A stretch of 64,000 nt of DNA, from contig NZ_CP101322.1 in the NCBI RefSeq assembly GCF_024300625.1, positions 1,811,992 to 1,875,991 of the forward strand. The letters are read 5' to 3'. The position numbers and the translations under genes are program-made. Of the stretch, positions 1 through 64,000 are shown piece by piece (within the stretch, counting starts at the first letter, position 1; every line of letters starts with the position of its first letter). This DNA comes from Halovivax gelatinilyticus (lineage in GTDB: Archaea > Halobacteriota > Halobacteria > Halobacteriales > Natrialbaceae). Under the pieces are notes generated by a model, which did no database searches, had not been told where the DNA came from, and was given only the letters and a program-made list of their open reading frames with translations.

Positions 1-813
1 GTCGGCCAGCGCGTTCGCGAGCGTCACCGGGACGCTCGCCGCCCCGAGGTCGCCGAGGTCGTGGACCGTCGCGCACGCGGCGATCGCGTCGGTGTCGACG
101 CCGAGGGCGCCCGCCGCGCGGTAGGGCAGTTTTCCGTCCGGGGCCTGGATCGCGACGGCGTCGGGCTCCGGATCACCATCGAGGCCGGAGACCGCGCCAC
201 GGACCGCCTCCGTGAACGCGTCTCGATCGTACTGCGTGACCGAGAGTCCTTCGGTCGAGCGCTCGCCCGCCCGTCGAAATCGCGTTCCCGGGGTGGCCAC
301 AGACCAGCTGGCGCGATCTACGATCTGTGCCGGGCCGTCTGCCGTGAGCACGAACGCCGCGGCCCCGGCCCCGGCGGCGTGGTCGATCGCGTCGTCCGGC
401 TCGCCCCGCGGGGCGTCCGCGACGACGACGAGCGCGCACTCGTCACGGTCCGCCGCGTCCATCGCGGTCCAGATCGCGCTCGTTCCGGCGCTCGTGCCCC
501 CGGCGAACAACCGCCGGCTCGCGCCGGCGTCGATCCCGAGCATCTCGCCCAGTCGCGAGGTCGACTCGCCTTCTTCCACCGGCGGGGTCGTCGTGGCGAA
601 CCCGAGCCACGTGACGTCGTCCGGCTCGACAGACCCGACGTCGAGAGCCCGGCTGGCGGCCTCGTACCCCATCGTCAGGGCGTCCTCGTCGGCGGCGGGG
701 ACGGCCGTCTCGCGGATGCCGGCGCCCTGGAACCGACCCCACGCCTCCTCGTACTCCTCGGCCGCGATCCGGAGCCGCGGGGCGTACGCGGCGCCAGCGG
801 TGATCCCCGTCAT
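1..813 (-). CDS. HMG-CoA synthase/KAS III-fold protein, partial (C-terminus outside window)
   Basis: The frame is open from an ATG at 813 to the left edge, about 271 codons, so the 3' end is missing. The translation begins MTGITAGAAYAPRLRI and has the thiolase-superfamily layout of HMG-CoA synthase-like proteins: a condensing-enzyme N-half, then a second repeat with GAGAAAFVL near residue 150. The segment where HMG-CoA synthases carry the nucleophilic Cys reads FAGGTSAGTSA and contains no Cys. The ATG overlaps the thiolase stop by 4 bases (ATGA), so the two are translated from one message. From family knowledge, haloarchaeal proteins of this type are often followed by, or fused to, a zinc-ribbon/OB-fold domain that would lie outside the window. 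A non-catalytic or acyl-binding partner of the thiolase is my inference. Family fairly sure, substrate unknown. Confidence 0.75.
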   Translation of the reverse strand, partial: MTGITAGAAYAPRLRIAAEEYEEAWGRFQGAGIRETAVPAADEDALTMGYEAASRALDVGSVEPDDVTWLGFATTTPPVEEGESTSRLGEMLGIDAGASRRLFAGGTSAGTSAIWTAMDAADRDECALVVVADAPRGEPDDAIDHAAGAGAAAFVLTADGPAQIVDRASWSVATPGTRFRRAGERSTEGLSVTQYDRDAFTEAVRGAVSGLDGDPEPDAVAIQAPDGKLPYRAAGALGVDTDAIAACATVHDLGDLGAASVPVTLANALAD

Positions 814-1982
814 ACCATCACCTCTCGTTCGAAGACGCAGACGACGGCGGCGCCGCCGCTCCCGCCCACGTTGTGCGTGAGTCCGTAGACCGGGTCGTCG
901 ACCTGGCGATCGCCCGCCTCGCCGGAGAGCTGTGCGAACGCCTCGACCACCTGGCCGGCTCCGGTCGCGCCGATCGGGTGGCCCTTCGACTTGAGGCCGC
1001 CGGAGGTGTTGACCGGCAGGTCGCCGTCGCGTTCGGTCCGTCCGGACTCGATCAGGTCGCCCGACTCGCCCCGCTCGCAGAAGCCGAGGTCCTCGTAGGC
1101 GAGCAGCTCCGCGATGGCGAAGCAGTCGTGGACCTCGGCGAAATCCAGGTCGTCCGGGCCGACGCCGGCCATCTCGTAGGCGGCCTCGGCGGCCCGCCGG
1201 CTGGCGGGGATCTCGGTGTACGATTCGCGCTGGAACAGTCCGACGGCGTCGCTGCCGGCGCCGACGCCGGCGACCCGAATGGGGTCGTCCGTGTACGACT
1301 CGACGACGTCCTCGCTCGCGATCAGCGCGCAGGCGGCCCCGTCGGACGTGGGACAGCAGTGATAGAGCGTGAGCGGGTCGGCGACGACGGGTGCCGACTG
1401 GGCGTCCTCGAGCGTGCACTCGAAGCCGAGCTGTGCCTTGGGGTTTCTCGCGCCGTTTTCGTGATTCTTCACGGCGACCCGCGAGAGCTGCTCGCGCGTC
1501 GTTCCGTAGCGCTCCATGTGCGCCGACGCCATCTGGGCGTAGACGCCGGAGAACGTGGTGCCCGACAGGCGTTCCCACTCGGTCTCGCCCGAGACGCCGA
1601 GCCAGTACTTCGTCGCGTCGGAACTCGCGTCCGTCATGACCTCGAACCCGCCGGCCAGGACGACGTCCGCCATCCCGGACTTGACCGCCTGGACGGCCTG
1701 TCTGATCGAAAAGCCGCTTGCGGCGCAGGCGTTCTCGACGCGCGTGCAGGGGACGCCGCCGAGGCCGACGTGTTCGGTTACGGCCGGCCCCGAGAGGCCG
1801 AGTTGCCGGCCGCCGACGCCGAGGGTGCCGACGAACGCTTCGTCGATCGCGTCCGGATCGAAGCCGGCCGGGACGCTCTCTACCGCCGCTTCGAACGCCG
1901 TCCGAAACAGCGAGCGATAGCTCTCGTCGGGAAACGCCCCGTAGGCCGACTGACCCGCACCGATCAGGTACGCATCTCGCAT
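810..1982 (-). CDS. Thiolase family protein (SCP-x/acetyl-CoA acetyltransferase-like)
   Basis: This 390-residue protein has full thiolase length and motifs. The acyl-accepting Cys is at about residue 86 in VENACAASGFS, a HDCF segment sits near 284, and GHPIGATGAGQ near 335 carries the active-site His. The C-terminal LTHNVGGSGG has Asn/Val where biosynthetic thiolases usually carry the second catalytic Cys, as in the SCP-x/lipid-transfer subgroup. It would condense or cleave acyl-CoA in the cytoplasm; the substrate is not evident. It is the first gene of a minus-strand operon and overlaps the HMG-CoA-synthase-fold gene by 4 bases. That pairing is common in archaea and argues for a complex acting in acyl-CoA metabolism. 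Confidence 0.88.
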   Translation of the reverse strand: MRDAYLIGAGQSAYGAFPDESYRSLFRTAFEAAVESVPAGFDPDAIDEAFVGTLGVGGRQLGLSGPAVTEHVGLGGVPCTRVENACAASGFSIRQAVQAVKSGMADVVLAGGFEVMTDASSDATKYWLGVSGETEWERLSGTTFSGVYAQMASAHMERYGTTREQLSRVAVKNHENGARNPKAQLGFECTLEDAQSAPVVADPLTLYHCCPTSDGAACALIASEDVVESYTDDPIRVAGVGAGSDAVGLFQRESYTEIPASRRAAEAAYEMAGVGPDDLDFAEVHDCFAIAELLAYEDLGFCERGESGDLIESGRTERDGDLPVNTSGGLKSKGHPIGATGAGQVVEAFAQLSGEAGDRQVDDPVYGLTHNVGGSGGAAVVCVFEREVMV

Positions 1983-2303
1983 ACTCGCTACTCTGTGCGC
2001 ACTCCGAATAAACGCGACGTTCGACCGGGGTCGTCTCCGGGCGTCGAATTTATGGGCCGTTGCGTGTTATATGGTAACAATGAGTAGCCATTCCCGTTCC
2101 GGGAGGGGTCTCTCGACGTGTGCCAGCGTAGGATCGTCACCTCGATGGCTACCCGACCGAGTGCCGATTGACCGGTGTACGACCAGTCGGTGGACCGTTG
2201 ACCGATTCCCAGCCGGGCCGAGGACCGCTGACCGACTGCCAACCGGCCCAGGGACAACTTGCCGATTGTCGACTGACCGATCGAGACGACCGAGGCGATC
2301 GCC
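1983..2303. other. Divergent intergenic region
   Basis: The 321 bases separate the minus-strand thiolase from the plus-strand gene at 2304. An AT-rich stretch around 2045-2075 contains TATA-like sequences on both strands and probably drives both genes. The rest is dominated by the 30-bp tandem repeat listed separately. I see no RNA gene. Confidence 0.4.
2161..2280. repeat. Four degenerate 30-bp tandem repeats
   Basis: Dividing the stretch into 30-base units gives four aligned copies starting at 2161, 2191, 2221 and 2251. The middle two agree best (GGACCG-TGACCGA-T-CCA-CCGG). The outer two are decayed but keep CCGATTG or GACCGA cores. The array lies directly before the GTG start at 2304. A 30-base unit keeps frame and reads as a 10-residue repeat (GPLTDSQPGR/GPLTDCQPAQ), but no supported gene uses that frame. 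Confidence 0.6.
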
Positions 2304-2771
2304 GTGCCGCTGACGACCGTCGCGAAGAACCTGCCCTGGCAGGCGCTCTTTCAGGGGACCTACCTGTTCAGACGCTACCTCTTCGCGATGGAACCCGAGC
2401 CCGTCGAGCACGTCCTCGTCGAGGGCCTCGAGCCGGACGAACTCACCGAAGTGTTCCTCTCCGCCGGGCTGTTGAAGGGCGATTACGCGTCGTACTACTA
2501 CTTCGGCGAGGAACTCAACATGGTCCACGGAATCTACAAACCGGACGAGTTCGAGTGGTACCAGTACCACGTCCGCGGCTTTTCCTGCGAGGCGGGGACG
2601 CGATTGCGTCCGCACACGGAGCTGTACTGGCGGATGTACCCGAAACGCCACATGCGCCTAGAGAATCTCTCCGTCGAGGAGGGAGTCGCGCGGACCGAAG
2701 AGATCCTGGACGAGGCGGCCGTCGACTACGAGGTGGTCGACGGCCCGATCGTCGGCGTCGATTCTGGCTGA
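2304..2771 (+). CDS. Conserved-looking hypothetical protein, 155 aa
   Basis: This GTG-started frame encodes an aromatic-rich soluble protein without signal peptide or membrane segment. The N-terminus is hydrophobic and amphipathic (NLPWQALFQGTYLFRRYLF), the middle has KGDYASYYYFGEELN and FEWYQYHVRGF, and the C-terminal 40 residues are acidic. Codon use with GC-rich third positions supports a real gene. I do not recognise the family. It stands alone between the divergent thiolase operon and the convergent membrane-protein gene at 2824. Confidence 0.65.
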   Translation: MPLTTVAKNLPWQALFQGTYLFRRYLFAMEPEPVEHVLVEGLEPDELTEVFLSAGLLKGDYASYYYFGEELNMVHGIYKPDEFEWYQYHVRGFSCEAGTRLRPHTELYWRMYPKRHMRLENLSVEEGVARTEEILDEAAVDYEVVDGPIVGVDSG

Positions 2772-2823
2772 CGCCACGGGTGTTCCCGACCGAACGGTCG
2801 GTCTTCGCGGGTGAGAGAAGCGT

Positions 2824-3255
2824 TCAGTCCGAGCCGACGAGCCCGAGCAGGGCCGCGATTGCGAGCATCACCAGCCCGCCGCCGGCCAGCCCCGCCAGAA
2901 CGAGCCCGGGTTCGAACGACATGGTGGTCGTCGGTGCCGTCGTCCCGTCGGGCAGGTGAACCGGCGTGTACGGCGGTTCCTCTTGCGGAAAGAGCGCGTC
3001 GACGTAGGCGATCACCATCGCGAACGTCAGGAAACCGGCGGCGAGGTAGACCCACTCGCGCCCTCGCTCGATCAGGCCGGCCAGCGTCGCGCCGGCGAGA
3101 ACGACGCCGGCGCCGAGGACGACCAGTCCGTACCGCGAGTCGACGCCCGCGGCGCTTCCCGACTCGATCGAGATCCACTCCAGAAGCGCCGCGACGATCA
3201 ACACGCCGGCGAGCCCGAGGCCGACGTGATCTACGCGGTCGTACTCGCCCATCAC
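2824..3255 (-). CDS. Small integral membrane protein, 143 aa
   Basis: The protein has four hydrophobic stretches: residues about 11-29, 44-62, 69-86 and 114-140. A short polar segment between the third and fourth (FPQEEPPYTPVHLPDGT) is probably an outside loop. There are no catalytic motifs, and I do not recognise the family. The start at 3255 is the first of two Met codons, MMGEYD. It is convergent with the 2304 gene and lies downstream of the ornithine cyclodeaminase-family gene, with a 74-base gap. Confidence 0.7.
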   Translation of the reverse strand: MMGEYDRVDHVGLGLAGVLIVAALLEWISIESGSAAGVDSRYGLVVLGAGVVLAGATLAGLIERGREWVYLAAGFLTFAMVIAYVDALFPQEEPPYTPVHLPDGTTAPTTTMSFEPGLVLAGLAGGGLVMLAIAALLGLVGSD

Positions 3256-3329
3256 CAGGGAGTGGCGGCGCGGCCGCTATGGGCGTTGCGGTCGCGGGCG
3301 CCGCGACGCCGAGCGGCGGCGCCGACCGA

Positions 3330-4334
3330 TCACTCGAACGCGACGTCCGTCCCGACGTCGCCGTCGAGTGCCCGCCCGTATATCGACTCGGCGGCGGCCG
3401 CGTCGAGGACGGCGCTACCGACGCTCTCGACGACGGCGGGGCCGTCTGCGATCGGGCCGTCGTTCGGCCTATCGTCGTCCAGCAACGCCCCGAGCGGGAT
3501 CAGCTCGTCGACGCCGCGCTCGCTCGCGACCACCTCGCCGATCTCGGCGACTTCCTCGGGGACGTCGGCGTAGATCCGACCGGCCCGGTCGAGCACCCTC
3601 GGATCGAGTTCGCACATCTCGTCCGTGTACGCGCCGACCGCGACGACGATCGCGTCGTCGGCCAACGCGTCGGCCGGAAACACCGGTTCGCGGCTGGTCG
3701 TCGCCGTCACGACCACGTCGGCGTCGGCGGTTTCCTCGGGCGTATCGGTCGCCCGCGCGTCGAACCCTCGCTCGCGGAGGTCGGCCGCACACGCCCGTTT
3801 CGAGTCGCTCGGCGAGTAGACGCGAACGGACTCGACGTCGACCGCGGCGCCGATCGCTCGCGTCTGCCAGCGCGCCTGCGTCCCCGCGCCGAACACGCCG
3901 AGGGTGATCGGGCCGTCCGCGAGCGCGCGAACCGAGACGGCGCCGATGCAGCCGGTCCGGGCGTTGGTGATGGTCGTCCCCTCCAGGAACGCGACGGGAC
4001 GACCGGTTTCTGCCGATGCGAGTACGATCTGGGCGTGGACGGTCGGCAGGTCGGTATTGCCCTCGTGGACCGTCGCCAGTTTGGTCGCGCTGTAGGGCGA
4101 GCCGTGGACGTACGCCGGCATGGCGAGGCCAGTTCCGAGCGGCTCGGCGGACGGGCTGTTCGTAGATGCGCCCGATCCGTCAGCCGCGAGTCCGATCCCG
4201 ACGGGATAGTGGGGGCGGTCGGGACGTTCGACCCGTCCGCGCGACTGGTCGACGAGCGCGTTCTGGGTGACGTCTACGAGCGCCTCGAGGTCGAGCAGTT
4301 CGGCGACGTCGTCCGCGGCGAGGACGCGAACCAT
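3330..4334 (-). CDS. Ornithine cyclodeaminase / alanine dehydrogenase family protein
   Basis: The 334-residue protein starts at MVRVLAADDVAELL. The longer frame to 4454 adds 40 residues of low-complexity sequence unlike the family. The expected blocks are present: substrate Lys in YSATKLATVHEGN, the R-T-G segment NARTGCIGAVS, a Rossmann glycine motif GVFGAGTQARWQTRA, and the catalytic-region VGAYTDEMCELD. Members catalyse NAD(P)-dependent reactions such as ornithine to proline, alanine dehydrogenation or imine reduction, and the sequence alone does not tell which. GTTAAGC about 28 bases before the ATG fits a leaderless promoter and supports the shorter start. Confidence 0.88.
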   Translation of the reverse strand: MVRVLAADDVAELLDLEALVDVTQNALVDQSRGRVERPDRPHYPVGIGLAADGSGASTNSPSAEPLGTGLAMPAYVHGSPYSATKLATVHEGNTDLPTVHAQIVLASAETGRPVAFLEGTTITNARTGCIGAVSVRALADGPITLGVFGAGTQARWQTRAIGAAVDVESVRVYSPSDSKRACAADLRERGFDARATDTPEETADADVVVTATTSREPVFPADALADDAIVVAVGAYTDEMCELDPRVLDRAGRIYADVPEEVAEIGEVVASERGVDELIPLGALLDDDRPNDGPIADGPAVVESVGSAVLDAAAAESIYGRALDGDVGTDVAFE

Positions 4335-4509
4335 TTCGTGGGACGTCGGCGTCGAGTCGCTTAACGATTGCTGGCCGTGGTGGGTTCTGTTGACTCGGGC
4401 TTTCGACGGAGATGCCGGTGGTGGCGACCGCACGACCGATCTAGCGGCCGTCATTCAGGGGCTGTCTGAACCGATATCAGCTGGACCGAGCGATTATCAA
4501 CGGAACAAT

Positions 4510-4530
4510 AATCACCAAATATTATATGGG
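4510..4530 (+). promoter_or_regulatory. Promoter of zinc-finger gene at 4553
   Basis: AATCACCAAAT followed by TATTATATGG sits about 25-40 bases before the ATG. The same AATCACCAAA block and a TATAT box recur before the paralogue at 29407, so this is probably a shared BRE/TATA or activator site. Confidence 0.5.
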
Positions 4531-4552
4531 GTGAACATGGTATTACTGTAGA

Positions 4553-4669
4553 ATGAGTACGGGAGAACTGACGGACTACTGTCCCAATTGTGACGCGGAG
4601 CGACCGGTTCGCCGGACCGTTCCCTGGCAATCCGATCTCTGTGCGGAGTGTGGCGGGGATATCGAGTAA
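4553..4669 (+). CDS. Small CPxC zinc-finger protein, 38 aa (family Z, copy 1)
   Basis: The translation starts MSTGELTDYCPNCDAERP and ends CAECGGDIE. Two Cys pairs (CPNC at 10-13 and CAEC at 30-33) would bind one zinc, and the linker has an invariant RTVPWQ. Two paralogues in this window (15968 and 29407) share the pattern YCPxC-x-E-xPxRxTVPWQ-CxxCGxDI, which is strong evidence that the frame is real although it is only 38 codons. Proteins of this class are the zinc-finger micro-proteins of haloarchaea. Binding to a protein or nucleic acid partner is a guess. Confidence 0.8.
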   Translation: MSTGELTDYCPNCDAERPVRRTVPWQSDLCAECGGDIE

Positions 4670-4819
4670 ATTCGCCCGCCCGGACCGAAATGCGGGTACC
4701 GATGGATCCGGTCCGAATCGCCGCTCTCCGCACTCGCGTTCGGGCGTGATCGGACCCGCCGCTTCTCGACGTCGAGATCGACCGCAAGAACGAGTATCGG
4801 TACGGACTCCGGGCACGGC

Positions 4820-5050
4820 TCAGCGCACGCACTCGTTCGATCGTTCGGCGGTCTCTCCGCGCTCGGACTGAGCCGGCTGGTCGTCGGTCGGGCGGCGCCC
4901 GGGCCGAGACTGCGATCGGATCGACTCGATGATCGAATCGACGTCTCCCGCCTCGGCGAACTCGGGGCTATTTCTGGCCAGTGACAGCGCCATCACGAGC
5001 AACTCGACCTCGGTCCGGCGCAGTTCGACCGTCACCAGCTCGTCGTTCAT
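4820..5050 (-). CDS. Small conserved protein, 76 aa (paralogue of 30805-30987)
   Basis: The start is set at MNDELVTVELRRTE. The frame continues upstream to 5317, but the paralogue at 30987 begins at the equivalent Met. The shared core is VELRxxExxLxVMxLSLARNSPE followed by a DVDxIIESIRSQ helix; the C-terminal tail is polar and variable. It is probably a small helical soluble protein. No function is recognised. Both copies carry the same upstream box at the same distance, suggesting common control. Confidence 0.72.
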   Translation of the reverse strand: MNDELVTVELRRTEVELLVMALSLARNSPEFAEAGDVDSIIESIRSQSRPGRRPTDDQPAQSERGETAERSNECVR

Positions 5051-5073
5051 GCTCACGGTACAGTCTGTGATGG

Positions 5074-5083
5074 TATGGGTCTT
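5074..5083 (-). promoter_or_regulatory. AAGACCCATA promoter box
   Basis: On the minus strand AAGACCCATA ends 23 bases before the ATG at 5050. The identical 10-mer ends 24 bases before the ATG of the paralogue at 30987. The position fits a TATA box of a leaderless transcript. Confidence 0.5.
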
Positions 5084-5277
5084 CTGTCGCATTCGTGTAC
5101 AGGTCGGTCCCTCGATCGGGTCGACGGCGAGTCGGTCGGCATCGATCCCGATCGGTTTCTGAGAGAGCTGGTCTGTGGTGAAAGCTGACCGGCCGGTTAC
5201 CGAACGTCTGGACGGTGTCCCGAGAGGCTGCGGATGCCGCGGGTCCATCGGACAGCACAATTTCGGAATTCCCGCCC

Positions 5278-5988
5278 TCACGGCGGTGAGTGTGACTTTT
5301 CCAGTATCGCTCTCCACTGCGTCTCACCGTAGGTGAGCGCGGTGACCTCCCACGGCGTTCCGATCGTTGCCTCTCGAAGCCGGTCCGCGCTAAAGACGCG
5401 GAACAAGAGCGTTTCCCCTACGTCCCCCTCGTACTCTTCGTGGTAGATCCGGTAGGCGAGGCCGGGCGCCGGGTCCTCACGGTACGCGAACACGTCCCCC
5501 GTGGCCTCCTTCTCGGGGGCGTAGTTGTCGAGGACTGCGGTCGCGTCGGGCGTCGTTACGAACGCGAGATCGTCCAGAAACTGGCGAACGCCCGCCATCG
5601 ACCCGGCCAGCCCGACCTGCGTGCCGATCGCGTGCGCCGAGCGGAATCGGTCGCGGTCGAAGTGATTTCGGAGTGTGAACATATTCGCCACTCGAGCGTC
5701 GGCCACGCCTCGGTCGCGCAGTATCTCGACTAGGTGGTCACTCACCTCGATGGCGACCGTCTCGAACTGTTCTTGGTAATAGAGGGCATCCCGTCCCGCG
5801 CCGGCTCCGATATCGAGTAACGGGCCCTCCATCCACGCATCACGCCACGCGTCTTCGTCGTGTTCGCCAAAGTACCACCGTTCGATAGCGTGTTCGCGCG
5901 TTTCGTCACCGTCACGGTCGATGAGAGGCTCCTCCCGGCTACCGAGGTAGTGGTCGCGGATGGCGCGACCGAAGGGGTCGGCGGACAT
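5278..5988 (-). CDS. Class I SAM-dependent methyltransferase, 236 aa
   Basis: Motif I (LLDIGAGAGRDALYYQ, about residues 57-72) is a clear S-adenosylmethionine-binding loop. It is followed by an acidic beta-2 end (VAIEVSDH) and a later segment FVTTPDATAVLDNYAP where motifs IV/V fall. The N-terminal 55 residues (FGRAIRDHYLG) look like the cap found in small-molecule or protein methyltransferases. The substrate is unknown. The gene is alone, with an AT-rich promoter just upstream. Confidence 0.82.
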   Translation of the reverse strand: MSADPFGRAIRDHYLGSREEPLIDRDGDETREHAIERWYFGEHDEDAWRDAWMEGPLLDIGAGAGRDALYYQEQFETVAIEVSDHLVEILRDRGVADARVANMFTLRNHFDRDRFRSAHAIGTQVGLAGSMAGVRQFLDDLAFVTTPDATAVLDNYAPEKEATGDVFAYREDPAPGLAYRIYHEEYEGDVGETLLFRVFSADRLREATIGTPWEVTALTYGETQWRAILEKSHSPP

Positions 5989-6331
5989 CGTGGTGTGGTA
6001 TGGCTCAGCAATTGTACTAATAGTGTAATGAACGACGGTACCGATTCACACCGGTGCAACGTGCCGGACACGCCGACGGTGTTCGCAAACGCGCTCGTGC
6101 CGACAGGTCCGGAGAGACCGATCTCGAATAGTCCAACGGGGACGAAGATGGACGCGGTTTGTGATCCCACCGCGACGATGGCTCCTGGCGCTCGCAGGGA
6201 AGATTCCGTCCAGCGAGTCACGGGTCACAGTCGTCGCGTGACGCTCAGAACTAGATCTGTGTTCGATTCGTTGCCAGGGGAACTGCAATCGGTTCGAGTC
6301 GGTTCGGATTGCGACGAACCGGGCTCTCACG

Positions 6332-7561
6332 TCACTTCGCGAACGGGTTCGTCGGATTCTCGTTGTGTCGACACTGCTCGGTGTAGAACTTCAGGTCGAA
6401 GTCGATCGATTCTCCCTGAACCTCGTTGCCGACACCCTTCGGCAGGCACCACTCGAACCCGAGGTACTGCGTCGTCGAGTTCGGAACGCAGACGGGATCG
6501 CCGTTCGGCTTCTCGTCCGCACAGTACCAGAACGTGAGGTTGCTGATCGCGGCCTGCTGAGGTTCTGGTGAGGGTGTTTCCGGGGCGATAACCTCTGTAC
6601 CTGATGTCGCACACTCCTCGTAGTCGTACGTGAGTGTATCGCCGGCGGCACCGACCTCGATCCGACAGAGCCCCTTGTTACTCTCCCAGTCGAACCCGTA
6701 GGCCTCGTCGTCTCCGTCCTTGAGATAGACGTTCGTGAGCGTAATCTCGACGCCCTCCTCGGGGAACGTGATCACGTCGCCGCTTCGTAGCTCGTCGGGA
6801 TCGTGGCGTGTCGGATCGGTGTACTCTGCGAGGTTGTCGTCGTCTAGTTTCGGCAACTCGACGCACGTATCGGTCTTGGTACCCGACGTCGACGTCGGTT
6901 CGCCGTCGAGGAGGATCCCCTGGTTCAACGCGTCGAGGACGTCGCGAAGCGATCCCTCGACGATGATCGGCTCGTCGTCGTCGAGTTCGTTGTCGCCGTC
7001 TAGGTCGTGCCAGAGGACGGCCTCGATCTCGTCTGCGAGCACCGTCTCGTACGATTTGTTCTTCGCGCCGAGCCAGAGCCAGCCGGGGTTGTCACAGAGG
7101 TGGTAGCTGAACGTGATCTCGCCGCAGTCGCCCGGCTTGATGTCCTGGAGGTCGATCAACGAATCCTGCTTTTTCCCGAAGTAGTAGTCGTCGTCGAGGT
7201 CCGTACAGTAATCGATCTCGTCGTCGCCGATGTTTCGACCGAGATCGTCGTACCGATACGTCTGGCCGTCGACTTCGATCGACTGCTCGCCGTCTTTGTC
7301 GTGATCCGGGTGTGCGTTCACGTACGGGCGACCGGCGGTCCCGTAGTCCTGCGGTCGCTGGTCGTCCGGCGCGCCGTAGTAGAACTGCTGCCAGTCGAGT
7401 TTGAGTTCGAGTTCGCCGGCGACGAGTTCGTTTCCGCTGAACTTCTCGCCGTCGCTGAAGTACGCGCTGGTGCCTGCGCCGACGAGGGCGCCGCCGACGC
7501 CGACGGCGCCGAGCCCGGCGAGAACGTTGCGTCGCGATATCGTGTTGGATTCGTCCGTCAT
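6332..7561 (-). CDS. SipW-type signal-peptide surface protein (TasA/camelysin-like), 409 aa
   Basis: The N-terminus has an RR motif followed by a long glycine/alanine helix ending GTSAYFSDGE, then KFSGNELVAGELELK. This is the pattern of SipW-dependent signal peptides in haloarchaea. The mature part is very acidic, with a Cys-rich middle and a conserved-looking CGEITFSYHLCDNPGWLWLG segment as in TasA/CalY-like domains. It is probably exported, cleaved and assembled on the cell surface. The SipW-like peptidase operon starts on the opposite strand at 8307, a plausible peptidase-substrate pairing. Function beyond a surface protein is unknown. Confidence 0.82.
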   Translation of the reverse strand: MTDESNTISRRNVLAGLGAVGVGGALVGAGTSAYFSDGEKFSGNELVAGELELKLDWQQFYYGAPDDQRPQDYGTAGRPYVNAHPDHDKDGEQSIEVDGQTYRYDDLGRNIGDDEIDYCTDLDDDYYFGKKQDSLIDLQDIKPGDCGEITFSYHLCDNPGWLWLGAKNKSYETVLADEIEAVLWHDLDGDNELDDDEPIIVEGSLRDVLDALNQGILLDGEPTSTSGTKTDTCVELPKLDDDNLAEYTDPTRHDPDELRSGDVITFPEEGVEITLTNVYLKDGDDEAYGFDWESNKGLCRIEVGAAGDTLTYDYEECATSGTEVIAPETPSPEPQQAAISNLTFWYCADEKPNGDPVCVPNSTTQYLGFEWCLPKGVGNEVQGESIDFDLKFYTEQCRHNENPTNPFAK

Positions 7562-8306
7562 AGTGATCGGCCGCCACGAAACCGGCGTCGCCGGTTCATG
7601 GTGGGTGTCTCAAAGCCACTGGCTCCCGACGAGTAGCTATACACAGCCTCAGATCGCCTAGACGGCGCCTCGGACGCGCATACGATGTCTGTAGCGAGCG
7701 AGGGTGGTCGGTATCGGACCCCTTCGCCACGGCGACAAACCGATACTCATCAACCAATCAAATATCGATGTCGAATCCGAATATCCGACGGCTTGGGCGG
7801 TCTACTGTCGATTTTCGAAACAGCGGAGAAATACCGCATTTCCCTCACATAGCGCTCGTATATTCACGGTATTACGGCGGATGTGTCCGAATCATATTCG
7901 ATCTGGAAACTACTTATGGGCACAACCCCGATTTCATGACTGACGAGTCTCAAATCACTTCTCTTCGGTTCTATCTAGCCGATTATTCCGTCCCGATGTA
8001 GGTGAATGACCCGGGTCGACAGCGTTCTCACCGATCGCAGGCGTTCCGACCGGTCCCACCGGGCGTTCACGCGGTGTGATCCGCCACTTTCAAAACGTGG
8101 AAACCGTCATAATACATCTTTAGATATTCTCCTCCGGACGTAGGTTCACACTCGAAATTGCTACAGAGTTCGTAACTAATTTTGAATAACAAGATGTGAC
8201 GTTCGATGAGCCCAGAACCTCACAGTCAGAATAACACGGGGATACACGCTGTCGAGCGGTCGGCGCGGGTCGACCGTTCGGACGGCGACCGTCTCTCGGG
8301 AGAACG
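7562..8306. other. Divergent regulatory gap with a possible gene remnant
   Basis: This 745-base region between the SipW substrate and the peptidase operon is AT-richer than its surroundings at 7740-8000. At 7936-8001 a 21-codon frame starts MTDESQITSLRF after a good TATA-like box (TTATGG, 7914-7919). The beginning resembles MTDESNTISRR of the gene at 7561, so it may be a truncated duplicate. Overlapping frames at 7704-7943 and 7768-8001 look random. The stretch 8120-8200 is AT-rich and probably holds the promoter of the peptidase operon. Confidence 0.35.
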
Positions 8307-8906
8307 ATGACCGCGGCGGCGTCCGCATCGGTTCGGACCGGCGACCTTCGCGACCGATCGCCGTCGCTGTCACAGGACACGGCCTTCAAGCTACTCAGCT
8401 GTCCGCGCCGACGGTACGTGATACACCTCCTCAAACAGGGGGATGGTCCGATCGAACTTCGCGATCTCGTGACCCACGTCGCCGCCTGGGAGAACGACGT
8501 TTCGGTCGACGAGACGACTTACGAGCAACGCATGCGGGTCTACACGGCGCTCAGGCAGTCACACCTTCCGAAACTCGACGACGGCGGCGTCGTCGAATTC
8601 AACGCAGACCGCGGCGTCGTCGAACCGACCGACGCCACCTCGCAGCTCGACGTCTACCTCGACGTCGTTCCCCACGACGACATCCCCTGGAGCACGTATT
8701 ACGCGGGCCTTGGTGCGTTGTGTCTGTGGTTTACGGCCGGGGTCTGGTTCGGATTGCTCCCGTTCTCGCTCGTCTCGCCGACGCTCGGCATGCTCGTCGT
8801 CACGGTACTGTTTTCCGCCTCCGCGCTCGCACACGTCCGGTACGAGCGACGCCGGCGTCTGGGAGCCGACGGTCGGCCACCCGCGAACGGCCGGGGTGAG
8901 CGATGA
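8307..8906 (+). CDS. DUF7344-like winged-helix protein with two C-terminal membrane helices
   Basis: Residues about 25-115 form a haloarchaeal winged-helix domain of the DUF7344 type, beginning FKLLSCPRRRYVIHLL and including YTALRQSHLPKLDDGGVVEF. Two hydrophobic helices follow at about 133-153 and 157-176, then a basic tail. It is a membrane-tethered regulator or sensor by inference. It overlaps the signal peptidase gene by 4 bases and heads the operon, so it may control export or surface-protein expression. Confidence 0.78.
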   Translation: MTAAASASVRTGDLRDRSPSLSQDTAFKLLSCPRRRYVIHLLKQGDGPIELRDLVTHVAAWENDVSVDETTYEQRMRVYTALRQSHLPKLDDGGVVEFNADRGVVEPTDATSQLDVYLDVVPHDDIPWSTYYAGLGALCLWFTAGVWFGLLPFSLVSPTLGMLVVTVLFSASALAHVRYERRRRLGADGRPPANGRGER

Positions 8907-9445
8907 CCGTTCGGCGCGTCGCCCTCCTCGGAGCCGGGGTGGTCGTCGCCGTGCTCGTCGGTCTCGTCGCGATCGTCGCGTTTCCCGGCCTCGTCGGCGG
9001 GGACGCAGCCTTTTTCGTCACCTCGGGGAGCATGAGCCCGTCGATCGACTCGGGCGACGTCCTCATCGTCTCCGAATCGTCGCCCGCTGACGTCGAGGTC
9101 GGCGACGTCGTCACGGTCCAGACCGGTGACGAGCCGAATCCGGGGTACGTGACCCACCGTGTGGTCGACGTCGAGGTCGTCGACGGGGAGTACTACTTCC
9201 AGATTCAGGGCGACGCGAATCCCGAACCAGATCCCGGGTACGCGACCGCCGACGACGTCGTCGGCACCAGCCACCTCCAGATACCGTACGTCGGTTCGCT
9301 CCTGGTGTTTGCCCGATCCGGGATCGGCATCGCCGTGCTCGTCGTCCTCCCGGGACTCGCCCTCCTGACGTCCGGCTGTCTGGCCCTCGTCCGGGAACTT
9401 AGCGCGCTGGGGACCGACACCCACCCAGACCGGAGGAAGGCATGA
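8903..9445 (+). CDS. Signal peptidase I, SipW/Sec11 type (S26B)
   Basis: An N-terminal membrane anchor (residues 5-30) is followed by the nucleophile motif SGSMSPSI (Ser43), then VTHRVV with His85 in place of the Lys of bacterial LepB, and GDANPEPDP with Asp104/110. These are the Ser-His-Asp residues of archaeal and eukaryotic ER-type peptidases. A second membrane helix lies near residues 136-160. It would cleave SipW-type precursors such as the product of 6332-7561 and possibly the next gene. It overlaps both neighbours by 4 bases, so the three genes form one operon. Confidence 0.9.
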   Translation: MTVRRVALLGAGVVVAVLVGLVAIVAFPGLVGGDAAFFVTSGSMSPSIDSGDVLIVSESSPADVEVGDVVTVQTGDEPNPGYVTHRVVDVEVVDGEYYFQIQGDANPEPDPGYATADDVVGTSHLQIPYVGSLLVFARSGIGIAVLVVLPGLALLTSGCLALVRELSALGTDTHPDRRKA

Positions 9446-9816
9446 GTGACGCCCGCCTACTCGCGGTCGTGGCCGCGTGCGTCTTTCTCGGCGTCGCTCT
9501 CGTCGGCGCCTCGTTCGCGGCGACGTCCGCGGGCCTTTCGGATTCCCAGTCGTTCGAGTCGAATCACGTCGGCGTCGGCAGCTGGGAGACGCTCGACGTC
9601 GGATCGACGACGAACGGGTCGACGCTCACCCTCTCCGTCGAGAACCCGACCGCGTCGACGGTGGTCGCCGCCTACACCGTCGGGGCCGACAACGTCACCG
9701 AATCGGGGGTGGTGTCACTCGAGCCCGGCGCGACGTGGACCGACGAGTTCGAGGCCGATCCCGCCGAGAACGGGACGGACCCCGAATGGGAAGTCGACGT
9801 CGAAGACGTCACCTAG
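9442..9816 (+). CDS. Small secreted protein, 124 aa, in signal-peptidase operon
   Basis: A hydrophobic leader (residues 5-27, ending GASFAATSAGLSDSQ) is followed by an acidic Ser/Thr-rich beta domain with WETLDVGSTTNGS, TLTLSVENPTAS and VSLEPGATWTDEF. It looks like a compact immunoglobulin-like or CARDB-like surface domain. Translational coupling to the peptidase (ATGA overlap) suggests it is a dedicated substrate. No family is recognised with certainty. Confidence 0.7.
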   Translation: MSDARLLAVVAACVFLGVALVGASFAATSAGLSDSQSFESNHVGVGSWETLDVGSTTNGSTLTLSVENPTASTVVAAYTVGADNVTESGVVSLEPGATWTDEFEADPAENGTDPEWEVDVEDVT

Positions 9817-10080
9817 AGCGGATTGTCTCGAGTGGAGCGAACGCTCGCGGTGGCCCGTCCTTCACGGTTCGGCGATTCGAACCCGCTTCGACCACCATGC
9901 GCTCAGGACGTTTCCCATCGGTCGAATCCTCCGTTTCTTCGGTTTCCGGCTCTTCTGGCGCTTCCGATTGGTCTTCAGGAGCTCCTTCGATCTCGTCCGC
10001 TGATTGTTCCTCTTTGGGCGGTTCGTCGGGCTCGCCCGTTCCGAATACGTCGACCGTCGTCATGGCGCTGTCGTCGCTCT
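9809..10080 (-). pseudogene. Duplicated C-terminal tail of the CARDB protein (remnant)
   Basis: The frame reads SDDSAMTTVDVFGTGEPDE followed by a Pro/Glu/Asp linker and ETEETEDSTDG. This matches the tail of the 936-residue CARDB protein (DDDSATTAVEVFGTGGPEE, then the same kind of linker). A 17-base DNA match (TTCGGTTTCCGGCTCTT) is shared with that gene near 11322-11340. The fragment lacks the CARDB domains and leader and runs into unrelated sequence. It overlaps the 3' end of the plus-strand gene at 9816. It looks like a partial duplication, separated from its parent by the MntA/HepT module. Confidence 0.6.
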
Positions 10081-10173
10081 TCCCTTGTTTCAGCGAGACT
10101 GAACGGCTTTTCCGCCGTATTCATCGACAGAACTGGTCATCTGTCGGCGAACGGGCTTTCGTGAACTCTCGGG

Positions 10174-10596
10174 TTATCGTGCTCGATACCAAACGGCGAT
10201 TTCCTGTTGGAATCGATCGATCCACTCGAGATCTTCGTACAGAACGTCGTAGACGATGTCGTGATCGACGTCGCCGTATCGATGGGCGAGGTGATTTCGA
10301 AACCCAGTCGCCTCCGTGATTTTCGAACCGGTCTCGTCGGACACGATCCCGGCGTCGACGAGCGATTCGATCTCTTCACGAGCTGTTTCAACATGACCCA
10401 GCGATTCCGATGCACGTATGTGGGCCGCCAGGTCGATGCAGGATTGTATCGCGTTCATCAGTGACCGTTCGACCGCCCGCTGACGGATGACATCGTCGAG
10501 ATACTCCTCTCTCGACACGCCTCGAATCTGCTTGCACTCGTCGGTATACTGATTAACTAACGAAAGTCGAGTCACGATAACGTCTTCATCGACCAT
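10174..10596 (-). CDS. hepT: HepT-like HEPN ribonuclease toxin
   Basis: The 140-residue all-helical protein carries the HEPN motif R-x4-H as RNHLAHRYGD near residue 108, the catalytic signature of HepT toxins (DUF86). The ATG at 10596 overlaps the MntA stop as TGATG. The paired nucleotidyltransferase gene lies directly upstream, the standard HEPN/MNT arrangement in which HepT is an RNase neutralised by AMP transfer from MntA. A second, divergent pair lies at 34758-35626. Confidence 0.88.
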   Translation of the reverse strand: MVDEDVIVTRLSLVNQYTDECKQIRGVSREEYLDDVIRQRAVERSLMNAIQSCIDLAAHIRASESLGHVETAREEIESLVDAGIVSDETGSKITEATGFRNHLAHRYGDVDHDIVYDVLYEDLEWIDRFQQEIAVWYRAR

Positions 10597-11036
10597 CAAA
10601 CATCCCCTTCTGCGAGTCTATCGATGAACTTGCGCCGGTACTTGGCTCGGCGCTCGGCAGACGCGTCGACGGTTCGGCTCAACCGGTCTTCGTCAGCGTC
10701 TTTCGTCGATTCGTCTCCGTAGATGAGCGTCCCTTCGGTGAGCGCCCGGTGTGCGACCGTGTCGGGAAGTCCCTCGATATCGCTTACGTCGACAAACGGA
10801 TCCGCGACTGCCTGAACTGTAGCATCGATTCGATTTCGCGCCCGAAACCGCTCGCGTCGATCCAGTGAGTCGGAAAACCGGAGACAGATATCGATATCGG
10901 ACGTCGGCGTTTGCGTCCCGTCCGCGTACGATCCGAACACCACCGCGTACTGAACGTCTTCCTCCTCCAGGATCGATTCGAATGCTTCGAGATTCACGGT
11001 CGACTGAACGTCGATACCCGGGTCCCCCTCGGACAT
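10596..11036 (-). CDS. mntA: MntA-like nucleotidyltransferase antitoxin
   Basis: The minimal nucleotidyltransferase motif GSYADGTQTPTSDIDICL (about residues 36-53) has the GS-x(10)-DxD residues that bind nucleotide and metal. A third acidic residue is likely at VDVSDIEGLP. Length (146 aa) and position upstream of HepT fit the antitoxin that adenylylates the HEPN toxin. The extra C-terminal 40 residues are charged and helical. Confidence 0.88.
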   Translation of the reverse strand: MSEGDPGIDVQSTVNLEAFESILEEEDVQYAVVFGSYADGTQTPTSDIDICLRFSDSLDRRERFRARNRIDATVQAVADPFVDVSDIEGLPDTVAHRALTEGTLIYGDESTKDADEDRLSRTVDASAERRAKYRRKFIDRLAEGDV

Positions 11037-11173
11037 ACGCCTCCGTACGGCACACAGCGTCTTATACTACCTGACCGCTGGTCGAACGGTTCGCCGATCC
11101 GAGTGCGGTGCGATCGGTAGCGAAGCGCAACGCGTCGCAGGAGATATCGACCGTCACGATTCGTGTATTCGGA

Positions 11174-13984
11174 TCAGTCGGTTTCGTTGCCGTCGGTCGC
11201 CCCTTCGGTTTCTTCCTCGTCGCCCGCTTCCGGTTTATCTCCAGTCGTCTCTTCGTCTGGCGGTTCTTCTGGCTCTTCGGGTTCGTCATCTGGCGGATCC
11301 GCTTCCGGTGATTCATCCGTTCCTTCGGTTTCCGGCTCTTGCTCGTCCGGCTGCTCTTCGTCGGGCGATTCTTCCGTCTCTTCTTCTTCTGGATCTTCTT
11401 CGGGGCCACCAGTTCCGAACACCTCGACCGCCGTCGTGGCGCTGTCGTCGTCGGTCCGGACGACCACGTCGAACGTGACGTCCGTCTCGACGGGATAGGT
11501 GTCGTAGCCGAGTTCTGCGACCTGGGTCGCCTCGCCGGGCACCGTGACGGACGCGGTGTCGACGACGTCACCGCCGACGACGAGTTCGACGGTCGCGCTC
11601 GCGTCAGCCGTCCCGCCGTTCGCCAGATTCGCCAGGACCGAGAGGTGCTCGCCGCCCTCGACCGGGGCGTTCGTCCCGTCGATCGCGACGGTCACTGGTC
11701 CGGCTTCGGGTTCATCGTCTTCAGGTTCCTCCTCGTCCTGTTCTTCGTCTTCGGGTTCCTCGTCCGGGTCGGCGGCGATCGCCGCCTCCAGTCTCGCCGT
11801 TCCGCCCTCGTCGCGCACGGTGAGGACGTCACCGTCTTCGGACCAGACGTGCCGGCCGACACCCCAGTAGAGCGTCTCGGCCGTGTTGGAACCCGATCCG
11901 GTGACGACGGTGACCGTCGCGTTCGGTTCCAGGGTGAATCCGTCCGGAAACTCGAACGCAGAGAGCGTCTCGGCAGGTACCAGCCCGTCATCTTCGATGT
12001 GCCAGCCCGAGAGATCGAGCGACTCGTTACCAGTGTTCTGAAGCGTTACGTACTCTTCGTCGGGGTCGTCGCCCAGAATCTGGTAGTCGACGAGTTCGAG
12101 CGTATCGGGATCGGCCGGCTCTTCGTCATCCTCGGCCGCCTCGACGCGAACGGCCCGCCGGTCGGAGACGCCGTCGCTCTCGACGGTGACGGGGAACTCG
12201 ACGGCGCGCTGGACGGGGTAGGTCTCGTAGCCGAGGACGACCTGGGTCGACCGGTCGGGGTCGATGCCGACCGACTCGCTGTCGACGCGCTCGCCGCCGA
12301 CGACGAGCGAGACGGCTTCCGTGATCGCGGTTTCGGCGGTGTTCGTCACCTCGGTGTAGACCTCGAGGAACTCGCCGCCGGCGACCGGATCCGACGCGCC
12401 GGTGACCGTCAGCCTGACCGGCGGCACGTCCTCGGCGTGGACCGCCACCGTCCGCCTGTCGCGAGCGCCGGTTCCGGCGACCTCGACCGGGAACTCGACG
12501 TCGCTCGCGACCGGATAGGTTTCGTAGCTCAGCGTCACCGTCTCGGTCTCGTCGGGTTCGAGCGTGACCGACGCGGTGTCGACGCGGTCGCCGGCGGTCA
12601 GGTGGATCTCGTCCGTGACCGTCGCGTCGTGCGTGTTGACGACCTCGGCCGTCACGTCGAGCACCTCGCCGGCGCGGACGGGCGCGTTCGTCTCGCTGAT
12701 CTCGATCTCGAGCGGGCCGACGTCGGTCACCACCTCGACCGGCTTCGTCTCGCGGTCCGAGTCGGTACGCACGGTGACCGGGAACGAGACGTCCGTCCGG
12801 ACGGGGTAGGTCTCGTAGCCAAGCGTCACCGACTCCGAGGCGTTCGGATCGAGGGTGAGCTCGGTCGCGTCGACGACCTCCTCGCCGACGACGAGTTCGA
12901 CGGTCTCTGCGAGCGCTTCGTCGGTCGTATTCTCGACGGTCGCGGCGACTTCGAGGACGCTTCCGGCCTCGACGGGTGCGTTCGTCCCGTCGATCGAGAC
13001 CCGACTCTCGCCGTCGTAATCGACCCGGGGCGTCCAGACGTCGTCCGCGGTGACGGCGGCGCGCTCGTCGACCACCCAGCAGACGATCGGACAGCCGTGA
13101 CAGAGTCGGTCGGTCGAGAGGCGGGTCGTGGCCTCGGTGCCGTCGAGCTCGTCGACGCCGAGGACGACGTCCGCGTGGGCGAGCCACCAGACGGCCCGGT
13201 CGAGGCCGGCCGGTGCGGAGACCGTCGCCTCCAGGTCGACGGACTCGCCACTTCGCACGTCCAGGGGTCCCCGATCCGGCCGCGTCGCATCGATCGACGG
13301 GGCGGCGTCGGCGTCGGCGGCCACCTCGACCGTCCAGCGAGCCGTGTCGTTTCGGTCCTCGCCGAGAAGGGCCGCCGCCACCCCGTAGGTCCCCTCCTCG
13401 GCGAACGTTCGTCGCCAGTGGTCCGTCCCCTGCGCGTCGTAGTAGGCGGCGTTCCACGGACCCTGCGACCACCCGGCGTAATCGTCGTCCACGTACCAGT
13501 GGGTGTACCCGCCGTACGCGCCGAGTTGCTCGGAGCTAACTTCGAAGAGGACGGACGTCTCCGGCGGAATTACGAGCTCGGGTTCGGGACTGACCTGGCC
13601 GGCGTCTAGTTCGTCGATACCGGTTACCGCAACGGTGCGTTCTACGCTTTCAGCGTCGGAGACGATCCGCACCGGAACGTCGACGTCCTCGCGAACGGGG
13701 TAGGTCCGGTGGCTAAACTCGACGATCGTCGAGTCGTTCGCCGGAACGGGCGTCTGCTTCGTGATCAACCGATCGTCGCCGACGAAAAATTCGAGCGTCG
13801 GCGTGATCGCTTCCGCGGTCGGATTCTCGATCAGCACCTCAATGTTCAACTGATCGCCCGCCTGCACCGGATCGGTCGCGTCGACGATCTCGATCGATCG
13901 TTCCCGTACTGTCGCACCCCGCCCCGTGAGCGCGTAGAGTGCACCGATGCCGCCGACTCCCTTCAGGACGTGCCGTCGTCGCAT
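11174..13984 (-). CDS. Large secreted CARDB-repeat protein with lamin-tail-like domain, 936 aa
   Basis: An N-terminal MRRRHVLKGVGGIGALYALTG looks like a Tat-type leader. CARDB-like beta-sandwich repeats follow at about residues 28-120, 330-425, 425-525, 528-625 and 755-845. Each has the rhythm TNAPVxAGExLxVxAxVxNT ... LGYxTYPVxxDVxFPV. Residues about 640-740 (LELVDYQILGDDPDEEYV, LSGWHIEDDG) resemble a lamin-tail domain. A region at 150-320 with CHGCPIVCWVVDE is unlike the repeats. The last 90 residues are a Glu/Pro/Asp linker with no visible C-terminal anchor. It is probably a cell-surface adhesion or scaffold protein. Part of the tail is duplicated at 9809-10080. Confidence 0.82.
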   Translation of the reverse strand: MRRRHVLKGVGGIGALYALTGRGATVRERSIEIVDATDPVQAGDQLNIEVLIENPTAEAITPTLEFFVGDDRLITKQTPVPANDSTIVEFSHRTYPVREDVDVPVRIVSDAESVERTVAVTGIDELDAGQVSPEPELVIPPETSVLFEVSSEQLGAYGGYTHWYVDDDYAGWSQGPWNAAYYDAQGTDHWRRTFAEEGTYGVAAALLGEDRNDTARWTVEVAADADAAPSIDATRPDRGPLDVRSGESVDLEATVSAPAGLDRAVWWLAHADVVLGVDELDGTEATTRLSTDRLCHGCPIVCWVVDERAAVTADDVWTPRVDYDGESRVSIDGTNAPVEAGSVLEVAATVENTTDEALAETVELVVGEEVVDATELTLDPNASESVTLGYETYPVRTDVSFPVTVRTDSDRETKPVEVVTDVGPLEIEISETNAPVRAGEVLDVTAEVVNTHDATVTDEIHLTAGDRVDTASVTLEPDETETVTLSYETYPVASDVEFPVEVAGTGARDRRTVAVHAEDVPPVRLTVTGASDPVAGGEFLEVYTEVTNTAETAITEAVSLVVGGERVDSESVGIDPDRSTQVVLGYETYPVQRAVEFPVTVESDGVSDRRAVRVEAAEDDEEPADPDTLELVDYQILGDDPDEEYVTLQNTGNESLDLSGWHIEDDGLVPAETLSAFEFPDGFTLEPNATVTVVTGSGSNTAETLYWGVGRHVWSEDGDVLTVRDEGGTARLEAAIAADPDEEPEDEEQDEEEPEDDEPEAGPVTVAIDGTNAPVEGGEHLSVLANLANGGTADASATVELVVGGDVVDTASVTVPGEATQVAELGYDTYPVETDVTFDVVVRTDDDSATTAVEVFGTGGPEEDPEEEETEESPDEEQPDEQEPETEGTDESPEADPPDDEPEEPEEPPDEETTGDKPEAGDEEETEGATDGNETD

Positions 13985-14193
13985 GCCCTATACTCGCGTC
14001 TCAACAACCAATATTGTTACATGTTATCGGATGACGTGACGGTGTCTTCGCGGTGACTCTCCGGATCGAGCTGGTGTCGACCGTCGCGACGCTGCCGTCG
14101 ATCACGTCACCGAAGCTGGTTCGACTCATCCTCACTCGAGGCCGGAGCCCTGTGTTTCCCCTGAGTGCTCGCTTCGATCCGATCGGTGGTCTC
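13985..14193. other. Intergenic gap
   Basis: An AT-rich stretch at 14005-14030 just upstream of the CARDB gene probably contains its promoter (CAATATTGTTAC region). Nothing else is recognised. Confidence 0.35.
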
Positions 14194-15213
14194 TCAGACC
14201 GACAACTCACACTCCTCGGCATCCTCGACGTACTCCTCCGCGTCTTCGGCGACGTCCTCCCAGTCATCGTCGCCGTCCTCGCGCAACTGCGCGGCCTCCT
14301 CGTACGTCCTCGCGGCGGATTCGAGCGCACCCCCGTGACAGGCGAACCACTGGATCGCCCCGGCGAGACCCGCCCCGCCGGCGCGGTCGGCGGCTTCGCC
14401 GTACGCTTCGACCGCCTCCTCGAACGCCTCGATCGCCGTCTCGAGATCGTCGTCGCTGGGCGAACGCCTCGAGAGAATCGAGACCCCCGACTCGAGGGCG
14501 TCGTCGCCGTTCCGGAGAATTCTGACGCCCGAGACGATCGAGGTGATGGCGCTCCGTTCTGCGCTGACGCGCTGGTGCTGGGCCTCGACCGCGTCGCCGT
14601 CGAGCGCCTCGACCGGCTCCATCGCGCCCGCCTCGCTGGCGCCCATGTACGCCATCGTCACCTCGCCCGTCTCGAGGTCGTTGATGGCGTCGCTGATCTC
14701 GCCGCGTGCGTCGTTGGCGGCCGCCCAGTTACGGGCTTCGACGTCTTCCATCAGGTCCGCGACGTCGTGGTACAGGTCGTAGAGCGCCGGCTGAATCTCG
14801 ACGACGGCCGAGACGAACCGCGTCGCCCGATTCAGGCCCGTCACGACTCGTTCCCGTTCGTCGGGCAGGTCCGCGTCGGTTATCTCGGAGATCGCCGCCC
14901 GAGCCGGCTCGAGTTCGGCCAGGATCGGCTCGTTGTCGAGCGGGATAGTCGCGTCTAGCCCGGCGAACCCGCCGGTCTGGGCGTCGATCTCGTCCATCGC
15001 GGCGGCAAGGCCGGCCTCGGCATCTTCGATGGCCGCTTCGATCTCCCCGTCGCTCGGGCCGGGATCGGTTCCGCCGTCGTCCTCGCCTCGATCCGATTCA
15101 CCGTCATTTTCGCCGCTCGATACGTCCGGTTCGTCCCCATCGTCGGACCCCGCACCCGCACAGCCGGCGACGACGGCGGTCGCCCCGGCCACGAGGAAGT
15201 AACGTCGCTTCAT
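14194..15213 (-). CDS. Predicted lipoprotein, 339 aa
   Basis: The start is placed at MKRRYFLVAGATAVVAGCAGAG, an RR leader with a lipobox (VAGC) and lipid-accepting Cys at residue 18; the frame continues upstream without leader character. A 50-residue Asp/Glu/Ser linker follows, then an alpha-helical domain with repeated Ala/Glu-rich helices and no enzymatic motif. The mature protein would be anchored outside the membrane. The family is not recognised; the helical Ala-rich fold could be a binding or structural domain. Confidence 0.72.
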   Translation of the reverse strand: MKRRYFLVAGATAVVAGCAGAGSDDGDEPDVSSGENDGESDRGEDDGGTDPGPSDGEIEAAIEDAEAGLAAAMDEIDAQTGGFAGLDATIPLDNEPILAELEPARAAISEITDADLPDERERVVTGLNRATRFVSAVVEIQPALYDLYHDVADLMEDVEARNWAAANDARGEISDAINDLETGEVTMAYMGASEAGAMEPVEALDGDAVEAQHQRVSAERSAITSIVSGVRILRNGDDALESGVSILSRRSPSDDDLETAIEAFEEAVEAYGEAADRAGGAGLAGAIQWFACHGGALESAARTYEEAAQLREDGDDDWEDVAEDAEEYVEDAEECELSV

Positions 15214-15265
15214 GGAAACGGGCCCGACGTCACGAGAGTTTAGTAAGCGGGTGTTTCCGGCTTCC

Positions 15266-15421
15266 ATGAGTGATCGCACTCGCGAACCGTCCGTTTCGGT
15301 TGGCGCGTTCGAGCCCGGTTTCGTCCACGCCGAGTACCCGGTCGTCCCCCTCGGCTCCGGTCGCGAACCGCCCCGGTGGATCCGCGTCCGCGGCGCCTAC
15401 CGCGGAGTAATCGGTGCGTGA
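15266..15421 (+). CDS. Possible small protein, 51 aa
   Basis: The frame starts MSDRTREPSVSVGAFE and contains Pro/Gly/Arg-rich segments without motif or membrane helix. It sits divergently from the lipoprotein gene in otherwise empty sequence. No paralogue in the window supports it. It may be spurious. Confidence 0.3.
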   Translation: MSDRTREPSVSVGAFEPGFVHAEYPVVPLGSGREPPRWIRVRGAYRGVIGA

Positions 15422-15450
15422 CCGACCGGTCCGCTCGCGGCTCGACGTCG

Positions 15451-15801
15451 CTACTCGTATTCGCGTTCGACGAGCTCGTCCAGCTCGGTCTCGAGTTCCG
15501 GGTCGCGCAACTGGGCGTCGAATTCGGCGTCCAGCTCGGCGTCGGTGACCTCCTCGTCGATCGACTCGCGACGCGCTGTCTCGTCGGTCCACCGCTCCGT
15601 CATTCCAGCCTCCGCGTCTGCCGCCTCGTTCCAGCCCCGGGTGAGTTCGTAGGCGGCGTACGCGAGCAGGACGACGAAGACGACCAGCAACCCCCACGAG
15701 AGCATCCGGCTGACGAACCTGAGGACCTGACCGGCGACGAGTACGGCCATCACGCTGGCCGCGACGACGAGGGCGACCGTCGCCGCGCGCGAATCGGTCA
15801 T
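15451..15801 (-). CDS. Small membrane protein with acidic tail, 116 aa
   Basis: Two hydrophobic helices (residues about 7-27 and 33-52) are followed by a strongly charged, probably cytoplasmic tail rich in Glu/Asp/Arg (ELDAEFDAQLRDPELETELD). No family is recognised. The tail resembles the charged C-termini of small haloarchaeal membrane proteins that act as protein-interaction helices. Confidence 0.65.
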   Translation of the reverse strand: MTDSRAATVALVVAASVMAVLVAGQVLRFVSRMLSWGLLVVFVVLLAYAAYELTRGWNEAADAEAGMTERWTDETARRESIDEEVTDAELDAEFDAQLRDPELETELDELVEREYE

Positions 15802-15967
15802 ACTCGATCGATACTCAGTCCACCGTATTGACCGTTTTGTCGGTGTCCGGGGAAGGCTGCCTTTGATTCTACGAATAACTTCCGAATTATTCCGTCTGTG
15901 TGTCTTACTTCCCCAGCACCATTTATTTTATGTGTGTCCTCGCCGCTTTGAACCGTGGGGGAATAAA

Positions 15968-16090
15968 ATGGGGGAACAGCTAGCTTTCTGTCCGCAGTGT
16001 AACGAGGAGCGACCGATCCGAACGACCGTCCCGTGGCAAGCCGACTTCTGCGTCGACTGCGGGACCGACATCGACGATTCTGCGACTTGA
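15968..16090 (+). CDS. Small CPxC zinc-finger protein, 40 aa (family Z, copy 2)
   Basis: The translation starts MGEQLAFCPQCNEERPIR and continues TTVPWQADFCVDCGTDIDD. Two Cys pairs (8/11 and 28/31) and the TVPWQ linker match the copies at 4553 and 29407. The ATG is chosen by alignment with those copies. TTTATTTTATG about 40 bases upstream is a likely TATA region. It is a single-domain zinc micro-protein of unknown role. Confidence 0.8.
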   Translation: MGEQLAFCPQCNEERPIRTTVPWQADFCVDCGTDIDDSAT

Positions 16091-16116
16091 AGCGGCGCCT
16101 CGGTGGGTCTCCCGGT

Positions 16117-16437
16117 TCAGCGTTCGAACACTTCCGCGACCGTAAGCATCACGTCGAACTTCGTCGGCGATTCGTACATCTCGATCGTCTGGTCCGTGCG
16201 GTTGTAGTAGACGAACTCGTACCGGTCGGCTCTGTCGAGATGGTTGTGATGAAACGATAATTCGACGTCCCGAATCGTCGATTCGTCGGGCTCGCCGTCC
16301 GAACCGGTCTCCATCTCGGCGACGGCTCGGACGACCTCGTCTATCGGAACCGGTCGGTCCTGTTCGGAGAGAAAGTAGAGTGCGTACCGCCGCCGTTCGT
16401 CGTTGAGCAACGACAACACGTCGTCAACTGTTACCAT
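16117..16437 (-). CDS. DUF7344-like winged-helix protein, 106 aa
   Basis: The protein matches the haloarchaeal DUF7344 pattern: VLSLLNDERRRYALYFL at the start, a linker with VRAVAEME, then VELSFHHNHLDRADRYEFVYYN as recognition helix and wing. It is probably a DNA-binding regulator. No target is evident. It is convergent with the zinc-finger gene at 15968 and borders an empty region before the glycan locus. Confidence 0.72.
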   Translation of the reverse strand: MVTVDDVLSLLNDERRRYALYFLSEQDRPVPIDEVVRAVAEMETGSDGEPDESTIRDVELSFHHNHLDRADRYEFVYYNRTDQTIEMYESPTKFDVMLTVAEVFER

Positions 16438-16807
16438 ACCGTTCGATTGGAATCCGTCTCATTTAAGCCACTCTCTGATCGTTCCTGCCCACCATTGCGA
16501 ACCGAGCATCCGACGCGTCGACTCGAATCGTCGAGCGCGTGGCGACCCACCTCGACGTTGACCCGATCGACTCCGTTCCCTGTACGACGCCGTCGACCCC
16601 GACGCGATCGATTCGCCGTTCGAGAATCGAACCGGTGGCGGTTCCCGACGACCGGTATGGTCCTGCCACGGGACTCGGGTCGCCGTCGAATGAGACGACG
16701 TATCGATGTTCGCTCCACCCGCACGAACGAACCGATGACTCGGAGATCAGTTCCGACGTACGGGTGCGGACTGTCCTCCGATAGTCGCCGCACGATTCCG
16801 AGGTCTC
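16438..16807. other. Intergenic region without recognised gene
   Basis: Overlapping Arg-rich frames occur on both strands here, as expected of GC-rich non-coding DNA; none has a motif or a plausible start. An AT-richer patch near 16450 may serve the DUF7344 gene. This gap marks the edge of the glycan locus. Confidence 0.3.
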
Positions 16808-18289
16808 TCACCGAGAAGGCCCGAGCACGCGGCTGATGAGCGGATGCTCGATGGGGAGGTTGCGCGCGATCGTCGTCCGGAACCGGGCGGAGATGGCGAG
16901 TAAGACCAGGCCGTAGGTCGCCGCGCCGAGGGCGACGAGGACGGAAACGATCGCGAAATTGTGATCGAACGCGGTCAGCGTCTCGATTGCGAACTCCGCG
17001 CTCACGACGACGAACCCCATCGCGAGGGCCGCGGCGACCTGCTTCGAAATCTCGGCGAGCGGTGGCGTGAACGGGAGGAGGCTGGTCACCATGACGTAGG
17101 ATACGGCGAGGCCGATCCCGACCGAGACGATGCTCGCGATAGCCGCACCCACCCACCCGAACTGGACGATGAGAACGACGTTGAGGGCGACGTTACTGAC
17201 GATGAAGACGGCGTTGGCCCGGAACGCCAGATCGGGCCGATCGACGGCGTTCAACGCGTTTAACAGCTGCTTGAAGAAGTTGTAGCAGACGACCGCGACG
17301 AGCAAGAGCCAGAGGACTTCGGTTCCCTGGGTGAACTCCGGGCCGTAGATGCGAAGGAGACGGTCTGCGAGGAGTGTACCACCGACGAGTCCGGGGATGG
17401 CGACCAGGCCGGCGAACGCGAGCGAGTCCTCGACGTACCCCGAAACCGCGTCGAGACTTTCCGTGGCGGATCGCTCGCTAATTTCTGGAAACATGGATTT
17501 GCTGATTGCGCTGCCAAAGAGGTTGAGAAACGTCGAAAGACTCCAGGCGACGGCGTAGATGCCGACGAGCGAGGCGGGGACCAGCGCCCCGAGGATGACG
17601 ATGTCGACGTCGTTGAACGCCCGGGATTTGAGCCCGCCGAGCCAGGAGAACTTCGCGTAGTCGAACAGGCTCCGGACGTGTTTCCGGGTCGGTCGCTGTG
17701 GTCTGAACGAAACGAAGACGAGGCCGAAAAGCGCGACGACGATGACACCGACGACGTATCCCACGAACATTCCGAGAAGACCGTAGCCCGCGGCGACGAG
17801 TCCGACCTGGATGATCGTTTTGGCTCCGGATTTTGCGGGCTCGAGGCCGCCGGCGATGTGGACGAGATGCTGTCCCTGGAGGAACGCACGCACGACTGAG
17901 AATAGCAATTTCGCGACGGCGATCGCGATCACGAACCAGACCACCGATACCGCGACGTACGCTTCGACGCCGCTGGTATAGGCCTCGACGTACGGCCGTC
18001 CGAGCAGGACGCCGATCGCGAGCACGGTGGCGACGGTCGCGATGGCGAGAACGCCCGCGATCATGTAGGCGCCCTGGTCGTCACCCTCGCTCAGCCGCTT
18101 GGTGATCGCACTCGTGAATCCAATTTTTCCGAACAGCACCAGCCAGGAAACCAGCGCGACCACCATCGCGTACAGACCGAGCACCTCGGCACCCAGCACG
18201 CGAGCGAAGTAGACCGTCCCGACGAACCCGATCGCTGCACCGAGGATTTTCGAAAGGAAGACGACGAGTGAGGTCTGGCCGATTTTCAT
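16808..18289 (-). CDS. Polysaccharide flippase (MOP/Wzx-like), 493 aa
   Basis: About 14 membrane helices spread over the whole length and an N-terminus IGQTSLVVFLSKILGAAIGF typical of polysaccharide transporters identify a Wzx-type flippase. It would move lipid-linked oligosaccharide across the membrane. The high GC contrasts with the low-GC flippase at 47180, so the two probably have different origins. It is the leftmost gene of the glycan locus and follows an AT-rich promoter region. Confidence 0.88.
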   Translation of the reverse strand: MKIGQTSLVVFLSKILGAAIGFVGTVYFARVLGAEVLGLYAMVVALVSWLVLFGKIGFTSAITKRLSEGDDQGAYMIAGVLAIATVATVLAIGVLLGRPYVEAYTSGVEAYVAVSVVWFVIAIAVAKLLFSVVRAFLQGQHLVHIAGGLEPAKSGAKTIIQVGLVAAGYGLLGMFVGYVVGVIVVALFGLVFVSFRPQRPTRKHVRSLFDYAKFSWLGGLKSRAFNDVDIVILGALVPASLVGIYAVAWSLSTFLNLFGSAISKSMFPEISERSATESLDAVSGYVEDSLAFAGLVAIPGLVGGTLLADRLLRIYGPEFTQGTEVLWLLLVAVVCYNFFKQLLNALNAVDRPDLAFRANAVFIVSNVALNVVLIVQFGWVGAAIASIVSVGIGLAVSYVMVTSLLPFTPPLAEISKQVAAALAMGFVVVSAEFAIETLTAFDHNFAIVSVLVALGAATYGLVLLAISARFRTTIARNLPIEHPLISRVLGPSR

Positions 18290-18466
18290 TGTCCAAAATA
18301 GGATTCAATTAATTTGCAAAAGAAAAATAGGTGTCTTGTTTGGGCCTTATACACCGGTGTATCATTGACCATATTTCTGGGACACTCATATAACTCCAAT
18401 AGGTGAACGTCAGAAGCGTACCAGTTCGAATACTCATTTTGGTCTTACAATGCGACACTACTTATC

Positions 18467-19333
18467 TCACACTAATTCGCCGGCCACTTCTTGTATATCT
18501 GGATGATCCAACTGTTTTTTTGCTCGAGTACTCAGATCCGTGACCCGACTAGCTGTAGCCACTTCGGAACGAATCGCTTGCCACTGTTCGTGTCGAACAA
18601 ACACTCGTACAGGAATTTCTGAAATTCCGAGCGCTTTTGCAACAACAAATCTGTGTCGACCATCGTCAAAAATCAAATTTCCATCCCTTCCGATGTTAAT
18701 TGCAACCTCATGGGCTTTAGGCGGCAGGTAATTTGGTCGACGGAGTGAACCATGTCGGTGTTCTGTGACTGGGGTCTGTGGCTTATATCCTTCTCTTTTT
18801 ATACTTCCAATAAGGGAATCGATGTCTGAAAGGGTTTGGTCGACGGCTTCTAACGACTCATATTTTTGCCAGTAATTAAACTCCGATTGTCGTAACCGTT
18901 CGTATAGTTCTGTTTCTTCCCATGGTGTTCCTGACCCAATACGATCCTTCACTGATTGATAGAGGACATAATTATCAAATGGGACACACACAGGTTGTTC
19001 AAACCCTTCGTGTCGACCTGACACCACGACCTCCTTGTTACTAATACGCTGGTCCCAGCCTCCACTGCGGACGTGTGTTGTATATCGCGAAAGATGATCC
19101 CAGAAGTGTGGGGTCAGCAAATATGTAACCTTTTGAGGGTTTATTTGAATGGTTTTGAATGGGTCTGGTGCGCCCGATCTATATCGTATTTTGTGTGAAA
19201 TAGTGGTCGCGGGTGGCCATATCCACGAATCAATATATTGATTGAGATAAAAATTAACGGACCTCGATAATCCTTGGAACCCATCCTCACTAATGCGGTT
19301 CCACACTCGCTTTGGCAAAGTTACAATCGACAT
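18467..19333 (-). CDS. DGRHR-family protein, 288 aa (ParB-like C-terminal domain), copy 1
   Basis: The start is placed at MSIVTLPKRVWNRISEDG. An N-terminal amphipathic segment (residues 5-30) precedes a conserved block GGWD (91-94), FDNYVLYQSVKDRI and PWEETELYERL (137-147). The C-terminal domain reads INIGRDGNLIFDDGRHRFVVAK (split around 213-234), then ISEIPVRVFVRHEQW. This last domain resembles the ParB/sulfiredoxin fold, with DGRHR where ParB has its nucleotide-binding Arg motif. Homologues lie at 22185 and 50677. The GC is low and suggests horizontal transfer. Function unknown; a kinase- or nucleotidase-like step on a glycan precursor is only a guess. Confidence 0.65.
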   Translation of the reverse strand: MSIVTLPKRVWNRISEDGFQGLSRSVNFYLNQYIDSWIWPPATTISHKIRYRSGAPDPFKTIQINPQKVTYLLTPHFWDHLSRYTTHVRSGGWDQRISNKEVVVSGRHEGFEQPVCVPFDNYVLYQSVKDRIGSGTPWEETELYERLRQSEFNYWQKYESLEAVDQTLSDIDSLIGSIKREGYKPQTPVTEHRHGSLRRPNYLPPKAHEVAINIGRDGNLIFDDGRHRFVVAKALGISEIPVRVFVRHEQWQAIRSEVATASRVTDLSTRAKKQLDHPDIQEVAGELV

Positions 19334-19564
19334 TTCTGATTTGTTGGTGCCTGAAGCAGACCACAACCCCTACTTTGATACCCGTTTAATCCTGTCCCAA
19401 TGACTCATTTTCGGTTCGTCAAATTAACCGCTGTCTTCCGTATCGGAAGCCGTTTTCGGACAGTACGATTAAATATACACATATCACACTTCTTGTGATG
19501 ATAATTACAGCCTTCCATTTGAATATGGTTTGGCCGATTGAACTGTCCTGTTACCTGATTAACA

Positions 19565-20791
19565 ATGAATAATTCTCTATTCGCCGGTATATCAAATTGG
19601 TATGGGAAGGAAGGGCTCATTGGGTTAAGTAAGCGAGTTTGCTCGTTCGCCTTTGGTGCTGGTGTAGTGATATCTTCATCTGGCAGTTATGAAAACGCAC
19701 TACTGACGAAATCAGCAATTTTGAATCAGTCGAGTCAACATTCCATTTGGAAAATAGAGTCACCGTTTTGCGACAATTCGGATCTGATTCCTGATTTGAC
19801 ACCTCCGGAGTTCGAATCAACTGAATTGAAGTACGTGGATACACCTTCCTACACGTTAGAATCACAGTTCGTTCTGGAACTTGATCATGTACTCCTTGTT
19901 GGTCCACATGCTACTGTAATTACTTCTGACGGTCAAGCTACCGCAGATACTCTCTCTGAACGGGATGATCGGACCCGGTGGATGTTGAACAATGCGATAA
20001 TTAACCGGCCGAAACTCCTATTTTCGGCACTTCGTCACGGCTCATCTGTAGGCGATACTTCATCACTATCTACAGGGGCAATTTTGTACCATCACTCCCC
20101 GAACTACTATCACTGGATTGTTGAGCAGGTATTCAAACTCAGAAATATCGAACATTACGAATATATGACTGGTCGTACCGTCAAATTAATTGTGGGTTCG
20201 AACGCTCCATCATTTGTCTTTGAATTTCTGGCACACTGTGGTTACACGACCGACGATATTATTCGATGGGATGGTGAACCATTACGACTTGAGAGAATAA
20301 TTCTACCAACAGTCCCGGAACCCACTCCGCAGCTTCTCGAATGGGTCGACTCCCGGATAATTCAAACCGTAGATGCCTACTCGGGCAATTCGAGGTGGTT
20401 CTATTTGTCTCGACAACACGCAAATCGCTGTCGTCGTGTTGCGAATTTCAACGAGATTGAACCGATTCTTGAGCGACTAGGTATCCAACCGATTCGTCTC
20501 GAAGAACTTTCGTTGGAAGATGAACTTGCGATGATGCGTGGAGCAAAGGGAATCATTGGTCCTCACGGCGCAGGATTGACCGCAATGTGCTGGGGCAACA
20601 ATCTCACGGTCATTGAGCTATTCAACCAAGTTGTCAAAGCACCATATTATAAATTAGCCTCACTCTGCGGGCACGAGTATCGGGCTATCGTCGGTGAAGG
20701 AGTTGGGGCTGCAAGCCGAGCCCGAAACAAGGATATTCTCCTCAATTTGGAATCTTTCGAGGCACTCCTTGAGACTGTCATTACCCCGTAA
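19565..20791 (+). CDS. Glycosyltransferase family 61-like protein, 408 aa
   Basis: The central block AILYHHSPNYYHWIVEQVFKL is cut here at the key residues YYHW, and the C-terminal GPHGAGLTAMCWG and IELFNQ are the hallmarks of DUF563/GT61 capsular glycosyltransferases. The N-terminus NWYGKEGLIGLSKRV is the same kind of amphipathic segment as in neighbouring proteins. It would transfer a sugar to the growing surface glycan at the inner membrane face. Low GC matches the preceding gene, and the two are divergent. Confidence 0.82.
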   Translation: MNNSLFAGISNWYGKEGLIGLSKRVCSFAFGAGVVISSSGSYENALLTKSAILNQSSQHSIWKIESPFCDNSDLIPDLTPPEFESTELKYVDTPSYTLESQFVLELDHVLLVGPHATVITSDGQATADTLSERDDRTRWMLNNAIINRPKLLFSALRHGSSVGDTSSLSTGAILYHHSPNYYHWIVEQVFKLRNIEHYEYMTGRTVKLIVGSNAPSFVFEFLAHCGYTTDDIIRWDGEPLRLERIILPTVPEPTPQLLEWVDSRIIQTVDAYSGNSRWFYLSRQHANRCRRVANFNEIEPILERLGIQPIRLEELSLEDELAMMRGAKGIIGPHGAGLTAMCWGNNLTVIELFNQVVKAPYYKLASLCGHEYRAIVGEGVGAASRARNKDILLNLESFEALLETVITP

Positions 20792-20806
20792 TTTCAACCC
20801 ACTCCG

Positions 20807-22093
20807 CTAACCGTCGGAAATATAATCGCGTACATCGATTACGTACGACCGCCTCGTCCCGTCGTGTGCGGAATCGATCGAGACAAAGCGGCCGTCAGGA
20901 CTCCATCGTGGGTGTAAGTCACATCGACGAGTTCCATCAAAGCCAAACGGTGCGAAAAACTCACCGAGGTCGATCGTTCGACCGCTCGCAAGATGAAACA
21001 ACGTCAACGAACGTCGACGGCGGCGGTCGGGATAGCTGTCCGTCACCACCCACTCGCCGTCTGGCGAGAGGGATGGATGGCCATCTCCGAAGCCGTCGAG
21101 TTCGTCAACATACGAGATCTCGTCCGTGGCCACGTTAACAATGTAGTATCCACGACCGAAGCTTTCCGATCCGCCCCACAGGAAAAGCCTGTCCGGGTCG
21201 AGCCAGCAGAAGTGCGAGAGAAATCGATTCTCGAGCAGGAGGCTGACGGATCCGTCGCTTTCGGTTACCATGAGTTGGGTGTGTTCTCGCTTTCCATCAC
21301 GCCATCGGTGAAGAAAGGCGAACCGCTCGCCGTCAGGTGCGTACCTGACGTGATGAATAAAGTGGCGTTCGTGTGAAACCGTCGAATCCGATTGCCCGAG
21401 GAGGTCGGTGTAGGGTATCAAGAGTTCCTCATTCCCGTCGAACGATAAGTGGAAAATGCCGTCCTCGTCCGGTGAGCGGAGTGTTGAACCGTCGTCGGTG
21501 CCATAACCATAACCCGGACTATTTCGATCCAACCGCCGGTAGTTCACCGAGAGAAACCCGTCTCCGGTCGGATCCACGGCTTGGACCGGTCGGTCGTACG
21601 TTTCAATCACATCACCTGTGACGGTAACCAGTCGCGCAACCGCCGCTCCGTCGTCGAGGTCGTTAAAGAGGATATCTTTGTCTCGGGTCGGATGCCAATG
21701 TGTCCGACTACCTTGCTGATAGTTCCACGCTCGCGTAGTTCCGATCGATATTGCACCACCTTCTGAGAGACAGATAATTTCCGCACGACCGCCTTCATTG
21801 CTGGCCTCGTGGAGCAGATACCGCCCCATCCCTTCGTCCCACGGACAAACATCGAAGAAGCCGACGTACCGCCCGCCGTAGCCCTTGGAATGGTAAAATT
21901 TTTGGTCTGGACAGCTTGCCCACGTCTCCGCCGTCTGGAGTGTCGCATCCTCGTGAAGATTGTATCGGAAGTCCCGATCCGCGTGTAGGTAGTAGTTCGT
22001 CCGCTGGTAGACCGACTCGACGGCGGATTTGGTCCGCGGGAATCGATTGAGAACCCCTCCGATAGTCTGTTCAATCCGATTGTACCCACTCAT
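20807..22093 (-). CDS. TolB/WD-like beta-propeller protein, 428 aa
   Basis: Repeats of the YxxDGERFAFLHRW, LSPDGEWVVTDSYPD and WSPDGRFVSIDSAHDG type mark a six- to seven-bladed propeller similar to TolB-like or oligogalacturonate-lyase-type proteins. A stretch of His and Trp (RTHWHPTRDKDILFND) could be a sugar- or metal-binding site. There is no signal peptide, so it probably acts in the cytoplasm. It may modify or degrade a uronic-acid-containing glycan, by inference from context. It is convergent with the GT61 gene. Confidence 0.68.
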   Translation of the reverse strand: MSGYNRIEQTIGGVLNRFPRTKSAVESVYQRTNYYLHADRDFRYNLHEDATLQTAETWASCPDQKFYHSKGYGGRYVGFFDVCPWDEGMGRYLLHEASNEGGRAEIICLSEGGAISIGTTRAWNYQQGSRTHWHPTRDKDILFNDLDDGAAVARLVTVTGDVIETYDRPVQAVDPTGDGFLSVNYRRLDRNSPGYGYGTDDGSTLRSPDEDGIFHLSFDGNEELLIPYTDLLGQSDSTVSHERHFIHHVRYAPDGERFAFLHRWRDGKREHTQLMVTESDGSVSLLLENRFLSHFCWLDPDRLFLWGGSESFGRGYYIVNVATDEISYVDELDGFGDGHPSLSPDGEWVVTDSYPDRRRRRSLTLFHLASGRTIDLGEFFAPFGFDGTRRCDLHPRWSPDGRFVSIDSAHDGTRRSYVIDVRDYISDG

Positions 22094-22184
22094 AGTATCT
22101 CGTTCGTAGTCGATTCACCGAGTGAATAATAATTCGATACCGATAGCTGCGGTCGAGCGTGTTGATGGGGTAATTGTGAAATCT

Positions 22185-22982
22185 TCATTTTGATTCTCCC
22201 CGATCGCGCAGCGCATCTCTATCCTGATAACCAACTTCGCCATCGTATCCTTCATGGGTAACTAATACCTGCACGGGGATCGCATCAATATCGTGCAGTT
22301 TTGCGACCGTTAAGCGATGGCGCCCCTCACAATTGTAGAGGAGTTCTCCGTTCCGACCGACGGTAATCGTCACCTCATGAAGAGGGTGTCCGTTCAGCTT
22401 CGCTTGTGAGCGATAGCCGTGTGTTGTAATCCGTTGATAAATGCGCTCGAGTTTTTCACAGCGGTCAATAGCGCGCGCTGTTGCGGCCTCGGCGCTCAGA
22501 CCTCGTTCTCGAAACGCCTCGCAGAGTGCCGTGTAATAACTCGTCTGCTCCCAGGATTTCTCGTCCAAGAACCGTTCTCTCGCCCCGCGAACGATGTACA
22601 ACTGATCGAACTCGTTTCGAGACTCGTCCCAGTCTCCACTACGAGTGACGCCGTATGGGACCTCTTCGATATAGGGGAGGTAAGCCCAACTGGCTTCCCG
22701 GGGTTTGAAATGCGGAACGTAATCGAGGTGGCCTTGCTCTCGCTCTTCGTACGTTCCTGTGAGATAGGTGATGTCGGCTGGATCCACCCAGACGGGCGAT
22801 ATTTTTTCCCGATCGTACTGCCGTTCAAGGCGTCGCCGCTGAAGTCGGTAGTATCCGGGTTGTCCCTCAAATTGACTTGCTATCGTTCTCCGACCGTATC
22901 TAAGTGATTCGGTAGCAGTAGTTCGAATCCCGTCAGTACGGAGGTGCCGGACCAGCTTCGAGAGGGATGATTCACTTGCCAT
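22185..22982 (-). CDS. DGRHR-family protein, 265 aa (ParB-like C-terminal domain), copy 2
   Basis: The N-terminus (SKLVRHLRTDGIRTTATES) is amphipathic. Blocks shared with 18467 and 50677 follow: SGDWDESRNEFDQLYIV (115-131), SWEQTSYYTAL (143-153), and the C-terminal VGRNGELLYNCEGRHRLTVAK with GRHRL at 220-224, then DIDAIPVQVLVTHEGY. Here the residue before GRHR is Glu instead of Asp. The GC is higher than in copy 1, so the family did not arrive in one recent event. It follows the propeller gene upstream on the same strand and could be co-transcribed with it. Confidence 0.68.
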   Translation of the reverse strand: MASESSLSKLVRHLRTDGIRTTATESLRYGRRTIASQFEGQPGYYRLQRRRLERQYDREKISPVWVDPADITYLTGTYEEREQGHLDYVPHFKPREASWAYLPYIEEVPYGVTRSGDWDESRNEFDQLYIVRGARERFLDEKSWEQTSYYTALCEAFRERGLSAEAATARAIDRCEKLERIYQRITTHGYRSQAKLNGHPLHEVTITVGRNGELLYNCEGRHRLTVAKLHDIDAIPVQVLVTHEGYDGEVGYQDRDALRDRGESK

Positions 22983-23143
22983 GTTGCTCTATTGTGTATA
23001 TACCTTGGATGAGTCTTCCCGGGAGATAGTTGCCTATGCCATCCAGTTGCGACACAGTACCAAAAACTCTCCCGACTGACTCCTATAGATTTTCGGCGAG
23101 TAGATGAAAACCGCTTTCATCTTTTGACTGATATCCTCTATCG

Positions 23144-24586
23144 ATGGATCTCGTTCCGACGGACGACACGTGGGACTTTGAGGGCCGGGAGGAGCTCGAG
23201 GCGATCCTTAACGAGCACGGAATCGATCCGGAACTCGTCTGTCTCGTCGGAAGCGCCTCGCTCTCGGTTCGTGGGCTCCGCGAACACGGCGACATCGACG
23301 TCTGCATCCACTCTTCGAAGCGCGATCGGGTCGATTTCGCTTCACTAGACGGTTTTGTCAGTGCGGTCGAGGAACGGTACGACACCATAGAACTATCAGA
23401 CGATGAACTCATTGAAGACGACACCTACCACGACGTCGTCGACGGGTTCAAAGTTGTCAGACCGGAAATTGCTTTCTCGTACAAGAAGCTTCGTGATCTA
23501 CCGAAGGACGAACGCGATGTCGAGTTGCTGGAGAATTACTCACAGGCGACCGAAGATTGGAATTGGGAACTCTACCGGTCAGATTACAACAAGCGACCGA
23601 ATTCACTATTGTCTCGGGGCATACAATCTCTCCGAACCGATGGTATTCGGATCACCCTCGACAAGGTATTCGGGTTGATCCAGCGGAAGGTTCCGTGGAT
23701 CAGAGGGTTGACGGGCGCATTACCGGTCCACGATTTGCGTACACCTTTTCATGCTCTTCGTGGGACGACCAGGTCGATTGGACCGGGCCAGTTGATAAAC
23801 CGTCAGTATGCTGGCGACCGTTTTGTCGACTACGAAACAGTAGCGTACTGGGCGGCCCTAGAAGCAACGGCCGCTGGTGACGAGCTCGATTTTACGCTGA
23901 ATCCCTTTGATACGGATTTTGAAACGTTACAACGGACTGAGCCCGACGGAGAGGTGACGCTTCGACTGAATCAACGCCACCGTATTCTCGATCCGGTGAC
24001 GGCCGCATGGGTACTCCACGGTGGTTGCGACGAGATCACGTGCTCGTTCAGTGTTCGACAGCGGGCCGGACGCGATCGGTCGTGGCTTCGGTCCCTTGGG
24101 TTCAAAACGTCCGAAATTGAGGCGCTTGAGGAAGCCCGACTTGATCTGCTTACATCCGTCGGCGGACTTTTCTACGCGATTTTTTGGCCGCCGGCGTATG
24201 AATACTTCGATGAGATGGAGCGAATCCTCGGTCAGAAGGTATCGATCGTCGACAGCACGGACGTCATGATCGACGATATAGACGGATTCGTTCATGCTGT
24301 TTACGACGCACAGACTGACGATGCACCGGATTGGGCGATCGACTGGAAAGCGGAAACGATGACAAATTTCCCGAACGTCGTTCGCGTCGTGTCGGTCGAT
24401 CTGGCGACGCCACGAATGCACGACGGAATCTCTCGCGAGATGGAGATGGTGAAAAACGACGTCCGCCACTCCTTCATGGAACACTTCTCGGACGAGTATT
24501 ACCTTTCGATACTGCACGCGACAGATAGCTTCGAAGACAATACTGCACTCGATCAGGTGCTCTCCGAGTACTGCGATGACTGGTGA
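23144..24586 (+). CDS. Nucleotidyltransferase-fold protein fused to an unknown C-terminal domain, 480 aa
   Basis: Residues 30-60 (VCLVGSASLSVRGLREHGD then IDVCIHSSKR) carry GS and DxD residues of a minimal nucleotidyltransferase. Residues about 162-169 (SLRTDGIR) repeat the amphipathic segment seen at the start of the DGRHR protein next door. The remaining 300 residues include LNQRHRILDPVTAAWVLHGG and end with SILHATDSFEDN, a His/Asp-rich motif that may be catalytic. The order suggests activation of a phospho-group or sugar followed by transfer in surface-glycan decoration. I do not recognise the C-terminal family. Confidence 0.62.
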   Translation: MDLVPTDDTWDFEGREELEAILNEHGIDPELVCLVGSASLSVRGLREHGDIDVCIHSSKRDRVDFASLDGFVSAVEERYDTIELSDDELIEDDTYHDVVDGFKVVRPEIAFSYKKLRDLPKDERDVELLENYSQATEDWNWELYRSDYNKRPNSLLSRGIQSLRTDGIRITLDKVFGLIQRKVPWIRGLTGALPVHDLRTPFHALRGTTRSIGPGQLINRQYAGDRFVDYETVAYWAALEATAAGDELDFTLNPFDTDFETLQRTEPDGEVTLRLNQRHRILDPVTAAWVLHGGCDEITCSFSVRQRAGRDRSWLRSLGFKTSEIEALEEARLDLLTSVGGLFYAIFWPPAYEYFDEMERILGQKVSIVDSTDVMIDDIDGFVHAVYDAQTDDAPDWAIDWKAETMTNFPNVVRVVSVDLATPRMHDGISREMEMVKNDVRHSFMEHFSDEYYLSILHATDSFEDNTALDQVLSEYCDDW

Positions 24587-24844
24587 GTGCCAGTACGCCG
24601 TGTTAGGAATTTGTTTGACACTTTCAAGGGTACGAATGTGATTCTCTTGAAAACTCACTGGTCTCCGTTCTGTCTCATCTCGTAGTTCTCGAGATCAACC
24701 CCTGTAGTCGCTCCATTATTTTAGGCTCATAGTCCCAGCCTGGGGCATGGTCGGCTGGTGGCGTGTCGAACGGAGTGACCCCGTCGAGCCGTTCTGTATC
24801 GAGCGTCACACGGCTGGCGTGCCCGCTAGACGTATGGGGGGTCG

Positions 24845-26128
24845 GTGATCGACGTGGATGGTCACAGAACCGACGCGCCCGCACTCGAGGCCGCCGCGCC
24901 GACGGGTGACGACCCCGAGGCCGCCACGGTCGCCGGCGACGGACCGTTCCCTCGGCGCTACCCGCTTCTGGCCGTGCTCGTCGTTCTCGTGGCGAGCGCG
25001 CCGACGTCGTGGCTGATACCCGCCGAGCAGGGCTACCTGATCGCGGCCGGCTCGCTCGTTCTGGTCGCGAGCTACGCCGTGGTGTTCACGAGCGTTCGGT
25101 TGACGACCGACGGCGTCTTCCTCGCGTTGATCGGCGGCTACTGGCTCGGACTGGTGGTTCAGTACATTCACTCGCCGCATCCGGAGCTGTTACTCTACGT
25201 TCTCGCCACGCCGGTCGCGGTGCTCGCGACGGTGATCGTTCTTCCGCAGTTCGTCGCCGCCCGCCCGGAGACGTTCGCGGCCGGGATGACGGTCGGGGCT
25301 GTGGGTATCGCGGTGTTCGGCTTCGCGCTCGTCTACGGGTATCACACGACGACGATGGACCTTCCCCAGTGGGTCGGTCAGCCGGTGATGGGATACGGCG
25401 AGTACCGCACCGTCTCCGTCTACCAGAACCCGAACGCGTACGCGACCGTGATGCTGGTCGGGACGCTTTCGGCGGTCTACACGCTCCTCGCGCGGCGCCG
25501 AGCGATCTGGCTGGTCGCGCTTTCGATCTGTCTCGTTGGATTCGTCCTGGCGGAGGGCGACCACGCCTTCGCCGGCTTTCTGGTCGGGCTGCCGATTTTG
25601 CTCTCGGCGGTCGATCGCCGACTCGCGCTGGGTGCCGTCGCGACGCTCGTCGCGGGGACGTACGTCGCGATCCAGATCGGTCACGTCCAGGACGTCATGC
25701 AGACGACGTTCCTGGGGCGTGTCTACCGCTGGGTCGAAGCGCTCGAGATGCTGTCCGAAGCGCCGCTGTGGGGCGTCGGGTTCGACGAGATGCGCGCGCT
25801 CGACGTCCACAACTCGTTTCTGCACATTCCCTTGGGTCTGGGCGTGATCGTCGGCGGACTCTACGTCGGGTCGATCTGGTACGCGCTCGCGAAGGGGATT
25901 CGAGCGCGGTGGACGCTCTGGACGGGCTACGTCGTGGGGACGGGCGGCGCGTTGCTGGTGTCGATGTGGTTCGAGACGTCGACGCTCGGCGGCGTGAGCG
26001 TCTCGGCGGTGTTACTCGGACTCTTCGTCGGGCTGTTGCTGGGACTCGACCGGGAGGGATCGAATGCAGCGACGTTTGACCGTCGAAGCCGAATCGGGCG
26101 CGCGGTCGCACGCCTTCGCCGGCGATAG
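24845..26128 (+). CDS. O-antigen ligase/polymerase-like membrane protein, 427 aa
   Basis: About ten to eleven membrane helices, a VYQNPNAYA loop and the signature GVGFDEMRALDVHNSFLH followed by a glycine-rich helix are typical of the Wzy/WaaL family. It would polymerise or ligate lipid-linked glycan outside the membrane. The GTG start gives a 38-residue acidic cytoplasmic extension before the first helix. High GC and normal codon use suggest it is native to the genome. It ends the first half of the glycan locus. Confidence 0.82.
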   Translation: MIDVDGHRTDAPALEAAAPTGDDPEAATVAGDGPFPRRYPLLAVLVVLVASAPTSWLIPAEQGYLIAAGSLVLVASYAVVFTSVRLTTDGVFLALIGGYWLGLVVQYIHSPHPELLLYVLATPVAVLATVIVLPQFVAARPETFAAGMTVGAVGIAVFGFALVYGYHTTTMDLPQWVGQPVMGYGEYRTVSVYQNPNAYATVMLVGTLSAVYTLLARRRAIWLVALSICLVGFVLAEGDHAFAGFLVGLPILLSAVDRRLALGAVATLVAGTYVAIQIGHVQDVMQTTFLGRVYRWVEALEMLSEAPLWGVGFDEMRALDVHNSFLHIPLGLGVIVGGLYVGSIWYALAKGIRARWTLWTGYVVGTGGALLVSMWFETSTLGGVSVSAVLLGLFVGLLLGLDREGSNAATFDRRSRIGRAVARLRRR

Positions 26129-26357
26129 GGGCCGCCGGCTAACATCCCGATTACCGTCCGTCGGCCGGAGAAAGCGGTGATTGTGTCCCGGCCAGGCGTG
26201 GCGGCTAGTCGTACTTCGCCGCATCGTTCACCACGCGCTCGGTCGGTTTTTCCGGTCGACGACGTGGCAGTCGCCGTTACGGTCTTCGATTGCTGACGGT
26301 TCACCGGACGATACCAGCCGTTTACAGCACGGTCTGTAGACAGATCCGATGCTTACT

Positions 26358-27533
26358 ATGACCGAGAGACCTTCCGACACGGGCGCGCGGTGGAGCCGTC
26401 GATCGATCGTTCTCGCGAGCGGGGGAGTCGTTCTCGGCGGCGCGATGGGGGCGACCGCCGCGGACGAACACGGAGACGATGACGACGAGGATCGGGGACC
26501 TCCGGAAGACGACGAGCGCGGCCGGCCCGACGAGTCGGTGTTACAGACCGATCGCACCGAGGCGTTCGTCTGGGACACCGACATGGACGCACAGCTGTCG
26601 AACACCATCCAGCCGGCGGCGGACCCGACCGAGGAGGGCCGCGAGGACGTCGTCCACGCCACCTCCGGGGGAACGGAAACGAGCGATTACGCCGCGGCCG
26701 GCATCGACCTCCGAGCCGACGAACTGACGCTCCAGGAAGCGAGCGAGGCGGGAGCGATCTCCTACGATCGCTCCGTCGGCGAGGGGGCGACGGACGAGGT
26801 GTTCTGTCTCCTCGAGACTGGTGACGATGCCCTCATCGTAGCGGTTCGCGGCGGGGGTGGCGAGACGACGGACGGGTGGGAGACGCGCGACGTTTCGAGC
26901 GAGCTGACCGCCGACGGCTGGCGAACGATCGAACTCGATCCGGAACACGTCGACGTCGACGACGAGGCGGTGAACGTAGAACTCGAAGAGATCGGCGGCT
27001 ACGCCCTCGAGTTGCAAGAGGGCGAGGCGATCGCGGATCTCGTCGACCGGTACGGCGACGCCGACCTCCTCGGGATGGCGATCGGCGTCGGGGCGCTGTC
27101 GGGGGCGGTGGTCGACACCTACGTCGCCGACCTGCGGGTTCACGACGACCCGCGGGCCGTTCCGGCCGTCGTCCCGATGGACGTCTCGTTCGACGGCCCC
27201 GGCGGCGACGCGGGCGGTCGGGTGACGGCGTCGCTTACGTTCCCCGAGAACGGACACGACCTCACCGCCGAGGACGTCGACACCGAGACGATTCGCCTGG
27301 CCTCCTACGCGCCCGTCGCGCCGCCGCTTCCCGGGAGCGACGAGGCGACCGACGCCGCGACGGCCGACGCCTCGGTGACCGAGCAGGGTATCGACGCCGA
27401 GTTCGTTCCCGGGCAGATCTACCGGTTCGCCGGCGCCGACCAACCCACGCCCGTGGTCCTCTACGGTGACTTCGACGTCGAGGAACCCTACACCTTCGTC
27501 GCCATCGGCGAACTCCAGCCGCCCGGCGAGTGA
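26358..27533 (+). CDS. Secreted protein of unknown function, 391 aa
   Basis: A leader with RWSRRSIVLASGGVVLGGAMG looks like a twin-arginine signal, ending near AATAAD. An Asp/Glu linker follows, then an all-beta domain of about 330 residues (LIVAVRGGGGETTDGW, WRTIELDPEHVDV, MDVSFDGPGGDAGGRV). The last part contains Asp-rich loops that could bind calcium. An upstream Met three codons earlier (26349) is possible. The family is not recognised. Confidence 0.72.
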   Translation: MTERPSDTGARWSRRSIVLASGGVVLGGAMGATAADEHGDDDDEDRGPPEDDERGRPDESVLQTDRTEAFVWDTDMDAQLSNTIQPAADPTEEGREDVVHATSGGTETSDYAAAGIDLRADELTLQEASEAGAISYDRSVGEGATDEVFCLLETGDDALIVAVRGGGGETTDGWETRDVSSELTADGWRTIELDPEHVDVDDEAVNVELEEIGGYALELQEGEAIADLVDRYGDADLLGMAIGVGALSGAVVDTYVADLRVHDDPRAVPAVVPMDVSFDGPGGDAGGRVTASLTFPENGHDLTAEDVDTETIRLASYAPVAPPLPGSDEATDAATADASVTEQGIDAEFVPGQIYRFAGADQPTPVVLYGDFDVEEPYTFVAIGELQPPGE

Positions 27534-27742
27534 GCGATCGGGGTTCGAATACCCCGAACCAGGTGTCCCTCGCCCGTCACCTGGTGATGCGGGCACTGAT
27601 TTCCCGGGATCGTTTTTTGTCGAGCGAGCACGCTACCACCAGGTGGGTATACAACCGAGCGTGAACTCCGAGGCACTCGACCTGCCTTTTCTGTAGCCGA
27701 CGGTCGCCGTTGCCATCATCCGTCGCCGTCGTCCGCGGCCTA

Positions 27743-27961
27743 TCACTCGCCGGCCGCCTCGATCAGTTCCACCGCCGTCTCCCGCAACTCGGCGGTTAGG
27801 TGCAAGCCGTGCGAGTCGACGTCCCGGAGGATCGTCTTCGCGTCGGCTTTCGGGAGCCCCTCCTCGACCGCCCTGACGATCACGCCGATCGTTCCGGTCA
27901 CCGTCGCACCGAGGCCGTCGGCGACGGTCCGGAGTCGCCGATCGTCGGCGACGATCGCCAC
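27743..27961 (-). pseudogene. Truncated DUF3368-type PIN (VapC-like) gene, C-terminal half
   Basis: The 72 codons read IVADDRRLRTVADGLGATV then TGTIGVIVRAVEEGL, matching the C-terminal half of DUF3368 PIN-domain toxins (DD-x-x-LR-VA, then GTLGVL). The N-terminal half with the first catalytic Asp is missing; upstream sequence does not continue the domain, and the only start is a GTG inside it. No antitoxin is visible beside it. It is probably a dead toxin remnant. Confidence 0.6.
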
Positions 27962-27998
27962 TGTACTCGTACGGTCATACTCCGGGTGGATCGGGGCC

Positions 27999-28403
27999 TC
28001 AGGGAGTGTCGGACGAGCGGACGTGGATCGAACTCCCCAGGTACTTCGTCACGGCCTCGTCGACCGTCTCCGCCTTGAACGCGTCGAGCTGGTCGCCGAT
28101 CGCCGCCCTGAGCGCGTCGAGATACGCCCGATCCGTCTGGAGTTCGCGAAACGAGACCGACACCACGGGGACATCGAGCGCCGCTTCGGCGAGCCGCCGG
28201 ACGTGCGCTTCGTCGCCGACGCGTCCCCGCCAGAGGTGGTCGCGGAAAAAGAGCCAGCCGCTCTCTCCGGGCGGGTCCGCCGTCCGGTAGAGTTTCGTCT
28301 CGAACGTCGCGGGATCCGTCGTCACCGCTGATTGCGTGGGCTCGAGGCGGAATCTGATCCGAAACACGTAGCGTGCGGTCCCCGCCTGGTCGCGTTCTGC
28401 CAT
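27999..28403 (-). CDS. LWR-salt protein, 134 aa
   Basis: The family-naming segment is present as DHLWRGRVGDEAHVRRLAE, preceded by ARYVFRIRFRLEP and TKLYRTADPPGESGWLFFRD. I recall this as a haloarchaeal family named for the LWR motif. Starts at 28403 (MAERDQAG) or 28412 (MSGMAERD) are possible; the longer frame adds low-complexity sequence. It is a small cytoplasmic protein of unknown biochemical role. Confidence 0.75.
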   Translation of the reverse strand: MAERDQAGTARYVFRIRFRLEPTQSAVTTDPATFETKLYRTADPPGESGWLFFRDHLWRGRVGDEAHVRRLAEAALDVPVVSVSFRELQTDRAYLDALRAAIGDQLDAFKAETVDEAVTKYLGSSIHVRSSDTP

Positions 28404-28476
28404 ACCGGACATCTCGACCGTGAGCGGGAAAAAACGGTGGCCTCTGGACGACCGGACCGTCGTCTCGGACGCGGCG

Positions 28477-28953
28477 TTAGCGGCGTTTGTGGCGGTCGAA
28501 TCGGACGACGGCGAGGTGGTCGTTGGCCTCGGCGGAGGCACGCGGGTTCGGATCGCTCTCGACGCCGAGGAGCCGTCCGAGCAGTCGGTGTCTCTCGACG
28601 TATCCGGCGATCAACGACGCCCGGTCGTCGTCGGTCACGAGCGATCCCGTCGCGGGAAATTGCGTTCCGCGGAGCCACACGCGACACTCGCGACCGGTCC
28701 GGAACGTTCGCCACCAGTCGGTCTCTCGCTTCGGCGTCATCGCGACGATCGCGCCGTCGCGCTCGTGGTAGGCCACCGGAAACGTATACCGCCGTCCGCT
28801 GTGGCGACCGACGTACGAGACGAGCGCGAGCCGGCCGCTCACGATCCAGTGTGCCCGCGACCGAAGTATCGACCGAATCAGCGGGTTCGCCACGCGACGT
28901 TCGAGTCGTCGGAACACCGACGTCCACCGATTCGACGAGCCCGTGGGCGCCAT
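28477..28953 (-). CDS. Deazaflavin-dependent nitroreductase family protein, 158 aa
   Basis: The start at MAPTGSSNRWTSVF gives a protein with the pattern LVSYVGRHSGRRYTFPVAYHERDG and WWRTFRTGRECRVWLRG, characteristic of the split-beta-barrel F420/deazaflavin nitroreductase (DUF385) family. It probably reduces small molecules or quinones with F420. The longer frame to 29142 adds Arg-rich non-family sequence. It is the gene upstream of the LWR-salt gene on the same strand. Confidence 0.78.
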   Translation of the reverse strand: MAPTGSSNRWTSVFRRLERRVANPLIRSILRSRAHWIVSGRLALVSYVGRHSGRRYTFPVAYHERDGAIVAMTPKRETDWWRTFRTGRECRVWLRGTQFPATGSLVTDDDRASLIAGYVERHRLLGRLLGVESDPNPRASAEANDHLAVVRFDRHKRR

Positions 28954-29355
28954 CGCTCTAACTATTCGGTCGCGACGATAGTAACGCGTTCTCCTCGGTG
29001 TCGGTCGTCGAGCGTGGGTGGTCGGATCCATCGCATCGCGCGTCGGCTCCCGGACGATTCGTCTCCCCGGCAGCGTGACTCCGATAACTCGCTCGGCTAC
29101 TGGGATGTCGATGGTGGGTGAAACGGGCGAGAGGTCTCGCACGGCCGTTCTCTGGGTGGGCTAGTCGTTATCGACTGGACGTGAGCGTGAGCGGACAGGG
29201 GCTGGCGAGGTGGGTGTGGCGGGGTCCGTCTCGATACGTCGTCACAGCGCTCGCTCTGTCACGACACCGTGGGCGCCGCTCGTATTCTGGCGGTCGAGAT
29301 CGGATATCTAGAATATATTTGCTCTATCTCTTGATTTGTTAGACGAAGTTGGCTC

Positions 29356-29372
29356 AATCACCAAACTATATG
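29356..29372 (+). promoter_or_regulatory. Promoter of zinc-finger gene at 29407
   Basis: AATCACCAAAC followed by TATATG repeats the block before the paralogue at 4553 (AATCACCAAAT). It is a likely shared promoter or operator. Confidence 0.5.
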
Positions 29373-29406
29373 TACCTTGACACCGCATTCAGGTCAGGGG
29401 ATTGAA

Positions 29407-29535
29407 ATGGGGGATCTGACAGCGTACTGTCCGCAGTGTGATGGTGAGGAACCGATTCGAAAAACCGTACCGTGGCAGCCGAACCTCTGTACCACGTGCG
29501 GGTCCGACATCGAGGAGGACTTCGTCGAACAGTAA
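29407..29535 (+). CDS. Small CPxC zinc-finger protein, 42 aa (family Z, copy 3)
   Basis: The translation starts MGDLTAYCPQCDGEEPIR and ends with an acidic tail after CTTCGSDIEE. The Cys pairs (8/11, 28/31) and TVPWQ linker match the copies at 4553 and 15968. The stop is directly followed by the 26-bp minisatellite. Unknown role; one zinc site expected. Confidence 0.8.
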   Translation: MGDLTAYCPQCDGEEPIRKTVPWQPNLCTTCGSDIEEDFVEQ

Positions 29536-29542
29536 GCGACTG

Positions 29543-29748
29543 TGGTGGAGCGACTGGCGTGGAGTCGGTGGTGGAGCGACTGGCGTGGAGTCGGTGGTGG
29601 AGCGACTGGCGTGGAGTCGGTGGTGGAGCGACTGGCGTGGAGTCGGTGGTGGAGCGACTGGCGTGGAGTCGGTGGTGGAGCGACTGGCGTGAGGTCGGTG
29701 GTGGAGCGACTGTGGTGGGGTCGGTGGTGGAGCGACTGGCGTGAGGTC
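29543..29748. repeat. 26-bp minisatellite, eight units
   Basis: The unit GTGGTGGAGCGACTGGCGTG + GAGTCG recurs with the CGAC core at 29551, 29577, 29603, 29629, 29655, 29681, 29707 and 29733, exactly 26 bases apart. The first units are nearly identical; the last two are decayed. Because 26 is not divisible by 3, the array opens long frames in all phases that are not genes. It begins 8 bases after the zinc-finger stop codon. The rest of the gap to 29975 holds nothing recognised. Confidence 0.9.
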
Positions 29749-29975
29749 GAAGTGATCGGACGAGCGGCCGTCGTCCGGTGGAACCGGGCCGCGGGCTCCT
29801 TCTATCACACGTTCTGGACGCGTCGACGAAGCGCGATCGACAACCGAACGAACTGACCGGGGTACCTCGTGTATCCGATACCGAACACCCGCCACACCGA
29901 TCTATCGGCCGTCGAACGCGTGCTCTTTGTCTCGTGAACGTGTCGGCGGAAGAGCCCCGGTTTCGGTCGGGACGG

Positions 29976-30596
29976 CTATCCGTCTCGCCGATCCGGCGTC
30001 TCTTCTGCCGTGACGAGCTCCGCCGTGGAGTACTCGTCATCTGGCATCGAAAATTCGGTCTCGTCGGTCGCCCGGTTCAGCGCGGTGCCGCCGTCGGCGG
30101 TCACTCTCGCGTCGTCGGGGGCCCGCGATCCGGCGTCGTCGGATCGTCCATTGATCGTTCGGTCGATCAGCGGTTGTGCTGATCCGTCGGTCGCGGGCGA
30201 GGTGCGGCCGAACTCGAAGCCACCGGTCGCGTCGGTCGTCGGTTCATCGTCGTCCCGGTCGGCCGGCTGCTGGACCCGCACTCGCGGCGGACGCACGGCG
30301 TCGGCGACGGCGTCGGGATCGTCGGTGTGGAACCTGCACATCGTCGATTCGGTGTCGCCGGGCCCGAGCGTCTGCGCGAACTCGACCGTCGACCCGGAGA
30401 CCGACCACTCCCCGCCGTCCATCGCGGGTACCTGGACGTCTTTGAGGCCGGGGAGCGCCTCGGTGACGCTGACGGTGACCGGCGCCGAGTCGGCGGATTC
30501 GAGTTTGAACGCCACGTTCCCGGCGCCCGCGGCGCTCACAGACAGCGCTTTCGTCACCTCGACTGACCCGCTCTCGACGGTCGCTGTGTACGTCAT
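29976..30596 (-). CDS. Hypothetical protein with N-terminal beta domain and disordered tail, 206 aa
   Basis: Residues 1-90 (YTATVESGSVEVTKALSVS, FKLESADSAPVTVSVTEALP, WSVSGSTVEFAQTLGPGD) form a likely beta-sandwich with no signal peptide. Residues 95-206 are Asp/Thr/Arg-rich and probably unstructured. I do not recognise the family. The tail may be a protein-interaction linker. Confidence 0.6.
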   Translation of the reverse strand: MTYTATVESGSVEVTKALSVSAAGAGNVAFKLESADSAPVTVSVTEALPGLKDVQVPAMDGGEWSVSGSTVEFAQTLGPGDTESTMCRFHTDDPDAVADAVRPPRVRVQQPADRDDDEPTTDATGGFEFGRTSPATDGSAQPLIDRTINGRSDDAGSRAPDDARVTADGGTALNRATDETEFSMPDDEYSTAELVTAEETPDRRDG

Positions 30597-30804
30597 GCGC
30601 GTTCGCCTTCGACTAGACCGGCGTCAGCTCGCCCCAAATAGATTTTGGCTAGTTGACGTTTTTTCGTCGCCACCCTTCGTCGATTGAACCGCCGTGATCG
30701 ACGTCGCGAGATAGTCGATCCGGAGGGACGTTAGAGTCGATCAGGAGGGATGCTCGTGGTGTCCGGCTGTGCAGCCGGGTGCGATCGGCCGATCTCGACG
30801 CTGG

Positions 30805-30987
30805 CTAGCCGTCGAACGGGGAGTGACGGTCCCCGGTTCGATCGATTTGCGACCGAACCGATTCGATAACCGCGTCCACCTCGCGCGCTCGACGCATCTC
30901 CGGACTATTCCTGGCCAGCGATAGCGACATCACTACCAGGTCGAGTTCTTCCGGACGTAACTCGATGGACACCGACCGGTCGGACAT
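30805..30987 (-). CDS. Small conserved protein, 60 aa (paralogue of 4820-5050)
   Basis: The protein starts MSDRSVSIELRPEELD and contains MSLSLARNSPE and a VDAVIESVRSQ helix, matching the copy at 5050 over about 50 residues. The upstream AAGACCCATA box is identical and at the same distance. Function unknown. It lies just left of the zinc-finger/toxin-antitoxin island. Confidence 0.72.
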   Translation of the reverse strand: MSDRSVSIELRPEELDLVVMSLSLARNSPEMRRAREVDAVIESVRSQIDRTGDRHSPFDG

Positions 30988-31011
30988 GCGCAACCATTGG
31001 GATTCTAACAC

Positions 31012-31021
31012 TATGGGTCTT
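31012..31021 (-). promoter_or_regulatory. AAGACCCATA promoter box
   Basis: The same minus-strand 10-mer as at 5074-5083, ending 24 bases before the ATG at 30987. Confidence 0.5.
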
Positions 31022-31036
31022 GGGGTACACGTCGAG

Positions 31037-31170
31037 TTAGTTTCTGTTCATCGCCTGGACGTCCGGGAGGCTTAGTGGACAGCCGCAGGGATCGGCGTTG
31101 TGGCGCTCCGGACCGAACGTTCGGACGAGGACGGTCGGCTCGCCGCGATGGAGGGTAGGTTTCTCTTTGG
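31037..31170 (-). pseudogene. Hybrid zinc-finger gene remnant (cassette copy 1)
   Basis: Read on the minus strand it gives GEPTVLVRTFGPERHNADPC, which belongs to protein B, and then switches to GCPLSLPDVQAMN, the end of protein A. The switch lies at the shared PCGC codons, so an internal deletion between the overlapping B and A genes probably made it. The N-terminal CPKC is lost and no nearby start codon is in frame. It is the leftmost of eight cassette copies. Confidence 0.7.
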
Positions 31171-31273
31171 TCGCATGTGAATCAGGTGTGGTAAACCGGC
31201 AGGGTCTGAGCGGGTCATCCGACGGTGCTTCCCGCGCGGGGAGGCTGCTCTCGCGGCGGTCCGATTCGTCCCG

Positions 31274-31298
31274 ATTACACCTATTACACTCGATTACA
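31274..31298 (+). promoter_or_regulatory. Three ATTACA direct repeats, probable operator
   Basis: ATTACA occurs at 31274, 31283 and 31293, 9 and 10 bases apart, so all three face the same side of the helix. They end 12 bases before the winged-helix gene at 31310. A similar triple repeat precedes its paralogue at 38405, suggesting autoregulation by the antitoxin. Confidence 0.6.
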
Positions 31299-31309
31299 TA
31301 GTGGCGTGT

Positions 31310-31669
31310 ATGCCCATCGATATCGAACGCTTCGAGGAGGGACCCGCGGAGGAACTCAGAGCCCGGGGCCGAACGAACGCGGCGGAGATCCTCTCGTTTC
31401 TCGCGACGTCTCCCGACCGGGCGTTCACACCGAAGGAGATTCACGACGCGACCGGCGTCGCCCGCGGGAGCGTCGGCGTCGTCCTCTCCCGACTGGAAGA
31501 CCGCGACCTCGTCCGCCACCGCGGCGATTACTGGGCCATCGGCGACGTCGACGATGTCGAAACGACGCTCAGTTCGATCCGAACCGCGCAGGCGGCGACC
31601 GACCGGTTCGGTCCGGAAGACCCCGACGAATGGGGCCCCGGCGTCGAATCCGACGGCGAGGACGAGTAG
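31310..31669 (+). CDS. Winged-helix antitoxin-like protein, 119 aa
   Basis: The start is MPIDIERFEEGP, equivalent to MPIDIETFESTP of the paralogue at 38405; a GTG three codons upstream is less likely. Residues 25-75 form a MarR-like winged helix (ILSFLATSPDRAFTPKEIH, VARGSVGVVLSRLEDRDLVR). The acidic C-terminus probably contacts the toxin. The toxin gene directly downstream is broken, so this antitoxin may be an orphan. Confidence 0.78.
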   Translation: MPIDIERFEEGPAEELRARGRTNAAEILSFLATSPDRAFTPKEIHDATGVARGSVGVVLSRLEDRDLVRHRGDYWAIGDVDDVETTLSSIRTAQAATDRFGPEDPDEWGPGVESDGEDE

Positions 31670-31998
31670 ATGCGAGACGAACAGGGAAGCGTCTGGTGGC
31701 ACCACACAAATCCGACCCCTCGTATCGACCGTGGCTGATCGTCAGCGACCGATCGCATCCGTTCGCTCTCTAGGAGTGTATCGCCCTCGCGATGACGACG
31801 CAACGACACGCGGATGGGCTCGCCGTTTCCGCCGATGACTGGATTCGAGGCGGATCGAACCGGGACGCGTACGTCTCCCCGTGGTACGTGACGACGATCA
31901 AACGACGCGATCTCGATACCCAACAGGGGACGCTCTCTGCCTCGATCGTGGCCGAAGCCGTCGACGCACTCCACAGCTACACCGCTTTTGTCGAGTGA
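31670..31998 (+). pseudogene. Broken PemK/MazF-like toxin gene
   Basis: The start ATG follows the antitoxin stop directly. The frame shifts near 31695 and continues as DPSYRPWLIVSDRSHPF, meets an in-frame TAG near 31771, then continues as DDWIRGGSNRDAYVSPWYV to a stop at 31998. These pieces align with the intact toxin at 37714-38052 (NPRPWLICNNDNHPF, DEDWVEGGMPRQSYASPWAV). At least two disabling changes make it a pseudogene. Confidence 0.8.
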
Positions 31999-32084
31999 AT
32001 CCCGAAGTGAGCCCCTGAACCGTTCGGTCGTGTGGCCGAATCGATTCGATATCGTCTCACTCGCACGGGCGTACGCTGGGTGGC

Positions 32085-32190
32085 CTACTCGTTCATCGCC
32101 TGGGTGTCTGTCAGGGTGGGCGGACAGCCACAGGGCCTGGCGAGATGGGTGTGTGGACCCTTTGGGTGACGTCGGTCACCGGATAGTCAC
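32085..32190 (-). pseudogene. Zinc-finger gene A remnant (cassette copy 2)
   Basis: It corresponds to the last two thirds of protein A from CDYPVTDV to AMNE, with a 1-base deletion in the segment between GACGTC and CACACACCC that breaks the frame. The N-terminal CPAC part and gene B are missing. The downstream flank CTCGCACGGGCGTACGCTG is the same as at other copies. Confidence 0.72.
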
Positions 32191-32363
32191 AGTAAAGACA
32201 CGTCGGGGATGAGTGAGGTATCCACTCAGAATAGGGGGTATCGCCGGTCGCAGCGCGGCTGTGATTCGTCTAGCCGCAGGCGCCTCGGATTGCTCGAGAA
32301 GCGGTGATACGTTCGTCGCTCGCGGTCAACGCCGGTCGGGACGGTACGCGACGCCGATTGTAC

Positions 32364-32789
32364 CTACGTTACTCGGTCATCGATCCAATCGAGAACGGAA
32401 AATAACACGTCGAGGTGATGCGGTTTCAGCCCCGAGGGTTCGGCTGTTCCGGCGTCTGGCGGCGGATGAAAATGCGTCAGCGGGGCGTTCGTTTTCGGAT
32501 GGCGATCCCACCGGCACTGGTAGGTCGACTCGTCGCTGGTTTCGATGTAGTGGACGGCGTAGTCGTTCGTGACGAACCAGCGGATGTCGAGTCTCGCCTC
32601 GGACACGGCGGGCGGATACGCGTCGGCAACGAGCGTCACTTCGAGATACCGGGGCGAAGTCCCCGTCGGTTGGAACCGCCAGGAATCAACGAGCGGGTGC
32701 GACGCCGCCCGGCGACCGATCGTGCGAAGCGCGGTCGGATCGAGCCGTCCCTGGGGAATCGAATCGTCGTCCGATGGCGGGCCAGGCAT
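32364..32789 (-). CDS. Putative TumE-like (DUF6516) toxin, 141 aa
   Basis: The protein starts MPGPPSDDDSIPQG. A central beta-rich part (SPRYLEVTLVADAYPPAV, LDIRWFVTNDYAVHYIETSD) leads to CRWDRHPKTNAPLTHFHPPP, the W-D-x-H ... H-x-H pattern I associate with the TumE/DUF6516 toxin family. The winged-helix gene lies 5 bases upstream in the same operon, as expected for a toxin-antitoxin pair. Family placement is from memory and moderately sure. Confidence 0.62.
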   Translation of the reverse strand: MPGPPSDDDSIPQGRLDPTALRTIGRRAASHPLVDSWRFQPTGTSPRYLEVTLVADAYPPAVSEARLDIRWFVTNDYAVHYIETSDESTYQCRWDRHPKTNAPLTHFHPPPDAGTAEPSGLKPHHLDVLFSVLDWIDDRVT

Positions 32790-32794
32790 AGGAA

Positions 32795-33346
32795 TCAGAC
32801 CGACACCGCGTCCCCAGTGTCGCTTCCGTCGCGTTGTGCCGCTCTGTAGGCGGCTTGCTGGAGAATCTCGATATCGTGTCGGACGCTCCGCCAGCGGGTG
32901 ATCGCGTCCCACCGGTCGTGAATCTCGTCGTGATCCATCGTCTCGAACGCCGTCTGTGCGATCGAATTCGGATCCGGTGCGTCGAATCGGTCCTGGAACG
33001 CGTCATCTTCTGCGACGAGTTCGTCGACCCGGTCTCGCAGAGCGCCGGCATCGTTCTCCGACGCGAGGCGCTCGATCCGCTTCCACTGGAAGTACGAGTC
33101 GTTGCGTCGGTACGCGACGGGGCGCCCGTCGCGCTCCTCGACGATTCCCATCTCTACGAGCTGGGCGAGCGCATCTCGCGCACCGTCGTCGGAACAATTC
33201 GCCCGCTCGGCGACGCCACTCGCCGACTCGAACGCCGTGAGGCCCGTCACGACGTCGTAGACGCGCTGAAACGTCGTTCGCTCTCTCACCCAGCGCTGGC
33301 GGGCTCTGCCACCTGGGCCGCGTCGACTCGAATCCTCGTCACTCAT
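32795..33346 (-). CDS. Winged-helix protein, partner of TumE-like toxin, 183 aa
   Basis: The start is MSDEDSSRRGPGGRAR. Residues 25-85 form an ArsR/MarR-like winged helix (FQRVYDVVTGLTAFESA, DDGARDALAQLVEMGIV, RPVAYRRNDSYF). The C-terminal half is helical and charged, as in the haloarchaeal DUF7342-type regulators. It precedes the toxin candidate by 5 bases and is the likely antitoxin and autoregulator. Confidence 0.7.
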   Translation of the reverse strand: MSDEDSSRRGPGGRARQRWVRERTTFQRVYDVVTGLTAFESASGVAERANCSDDGARDALAQLVEMGIVEERDGRPVAYRRNDSYFQWKRIERLASENDAGALRDRVDELVAEDDAFQDRFDAPDPNSIAQTAFETMDHDEIHDRWDAITRWRSVRHDIEILQQAAYRAAQRDGSDTGDAVSV

Positions 33347-33550
33347 GGCTCTCTCAACGGCACCGATACCGATATATGTTTTCCACGAACGGAATATATC
33401 TCCTCCGGGTGAGGTGCTCTTCACATCGATCGGTCCGCCGTGCTGCGTGATCGTTCGGTCTGGGCGCTAGCCCGGGTGTCTCGCTCATCTGCCGACGCGT
33501 CGGAGTGCAAGATGGGCCGTCACCATTCGCACTGGCGTACTCAGAGTGGT

Positions 33551-33610
33551 CTAGTCGTTCATCGCCCGGACGTCCGCGAGGGATAGCCACAGGGTCTGGT
33601 GAGGTGGGCC
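33551..33610 (-). pseudogene. Zinc-finger gene A remnant (cassette copy 3)
   Basis: Only the last 60 bases of gene A remain, from the HLARP codons to the stop. A 7-base deletion (TGGACAG on the plus strand, between two AG) removes the reading frame. The same deletion occurs in copy 4 at 34392. The downstream flank keeps a decayed form of the common GCACGGGCGTACGCTGAGTGG tail. Confidence 0.68.
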
Positions 33611-33679
33611 GCATCGAAGTAACGCAGATTTAGTTCAATCGTCTGCAGTGTACGCACCACTTCGATGTTCGATTCGATA

Positions 33680-33937
33680 CTACGGCTCGCGATCGTAGAA
33701 GTTGCGCCGATGACCGACTGACTTCACGTATAATTCGTCATCACGTTTTTTCCACTCGATGAGGACCCGGTAGTCACCGACACGAAGCACATAGTCGTCA
33801 CGACCGGTCAACCGCTTTAGGTAATGATCGGGCCAGTCTCGCACGTCTCGGAGTTTTTTCGTGACTCGCTCTTGCGTGTCAGGTTCGAGTTCCTCGAGAC
33901 GGTTCCGTCCGCGATCCGTGAAAAAGACATCCACCAT
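33680..33937 (-). CDS. RelE/ParE-family toxin, 85 aa
   Basis: VDVFFTDRGRNRLEELEPD starts the fold; YLKRLTGRDDYVLRVGDYRV and LYVKSVGHRRNFYD carry the Arg, Tyr and His residues typical of RelE-type mRNA interferases. It starts directly where the ribbon-helix-helix antitoxin ends. It would cleave ribosome-bound mRNA when the antitoxin is degraded. Confidence 0.88.
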   Translation of the reverse strand: MVDVFFTDRGRNRLEELEPDTQERVTKKLRDVRDWPDHYLKRLTGRDDYVLRVGDYRVLIEWKKRDDELYVKSVGHRRNFYDREP

Positions 33938-34156
33938 TTATAGGTCGTCGAGCCGAGTTACGTTTCCATCTTCGATCTGGCGGCGGGAGATCCGATCGTC
34001 CTCGAGCGTTCGTTCTGACAACCGCGGCACCTCGATCATGTGGCGGAGGGCATCGCGAACCAGTTCGCTCTTGTTCAGATAATGTGGATGGTCCTCCAGA
34101 AACGCTTCGATATCCTCGTCCATTTCGTCCGGGACTTTCACGTTGAGTGTACTCAT
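33938..34156 (-). CDS. Ribbon-helix-helix antitoxin, 72 aa
   Basis: STLNVKVPDEMDEDIEAFL is the ribbon and first helix, and LNKSELVRDALRHMI the second helix of an RHH/CopG-type DNA-binding domain. The C-terminal 25 residues are charged and would wrap the toxin. It lies immediately upstream of the RelE gene with no gap. Confidence 0.88.
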   Translation of the reverse strand: MSTLNVKVPDEMDEDIEAFLEDHPHYLNKSELVRDALRHMIEVPRLSERTLEDDRISRRQIEDGNVTRLDDL

Positions 34157-34391
34157 TGTGTTACTCCTGTGTTACGCTCTGTGTTGCAAAAAGTATTTCG
34201 CCGACTCCCTGCCTGTACGGACCCTCGGGCCAGATTTCCACTTCGGTGCCCAAAACTCAGTAATCAATAGGTCTGCCGTCGGCTGGACCGATCACAATCG
34301 GTGCCTGGTTGGCCCCGCCGAACGGGTCCAGCTCTTACGCCCACCGCTGCGGTGACCGGTCCAGCCGTCACTCGGGCCTGATTTGCATGGA
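34157..34391. other. Intergenic region
   Basis: The stretch just upstream of the antitoxin is AT-richer and likely contains its promoter. Nothing else is recognised between it and the cassette remnant at 34392. Confidence 0.3.
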
Positions 34392-34498
34392 TTAGTCGTT
34401 CATCGCCCGGACGTCTTCGAGGGATAGCCACAGGGTCTGGCGAGGTGGGTGTGTGGGCCGGTGGACGTGACGTCGGTCACGGGATAATTACAGGCGCT
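34392..34498 (-). pseudogene. Zinc-finger gene A remnant (cassette copy 4)
   Basis: The minus strand reads ACNYPVTDVTSTGPHTHLAR, then PCGYPSKTSGR after the same 7-base deletion as copy 3. The CPAC motif is degraded to a single Cys and the start region is unrelated sequence. It is clearly dead. Confidence 0.72.
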
Positions 34499-34757
34499 TT
34501 CGTGAGCCCTACCTATCAGTGGTTCACGGTTGATTCGCCGGTCACGACGACGGCGTCCTCGCGAGTCAGGTGCAGGGACCGTTCCGTAACTGGCCATCCG
34601 ATACGGTTTCGGGCAACGGGCAGGCTCGGACGAATCGGTGTCACTTCGTCACTCTTTCGATGGGTACGTTTCGGCGACGAGCGTACCGCAAGCGGTCAGC
34701 GGTTCTCGAGATCCCGATCACGTCGTACCCGAAGAAACTGCCGTCGCCCGCGATCGG
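34499..34757. other. Intergenic region
   Basis: No gene, repeat or RNA recognised between the cassette remnant and the HepT gene; overlapping Arg/Ser-rich frames look random. Confidence 0.3.
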
Positions 34758-35201
34758 TCACAACGCTCCTGTTTCGTTCAGATACGAACGAACGTCGTGC
34801 AGAAACGTTCGATACCGATCGAGATCCTGAAGGGCGTTGTACACGCTATCGTGGTCGATGACGTCACCGTAGGTGTGAGCCAGGACGTTCCGAAAGCTAG
34901 CCGCCTGTGCCATCGCTTCGGCCGGTTCGGACCGTATAATTCCGGCGTGGGCGAGCGATTGCATCGTTTCTCGATTCGTCTCGGGAACGGATCCGGACTC
35001 GGCGCGAACCAGCGTCTTCGCGATGTCGAGTGCGGCCTCGGTCGCTTTGACGAATCGCCGTTCGACCACGTCTCGAGCGACCTGATCCGACCGGTACGCC
35101 GCTCGATCCATCGACTGGTACTCCGCGAGGATAGTCAGGCTCTCCTCGATGGTTTTTGCAGCCGTCACCACCCGCTCTACGTCGGCGGCAGAGAGCGTCA
35201 T
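34758..35201 (-). CDS. hepT: HepT-like HEPN toxin, 147 aa (second pair)
   Basis: The HEPN motif appears as RNVLAHTYGD (R-x4-H) near residue 102 in an all-helical protein of DUF86 type. It overlaps the MntA gene by 4 bases. The sequence is divergent from the pair at 10174-11036, so the two systems were acquired separately or diverged long ago. Confidence 0.88.
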   Translation of the reverse strand: MTLSAADVERVVTAAKTIEESLTILAEYQSMDRAAYRSDQVARDVVERRFVKATEAALDIAKTLVRAESGSVPETNRETMQSLAHAGIIRSEPAEAMAQAASFRNVLAHTYGDVIDHDSVYNALQDLDRYRTFLHDVRSYLNETGAL

Positions 35202-35626
35202 GCGAGGAGATCGTCGATCCTCGCGAGTATCTCGTCGAATCGGTCGGCCGGCGACCGCGATTCGTCGTCGCGTTCGACGGCATCTCGGAGTCGGTCGACG
35301 GACCTGTCGTCCCCGACGAGAACGATTCCGTGATCCAGCGCCGCTCGTACGAGCGACGACCGAGCCGAACGAAGGTCGACCACGTCCACGTCGTCGGTCC
35401 CGAGCGCGAGCGACAAGTCGACGCCGATACCCAGTATCACGTCGTTGTACGCCGGATCATTCGGTTCGATCCCGTCGAGAGCCACCCCAACGTCGATATC
35501 GCTTCGCGCGTGGACGTCGCCTCGCGCCCAGGAACCGAAAAGAATCCCCACGTCGACCGGGTGCTCGCTCAAGACGCCGGTTACCGCCTCGCGAACCGCT
35601 CGATCGTCCAGCTCCGTCGGCACCAT
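35198..35626 (-). CDS. mntA: MntA-like nucleotidyltransferase antitoxin (second pair)
   Basis: The motif GSWARGDVHARSDIDVGV near residue 31 has the GS-x(10)-DxD residues, and VDVVDLRSA supplies the third acidic position. It is the first gene of the pair and would adenylylate the HEPN toxin downstream. The final 30 residues are a charged helix. Confidence 0.88.
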   Translation of the reverse strand: MVPTELDDRAVREAVTGVLSEHPVDVGILFGSWARGDVHARSDIDVGVALDGIEPNDPAYNDVILGIGVDLSLALGTDDVDVVDLRSARSSLVRAALDHGIVLVGDDRSVDRLRDAVERDDESRSPADRFDEILARIDDLLA

Positions 35627-35765
35627 ACCCTCAGTAGGTGCATCTGAGATAAAAGGGTTCGCCAGCGAGTCAGTCGACCGAACGGGGATTCTTCCATTTG
35701 CACCGTTCGTCCGTCACGACAGCGTGGCTGTCGATCGGTGGGTGCGGGGCACTCGCACAGGTGGT

Positions 35766-35912
35766 CTACTCGTTCATCGCTAGGACGTCTGCAAGGGACA
35801 GTGGACAGCCCCAGGGCCTGGCGAGGTGGGTGTGTGGGCCGGTGGACGTGACCGCGGTCGCGGGGTAGTCACACGCCGGACAGTTCGGGAAGGGCGAATC
35901 GTGTTCGGTCAT
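35766..35912 (-). CDS. Zinc-finger protein A, copy 5, 48 aa, with one Cys lost
   Basis: The protein starts MTEHDSPFPNCPACDYP and ends SLADVLAMNE. The second zinc ligand pair, PCGC in the other copies, is PWGC here, so one of four ligands is gone. The gene overlaps its upstream partner B by 4 bases (ATGA). The family is a CPxC-type micro-protein of unknown function. This copy may be non-functional or bind zinc differently. Confidence 0.72.
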   Translation of the reverse strand: MTEHDSPFPNCPACDYPATAVTSTGPHTHLARPWGCPLSLADVLAMNE

Positions 35913-36106
35913 GGGCTCCTCACCAGGTGTTTGACCTCGTAGGCGGTGAGTCCACAACCGCAGGGATCGGCGTTGTGGCGGTCGGGACCGAACGTTCTCA
36001 CGAGAACGATCGGCTCGCCGCACTTCGGACAGGGCGGGTAGGCATCTCTCGGTGATCGTATTTCGGTCGGGTGGTGTCTCTCGGTGGCGCAGGCGTGACA
36101 ATCCAA
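35909..36106 (-). CDS. Zinc-finger protein B, copy 5, 65 aa
   Basis: The protein starts MDCHACATERHHPTEI, an N-terminus with an extra CxxC absent from other copies. The common part has CPKCGEPIVLVRTFG, RHNADPCGCGL and YEVKHLVRSP. Four Cys in CPKC and PCGC would make one zinc site; the N-terminal CHAC may add another. Its stop overlaps the start of A, so both are made from one message. Confidence 0.75.
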   Translation of the reverse strand: MDCHACATERHHPTEIRSPRDAYPPCPKCGEPIVLVRTFGPDRHNADPCGCGLTAYEVKHLVRSP

Positions 36107-36357
36107 TTTCTTCGTCGCTCGCTCGCGGCCGCGTTAGCTCTGTTACGGCGATCCCGATCAGCCCGGACCGTCGAGACATCCTCGTCGCTGGGGACAGGAC
36201 GAGACGGAGATCGATGGATTTTGAGCGGCGTGAACGCTGGCGCCGACGCGATGTACGCCGAAACTCGATCGTCCTCGATGCAACCGTAGGTAGCGTCTCC
36301 GTCGCCGGGACGGGCACGTACCGAACTGTTTTATCGTTGGCACTCTTCTCCCCACGT

Positions 36358-36513
36358 ATGGGAGTGTACGCCGACGAAGCGAGCGAATTTGCGCGCTCGA
36401 CCGATGCGACCGATGACGAGCGCGAGCCGTTGGGTACCCGCCTCCGCGGCATTGCAGCCGAACTCGACGTCGACTCCGTCGAGGAAGTTCGATCGCTACG
36501 CGAACGACGATGA
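36358..36513 (+). CDS. vapB: VapB-like antitoxin, 51 aa
   Basis: This small acidic protein (MGVYADEASEFARSTDA, then LGTRLRGIAAELDVDSVEEV) precedes the PIN gene with a 4-base overlap. The C-terminal helix with LRERR is probably the toxin-binding part. A TATA-like TTTATCG lies about 24 bases before the ATG, a leaderless promoter. The family is not obvious from sequence; the role is inferred from its position. Confidence 0.68.
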   Translation: MGVYADEASEFARSTDATDDEREPLGTRLRGIAAELDVDSVEEVRSLRERR

Positions 36514-36905
36514 GACTCTTTCTCGATACGAACTGTTTCATCGCGGCCGTGACAGACGAACCCGACTCGGGCGATGTCGCAACCGAACTACTCGACGGCG
36601 ATCACGAGTTCCTCACGTCGACGATGAACCTCATGGAACTGCGCTCTGTCCTAACGAAGAAACAGCGCCTCGAGCAATCTCGAGCACACGATATACAGGA
36701 CGAAATCACGGCCGACGTCCGCACCGTGATCCCCGGCGCATCTGATATGATGACCGCAAACCGGCTCCAAAAAGAGACCCTCCTGTACCCGATCGACTGT
36801 CTCATCCTGGCCTGTGCACGCAACCACGACGCCGAACTCGTCTCGTTCGACTCCGAACTCCAGGAGGCCGGCGCCACCGATCCGACGGCCGTCGTCCGAG
36901 GGTGA
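36510..36905 (+). CDS. vapC: VapC-like PIN-domain ribonuclease toxin, 131 aa
   Basis: PIN acidic residues appear as LFLDTNCFIAA (Asp5), MELRSVLTKK (Glu near 48), LYPIDCLILACA (Asp near 94) and SFDSELQ (Asp near 113). The size fits VapC. It would cleave tRNA or rRNA when free of the antitoxin encoded just upstream. Confidence 0.87.
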   Translation: MRLFLDTNCFIAAVTDEPDSGDVATELLDGDHEFLTSTMNLMELRSVLTKKQRLEQSRAHDIQDEITADVRTVIPGASDMMTANRLQKETLLYPIDCLILACARNHDAELVSFDSELQEAGATDPTAVVRG

Positions 36906-36962
36906 TCCGTCACACTCGGCGACGGTTAGCCGCGGCACGATTCCATCGATCGAACTCGTACG

Positions 36963-37078
36963 GCGGTCGCTCGCGGGTGATCGTCGGTGAGAGCCGCCGA
37001 TCGCGACATCCTGAGAACTGAAATTCGTCCCCGATACGGCGCCGTCAGCGGTGGGACGAGCCGAACGAGAACGGGGTA
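36963..37078. repeat. Leader repeat of the zinc-finger cassette, copy R1
   Basis: The segment from CGGTCGCTCGC through GAGAGCCGCCGATCG to ATTCGTCCCCGATACG and CGAACGAGAACGG also occurs at 37498-37622. That second copy forms the upstream leader of gene B copy 6. R1 therefore looks like the leader of a cassette whose genes were deleted. Confidence 0.65.
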
Positions 37079-37149
37079 GCCGACTAGGAATCGGTTGCTG
37101 GTGATCGGTACTCGCACGGGCGCAAATCTGAGTGGGCGGTCGGGACGTC

Positions 37150-37296
37150 CTAGTCGTTCATCGCCTGGACGTCTGCTAGAGATAGTGGACAGCCACACGG
37201 TCTAGCGAGATGGGTGTGTGGGCCGGTGGACGTGACGTCGGTCACCGGATAGTCACAGGCCGGACAGTTCGGGAAAGGTGAGTCGTCTTCCGTCAT
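37150..37296 (-). CDS. Zinc-finger protein A, copy 6, 48 aa
   Basis: The full-length reference copy: MTEDDSPFPNCPACDYPV, then TSTGPHTHLARPCGCPLSL and ADVQAMND. CPAC and PCGC would bind one zinc. It overlaps gene B by 4 bases. The identical length and near-identical sequence of copies 7 and 8 indicate selection or recent gene conversion. Confidence 0.8.
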   Translation of the reverse strand: MTEDDSPFPNCPACDYPVTDVTSTGPHTHLARPCGCPLSLADVQAMND

Positions 37297-37487
37297 GGGC
37301 TCCTCACCAGGTGTTTGACCTCGTAGGCGGTGAGTCCACAGCCGCAGGGATCGGCATTGTGGCGATCGGGACCGAAGGTTCTGACCAGGACGATCGGCTC
37401 GCCGCACTTCGGACAGGGCGGGTAGGCATCTCTCGGATCGAGTGACGGACGGGTGGTTCGTCGCGGTGGCGCGGGGGTGACGCGCAC
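37293..37487 (-). CDS. Zinc-finger protein B, copy 6, 64 aa
   Basis: A GTG at 37487 starts the protein (VRVTPAPPRRTTRPS in the frame). The core has CPKCGEPIVLVRTFGPDRHN and PCGCGLTAYEVKHLVRSP. Upstream codons SDRPSKK match copy 8, but the ATG present there is replaced here, so this copy relies on the GTG or another start. It is translated with gene A. Confidence 0.75.
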   Translation of the reverse strand: MRVTPAPPRRTTRPSLDPRDAYPPCPKCGEPIVLVRTFGPDRHNADPCGCGLTAYEVKHLVRSP

Positions 37488-37497
37488 CTTTTTCGAC

Positions 37498-37622
37498 GGT
37501 CGGTCGCTCGCAGCTGATCGTAGTTGAGAGCCGCCGATCGATCGACGACGCGTTCTCTGGAGTGTCGAGATTCGTCCCCGATACGACGCCGTTAGTGGTG
37601 CACGAGTCGAACGAGAACGGTT
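37498..37622. repeat. Leader repeat of the zinc-finger cassette, copy R2
   Basis: The homologue of R1 (36963-37078), directly upstream of gene B copy 6. The rightmost part, GCTTCGGATACATCG to GGTTAACGC (37640-37695), also resembles 32285-32330 near copy 2, so the repeated unit extends further. Confidence 0.6.
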
Positions 37623-37713
37623 TTATTCCGTCTCACAACCGACGCTTCGGATACATCGATCAGTGGCGATACGCTCGTCACTAGTGGTTAACGCTGTTTG
37701 GTGCGGAGTGTAA

Positions 37714-38052
37714 TCACTCGATCGGCGATTCGAGATAGCCCTCTAGCGCCTCAACGACCGTTTGGACGAACGATTCTTCGAGTCGGCCCTGCCGCCGTAC
37801 GAGCGCCGCGTGTTTCGGGGAGGCGACTGCCCACGGAGAGGCGTAACTCTGCCGAGGCATACCACCTTCGACCCAGTCCTCATCGAAGATCGGGATACCG
37901 TCGTCGTGCGGAGTCGTCGTCAGCGTGACGGTCATGTACTCCTCGTCACCGAACGGGTGGTTGTCGTTGTTACAGATCAACCACGGACGCGGGTTCTCTC
38001 CCGATTTGAACGGATCCGGCCCCCAGACTACATCGCCGCGTCGATACGTCAT
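37714..38052 (-). CDS. PemK/MazF-like toxin, 112 aa
   Basis: The start RRGDVVWGPDPFKSGENPRP and WLICNNDNHPF followed by TVTLTTTPHD match the PemK/MazF SH3-like fold, with the conserved R-G-D-V and PRP-WL-x-N blocks. DEDWVEGGMPRQSYASPWAV is also found in the dead copy at 31670-31998. It overlaps its winged-helix antitoxin by 4 bases and would be an mRNA interferase. Confidence 0.8.
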   Translation of the reverse strand: MTYRRGDVVWGPDPFKSGENPRPWLICNNDNHPFGDEEYMTVTLTTTPHDDGIPIFDEDWVEGGMPRQSYASPWAVASPKHAALVRRQGRLEESFVQTVVEALEGYLESPIE

Positions 38053-38405
38053 CCAGACTCCTCATCGACGGCGTGTTCGAGCCATTCATCCATGTCCTCT
38101 TCGCCGAACCGGTCATTCGCCGCTCGCGTACTTTCGAGCAAACTCGTGTACGCCGCTACGTCATCGCCCTCTCCGAGCGCCCAGAAGTTGCCCTTGTGAC
38201 GCACGAGTCCTCGTTCTTCGAGCCGAGAGAGGACGACGCTGATACTCCCGGCTTTGACGTCAGTCGCATCGCGGATCTCGCTCTGGGTGAACGCCTTATC
38301 GGGGTGGGACGCGAGAAACCCCATGACGCGATCGGCGTTCGTTTTCCCCGCACGTTGGAGGCCATCCGAGGGAGTCGATTCGAAGGTTTCTATGTCGATC
38401 GGCAT
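38049..38405 (-). CDS. Winged-helix antitoxin, 118 aa
   Basis: It starts MPIDIETFESTPSDGLQ and has a MarR-like winged helix (VMGFLASHPDKAFTQSEI, VKAGSISVVLSRLEERGL) plus an acidic tail. It is a paralogue of the protein at 31310. The frame continues upstream to 38636 through an out-of-frame zinc-finger gene, which is not credible coding. Three direct repeats upstream suggest autoregulation. Confidence 0.8.
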   Translation of the reverse strand: MPIDIETFESTPSDGLQRAGKTNADRVMGFLASHPDKAFTQSEIRDATDVKAGSISVVLSRLEERGLVRHKGNFWALGEGDDVAAYTSLLESTRAANDRFGEEDMDEWLEHAVDEESG

Positions 38406-38426
38406 ATGTATGCGCTCGTCTCCAAG

Positions 38427-38451
38427 TGTATTAGGCGTATCGCTGTGTATC
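38427..38451 (-). promoter_or_regulatory. Three GATACA-like direct repeats, probable operator
   Basis: On the minus strand GATACA (38446-38451), GATACG (38436-38441) and AATACA (38427-38432) are 10 and 9 bases apart, upstream of the ATG at 38405. They parallel the ATTACA triplet before the paralogue at 31310. Confidence 0.58.
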
Positions 38452-38587
38452 ACTTCACTTTCTATCGACCGCGCGTGTCGAGACTGCCGTCGCATTCTCA
38501 GCCCACTTCTCGCTCGATGGTGAAACGGACTGCAGTAGACGGAACGGGCAATTGGGGCTCGCACGGGCGTACGCTGAGTGGTTGTTC

Positions 38588-38734
38588 CTAGTCGTTCATC
38601 GCCTGGACATCCGCGAGAGACAGCGGACAGCCACACGGTCTGGCGAGATGCGTGTGTGGACCCGTCGAGGTGACGTCGGTCACCGGGTAGTCACACGCCG
38701 GACAGTTCGGGAATGGCGAGTCCTCTTCCGTCAT
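38588..38734 (-). CDS. Zinc-finger protein A, copy 7, 48 aa
   Basis: MTEEDSPFPNCPACDYPV through PCGCPLSLADVQAMND, full length with all four Cys. The upstream gene B is truncated, so this copy may lack its normal translational coupling and promoter. The downstream flank GCTCGCACGGGCGTACGCTG is the best-preserved version of the common tail. Confidence 0.75.
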   Translation of the reverse strand: MTEEDSPFPNCPACDYPVTDVTSTGPHTHLARPCGCPLSLADVQAMND

Positions 38735-38815
38735 GGCTCTCTCACCAGGTGCTTGACCTCGTAGGCGGTCAGCCCACAGCCGCAGGGATCGGCATTGTGG
38801 CGTTCGGGGCCGACC
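38731..38815 (-). pseudogene. Truncated zinc-finger gene B (cassette copy 7)
   Basis: Only the C-terminal part remains: VGPERHNADPCGCGLTAYEV and KHLVREP, overlapping A by 4 bases. Homology stops near 38815, about 90 bases before the Orc1/Cdc6 start. The CPKC half is gone, which suggests a recombination junction at this point. Confidence 0.75.
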
Positions 38816-38904
38816 GACTCGACTCAGTAGTGACATGCTCGCAATGGTTTTAGCGGTTCACGCCGTGTATACACACTCGTAGTTCCGCTGGAACGCCCCG
38901 TCTC

Positions 38905-40131
38905 ATGACCGATTACGACGAACTGTTTGCCGCTACCGCCTCCGAAACCAGCGTTTTCGCCGAGAAACGCGCCCTCGACCCGTTGACCGACCCCGACGAG
39001 ATCGTTTCGCGAGAGACACAGGAACGCGACCTCGCGACGATTCTGAACGGCGTCGACGAGGGCTATCTGCCGCCGACCGTCTCGATCTACGGTCCGCCCG
39101 GCACCGGCAAGACGCTGACGACCCGCCGCGTCTGTCAGGCGTTCGCCGATCGCCACGACGACGTCGCCGTCGAGTACGTCAATCTCAAAGAGTGTCGGAC
39201 GCTGTTTAGCGCCGCCAACGAGATCCTCGCCGAACTCACCGGCGCGAAAAAGCGCGCCTACGAGGGCCTCGACGGCGTCTTCGAGGCGATCTGGGACGCC
39301 CTCGAGGACTATCCCGCCTGGACGATCTTTCTTCTCGACGAGATCGACCAGATCACCCACGATACCAACTACAACCCCAACGAGTTTTTCTATCGGCTGT
39401 TACGCGGCGAGGGAAAACGCCGCCGCGGGATCGATCTCTCGGTGTGGGTGGTGAGCAACCAGCTGCTCGAAGTCGACCTTCGCCTCGACAGCCGCGTCCA
39501 GAGTGCGATGAGTGACGACCAGGTCTTCTTTCCGCCCTACGGCGTCGACGAACTGGAAGCGATTCTCGCGCCGCGAATCGAGCGGGCCTTTCAGGAGGGG
39601 ACGATCTCGCCGGCGACGATCGAGTACGGCGTCAGCGAAGCCGCCCGGCGCTGGGGCGACGCGCGCAAGGCGTTGACGCTGGTGCGTCGCGCCGGCGAAC
39701 AGGCGAACGAGCGCGGACTCGAGCGGGTGACGCGGGCGTGTTTCGACGCCAATCTCGGTGCGACCGATCGGGAGGTGACGACCGAGAAACTGCTGGCGCT
39801 GCCGGTCAATCACTTTCTGGTGCTCGTCGGGGCGACGGGGATGAATCGCCACGGCGAGATCAAACAGCCGGTGACGACCGCCGAGATCCACCGCACGCTC
39901 GAATCGTCTGCCCTGGCAACGCAACTCGATCTCAGCAAGCGGACGATTCGAACCACCATCACCGACCTCGAGACGATGGGCCTCGTCGAGACCTGGATCG
40001 ATTCGCGCGGCCGTGATGGGCGAGTGAAACAGATCGAAACGACGTTCGAACCTCAGTGGGTCCGCGACGTGCTGGGGACGTATCTGGCCGATTCGGCGTA
40101 TCTCGACGGCTGGTCGCTTCGTGAGGAATAG
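38905..40131 (+). CDS. orc1: Orc1/Cdc6-type AAA+ initiator protein, 408 aa
   Basis: Walker A is YGPPGTGKTLTTRRV near residue 66, Walker B is TIFLLDEIDQI near 140, a sensor-1-like VWVVSNQL follows, and a C-terminal winged helix has LDLSKRTIRTTITDLETMG. Length and motifs fit archaeal Orc1/Cdc6. With the terminase two genes on, it may serve a provirus or plasmid rather than the chromosome. No convincing origin repeats were found beside it. Confidence 0.9.
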   Translation: MTDYDELFAATASETSVFAEKRALDPLTDPDEIVSRETQERDLATILNGVDEGYLPPTVSIYGPPGTGKTLTTRRVCQAFADRHDDVAVEYVNLKECRTLFSAANEILAELTGAKKRAYEGLDGVFEAIWDALEDYPAWTIFLLDEIDQITHDTNYNPNEFFYRLLRGEGKRRRGIDLSVWVVSNQLLEVDLRLDSRVQSAMSDDQVFFPPYGVDELEAILAPRIERAFQEGTISPATIEYGVSEAARRWGDARKALTLVRRAGEQANERGLERVTRACFDANLGATDREVTTEKLLALPVNHFLVLVGATGMNRHGEIKQPVTTAEIHRTLESSALATQLDLSKRTIRTTITDLETMGLVETWIDSRGRDGRVKQIETTFEPQWVRDVLGTYLADSAYLDGWSLREE

Positions 40132-40266
40132 GCCTGTTTTCCGGACCGTCAGGATCCTTTACTTTCACCGCGGTAACTCAATCCTTAACGTCGGCGGCAA
40201 CCAATCCAATGTGTGCATCCGCGGCCCGTCGCCTTCGAGCGCACACGGGTGCGGTAGCACACCACT

Positions 40267-40539
40267 ATGACTGCCGATTCCGTTTCCGACCGTACCGACC
40301 GCGACGAGGTCCTCGACCGCCTCACCGACGTCATCGACCTGGCCCACACCCGCATCGATCGCTTCGACCCCGACTCGCCCGCAGAGGAAGAACTCCTGAT
40401 CAAGTGGATCCGCGCGTTAGCCTCGCTTTCCGGCCAGTATCGCCAACTGCTCAACGACAGAGAACTCGACGAGATGGCCGCCGAACTCGAGCGCCTCTCC
40501 TACGATGAGGACACCGCGACGTCCGACACGGGTGCATGA
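40267..40539 (+). CDS. Small helical protein before the terminase, 90 aa
   Basis: The protein is acidic and helical (VLDRLTDVIDLAHTRIDRF, LIKWIRALASLSGQYRQLL). It overlaps the terminase gene by 4 bases. Position and size suggest a small-subunit or adaptor role for the terminase, but there is no DNA-binding motif I can name. Confidence 0.68.
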   Translation: MTADSVSDRTDRDEVLDRLTDVIDLAHTRIDRFDPDSPAEEELLIKWIRALASLSGQYRQLLNDRELDEMAAELERLSYDEDTATSDTGA

Positions 40540-42083
40540 GAAAGAGACGAAGCGCGATCCGGCGTGACATCGACGCTCTCAAACGCACCCGGCGATCGGC
40601 CGACGCCGCCGCGACTGACGCCCCGGCGGTCGTGACCGTCGAGTGGCGCGAGGCAGATCCCGTCGCGCGACCGACGGGAACCAGCTACGACGCCGAGTCG
40701 GCGACGCTCACCTACGACCTCTGGGGGCCCCAACAGGCGTGTCTCGAGGCCCTCGAGAGCGAGGAGGTCGACATCGTCGCCAATCTCGGGGGCTACGCCA
40801 GCGGCAAGACCATCTTCGGTGCTCGCTGGACGATCGCCCAGGCGCTGGCTCATCCTGGAAGTCGGTTTCTCGCGATGGGGATGACGTTTTCGGAGGCACG
40901 CAACACCACGTTTCGCAACCTCTGTGAGCAGTTGCCGGGTGATCGGACGGAGCTGTTGACCCGGTCGTTTAACGGGCCCGAACAGAGCCCGATCGTCGCC
41001 GACTTCAATCGGAGCGAGTACCGACTCACGCTGACGAACGACACGACGATAATCCTCGGTTCGGCCGATACGTGGAACCGGTACGCGGGCGACGCATTCG
41101 GCGGTATCTGGCTCGACGAACCCAGCCACTACCAGACCGATCTACACGACCTCCTGGAGATGGTTGGGTCGCGCCTGCGTGGCGTCGACGGACCCAAAGT
41201 GCAGTGCTGGACGCTGACCGGCAACGGCTACAACGACGCCTGGGAAATCCTCGAACAGCGCCAGGATTCGACCGGCAATCCGATCGGCCTCGAGATCGAA
41301 CTGATTCGGTCGTCGACGCTCGAGAACCCGTATCTCGACGCCGGGACGGTCGAGCGCTTCAAGCGCCAGTACGACGGCACCGAACGCGAAACGCAGACGC
41401 TGCACGGTGGGTTCGCCGAAGCCGAGGGGCTCGTCTATAGCGACTTCCGCCGCGACACCCACGTCATTCCCCACGCCGACGCTCGTGACCGCGTCGCCGA
41501 CGACTGGCGTGCCTACGGCTACGACGCCGGCTGGAACGATCCACGCGTCCTCGTCGAAGTGGGGAAAACGCCCTACGATCAGCTGGTCGTCCTCGATGAG
41601 TTCTACGAATCCGAATGCCACCTCGACGACGCCATCGAGTGGCTCGACTCCCGCCCGCGGGGGATCATCTACGGCGATCACGCCCCCGACGATCTCGACC
41701 GGTTTCGACGTGCCGGCTACGACGCCACGGCGGCGACGCGCAATCTCGATGCGGGTATCGCAGAGGTCCGCCGCCGACTCGAATCCGACGGGAGGCGGCC
41801 AATCCGGACGACGCCCTCGGTGGTAACATTTGTAGGGTCGCCCCGACAGATCGAAGCCCAACAAGCGGAATACAGGCGGACCCGTGCGAAAGAAGCCCAG
41901 GCACAAGCGGCTGCCCGTGAGGCGGCTCCTGAAGGAGCCGTTGGCCTGCTCGTGTCGGATCGGTGTGAACGGCTCGTCCGGGAGTTCCACGGCTATAAGG
42001 GCGAACACGTCGGGAAATCGGGCGCTCAGGATCACGCACTCGATGCGCTTCGCTACGTCTGTATGGGCGTTGCAGGCCGGTAG
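40536..42083 (+). CDS. Phage-type terminase large subunit, 515 aa
   Basis: The ATPase half has Walker A NLGGYASGKTIF (83-94) and Walker B GGIWLDEPSHY (Asp194, Glu195). The nuclease half has three acidic sites: YGYDAGWNDP (Asp330), GDHAPDDLD (Asp381) and DHALDALRY (Asp499/503). It would package DNA in a virus. No portal, capsid or integrase genes are nearby, so it is a remnant or has another use. About 50 residues (420-469, Gln/Ala/Arg-rich) seem to be extra before GLLVSDRCERL. Confidence 0.87.
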   Translation: MRKRRSAIRRDIDALKRTRRSADAAATDAPAVVTVEWREADPVARPTGTSYDAESATLTYDLWGPQQACLEALESEEVDIVANLGGYASGKTIFGARWTIAQALAHPGSRFLAMGMTFSEARNTTFRNLCEQLPGDRTELLTRSFNGPEQSPIVADFNRSEYRLTLTNDTTIILGSADTWNRYAGDAFGGIWLDEPSHYQTDLHDLLEMVGSRLRGVDGPKVQCWTLTGNGYNDAWEILEQRQDSTGNPIGLEIELIRSSTLENPYLDAGTVERFKRQYDGTERETQTLHGGFAEAEGLVYSDFRRDTHVIPHADARDRVADDWRAYGYDAGWNDPRVLVEVGKTPYDQLVVLDEFYESECHLDDAIEWLDSRPRGIIYGDHAPDDLDRFRRAGYDATAATRNLDAGIAEVRRRLESDGRRPIRTTPSVVTFVGSPRQIEAQQAEYRRTRAKEAQAQAAAREAAPEGAVGLLVSDRCERLVREFHGYKGEHVGKSGAQDHALDALRYVCMGVAGR

Positions 42084-42422
42084 TCGGGGCAGTAACTCGC
42101 CCGCTGTCGACGGAGTCGCTTCCGGGGATGGCGCCGGCGTTTTCCATCGTCTCGTAGGGTGGCGACCCACGCACAACGTTCGCGCGATGAACCGCGACCC
42201 TGATCGCCGAGACCATCCGAGTCGTCGGAGGGTGGGACAGAGCAATCGACGGGTTATCGGTCGGGATAGGGGGACTTTTTCGCGGGTAACGTACCGGACG
42301 TCGTCGCTGGTACGAGTCGGACGATCGCGACACCGGCGAGTCGCGATTATAGGGCCACCAGATGCGTGATCACGTAAGCGGTGTCCATTGCCGCCGAAAT
42401 CGGCGTTGTGCCGGTCGGTCTT
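42084..42422. other. Intergenic region without recognised gene
   Basis: The 339 bases separate the terminase and the convergent CFI-box gene. No gene, repeat or cassette flank is visible. This is the likely right edge of the Orc1-terminase module. Confidence 0.3.
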
Positions 42423-43778
42423 TCAGTCGTCGGCTGTGGATTCGGGCGAGGTGATGGCCGACGCAAGTTTCGCCGCCGGGCTGACAATCAATCGACGGAC
42501 GAGGCTCCGTCGGATCCGCGTCTTTCCGATCCAGGCGGCGATCGGTGGACTCACCGCGTAATACGCCCGAATGAACGCTTCCCCGGGTCGATTCCCCCGG
42601 AGAGTTTCGTCTCTGAATCGTCGAAGGGTGCCCACGTGCTGGTGATCGGGCGTCCCGCAGGCGGCCGTCGCGATGAAACAGTGATCGTCCTCCCCGACGA
42701 CGACGCTCGGTTCGCTCGGCCAGTCGTCCGATTCGAGGTGACCTTCGTTGCGCACGGAGATCGACTCGTAGCGATACTCGCCCGTCGGGGCGTGTCTCGA
42801 TATCGTTCGGGATTCGGTGTACTCCCAGATCCCGTCGTCCACCTCGTCGTAAGGGATCTCGTAGCCGCCACCGAGGATGGTTCCGTTGGGGCCGACCAGC
42901 CGCCGGGTGAGCCAGTTCACCGGTGCGTTCGACGTCGCCCTGACGGTGAGATCGAGCCTCGTGTCTCCGTTCGCGTCGGTCGTGGACTCGATCGTGACGT
43001 CCTCGATGACCGGCTTCTCGGCGACGTACTCCGTTTCGATCGTCGTCTCGATCGGGTCGGGCCACTCGTCGGACTCCCTGTGTCCCTCGTTGCGAACGCT
43101 CACGGTCTCGTAGGCGTACGAACCGTTCGGCGCCCACTTCGAGACCGTTCGGGATTCGGCGTACGTCCAGCGGTCGCCCCCATCGTGGTCGAACGGGACC
43201 TCGTAACCGCCGCCCAGGATGGTTCTTTCCGGGCCGATCAGCCGGCGGGTGAGCCAGTTCACCGGCGCGTTCGATTCCGCCTCGAGGGTGAGTTCGAGTT
43301 CGGTGTCTTCCGCCTCGAGCGAGTCAGCCCGAAGCGATACGTCTTCGAGGACCGGTTCGTCCGCTTCGTATCCGGTCTCGATCGTCGTTCCGACGTCGTC
43401 CGGCCACTCGACTGACTCTTCTTGTGCCTCGTTGCGAACGCTCACGTTTTCGTACCGGTACTCTCCGTCCGGCGCCCACTTCGAAATCGTCCGCGATTCT
43501 GTGTACTCCCAGACGCCGTCGTCCACCTCGTCGTAGGGAATCTCGTAGCCGCCACCGAGGATGGTTCCGTTCGGACCGACCAGCCGCCGGGTGAGCCAGT
43601 TCACCGGCGACTTCGATTCGGCCCGTACCGTCAGCGAGAGTTCCGTGTCACCGTTTGTGAGCTCGGTCGCGTCGAGTCGGACGTCGACTATCTCCGGAAC
43701 GTCCGCGTCGTCCGAACGAAGACCGACCGCGCTCGCCCAACTTCCCAGCGTCATCGCGACCAGCTCTCGCCGTCTCAT
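42423..43778 (-). CDS. Secreted triple-repeat protein with CFI-box C-terminal domain, 451 aa
   Basis: The start is MRRRELVAMTLGSWASA, a short RR leader. Three repeats of about 115 residues follow, each with PVNWLTRRL, GP-x-x-TILGGGYE and VSVRNE. The last 80 residues start CFIATAACGTP and contain FRDETLRGN, a CFI-box domain found at C-termini of archaeal surface proteins. The repeats are more alike than the rest, indicating recent duplication. It probably works outside the cell. Confidence 0.78.
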   Translation of the reverse strand: MRRRELVAMTLGSWASAVGLRSDDADVPEIVDVRLDATELTNGDTELSLTVRAESKSPVNWLTRRLVGPNGTILGGGYEIPYDEVDDGVWEYTESRTISKWAPDGEYRYENVSVRNEAQEESVEWPDDVGTTIETGYEADEPVLEDVSLRADSLEAEDTELELTLEAESNAPVNWLTRRLIGPERTILGGGYEVPFDHDGGDRWTYAESRTVSKWAPNGSYAYETVSVRNEGHRESDEWPDPIETTIETEYVAEKPVIEDVTIESTTDANGDTRLDLTVRATSNAPVNWLTRRLVGPNGTILGGGYEIPYDEVDDGIWEYTESRTISRHAPTGEYRYESISVRNEGHLESDDWPSEPSVVVGEDDHCFIATAACGTPDHQHVGTLRRFRDETLRGNRPGEAFIRAYYAVSPPIAAWIGKTRIRRSLVRRLIVSPAAKLASAITSPESTADD

Positions 43779-43879
43779 GGACACCTGTTGGGTTCCGTTA
43801 CTTATCAATCGTGGCGTCGATTGTGTCGCGAAGCGAGGGGTCTTCTCCCCACGCCCTCACGGGCGTACGCTGAGTGGGT

Positions 43880-44026
43880 TTAGTCGTTCATCGCCTGGAC
43901 GTCTGCTAGAGTTAGTGGACAGCCACAGGGCCTGGCGAGATGGGTGTGCGGGCCCGTCGAGGTGACGTCGGTCACCGGGTAGTCACACGCCGGACAGTTC
44001 GGGAAAGGTGAGTCGTCTTCCGTCAT
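43880..44026 (-). CDS. Zinc-finger protein A, copy 8, 48 aa
   Basis: MTEDDSPFPNCPACDYPV through PCGCPLTLADVQAMND, with all zinc ligands. It is nearly identical to copy 6. The 4-base overlap with gene B is intact. This is the rightmost and most complete cassette. Confidence 0.8.
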   Translation of the reverse strand: MTEDDSPFPNCPACDYPVTDVTSTGPHTHLARPCGCPLTLADVQAMND

Positions 44027-44373
44027 GGGCTCCTCACCAGGTGTTTGACTTCGTAGGCGGTGAGTCCACAGCCGCAGGGATCGGCATTGTGTCGTTCGGG
44101 GCCGAACGTTCTCACGAGAACGATCGGCTCGCCGCACTTCGGACAGGGCGGATAGGCGTCTCTCGGATCGTGTGACGGACGGGTGGTGCGTCGCGGCGGC
44201 GCGGGGGTGACGCGCACCTTCTTCGACGGTCGGTCGCTCATCGCGGCGGGGGTCCAGTGGTAGTGGGGCGGCCCGTACGGGTCGAGTCCTCTGACAGACT
44301 CACGAGTGGGCGCATAGTGGTGGTAGGCGGGCTGTGCGAACGGTTTATGGGTGTGTGGTTTGTAGCGTGTCAT
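44023..44373 (-). CDS. Zinc-finger protein B, copy 8, 116 aa (long form)
   Basis: The long frame begins MTRYKPHTHKPFAQPAY, a His/Tyr/Pro-rich 44-residue extension not seen elsewhere. An internal ATG at 44241 (MSDRPSKKVRVTPAPP) gives a 72-residue form. The core has CPKC and PCGC and ends YEVKHLVRSP. A structured element lies 29 bases upstream of the long start, so the long form may be the regulated one. Confidence 0.72.
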   Translation of the reverse strand: MTRYKPHTHKPFAQPAYHHYAPTRESVRGLDPYGPPHYHWTPAAMSDRPSKKVRVTPAPPRRTTRPSHDPRDAYPPCPKCGEPIVLVRTFGPERHNADPCGCGLTAYEVKHLVRSP

Positions 44374-44402
44374 GGCTATCCGATAAACCCCAAGTAGGGT
44401 TC

Positions 44403-44477
44403 GGAAGCCACGCTCCGGGTGTCTACAGCACCCGGGGCATTTCTGCCCGATCCGGCGAACCGGCGAGCGTGGCTTCC
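44403..44477 (-). ncRNA. Four-way-junction RNA-like element (leader or small RNA)
   Basis: Four perfect helices nest exactly. P1 is 12 bp (44403-44414 with 44466-44477), enclosing three hairpins: 44415-44421/44429-44435 (7 bp, 7-nt loop), 44436-44439/44444-44447 (4 bp) and 44452-44455/44460-44463 (4 bp). Read on the minus strand the two small loops are GAAA and UUCG, both known stable tetraloops, which favours the minus strand as the RNA. The element stands 29 bases upstream of gene B copy 8. A fifth small hairpin (AACCC/GGGTT) lies between them. Confidence 0.6.
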
Positions 44478-44600
44478 AGGCTGGTAGAGGGGCTAATGTG
44501 TATTATAATTACTGGAAATAAGAGTAAATCAACCATCGAAAGTGAGAGATGAGATTCGAGCCAGAATCTTAATGTGAATCGGCTGATGAGTGCATTATCT

Positions 44601-45342
44601 ATGGATGCTGTGGTACTTGCAGCCGGGAAAGGCACGAGACTTCGTCCGCTGACGGACGACAAGCCAAAGGGGATGGTGGAGGTCAACGGCAAGCCGATTC
44701 TCACGCACTGTTTCGATCAGCTGGTTGATCTCGGCGCGGAAAACCCGTCGTCGTGGTGGGGTATCTGAAAGAGAAAATCATTGATCACTATGGGTACTTG
44801 TACGAGGGTGTGCCAATCACCTATACGCACCAGCGTGAACAAAACGGTCTCGCTCACGAGTTACCCACTGCGGAGGAACACGTCGACGATGACTTCATGC
44901 TGATTCTCGGGGACAATATCTTCCAGGCCAATCTGGAGGACGTTGTTCGTCGCCACACGGAGGACCGTGCCGACGCGGCATTTCTCGTCGAGGAAGTGCC
45001 GTGGGAGGAGGCAAGTCGGTATGGTGTTTGCAACACGAATCAGTACGGCGAGATTACGGATGTAGTGGAAAAACCGATGAGCCGCCGTCGAATTTAGTGA
45101 TGACCGGCTTTTACACTTTTACGCCAGCGATCTTCCATGCGTGTCATCTGGTTCAGTCAAGTAATCGGGGCGAGTACGAGATCAGCGAGGCAATTGATCT
45201 ATTGATTCAGAGCGGACGGACGATCGATACGATCAGCATGGATGGCTGGCGGATCGACGTCGGCTATCCGGGGGATCGGGACGAAACGGAGCGTCGATTG
45301 AAGAACGAAATTGAAGCCGTACCAGCACCGGCTGACGACTGA
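44601..45342 (+). pseudogene. Frameshifted sugar-nucleotidyltransferase gene
   Basis: The start MDAVVLAAGKGTRLRPLTDD is the signature of RmlA/GalU-like NTP transferases. The frame breaks near 44740 (GAENPSSW; one missing A in the AAAA run would restore GAEKPVVVVGYL). It breaks again near 45078 (a missing G would give VEKPDEPPSNL). The remainder reads LVMTGFYTFTPAIFHAC and GWRIDVGYPGD. Both defects are single-base deletions, so sequencing error is a real alternative to true decay. It would make NDP-sugar for the adjacent glycan genes. Confidence 0.8.
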
Positions 45343-45568
45343 CCTGTTGTTTGCGGACTGGTCACTGGTTTTTTCGACTTTATCGCCACAAATGTGGTTC
45401 CAATTCAGTTATCTGTGATTTAGACATTCAAAACCTAAGATAATACAGTAGGCTTTAACAGAGCGATACCCTAGATAACCCTGCTGAACAAGCACCTCGT
45501 CACCACTTTTCTGTAATCCACCACTAACTATTCCCACTCTGATATTTTGATTTGGAACAATGCGGTGA

Positions 45569-46555
45569 CTACGATGAGCGGACGAGTGGATCGTACCAAT
45601 TCTGATTTTCGCGATACCAGGTGATGAACTGCGAGACGCCTTCACGAATATCGACAGTGGGCTCATAATCGAGTATTTCGTTTGCTTTCGAAACGTCGGC
45701 GTGGGTGTGCTCGGCGTCACCCTCACGGGCCTTGTCGAATTTGATTCCGAGTGAGGGATCTATCTCGTCGCGGACGACCTCTGCAAGGGTCAGAATGTCG
45801 ATAGTGTCAGTTGAACCCACATTAAGAATCTCGCCATCAGCGCGATCGTCGGTCAGGAGTTGCTCGTTGACACGGCGAACGTCGTCGATGAAGGTAAAAT
45901 CACGCGTTTGGGACCCGTCACCATAGATGATCGGCGATTTGCCGTGTATACATCGGGAGACGAAGTTCGTCATCGCCATATTCGGACGCATCCGTGGACC
46001 GTAGACAGTAAAGTAACGCAGCGAGACCGTTGGAAGGTCGTAGATCTCGCTGTAGACGCGTGCATACTGTTCGGTGGCCAGTTTGGAGACGCCGTAGGGT
46101 GAGACGGGTGTTGTGGGGTGGTCCTCGTCGTACGGCAGGTATTCGGGCTTGCCGTAGACCGACGACGATGAGGCGACGACAACCCGATCGATGTCATGTT
46201 TGCGGGCGGCGTCGAGGACGTTGATCGTCCCATCGACGTTGTAGCGGTTGACCTTCTTGGGCTCCTCGACGCTTTTGCGGACGCCGGCCTGGGCTGCTTG
46301 ATGATAGACGATGTCGACATCGGCGACGAGTTCGTTGACAAGTTCTTCTTCGGTGAGCGAGACGTCGACGAACTCGTAGGATCCGTCGCTAGAGGCCGCA
46401 GCGTCCCGCGCTGTTTCGACATTATGTTCCTTAATTCCTAAATCGTAGTATGGTTCGAAGTTATCGAGAACGGTCACGGCATGGCCGTGCCTGGTCAGCT
46501 GGTCGGCGATATGTCCGCCGATGAAACCGGCACCGCCGGTAACGAGGACGCGCAT
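45569..46555 (-). CDS. NAD-dependent sugar epimerase (GalE/UDP-glucuronate epimerase-like), 328 aa
   Basis: The N-terminal Rossmann motif is VTGGAGFIGGHIAD, the catalytic Ser is in VVASSSSVYG, and YGVSK supplies Tyr and Lys. RYFTVYGPRMRPNMA and IYGDGSQTRDFTFIDD are typical of nucleotide-sugar epimerases of the extended SDR family. It probably interconverts UDP-hexoses or uronic acids for surface glycan. The substrate is not certain. Confidence 0.88.
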   Translation of the reverse strand: MRVLVTGGAGFIGGHIADQLTRHGHAVTVLDNFEPYYDLGIKEHNVETARDAAASSDGSYEFVDVSLTEEELVNELVADVDIVYHQAAQAGVRKSVEEPKKVNRYNVDGTINVLDAARKHDIDRVVVASSSSVYGKPEYLPYDEDHPTTPVSPYGVSKLATEQYARVYSEIYDLPTVSLRYFTVYGPRMRPNMAMTNFVSRCIHGKSPIIYGDGSQTRDFTFIDDVRRVNEQLLTDDRADGEILNVGSTDTIDILTLAEVVRDEIDPSLGIKFDKAREGDAEHTHADVSKANEILDYEPTVDIREGVSQFITWYRENQNWYDPLVRSS

Positions 46556-47179
46556 TGATGATTGTGTATCCCTTCTCTTAGAAAAGTCGACCGATTCAAC
46601 TGAGGTCGCAGTCCATTACACTGGAACTGTATCTATGCAGGTTTTCGTGGACGCCATGCTGTTGGATGCGTCGGGTTGGCTCTCGGCGAGGCAAAGAAGG
46701 GACGATTAACGACGCTGAACGCAATTTCTTCATGTCGTGTAGGAGGGCGGGCTGTACACGGCCGAAGGCAGCGTGCAGTGGTGCGAGCACAAGTATCTTT
46801 GCGGTGCCGGATCCGTGGTATTGACGAGAGAGTGAACTCCATGAAGAGTTCGGGTCACTGACTGCATCTTGAAGACATCTGTGTTGAATACTTTAATTTA
46901 ATTATAAATTCAAACTATAGTCATTCACGCCGACATTCGCCAATTTTACCTTGTTTAGCTAGAAAAGAGGTCGTGAAATCACGGTTGATATCCCACTAGC
47001 AAAATCATTTAAAATACGAACAAATTTGAAAGCTTGATAAAAACACTTCGAAAAAATTATTGTATAATTAACTCCTGGACGTTTACTTCAGTAAAATATT
47101 TTTTAAGTCCTACTCTTGGGCGAAGGGACTTAAAATATTTTTCGACAGCTAGTTGTACATGAGTGCGTAGCAAATCACA
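46556..47179. other. AT-rich intergenic region between two glycan genes
   Basis: The GC content drops sharply after 46870. Frames in the GC-rich part (46620-46860) resemble no known protein. The inverted repeat at 47093-47141 is listed separately. The promoter of the flippase probably lies at 47130-47175. Confidence 0.35.
47093..47141. repeat. Inverted repeat upstream of the second flippase
   Basis: Arms AAAATATTTTTTAAGTCC (47093-47110) and GGACTTAAAATATTTT (47126-47141) pair over 16 bases with two unpaired residues and a 15-base loop. It ends 38 bases before the ATG at 47180. It may be an operator, a hairpin in the leader or a mobile-element end. Confidence 0.55.
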
Positions 47180-48649
47180 ATGAGTCTTGCTACGGATCTC
47201 GGCACCCGTTTCAAAGCCGAGTTAACAAGTCAGTCAGTTTCCACGATTTCGGGGGCACTCCTAATTTATGGTCTAGCGAGATTATTGGAACCCAACGATT
47301 ATGGGTTACTTTTTCTTGCCATTTCGGCATTTTCGATAGCAAGCATTTTTAGCAAGTTAGGATTGTCAAAGTCTGCCGCACGATACATAACTGATTATAG
47401 AGAGCGAAACCCAGGTCAGTTACCCTATATTATAAAGGTTGCTTTTATATTCAATTCAATCACAATAGCTATCGTCGCCTTTGTATTTCTGACAGGTCAT
47501 GAATTCATAGCAGTTTGGATAGGTGAGCCAAAATTAGCGCCCTTATTAGCCCTTGGTGTATTTTTCATCACATTCGAAACACTAACAAAGTTTACTCGGC
47601 GAATTGCCCAGGGATTTGAAGACATATACTTAGCTGCAATTATACTTATCCTCGATAGAGGTGGAAGGCTATTTTTTGCCATCGGGTTAATTTTACTCGG
47701 ATACAATATTATAGGGGCACTAATTGGCTATATTGTAGCATCAGCGATCGCTAGTCTATTTGGCTTAATTGCTATATATTACAAATTCTACACAACTATT
47801 CCTCCCGCCGATGCTATTGAAGAGGGCCTTACTCGTCGTATTCTTGAGTATAACGTTCCTCTCACAATAACGGGGCTGTCTGGTAAGGTCGATAAAGAGC
47901 TGGACACCATTTTGGTGGGTTTGTTCCTGAATCCGATTTCTGTAAGCTACTACGTTTTGGGCAAACAAATTATTAGTTTTGTACAGATGCCCGCCACGGC
48001 ACTTGGTTTCTCAATTTCACCTACGTATGGTAAGCAGAAAGCATCTGGAGAACTTTTTATAGCGGCTAAGATGTTCGAGAGGTCTTTCATATATACGTTG
48101 CTGCTATACGTGCCTGCTGCGGTTGGAATTCTATTAATTGCTGAACCAACTGTGGAGATTATCTTTGGTGAGTCCTATACTGGAGCAGTTCCAGTGTTAC
48201 AGGTCTTTTCAATTTTCGTTGTTCTTTCATCAATAACAAATATAACCGACTATCCGCTTGATTTTCTTGGTCGGGCTAAATCCCGCGCGATCGCCAAAGG
48301 GATCGCTTCTATCAGCAATGTAGTTTTGAATATTTTATTAATACCTACAGTAGGTGTTGTCGGTGCAGCTATAGCTACTGTCATCACCCACTCATTTTAT
48401 GTGTTGGTAAAGATTTTCATCATCTCTTCAGAATTACCACTGGATATCAATCGAGTGGTTCCAGAACTAACGAAGATTGCATTCGTTTCAATTAGCATGG
48501 GGGTTCCTATCTGGGCCTTTTCACATCAAATAACTGGCATATTCACACTGACTTTCATAGTTTTGCTTGGGATTATCATATGGGCATCCCTCTCAATTCT
48601 AACAGGATTAATTGATAGAAAGGAATTCAGGGTCACTTTGGACTTATGA
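47180..48649 (+). CDS. Polysaccharide flippase (MOP/Wzx-like), 489 aa, low GC
   Basis: There are about 14 membrane helices, and the start (FKAELTSQSVSTISGALLIY) and a conserved cytoplasmic GLSGKVDKELDTILVG are typical for lipid-linked oligosaccharide flippases. The GC is far below the genome average and differs from the flippase at 16808, arguing for horizontal acquisition. It heads a plus-strand run with the two next genes. Confidence 0.87.
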   Translation: MSLATDLGTRFKAELTSQSVSTISGALLIYGLARLLEPNDYGLLFLAISAFSIASIFSKLGLSKSAARYITDYRERNPGQLPYIIKVAFIFNSITIAIVAFVFLTGHEFIAVWIGEPKLAPLLALGVFFITFETLTKFTRRIAQGFEDIYLAAIILILDRGGRLFFAIGLILLGYNIIGALIGYIVASAIASLFGLIAIYYKFYTTIPPADAIEEGLTRRILEYNVPLTITGLSGKVDKELDTILVGLFLNPISVSYYVLGKQIISFVQMPATALGFSISPTYGKQKASGELFIAAKMFERSFIYTLLLYVPAAVGILLIAEPTVEIIFGESYTGAVPVLQVFSIFVVLSSITNITDYPLDFLGRAKSRAIAKGIASISNVVLNILLIPTVGVVGAAIATVITHSFYVLVKIFIISSELPLDINRVVPELTKIAFVSISMGVPIWAFSHQITGIFTLTFIVLLGIIIWASLSILTGLIDRKEFRVTLDL

Positions 48650-48896
48650 GTGCGGCCTCTTCCACTGGCCGGAATAAGATATAATCCGATCCTGCTGTTT
48701 CATAATGCGTGAAAAAGAACCTTCAAGAGCATAAGCGTTATACATATCTGACCAAGCTGATCGCTAGCCAATTCCTAACTCACAACTTTACGTATAAGCT
48801 GCTAAACGCCAACTACTAAGGGCAGAAGATTCGTTACTCCAGCACATCAACATCCAAATGAAGTCGATTCGGCATAAGGAGATCTAGGATTCCAAC
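48650..48896. other. Intergenic gap
   Basis: AT-rich, with no frame of note. It probably contains the promoter of the membrane protein at 48897. Confidence 0.3.
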
Positions 48897-50684
48897 ATGA
48901 TGAGAGAACGTGAACAACTCGACCGCCTTATACTATTACTCACAACTTTATCATTCTCATCAATAGCGGTTGGTACACTCATTGCTTACCAAAATCCTGC
49001 CACTAATTATGAAATATCGATATATCAAAATACGCCGACTACGTACTGGATTTCACTGGTCTTCGCACTTTCGACGTCAGTATTCATTCTAGTGGCCACA
49101 AATCCGTATCGTACTATGGGTATATTGCTCGGGATGATCTCCATTATCTCTCTACTTGGTCTCCCGTTAATTCGGGGATATCACCAAGTCGGAGGGACAG
49201 ATGCTATGACACATTTAGGTGCTACTCGAGAGATCCTATGGACTGGCGAATTAGTGTCGGGAATACGCTATCCAATGATCCACATTTTGGGTGCTGAACT
49301 TAGCTTAATCTTTGAGCAAGATGCAAATACAGTTCTTTACTTCGTTTCTACTTTATTTGCCATAACATTTTCGACCTTTATTTTCATCTTCTCAAGGCGC
49401 CTATTCAGTATTGGGGTAGGGCATATCGCCTTACTCACATCATTTATGTTTCTCCCCATCAATCAAATTAGCACATCAATTGAACCACACCCAACAAGCC
49501 AAGCAATTTTATATTTGCCGGTTGTCTTATTTGGAATACTATTATACTACGGCGTGGCTAAGAATAGGGCAATTCTGATAATTGCTTTATTGGTGGTTTT
49601 CTATATTCATCTACACCCTCAACAGGCTGCAAATCTTGTTCTATTACTTCTCACACTATCTGGGTTAATATTCGTCCTCGACAAAATGTCTGGGGATGCT
49701 GGGCCGGAAACATTTGTTAATCGGCATCTCCCATCAATTATCACTTTTAGTATATTCTGGATATTCATGGGCGAGCATGATCTTCTTGCTGGGGCGGTTG
49801 CACGAGAGAGCTCACGCCTTTTGGCGTTAACCGGTCGTGGGATTCAAACTATAGAAGGCCGTGCAGATTCGGTTGAAACGGTGGGTGGAAGCTTTGAAGA
49901 AATATTTATAAAAATATTCCTTATAAATTTTATATTTTGCACATTTTTCACATACAATCTACTTAAGAAGTGTTTTGCAGAGTGGGATGTAAAGCAATTA
50001 CGTAACGACTTTGAGTTTCTTATCTCAATTGGTACACTTTCAGTTGTAGGGTTTGTGGTAATATCTTTAATAGGCGGAACATCGGATCAATTTGCCCGCC
50101 ATCTTGGTTTTGTCATGGTGGTCGTCACCATCATCGGATCCGTGTTCATCCACAGATTGTATTTGGTATGTCTGGACGGATATAATGACCAGGCCGTAAA
50201 ATCTATTTTAGCTATTCTTTTATTAGTCATGCTCTTATTTTCAGCACCTGTCATATTTCCTTCTGAATATATTTATCGAGGCTCTGGCCATGTTCCAGAA
50301 ACTCAAATGGATGGATATGAGACCGCATTAAACCATTATGATGGGAATTCACCAATTTTGCACACACGAACACCTGCTTACCGTTACGCTGATGCAACGA
50401 ACGGTCCAGATAGTAAGATTGCCCAAAAACTTTGGAACCAATATAGATCAGAGGTTAGTTTGTCCCCCGATCACTTTGCCAACCAGTCCCTTCATACTGA
50501 TGACCAATCGTTCTATATATCTGTGCTTGCTTCAGACAAAACCCGTGATGCTGATATGTACCGAGGATTTAGATTCTCATTTGACGATTTCGACTATCTG
50601 GACAGAGAGAGAGGAATAAACAAGGCTTTTAGCAATGGTCAATTTGAACTGTACAAGACAGGTGGTGTAGATTCTTATGAATAA
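48897..50684 (+). CDS. Large membrane protein, GT-C- or polymerase-like, 595 aa
   Basis: About twelve membrane helices fill residues 15-470, followed by a 120-residue soluble outside domain. An early loop with YHQVGGTDAMTHLGATREI has the Asp and His expected in the first outer loop of GT-C glycosyltransferases. The GC is low. It overlaps the following DGRHR gene by 8 bases, so the two act together. A role as glycan polymerase or lipid-linked sugar transferase is inferred. Confidence 0.72.
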   Translation: MMREREQLDRLILLLTTLSFSSIAVGTLIAYQNPATNYEISIYQNTPTTYWISLVFALSTSVFILVATNPYRTMGILLGMISIISLLGLPLIRGYHQVGGTDAMTHLGATREILWTGELVSGIRYPMIHILGAELSLIFEQDANTVLYFVSTLFAITFSTFIFIFSRRLFSIGVGHIALLTSFMFLPINQISTSIEPHPTSQAILYLPVVLFGILLYYGVAKNRAILIIALLVVFYIHLHPQQAANLVLLLLTLSGLIFVLDKMSGDAGPETFVNRHLPSIITFSIFWIFMGEHDLLAGAVARESSRLLALTGRGIQTIEGRADSVETVGGSFEEIFIKIFLINFIFCTFFTYNLLKKCFAEWDVKQLRNDFEFLISIGTLSVVGFVVISLIGGTSDQFARHLGFVMVVVTIIGSVFIHRLYLVCLDGYNDQAVKSILAILLLVMLLFSAPVIFPSEYIYRGSGHVPETQMDGYETALNHYDGNSPILHTRTPAYRYADATNGPDSKIAQKLWNQYRSEVSLSPDHFANQSLHTDDQSFYISVLASDKTRDADMYRGFRFSFDDFDYLDRERGINKAFSNGQFELYKTGGVDSYE

Positions 50685-51357
50685 GTTTATGACAAACGTA
50701 TATAAGAATCTTCCCAGTAGGTTTGATAAAACTCTCCGATATTATTTTACTATAAAGGTGGAGGCGAGATATCTGTTACAAATGAGGAAAAAAGGAGTTC
50801 ATCCTCGACGAATTTATTACACGAGCCCAGAAAGCATTAATTCATTCGTTCCACCAAATACTGGATTCACTGTGAGAAGTACCGGTTGCGTGTCCGGTGG
50901 TGACTGGGACGTGAAATCGAGAAAATTTGAGAATTATATTCTCTACCAGTCCCTTTATAATCGCTTTGAGCGGGGGTTCCAATGGGAGGAAACTGCTCAA
51001 TACCAACAATGTAAAATCCGTATTGAGAACGGTGAGTCTTGTTGGCACGGATGTAACTCCATGCAAGACTTGGAAGATCGATGTAAGTACTTGGACAAAC
51101 TCTTCAGATCAATTGTTGAACAGGGTTACAAACGCCAAACGAAGCTTGATAATTTAGTAGACGGAAACTCAAGCCCCTATCCTTCTACCTTACGTGAAAT
51201 CACCGTAAATATCGGTAGGGATGGATCGCTCATCCTTCTTGACGGACGACACCGATTATTTATTACGAAAATAATAGGTATTGACACCATACCGATTCAT
51301 ATTGGGGTAGTCCACTCTGACTGGGAAGGCGGATGGCCAGACAATTCCAAGAAATAA
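50677..51357 (+). CDS. DGRHR-family protein, 226 aa (ParB-like C-terminal domain), copy 3
   Basis: Blocks are SGGDWDVKSRKFENYILYQS (73-92), FQWEETAQYQQ (101-111), then VNIGRDGSLILLDGRHRL (177-194) and GIDTIPIHIGVVHSDW. Low GC matches the neighbouring genes. The overlap with the membrane-protein gene ties this family to membrane glycan assembly. The N-terminal amphipathic helix seen in copies 1 and 2 is weaker here. Confidence 0.68.
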   Translation: MNKFMTNVYKNLPSRFDKTLRYYFTIKVEARYLLQMRKKGVHPRRIYYTSPESINSFVPPNTGFTVRSTGCVSGGDWDVKSRKFENYILYQSLYNRFERGFQWEETAQYQQCKIRIENGESCWHGCNSMQDLEDRCKYLDKLFRSIVEQGYKRQTKLDNLVDGNSSPYPSTLREITVNIGRDGSLILLDGRHRLFITKIIGIDTIPIHIGVVHSDWEGGWPDNSKK

Positions 51358-51442
51358 GAATATAATTCAAAAATCTTATACACTAATATTGAATATAATT
51401 AAAGAATTGGTAAAATCACCCCTGCCCTTTTTGATATGTTGG

Positions 51443-52453
51443 CTATCTATATCCCAAATCTTCAAGCCTTGAGTCTACAGTCGACATGTCAACTTCATAC
51501 GTTTTTTGACCTTTCTCCGAAATGATTTCCCGACGTGGTTTTTCTTCATATATTAACCATGGAACTTTTACTAGATGTTCCGTATATGTACGTGAGGGGT
51601 GACCCCATTCCCGAATTGGTATTGGTCCTGACCGTTCACCTACCATATTACCGTGGTCTGAACTAACGACCGTTTTTCCACTCAGAATATTTATGAGCCT
51701 CTGAAGATGATTGAGGCATTCTCGAAGATTCTGGACATATGCGTCCCAAATCTTTTCCCGTGTGAGATTGATTCGGCCCCTGAACCGCTCTCCCCAAATA
51801 TCTGACATATTCTCCTTATTTTCTCCGACACCTCTTGTCCCATTGTCGATGTTTGATGAGATGAATGGGTAGTGAGGCTGTAAGTAGTGGAAAATATGGC
51901 GTTTGTTTGGGTACTTCCTAACAGATTCTATGGCTGCATCTGTCATATCTTCTGGGAGCACCGATCCTATTTTATCATCCCACCGATTAGTATTCCAGAC
52001 ATTAATTTCATCACAAAATTCTACTTTTATCTGATCACGGTTGTTAACAAGCTGAGGATTTGCTGTAGTGTAGACGGTATCGTACAATTTCTCCCCGTTA
52101 AAATTCCCTCGGAGAAATTCAACCGTGTTCGACCCACGAGATTCTCTCTGTGTTAGCTCTCCAGGAAGTGTATTTTCATCTTTAAATATGTCATATCTAC
52201 AAGCATCAAGTATGATGAGTGTGTCCCAATCCTCCTCAAAAATATCTGTCCCCTTCCGATTGTATCCGGGACCGAACCTTCGGGTGTAATAGTGCCTGTT
52301 CACTTCACGGGCAATTAGATTGGGGCTTTTGACCCCCTGTTTTAAATCATCAATTGTATACATTTGTGGTGGTACATCCAACTGTGACTGCATCAATGTG
52401 GCGATTTGTGATTTAACTATGTCCGATCCAAGCACTTCTTCAGACCTTTCCAA
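51443..52453 (-). CDS. Sulfatase/alkaline-phosphatase-superfamily protein, 336 aa
   Basis: DTLIILDACRYDIF near residue 77 supplies the first metal-binding Asp and the nucleophile position. HIFHYLQPHYPFI and VVSSDHGNMVGERSG supply the remaining metal ligands (Asp, His). No membrane helix or signal peptide is present, so it acts inside or is peripheral. It may transfer or remove phosphate or sulfate groups on the glycan. Low GC. Confidence 0.8.
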   Translation of the reverse strand: MERSEEVLGSDIVKSQIATLMQSQLDVPPQMYTIDDLKQGVKSPNLIAREVNRHYYTRRFGPGYNRKGTDIFEEDWDTLIILDACRYDIFKDENTLPGELTQRESRGSNTVEFLRGNFNGEKLYDTVYTTANPQLVNNRDQIKVEFCDEINVWNTNRWDDKIGSVLPEDMTDAAIESVRKYPNKRHIFHYLQPHYPFISSNIDNGTRGVGENKENMSDIWGERFRGRINLTREKIWDAYVQNLRECLNHLQRLINILSGKTVVSSDHGNMVGERSGPIPIREWGHPSRTYTEHLVKVPWLIYEEKPRREIISEKGQKTYEVDMSTVDSRLEDLGYR

Positions 52454-52619
52454 ATTTAATTAATAATCTGTGTGTGGGAACTTCATCTCCCCATTAAAAT
52501 CCTAATAATTGTGGGATCTATTTGATCTCGACTGATTTGAATAGTATCTGCCGGTTCCTTCAAACCTGGTCAAATATATTAATTGATATGTTTTGTGTCC
52601 AATGAACGTCGTGTCAGGT

Positions 52620-52985
52620 ATATCGTGAATTCATCTGTATCGAAATAGATGAGAGTTATGGGGTGGGGCTTGAGATATTACTGTCCTCCAGAGCGCTTTG
52701 CCAACACCTACCTTCAGCAAACTGTAGGAAAACGTCAGCAGGTGCCAGTGAGGACTGGCTCCTGCTAGACATTGTGTCTTGCAGTCTCTCAAAACCGATG
52801 TATTGTTTCGTCTCTCCAATGCACATCTCGATCCGCCATCTATTCACATTCAATACGAATAGATATGGTTCGATGGGGCATCCCTTTGTTCGATACAATG
52901 CACTTCACGTTTATTGTGTCGTGGACTTTATCGGATTCTATTTTATGACCAGGACAGCCATATCAAGTGTAAGGAAAACCATATA
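52620..52985 (-). pseudogene. Transposase remnant (IS4-like, decayed)
   Basis: The minus strand contains VNRWRIEMCIGETKQYIGF, which resembles the C-terminal RW-IE-x-x-x-x-K segment of IS4-type DDE transposases, with the catalytic Glu. Upstream frames are broken by stops. It is a dead fragment; the exact IS is not identified. The rest of 52454-53182 shows nothing else. Confidence 0.5.
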
Positions 52986-53182
52986 GTGACGTTCATCGTC
53001 GATTTTACGTGAGATCGTGCCGATGCGCCCAACCAGCGCATCGATACGGACTTAAATATCACCTTACATAACGTGTGCGTCGCTCTTCACGGCTGAAACC
53101 CACCTACCGCCCAGGGTACCAAGGTTTGTGACGAACTCCTCGGGATCTTAATTCATGTTGAAGAGACAAGTTTCCCGGTGGG

Positions 53183-53935
53183 GCACTGTCTAGATGAGAG
53201 TTTGAGGAATGAGTAGGTGGTGGCGAGAAGCTTCCAATGCAACTCGCTAACCTGCTCAGAGAACCCTTAGACGTGGATGGAGATGAGGTTTGGGAGAACG
53301 AGCGCACCCAACACCCGTCAGGGTGTTCGGGGTGCGCGTGCATTCGATGGGGTTGTCGGTTCGGGAGGTCGTTGCAGTACTCGAATTACTCGGCTTTGAC
53401 CGTTCTCACGGCGCAATTTGGAACTGGACGCACAAACTGTCGGAGACCCAGAACGACCCGCGACGGCGCTACCATCGCGGGTCGCGGTCGATGAGAAACA
53501 GATCGAGGTCGATGGCGAGAGATAGTGGCTGTACGCCGCGATCTACACAGAATCGAAGCTTCTGCTCGAAATTGACGTGTTCAGCCGCCGCGGGATTGAC
53601 CCCGAGCCGCCGTTCCTGCACCAACTCACCGAGAAACACGATTTCGACGAGACAGAGTTTCTCATCGGTGCTGGCGGCTATCTGACTGCCCTCGTGCGTC
53701 ACGAATTGAGCGGTCAGCTCAACTATAGCGATCGAAACCACGTAGAAAAGTGGTTTCAGACTGTCTCAATGCGGACCGACCGTTTTCACTCCTTCTGGGG
53801 GCAGTCCAGCCAACGAAAGACGCTGGCTTAGACGCTTCAGACACCAATATTACAACGATCGATCGAATCAAGCACTCAATGGCCGAGTATCTGCTGAGGA
53901 GGCTCTCAACTATACAGCCCCCAACAATTCACATT
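53183..53935 (+). pseudogene. IS6-family transposase remnant
   Basis: Pieces in different frames follow one another: MQLANLLREPLDVDGDEVWE (from 53237), VRVHSMGLSVREVVAVLELL, GAIWNWTHKLSE, FLIGAGGYLTALVRHELSG, DRNHVEKWFQTVSMRTDRF and a final YNDRSNQALNGR segment. The order is that of a haloarchaeal IS6 transposase, with at least three frameshifts. A possible left end GGCACTGTCTAGATGA lies at 53183-53198. No matching right end was seen, so the element is truncated. Confidence 0.78.
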
Positions 53936-53958
53936 TTGGATTTGAAAAATCACGCACA

Positions 53959-55083
53959 TTATAAAATGCAACAATACTCGTCGATAATATTGTCCATATC
54001 ATAATTTTCCACCATGTGGTCTCTCCCTCCTTCACCTAATTTCGCTGCCTTAGCTCGATTTTTCCATAGGTCCCTTACACTCTCAACTAGTGCCTCAAAT
54101 GAACCAGCATGAATACCACCTATTTCATTAACTAATATACCATCTAATGTATGATGCAATGATAGCACTGGGACACTGTATCTCCAAGCCTCTAGAAAAA
54201 CATTAGGAAATCCCTCATAATCGGATGTATTAACAACAAGGACGGAAGTTCGATAACATTCATGAATTTCATCTGGTGGTACGAAGCCCTTATAGGTAAG
54301 GTTGGGGATCTCCTGAGCCCTTGATTGGACCTCCTGTACGTATTCGGGGTTCTTACCTGATCCAACCATGACAAAATTTCCTTCTTCTATTTTTTCAGCG
54401 AGTCTTAGGAACCTTTCAGGCTTCTTCTGCTCTTTCTCTATTGTGCCTACCCATAATATATGGTCTCTGTCGGCAAAATCGAGAAGTTCACTCCTATCTG
54501 GAAGGCTATAGCCATTAGGTACAACTTTTGATTGCAGCCCAAAATTCTGTCTTAATAATTTCTTCTGTCGGGATGTTTGGGCTATAATCATATCTGCACT
54601 TTTCATGGATCTCAAATACATCACTCTAATTGTTTTACTGTAATTTCGAACCATTTCAGAATTCACATCACTATCATTACCTATTGAATATATGTATTTT
54701 TTCCTAAGAATTTTACAGGCAGAACCTACTAGTGCACTTAATGGCGGATTTGCCCGTGAATAATACACATCAGCATCAATGAGATAGATACGTTTTATAA
54801 GCTTATATAAGAAGTAGGGGAATTTGACCATATCTTTTTTGTAGTTATATCGAATCATCGGTAGCGACTTCCACACGTTTATTCCATCTATCTTTTCAAA
54901 TTCTGGCCCATTCTGATTAATTACGATGAAGGAAACTTTATAACCCCGACGAACTAGTTCTTTCCCGATAAGATATTGTTGTCGTTCCGCTCCTCCGGCA
55001 GAATTGGCGCTACCTGGATTCAAATGACTATAACCGTATGGAGTAACAAAACAAATATGCGTATTTTCGTTTTCTCTTTTCAT
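53959..55083 (-). CDS. Glycosyltransferase family 4, 374 aa
   Basis: The N-terminal CFVTPYGYSHLNPGSANSAG with GGAERQQYLIGKEL is the acceptor-side loop, and the C-terminal YEGFPNVFLEAWRYSVPVL carries the E-x7-E donor-binding motif of GT4. HILWVGTIEKEQKKPERFL is the linker start. It would add a sugar from a nucleotide donor in the cytoplasm. Low GC; it borders the IS6 remnant. Confidence 0.87.
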   Translation of the reverse strand: MKRENENTHICFVTPYGYSHLNPGSANSAGGAERQQYLIGKELVRRGYKVSFIVINQNGPEFEKIDGINVWKSLPMIRYNYKKDMVKFPYFLYKLIKRIYLIDADVYYSRANPPLSALVGSACKILRKKYIYSIGNDSDVNSEMVRNYSKTIRVMYLRSMKSADMIIAQTSRQKKLLRQNFGLQSKVVPNGYSLPDRSELLDFADRDHILWVGTIEKEQKKPERFLRLAEKIEEGNFVMVGSGKNPEYVQEVQSRAQEIPNLTYKGFVPPDEIHECYRTSVLVVNTSDYEGFPNVFLEAWRYSVPVLSLHHTLDGILVNEIGGIHAGSFEALVESVRDLWKNRAKAAKLGEGGRDHMVENYDMDNIIDEYCCIL

Positions 55084-55143
55084 ATAGTATCTGTCTTGCC
55101 ATTTCTATATTCTCGTTTGGTAAGTGTATTGCGATTAACTAGC

Positions 55144-56238
55144 CTAACTAGTGTCAAGCTCAATAAGTGTTAACATCCACTCATCTGGATTGCGGAGGTC
55201 GTTCTCATCCACTATCCGATCGTCTGAGAGTGTACGAGCAACCAAGGACGTTGATGAGACAAAGCGATTCATTGGGAACATGGATTTACTCAGAAACCCA
55301 AATCTCTTCAAAATCTTATTAGAAAAGATTGAACATGGAGCGATAACCATGTCTATTTCAGTATAACGTGACTGGATAGTTTCGAGGAGGGATCGGCATA
55401 CTATGGGCTCTACTTTTGGTTGTAATGGTAGAAAGTCTACTATACTCACCGTCTGTACGTTGAGTTCTCGTCGATGTCCTATAACTGCTGCTCCTTGAGG
55501 TTTGTCTTTATTATGAACTGTAAAAATTTCATACTGCCAATCTGGATTGGCTAACCGCCACTCGTAAAATTTTGTATCACGGGCGGCATGGAACCGTTCA
55601 ATCGTACCCTGATCATAGAAATCGGCCAAATTCTCAATTGCGAGGTCCGTGTTCTGATGATGTTCTATTAAATCGGGTTCTGAACTAATTGCGTTAAAAT
55701 CCTTTGCCGAAAGGTATCCTCTGTAAAGAGGGTCTATGCCGAATGCGACTGCTTTGAGAAAACGGTTTTTTGAGTATGATGAGACCAACCTCCTTGGGTT
55801 TTCAATACGATAATACTCTGGCGTTTCCCCCACAACTTTCCACCCGAGCTTTGAGTTAGCCTTTAACGATATGTCGTTGGGAAAATTGAAGAAGAAATCC
55901 ACGTCACCGTCTTCGTATCGATCTATCGCCATTTCTGTCATTTTAGTAAACAGCCCACGCTGGCGATGGTCATGTTGGACCATTGTGTCACAGGGCTGGT
56001 AGGCAATATAATCAGCCGATCCATATCTCATTGGAAGTGCCATGAACCCACGAGCGCCTACTAGTTCTCTCTCTTTTTCTGCGACGACGATCGGAACGTG
56101 GTTAGTATACGGATTGTCAATATACTTCCAGCTGAACCATTCTTTGGTCTTGGCCCGTCCCAAAACGGACTTATATAACTCGAGAAATGCCTTTATATCT
56201 CCATCTTCGAACCAACGAATCTTATACTGGTTACTCAT
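55144..56238 (-). CDS. GNAT-type acetyltransferase, 364 aa
   Basis: The N-terminal half has the GNAT order: IRWFEDGDIKAFLELYKS, ELVGARGFMALPM, and CDTMVQHDHRQRGLFTKM where the Q/R-x-x-G CoA-binding loop falls. The C-terminal half resembles a second GNAT-like lobe, as in FemX-type or bifunctional proteins. It may acetylate an amino sugar in the glycan. It overlaps the deacetylase gene by 8 bases, so deacetylation and re-acylation may be coupled. Confidence 0.78.
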   Translation of the reverse strand: MSNQYKIRWFEDGDIKAFLELYKSVLGRAKTKEWFSWKYIDNPYTNHVPIVVAEKERELVGARGFMALPMRYGSADYIAYQPCDTMVQHDHRQRGLFTKMTEMAIDRYEDGDVDFFFNFPNDISLKANSKLGWKVVGETPEYYRIENPRRLVSSYSKNRFLKAVAFGIDPLYRGYLSAKDFNAISSEPDLIEHHQNTDLAIENLADFYDQGTIERFHAARDTKFYEWRLANPDWQYEIFTVHNKDKPQGAAVIGHRRELNVQTVSIVDFLPLQPKVEPIVCRSLLETIQSRYTEIDMVIAPCSIFSNKILKRFGFLSKSMFPMNRFVSSTSLVARTLSDDRIVDENDLRNPDEWMLTLIELDTS

Positions 56239-57196
56239 GACAAGCTAATTCCTCGGCTGCGATTTCACCCATTGTTTTCACTGCAACGTCTCGTTCTTCC
56301 CGATACATATCGATTTGTTCTAGAACTGTTTCCAAACGGTTGGCGTCCTCGTCCGAGATTACGTTGTTCGGATGTAGCCATATATGGAAGACTGAATTTG
56401 GCTTGGAGGCCACCTCCTCAAGTCCAAGTCTAACCTGTCGAAGATGTGGATTGTAGGGCAAGAATCTGAACGCCAACTGCGAGAGGGCTTGTATGACTCG
56501 CTTCGAGACTGCCCCCTGTTCATTCTCGAAGGTGTATAGATAAAACGATGCAGGTATATTGACGACACCGTCCGCCGTGACTTTTGGTGTGACTATTGGT
56601 GGCGCTGTTCGCCCAAAACCCAGGCGAAGCAGACGCTGCAGGGGAAGGGGTAGCAGGCCACCTTCCGAATTTGGAGGTTGTGTTCCTCTGTAACAAAAAA
56701 ACCCGAACTCTTGGAGCATATCTACATATCCCACATTATTCCGTGGATATACGAATGAACTGGGGCGACAATCCCATCTGGCCATCGCATCCCGGCTCGC
56801 AGAAAGCTCGCCGGCAGCGATCTCGCGCGTGGTTCTCTCCGAGCCGAATTCGACGTGGGAAAACGAGTGTGATCCGATCTCGTGTTCAACGTCACTTTCG
56901 AGAAGTTTGGCCACCAGATCTGTTCCGAACCAGTCCGGGTTATCGTTAATTGTGCCACTTGGATCTCGATCGAACCATCCGTCAGGGGTTGGGTGGTCAA
57001 GGTGCTCTCCATCGCATTCGTCTAGAAACAGGTGGCCAACGACGGCCCATGTTGCCGGTATGTCGTAGGACTCGAAAAGATCAACAATCCGACTCCAGGC
57101 ATCTCTAGCATTGTCGATACGCTGTTGAGGGAGGTCTTTCTGATCGTGAAACCCCCACGCGAGTTCCGAATCAAGAGAGATAATTACTGTGCCCAT
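56231..57196 (-). CDS. Polysaccharide deacetylase (NodB-like), 321 aa
   Basis: The start is set at MGTVIISLDSELAWGFHD. The catalytic Asp and metal ligands appear in SLDSELAWG and GSHSFSHVEF, and FVYPRNNVGYVDML is the third conserved motif. WLHPNNVISDEDANRLE contains the last His. It would remove N-acetyl groups from sugars. It overlaps the GNAT gene. Confidence 0.85.
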   Translation of the reverse strand: MGTVIISLDSELAWGFHDQKDLPQQRIDNARDAWSRIVDLFESYDIPATWAVVGHLFLDECDGEHLDHPTPDGWFDRDPSGTINDNPDWFGTDLVAKLLESDVEHEIGSHSFSHVEFGSERTTREIAAGELSASRDAMARWDCRPSSFVYPRNNVGYVDMLQEFGFFCYRGTQPPNSEGGLLPLPLQRLLRLGFGRTAPPIVTPKVTADGVVNIPASFYLYTFENEQGAVSKRVIQALSQLAFRFLPYNPHLRQVRLGLEEVASKPNSVFHIWLHPNNVISDEDANRLETVLEQIDMYREERDVAVKTMGEIAAEELACHE

Positions 57197-57287
57197 TATT
57201 CTAATTTTACTATGGGGGGTAGCCACTGTTGATAGTTAACTGGCTCTATATTCACCGTCATTGAAGTCGCTTTTCCACTTCTTGGTA

Positions 57288-58274
57288 TCATAATGCGCTC
57301 TCGTATATTTTGTACAAATCGTTAGAAACTGATTCCCAGCAGACGTCTCTTGTCTGTTCTCTACCGTTACACTCCTCGGTATCTATAGCAGAGATTACCC
57401 CATCTACTAATTCCTGTTTAGAAGAACCAATGGATGCACCCTGGACATCCGTTATGCGCTCACGGACGTCACCCACATCGGTCGAAACGACCGGTGTATT
57501 GCAAGCTAGCGCTTCCTTAACCGTGTTCGGTGATCCTTCTCGTTTAGAGGTTATCAGAACAACGTCTGCAGCGTTCATGTAGTATGGCATCTCCTGATAC
57601 CGGACGTCTCCAAGGTGATGAAAATGAATTTCACCAACATATTCTCTATTCGCAATCTGCCCAACTTTCGCTGCCAAATCGTAATTCTTAACGTTTCGCT
57701 GGGTGCCGTAAGGAAAGAGGATATGTTTCTTGTCCTTGTCCCATCCAACATGGTCTATTGCCGTCTCCCGAGGAATTGGTCTGAAGAATTCGATATCAAC
57801 ACCGTTGGGAAGAACGTGTGTTTTGCAATCGAGTAATTGGTCCATCTTCTCATTTTGAACGATTACCTCATCGGCATAATTTGCACACAGTTTTGCAATT
57901 TTTGGGAACTGCCCAAATAGATAATCCCCCATCAAGTCAGAGCCAATGAACGAGACGATTAGTGGTCGAGAAGGCTGGGCGAGAGCAAATGGAAGAGTGA
58001 GTCCAGAATAGGAGTGGATTATATCAAAATCATTTTTAATCGACGAATGTAGTATTCTTGGGTAGAATCCCACGGATATGTACGCATAGTAGGGCAAATT
58101 ATGGCCAACTTTGGGGAATAATCTATTTATTGACTCTTCATTCTCGTTTATATCTGCTAGCGAAACACCACTAGCTGATACTGTTGTGAACTTTACCCCT
58201 CTTTTACTCAACCGTTCCACGTGCTGTCTGAAAAATGACGACCTGTTTGTTGTAACAATTGCTTGGACCTTCAT
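57288..58274 (-). CDS. Glycosyltransferase family 4, 328 aa
   Basis: HSYSGLTLPFALAQPSRPLI is the N-domain segment, VLPNGVDIEFFRP is the typical linker, and REGSPNTVKEALACNTPVV has the E-x7-E-like donor motif. It lacks membrane helices. It would act on the same lipid-linked glycan as the GT4 at 53959. Confidence 0.86.
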   Translation of the reverse strand: MKVQAIVTTNRSSFFRQHVERLSKRGVKFTTVSASGVSLADINENEESINRLFPKVGHNLPYYAYISVGFYPRILHSSIKNDFDIIHSYSGLTLPFALAQPSRPLIVSFIGSDLMGDYLFGQFPKIAKLCANYADEVIVQNEKMDQLLDCKTHVLPNGVDIEFFRPIPRETAIDHVGWDKDKKHILFPYGTQRNVKNYDLAAKVGQIANREYVGEIHFHHLGDVRYQEMPYYMNAADVVLITSKREGSPNTVKEALACNTPVVSTDVGDVRERITDVQGASIGSSKQELVDGVISAIDTEECNGREQTRDVCWESVSNDLYKIYESAL

Positions 58275-58298
58275 ATATCAATTTATTTGGCTTTTAGA

Positions 58299-59396
58299 TC
58301 ACTCACGAATCTGTACCTCTTTCGTCTCGTTGACTTGCATATCGAACAACATTGCGAACATGATGAACATGCTGCCCATCGTGAACAGCATCATACTCGA
58401 TGCCGCCCTAACGAACAGCGCATCGCCGAGCACAAATTTGGCGTACAGCGACCACATTCCGCCTAACATTCCCAGGGTTACCGTCCCGACCCCGAAGAGG
58501 TAGAACAGCGCCAGGGGGTGAAAGTCGAGCACGAGATACTTCGTCTTCAACCGCCAGAGGTAGTTCTTCAACAACATCCCCGAGACTTTTCGGATGTACG
58601 TCCGATATTTGATGCTGCTTTCCTCGTCTCCGTACACCGCCGGCATCGCCACGTCCGCCACCCGCATGCCTTTCGCGTTCAGCTTCACCAGCAGGTCGTT
58701 ACAGTAGCCGTAGTACTCGTACATCGCGTCGATGCCGACGTTCTCGAGCGCGTAGTACGAGATCGCCGTATACCCGTTCTGCGGGTCCATCGTCTTCCAG
58801 TAGCCGCTCGAAATCTTCGTCAGGAAGGTCAGAATCGAGTTCCCGAAAAAGCGCCACTTCGACATGCCCTGGCGGTAGTCCCTGTACAGCAGGCGATTGC
58901 CCTTCGCGTAGTCGGCTTCGTCCTCGACGATCGGATCGAGGAACTTGTGGAGAATGTCGGGATCCATCTGGCCGTCGCCGCCCATCACGGCGGTGACGTC
59001 GATCTCGTCGTCGAGCGCCCGTTTGTAGCCGGTCTTGATGGCGCCGCCGACGCCGCGATTCTCCTCGTGTTGAATGGGGACGACGCAGCGATCGAACCGT
59101 TTGGTCGTGACGCCGCCGTCGGTGACCGGTTCCCCGCCGTCCGCGGTCATCGGCTTCTCTTCGATCACCGCGTCTTCGTCGTAGTGTACCGTGACGCTGT
59201 CCCGATTCCGTCGATCGGCGTGTCGCTGGATCTCCTCCCAGGTGCCGTCGGTCGAACAATCGTCGATGACGTACACCCGGTCGACGTACCTCGGCATCGT
59301 GTCGATCACCTCGCCGACGAACCCCTCCTCGTTGTAGGCGGGCACGACCACGCCGACCGTGTGATCTCTATACACGTCGCTCACCTCGACCGTCAC
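58299..59396 (-). CDS. Membrane glycosyltransferase family 2, 365 aa
   Basis: VVVPAYNEEGFVGEVI and VIDDCSTDGT form the GT-A nucleotide site, and GGDGQMDPD (about 139-147) has the DxD-like metal motif. Three hydrophobic helices at the C-terminus (about 290-350) anchor it. The architecture resembles the dolichyl-phosphate sugar synthases used in archaeal N-glycosylation. It overlaps the UDP-sugar dehydrogenase gene by 4 bases, so it probably uses the uronic acid made by that operon. Confidence 0.85.
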   Translation of the reverse strand: MTVEVSDVYRDHTVGVVVPAYNEEGFVGEVIDTMPRYVDRVYVIDDCSTDGTWEEIQRHADRRNRDSVTVHYDEDAVIEEKPMTADGGEPVTDGGVTTKRFDRCVVPIQHEENRGVGGAIKTGYKRALDDEIDVTAVMGGDGQMDPDILHKFLDPIVEDEADYAKGNRLLYRDYRQGMSKWRFFGNSILTFLTKISSGYWKTMDPQNGYTAISYYALENVGIDAMYEYYGYCNDLLVKLNAKGMRVADVAMPAVYGDEESSIKYRTYIRKVSGMLLKNYLWRLKTKYLVLDFHPLALFYLFGVGTVTLGMLGGMWSLYAKFVLGDALFVRAASSMMLFTMGSMFIMFAMLFDMQVNETKEVQIRE

Positions 59397-60820
59397 TCAT
59401 CGTCTCCCACCCCGATCGTGTACACGGATCCATCGATCTCGCCGAGCGCGTCTCGTCCGTCGATGATCACCGGATCGGTATCACCGTTTCGACCGACGGC
59501 CGCCCACCGGATCGACTCGAACTCCTCGTGCGGGGTCACCAGGACGACGGCGTCCAGATACCGATCGTACAACTCGTCCAACGCGATCGCCTCCAGGTCG
59601 AACGCCTCGACGTCCTCGAGCATCGGATCGACACCGTACACCGTCGCCCCGGCCTCGAACAACTGCTCTGAAATCGGAATCGACGGTGAGGCACGGATCT
59701 CCTCGACGCCGGGGCGATAGGTCAAGCCGAGTACCGCGACCGTCGCCTCGTCTACCGAAACCCCGTTCTCGCCCAGCTTCTCGCGAACCTTCTCGACCGT
59801 AAACGCGGGCATCGAGTCGTTGACCTCGCGAGCCGTCTCCAACAGCGGCGAATCCGTCTCGAACGGCTCGATCAGGAAGTACGGGTAGTACGGAATGCAG
59901 TGACCGCCGACGCCCGGGCCGGGGTCGTGGATGTTGCAGAAGGGCTGGGTGTTCGCGATCTCGATCGCCTCGCGAACCGACACCTCCAGCTCGTCGGTAA
60001 AGCGCGCCAACTCGTTCGCGAGCGCGATGTTGACGTCGCGGTACACGCCCTCGAACACTTTCACGCATTCTGCCGTCGTCGCATCGGACGCCTCCAGCAC
60101 GCCCTTCGAGTTGATCTCCTCGTAGATCAACCGAGCCGCGCGCGTGCTCTCGTCATCGACGCCACCGACGACTTTCGGGTACGCTCCGCGGATGTCCTCT
60201 AGCGCCCGACCGGACGACGTCCGCTCCGGACAGAATGCCACGCCGAACTCCCCTAGGTCCAGCCCGGAGATATCCGACAACTGTTCTGCCACCCGATCCC
60301 TGGTCGTCCCCGGTGGAACGGTACACTCGACGAGAACCAGATCGCCCGCCTCCAGCCCCGACGCGATATCCGACACGACCGTATCCAGAATCGCCAGGTC
60401 GGGCTCCTTCGCGTCAGTGATCGGCGTCGGGACGATGATGACGTGGACCGACGCCGCCGACGCCGCTTCGCGCGGTTCCGTCGTCGCCGACAGCGCCCCC
60501 GCCGACACCTGTTCGAACACCAGATCCTCCAACCCGGGCTCGCGTTTGACGTGCGACCCGCCGTCGTTGATCGTCTCGACCACCGACGGATCGACGTCCG
60601 CGCCGACGACGTTCCCGCTCGCCTCCGAGAACACGCCGGCCAGCGGCAGGCCCATCTTCCCGAGGCCGTACACCGCCACCGGAACCTCGCCGCCCACGAA
60701 TGACGCGCGCTGGACGGCCTCCTCTGCGTCCGCGCCGTACAGCGACGACACCGGTTTCGCCATGGCTCGCCCGCCGTCGGTCCGTTCGACTCCGTCAGGG
60801 TGCGTTTCGTCGTCAGTCAT
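59393..60820 (-). CDS. UDP-N-acetylglucosamine/mannosamine 6-dehydrogenase-like, 475 aa
   Basis: The Rossmann motif VYGLGKMGLPLAGVF (50-64), a Thr-Pro loop IVPTPITDAKEPDL and the catalytic Cys308 in GVGGHCIPYYPYF identify a nucleotide-sugar 6-dehydrogenase that oxidises C6 to a uronic acid. A 20-residue N-terminal extension could be avoided by starting at 60763. Neighbours match WbpB, WbpE and WbpD, so it is likely the WbpA-type enzyme. Its start overlaps the oxidoreductase gene by 8 bases. Confidence 0.86.
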   Translation of the reverse strand: MTDDETHPDGVERTDGGRAMAKPVSSLYGADAEEAVQRASFVGGEVPVAVYGLGKMGLPLAGVFSEASGNVVGADVDPSVVETINDGGSHVKREPGLEDLVFEQVSAGALSATTEPREAASAASVHVIIVPTPITDAKEPDLAILDTVVSDIASGLEAGDLVLVECTVPPGTTRDRVAEQLSDISGLDLGEFGVAFCPERTSSGRALEDIRGAYPKVVGGVDDESTRAARLIYEEINSKGVLEASDATTAECVKVFEGVYRDVNIALANELARFTDELEVSVREAIEIANTQPFCNIHDPGPGVGGHCIPYYPYFLIEPFETDSPLLETAREVNDSMPAFTVEKVREKLGENGVSVDEATVAVLGLTYRPGVEEIRASPSIPISEQLFEAGATVYGVDPMLEDVEAFDLEAIALDELYDRYLDAVVLVTPHEEFESIRWAAVGRNGDTDPVIIDGRDALGEIDGSVYTIGVGDDE

Positions 60821-61838
60821 CGGTCATCATCACCTCTGCATCCGTCGGTTCGTCGGCCGCCTCGTAGCCGCGCGTATCGTCTTCGATCCACTGCGCCACG
60901 GCGAGCGCTTCGAGGCCGTCCTCGACGGTCACTTCCGGAACGCCGCCGTCGCGGACGACCTGGCAGAACGACGAAAGCTCTTCGAACAGTGGTTCGGCGT
61001 TCGTCACCGACGGTCGCTCGACGATGCTCTCGTGGGTAAAGCGCACCCCGCCGTTTTCCTTGACGTACTCCGGGACCGAGTTGCGGTGGATCTCGACCGA
61101 CTGGTCGATGTAATCCAGCTCGACGAAACAGTTCTCGGCGGTGATCTCGAGCGTGCGAACCTTCCGCTGGGTTTTCCGACTCGCGATCAGCGTCGCCATC
61201 GTCTCGTCGAACTCGAGCAGCGCCGTCGCGTGGCGGTTGCCGTCGACGCCCGTCCCGGAAACCCGATGCGGGGATTCACTGAGTAACGACAGCACGACGT
61301 CGATGTCGTGGATCATCAGGTCCATCACGGCGCTGTCGTCGATCGTCCGCGCCGGCGGCGGCCCGAGGCGCTGTGCGCGAACGGAGACCACGTCGAGGTC
61401 GTCGATGATCTGTGAAAGCGTCGTCACCGCCGGGTTGAACCGCTCGATGTGGCCCACCTGGACGGGCAGGTCGATGCGGTCGACCATCGCCCGGAGCGCG
61501 TCGGCCTGCTCTAGCGTTCCCAGGACGGGTTTCTCGACGAACGCGGCTGCGTCCGCTTCGAGGGCCGCTTCGAGCGTCTCGAAGTGATACCGCGTCGGGA
61601 CGACGATCGAGACGGCGTCGACGCGTTCGAGTAATTCGTCCCGTGAGTACGCCGCGGTACCGTACTCGTCTGCGATCTCTTCTGCTCGCTCGGCGTCGAC
61701 GTCGCTCACCCCGACGAGGCGCGCGTTTCGCAGTTCGTTGTAGACGCGCGCGTGGTGTTGTCCCATCGACCCGACGCCGATGACGCCGACGTCGAGGGTC
61801 GCCGATCGGTTCGCCCGATTTGGATTCTTACTGGTCAT
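60813..61838 (-). CDS. Gfo/Idh/MocA-family oxidoreductase (WbpB-like), 341 aa
   Basis: GVIGVGSMGQHHARVYNEL is the NAD-binding motif, AAFVEKPVLGT has the family Glu-Lys-Pro, and VMDLMIHDIDVVLSLL supplies the conserved His/Asp. In the UDP-diacetamido-uronic acid pathway this enzyme oxidises C3 before transamination. The overlaps with its neighbours (11 and 8 bases) indicate one operon. Confidence 0.85.
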   Translation of the reverse strand: MTSKNPNRANRSATLDVGVIGVGSMGQHHARVYNELRNARLVGVSDVDAERAEEIADEYGTAAYSRDELLERVDAVSIVVPTRYHFETLEAALEADAAAFVEKPVLGTLEQADALRAMVDRIDLPVQVGHIERFNPAVTTLSQIIDDLDVVSVRAQRLGPPPARTIDDSAVMDLMIHDIDVVLSLLSESPHRVSGTGVDGNRHATALLEFDETMATLIASRKTQRKVRTLEITAENCFVELDYIDQSVEIHRNSVPEYVKENGGVRFTHESIVERPSVTNAEPLFEELSSFCQVVRDGGVPEVTVEDGLEALAVAQWIEDDTRGYEAADEPTDAEVMMTDD

Positions 61839-62913
61839 AGTCTGCGATCACCTCGATGATGTGGTCGACGTCCGCCGCGTCCACGCCGGGGTGGACGGGC
61901 AGAGAAAGCACCTCGTCCGCCGCGGCTTCCGAAACCGGGGCCGAACACGAGACGTCCGCGTAGGCCGGCTGTTCGTGAATCGGCGTCGGGTAGTAGATGC
62001 CCGTGCCAACGCCGTTTTCTTCCAGGTGGGCCGCCAGTCCGTCTCGGTCCGCACACCGAATCGTGTACTGGTGAAACACGTGTCGCGTGTGATCCGGTTC
62101 GACGGGCGTCTGCACCCCGGACACCTCTGCTAACCCTTCGGTCAACCGGTGGGCGTTGGCCCGTCGCTGTTCGTTAAAGTCTGCGAGTCGGTCGAGTTGT
62201 GCGTGGCCGATCGCCGCGGCGATGGAGGTCATTCGGTAGTTGGTGCCCACCGAGACGTGCTCGTAGCCGCCCGCACCCGCCTCTCGACCGTGATTGATGT
62301 ACGACCGAAGCGCCGACGCGACGTCCGCCCGATCGGTCGTCACCACGCCGCCCTCGCCCGTCGTCATGTTCTTCGTCGGGTAGAGCGAGAAACACGCCGC
62401 GTCGCCGATCGAGCCGACGCGTGCGCCGTCGTAGGCCGCGCCGTGGGCCTGTGCGGCGTCTTCGATGAGCGGGACGTCCAGCTCGTCGGCAAGCGCCACG
62501 AGTTCGTCCATCTCGCTCGGCAGGCCGTAGAGGTGGACCGTCATGATCGCGTCGACGTCGGTCTCTCGAACCACGTCTCGCGCCGCGTCGGGGTCCAGAT
62601 TGAACGTCTCCGGATCGATGTCGGCGAAGACGGGTTCGGCGCCGGTCAGTCGAATCGCGTTCGCCGTCGCGACGAACGAAAACGGCGTCGTCAACACGCG
62701 GTCGCCCGGGCCGATGTCGAACGCTTCGAGCGTCGCGTGGAGCGCGGTCGTCCCGTTCGAGGTCGCCACCGCGTGCTCGGTCTCACAAAAGTCGCTAAAT
62801 TCGGCTTCGAACTCGCGCACTGGGGGTCCGTCCGCGAGCATGCCGCTGTCGAGGACGTCCTCGACCGCCCGTTTCGCCTCCGCTCCGATGTCCGGTGATG
62901 CGATGTGTATCAT
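61828..62913 (-). CDS. DegT/DnrJ/EryC1 aminotransferase (WbpE-like), 361 aa
   Basis: The start [14 protein letters not shown] overlaps the previous stop as TAATG. The PLP Lys is Lys181 in SLYPTKNMTTGEGG; EDAAQAHGA and SNGTTALHATLE are the other PLP contacts. It would transfer an amino group to C3 of the keto sugar. The longer frame to 63546 is a shadow of the acetyltransferase gene. Confidence 0.88.
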   Translation of the reverse strand: MIHIASPDIGAEAKRAVEDVLDSGMLADGPPVREFEAEFSDFCETEHAVATSNGTTALHATLEAFDIGPGDRVLTTPFSFVATANAIRLTGAEPVFADIDPETFNLDPDAARDVVRETDVDAIMTVHLYGLPSEMDELVALADELDVPLIEDAAQAHGAAYDGARVGSIGDAACFSLYPTKNMTTGEGGVVTTDRADVASALRSYINHGREAGAGGYEHVSVGTNYRMTSIAAAIGHAQLDRLADFNEQRRANAHRLTEGLAEVSGVQTPVEPDHTRHVFHQYTIRCADRDGLAAHLEENGVGTGIYYPTPIHEQPAYADVSCSAPVSEAAADEVLSLPVHPGVDAADVDHIIEVIADYDQ

Positions 62914-63497
62914 TAAATCTCGTTCGGGGGTTGCAGTTTGGCGGGAAGCGAGCGATGCGTTGCGGGGGCCCCAACTGCGAGCGTCTCCGGCGGCACGTCT
63001 TCGGTGACGATCGCGCCGGCGGCGACGAACGAGCCTTCGCCGACGGTGACGCCGGGGAGGATCGTCGCGTTGGCGCCGACCGAGACGCCGTCTTCGAGCG
63101 TCGGTCCCTCGAGGCTGACGTCCTGGCGGATGGGGTACGGATCGTTCGTCAACACGGCGTACGGTCCGAGAAAGACGTCGTCGCCGATGGTCGTGTCCGA
63201 GGGAATGTAGACGCCCGATTGGATACTCACGTTCTGGCCAACCGTCGTCCGACCGTCGATCACCGCGTTCGTCCCGACGAGCACGTTGTCGCCGAGTTCG
63301 GTCAACTCGCGGATCAACGCGTAGTGACCGGTCTGACAGCCGGCTCCCATCACGACGTCGTCGTAGACGATCGTCCCGGCCCGTATCGTCGACTCCGCCC
63401 CGATCGCGGGTGGCTCCGTGTCGTCGCCGTAGGCGTAGCCGACGGTCGCCCCGTCGTCGATCGTGCAATCGCCTTCGAGTGTCGCGTTCGCACTCAT
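62913..63497 (-). CDS. Left-handed beta-helix N-acetyltransferase (WbpD-like), 194 aa
   Basis: The start is [16 protein letters not shown]. Hexapeptide repeats ([49 protein letters not shown]) and the closing [12 protein letters not shown] are typical of WbpD/PglD-like acetyltransferases. It is the first gene of the operon, with an AT-rich promoter region upstream. It would acetylate the new 3-amino group. Confidence 0.87.
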
Positions 63498-64000
63498 GTA
63501 TACACCCTCGCCTCGACACACCGTGGCTGATCACCACTAGAAACACCCGTTACTCCCACACCCCCGCGTCCGCTATCCATTCTCACCACCTGAATTCAGA
63601 TAGTCAATCATATTATATTTAACGGCCGACGTTTTTCTCACGTGTTTGCGCCGAGGGCTCGCCCACGCTTTCTGTTGTGTATTCACCAGTTTCGGGTTAA
63701 AGTCCCGTCGGTACGACTGTCTGTCGGGTCGCCCGGATCGAGCGGCTGAATCGCCGCGTACTCCGCGCTCACGTCTGGGGGTCGTTTGCATGGGTTCTCC
63801 GCCCGGGTTCGTCTGGTGTCCACGCTCGCTCTCGCCCGACGAGCGGTGGAATGCGCCGTTCTCGGCGGCCCTGAACCGAGTCAGTGCCATCTAGTTGCCG
63901 ATACCACAAATACCTATCATAGTCCGCTCGTGATAGTCCGAAACTTGTGGGGGTCTCTCGGGCGACACCACCCCGTTTCTCGCCGATACTAATTAGTGTT
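63498..64000. other. Upstream region of the uronic-acid operon, right end of window
   Basis: A TATA-rich stretch at 63595-63625 (TATTATATTTAAC on the plus strand) is the likely promoter of the minus-strand operon. The rest up to the edge has GC-rich frames with no recognisable product, and an AT-rich end (63985-64000). No RNA gene was seen. Confidence 0.35.

Follow-up and report, generated by a model that had tools for sequence, protein, structure and literature searches.

The NiCo (czcD) riboswitch is a metal sensor built as a four-way junction. In archaea, very few cis-regulatory RNAs are known (PMC7247131, PMC8241225), and the fluoride riboswitch is the only experimentally shown archaeal riboswitch cited (PMC8241225). 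Here, we analyzed a stretch of 64,000 nucleotides from Halovivax gelatinilyticus (contig NZ_CP101322.1, positions 1,811,992 to 1,875,991; “the window”), which contains a compact four-way junction at positions 44403–44477. We favor, without regarding it as secure, the interpretation that this element forms the 5′ leader of an mRNA encoding zinc fingers and belongs to an undescribed haloarchaeal class of cis-acting structured RNAs, in which translation would be controlled by strand exchange. The class as such is well supported, with no transcript, probing, or expression data at hand.

Folding prediction arranged both strands of the element into a helix enclosing three hairpins. The minus-strand fold reached −50.4 kcal/mol compared to a mean of −28.7 kcal/mol for shuffled sequences (z = −6.80), and none of 200 shuffles was as good. 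Since the covariance model matched the minus strand with an E-value of 4.5e-16 and the plus strand with only 0.86, the minus strand is the meaningful one, and all features described below lie on it unless stated otherwise. No other strong copy was found by this model within the window. The closing helix (P1) reported in the initial annotation is real and does enclose three hairpins, but it comprises 13 bp instead of the claimed 12 bp. According to the fold, it consists of the 5′ strand GGAAGCCACGCUC (44465–44477), also backed by compensatory changes in P1, and the 3′ strand GAGCGUGGCUUCC (44403–44415), which is at the same time an alternative partner for the start-codon region. The earlier description of three hairpins with few unpaired bases, including GAAA and UUCG loops on the minus strand, was borne out by the fold, which contains P2 (CCGG-UUCG-CCGG, 44452–44463), P3 (GGGCA-GAAA-UGCCC, 44435–44448), and P4 (CGGGUG-CUGUAGA-CACCCG, 44416–44434) and leaves four junction bases unpaired. 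Judged from fold and alignments, P2 is variable, weak, or missing in many copies. In P3 the motif GAAAUG(C/U)CCC is conserved, and the stem of P4 is nearly invariant. A further hairpin, P5 (AACCC/GGGUU, 44386–44401), is located between the cloverleaf and the AUG, and every standard pair type was found at its pairs across copies. As annotated initially, 29 nt separate the end of the element from the ATG at 44373, where a zinc-finger ORF of 116 amino acids starts (CPKC..PCGC; 44023–44373). This ORF is the first gene after the leader and has paralogues behind other leaders. It is followed by a second zinc-finger ORF of 48 amino acids (CPAC..PCGC; 43880–44026), whose start overlaps the stop of the first by 4 nt (ATGA) in the commonest layout of the class.

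DNA similarity revealed 12 copies of the element in the 3.70-Mb genome of the same organism, and a covariance model built from these copies detected 25 copies at E ≤ 5e-5, which are scattered over the chromosome and all have the same strand relative to the gene. Because of these additional copies, the fold at 44403–44477 cannot be attributed to chance. One of the copies (L031, around 2000–2560) is close to an apparent CRISPR array with the repeated ORF pattern VDFLPAAT. In a first sample of the order, matches were obtained in 39 of 195 genomes, mostly Natrialbaceae, with up to 20 or more copies each; a pattern scan identified Halovivax, Natrinema, Natrialba, Halopiger, Halostagnicola, and others as carriers within this family. 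A broader covariance model had matches in 103 of the 391 sampled Halobacteria genomes, representing 42 of 86 genera and eight families, with the caveat that chance may account for some of the single matches around E 1e-5 to 1e-4 seen in certain families. A sample of the phylum searched with this model yielded no match outside the same order. Haladaptatus and its relatives harbor one outlying family of the leader, which occurs in more than 40 places on Haladaptatus megaplasmids. When Halovivax asiaticus was compared with orthologues in presumed H. ruber (L226 and L239), the genes were 92% identical and the leaders were different, as if exchanged.

The layout of the individual copies is uniform, with a TATA box about 29 nt upstream followed by the P1–P4 cloverleaf, P5, and the AUG. 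In the window, a TATA-like box (ATTATAATA, 44501–44509) and an upstream CCAGTA motif (44510–44516) form the putative promoter, whose motif and distance are common to about 200 copies. In about 200 Natrialbaceae copies, the ATATAA of a CAGTAG-ATATAA promoter starts at about −31 relative to the first G of P1. Position −1 is a pyrimidine in all 205 Natrialbaceae copies. Based on this fixed distance and the pyrimidine, we infer that transcription most likely begins at the first G of P1 (44477), although this start has not been mapped experimentally. As position −1 is a purine in Haladaptatus, the exact start may differ there. Transcription was not measured at all, and hence the RNA itself is inferred from the promoter position only. 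No obvious Shine-Dalgarno motif was found ahead of the leader AUG in the Natrialbaceae copies. In most copies the element is found on the coding strand, downstream of the promoter and ahead of the start codon, as demanded of a cis-acting mRNA leader. The proposal of a leader regulator in the initial annotation is supported by compensatory changes and by more than 200 copies in which the strand, the distances to TATA box and AUG, and the kind of downstream gene are all fixed. Outside the stretch from promoter to ORFs, pairwise identity indicated nothing common between copies on either side.

Conservation of the structure was evident from sequence comparison. In an alignment of 100 Natrialbaceae copies, none of 500 shuffles reached the observed covariation. 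When 83 copies covering all families were aligned, changes on both sides were seen for 27 of the 32 pairs. The cells of this kind numbered 258, compared to 87 in shuffled alignments and no more than 64 in slid controls. These alignments were fitted to the model and therefore lean toward its structure. A sign independent of the fitted alignments comes from the P4 loop. The end bases of 6-nt loops were C..A in 77 cases and U..G in 50, whereas C..G and U..A did not occur (p = 1.5e-36), as expected for an isosteric C-A+/U-G wobble. The P4 loop in the window carries C and A at this conserved wobble position. Inversion of the loop may be one mutational route between the two forms, which are reverse complements, but as a cause it cannot explain the lack of mixed ends. 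The absence of compensatory changes in homologues, named in the initial annotation as part of what would refute it, did not materialize: such changes are abundant, and homologues were found across haloarchaea. Its other condition, homologues mapping to IS ends, was not fulfilled either, as similarity is lost beyond the promoter and ORFs and phages and viral contigs gave no match.

Two further roles of the P4 loop were considered and rejected. As a barcode, the absence of identical loops among 579 same-genome pairs was not significant (14 of 2907 pairs between genomes were identical, and about 2.8 would be expected within genomes). Regarding kissing interactions between copies, reverse-complement loops exist in the whole set, but no exact partner was seen within the own genome, and the limited variety of loops suffices to account for them.

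Ahead of the AUG, the bases duplicate the P1 5′ strand (GAAGCCAU against GGAAGCCAC), which gives the P1 3′ strand two possible partners. In the window, the start-codon region AGCCAU (44372–44377) can pair with GUGGCU (44406–44411) of the P1 3′ strand, and when the 3′ half was folded in isolation, this strand paired with the region of the AUG in every one of the 205 copies. The median energy gap between the two pairing states is 4.8 kcal/mol out of −47 kcal/mol. The complementarity is maintained where the sequences vary. P1 strands with a single G instead of two go along with a single C ahead of the AUG (10 of 10 copies versus 7 of 195), and GGUUUCC accompanies ACCAUG (6 of 6 versus 16 of 189). 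These counts include related copies repeatedly, and the 10 of 10 may represent perhaps four or five independent events. Own partners outperformed permuted ones (0 of 200 permutations). Both segments also co-vary between families (GGCUUCC/GAAGCC, GGUCUUCC/GAAGACC, and GGCUUUCC/GAAAGCC), with runs of 6.1–6.7 bp for own partners compared to 4.0 bp when partners were swapped across families. A column-wise test of the alternative helix within the Natrialbaceae gave only weak support (4 of 500 shuffles on one measure, others not significant), because the strand hardly varies and its changes are often indels.

From this complementarity we infer a switch, in which a closed P1 would leave the AUG free, while upon opening of P1 its 3′ strand would pair with the pre-AUG sequence, extend P5, and cover the AUG. 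A factor binding to the conserved P1–P4 domain would set the balance; it might be a metabolite, a metal ion, or a protein, and its identity and the sign of the control are unknown. Translation of the downstream zinc-finger ORF would presumably follow via the ATGA overlap. In Haladaptatus, opening of P1 costs a median of 12 kcal/mol, and strand exchange would thus need help in this genus.

The genes behind the leader were parsed for 208 copies. A leader ORF followed by a zinc-finger (CxxC) ORF was present in 157 of them, with the 4-nt ATGA overlap in 104 of these, whereas in 16 copies the zinc-finger ORF is directly behind the leader, as it is in the window. For the other 35, the parsing rule used gave no clear zinc-finger ORF. 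The leader ORF is typically 30–60 codons long. In many copies another hairpin, with an A-rich loop, is made up of its codons 8–14, and the codons there are nearly fixed; this conserved hairpin, which contains an invariant AAA codon, lies 20 nt past the AUG. The conserved lysine is encoded by AAA in 201 of 205 cases compared to 63 of 128 elsewhere. This bias and the nearly fixed codons indicate that nucleotides, and not only amino acids, are conserved.

The leader class serves several unrelated zinc-finger types, with CPxC..PCGC (103) and CYRC..CPDC (65) as the dominant classes. In Haladaptatus it directly precedes SWIM zinc-finger genes, in a related genus it is followed by a leader ORF and a protein with four CxxC motifs, and one copy elsewhere has a PadR-like regulator behind it. 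The ORFs behind the leaders of Natrialbaceae are mostly unannotated. No Pfam or NCBIfam family matched the zinc fingers above threshold, and a fold comparison of the CPxC/PCGC class gave only weak zinc-ribbon matches. In Halostagnicola, a domain joined to the zinc fingers behind the leader (L060, L064, L100, and L279) resembles HalOD1 below the cut-off (E = 5e-4 at best). Within the window, the C-termini of two minus-strand ORFs (35766–36452 and 31037–31705) repeat both leader-adjacent zinc-finger genes; these ORFs have no leader in front and are likely partial or decayed copies. A sugar-nucleotidyltransferase gene divergent from the leader (44602–45342, plus strand) is seemingly broken into three frames. 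An Orc1/Cdc6-like gene and a phage-terminase-like gene (38905–42083, plus strand) are upstream neighbors of the zinc-finger operon.

That zinc-finger genes of unrelated types always follow would also fit a protein-responsive leader. Similar to the leaders of ribosomal proteins, it would be bound by the small zinc-finger proteins, or by a partner common to them, which would thereby tune their own translation. We consider this possible but rather doubtful. The P4 loops, which differ between all copies of one genome, could provide specificity among paralogues, but this distinctness is not significant; moreover, the same core precedes unrelated proteins, which a shared factor would explain better than many cognate proteins. 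A weak resemblance of one zinc-finger class to ribosomal protein eS26 also speaks for such feedback. The CYRC class matched eS26 with a profile E-value of 0.019 and a profile-comparison probability of 36%, and most top matches of its predicted fold were eS26 (best E = 0.06, probability 0.99), with no single comparison being significant alone. To our knowledge, haloarchaea lie outside the groups with canonical eS26. The Pfam eS26 model had no match in the genome. In Saccharolobus, eS26 binds in the ribosomal mRNA exit channel in a reversible manner and disfavors leadered mRNAs (PMC11698992), which makes the likeness a lead worth testing, but no more. It is highly speculative, and in our judgment improbable, that dozens of paralogous leaders form a haloarchaeal regulon gating the start codons of eS26-like and other zinc fingers that would act in the mRNA exit channel, with a feedback loop between leader and product setting which mRNAs initiate.

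An unregulated function seems unlikely to us, in which the fold would act constitutively, shielding the 5′ end or placing the ribosome at a start codon that lacks a Shine-Dalgarno motif. The start of P1 at the predicted first nucleotide would suit this role, as would P5 ahead of the AUG and, in many copies, the hairpin with the AAA codon after it, and initiation at 5′ UTRs without Shine-Dalgarno pairing is established in Haloferax volcanii (PMC3986360). Yet such a role does not account for the pre-AUG sequence following the P1 3′ strand, as it does in five or more forms. There is little reason to assume that the cloverleaf is an independent trans-acting small RNA merely transcribed ahead of the gene. 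Its stability and compactness, its place at the transcript's 5′ end, and its multiple copies are compatible with this idea, but it is conserved as one unit together with P5, the pre-AUG copy of P1, and the AUG, and no terminator was identified behind P1. A mobile element end, MITE, or DNA cruciform, the transposon alternative of the initial annotation, is hardly tenable despite many dispersed copies with terminal inverted repeats and the numerous megaplasmid sites in Haladaptatus, since pairwise identity has dropped to the background level of about 0.26 some 40 nt upstream and again directly past the ORF, no terminal repeats mark unit borders, orientation, promoter, and ORF are all fixed, different species share orthologous loci, and no match of the leader was found in phages or viral contigs.

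In agreement with the earlier statement that no known RNA class could be recognized, no Rfam family reached its curated covariance threshold, and up to E = 1 the only Rfam match of the leader was a meaningless antisense one to a viral miRNA (E = 0.027, below threshold). The class is also undescribed in the openly licensed papers searched. With up to 25 copies per genome in about a quarter of the sampled haloarchaeal genomes, a copy of its own closing helix at the start codon, and largely unannotated genes behind it, the leader represents a testable model of translational control in organisms whose 5′ UTRs mostly do without Shine-Dalgarno pairing, and a way to approach dozens of uncharacterized zinc-finger proteins.

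With translational riboswitches that operate by strand exchange, our proposed switch shares the position in a 5′ leader, a P1 closing a multi-branched conserved domain, an alternative pairing over the start region, which is inferred here, and widely dispersed copies. In contrast to these, it is archaeal, lacks a shown ligand and an Rfam match, and covers the start codon instead of a Shine-Dalgarno motif. The compact four-way junction resembles that of the NiCo (czcD) riboswitch, and a link to metals is possible because all downstream products bind zinc; however, the leader has different genes and no match to this family in Rfam. The encoded proteins are short and contain two CxxC motifs like small haloarchaeal zinc-finger proteins such as HVO_0758 (PMC10716476), but match no curated family, and one class resembles eS26. 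Finally, ribosomal-protein leaders, including the S15 leader of Halobacteria (PMC7247131), are likewise structured archaeal 5′ leaders with covariation and possibly a protein ligand, whereas the leader described here precedes small zinc-finger genes instead of annotated ribosomal proteins and occurs in many copies per genome.
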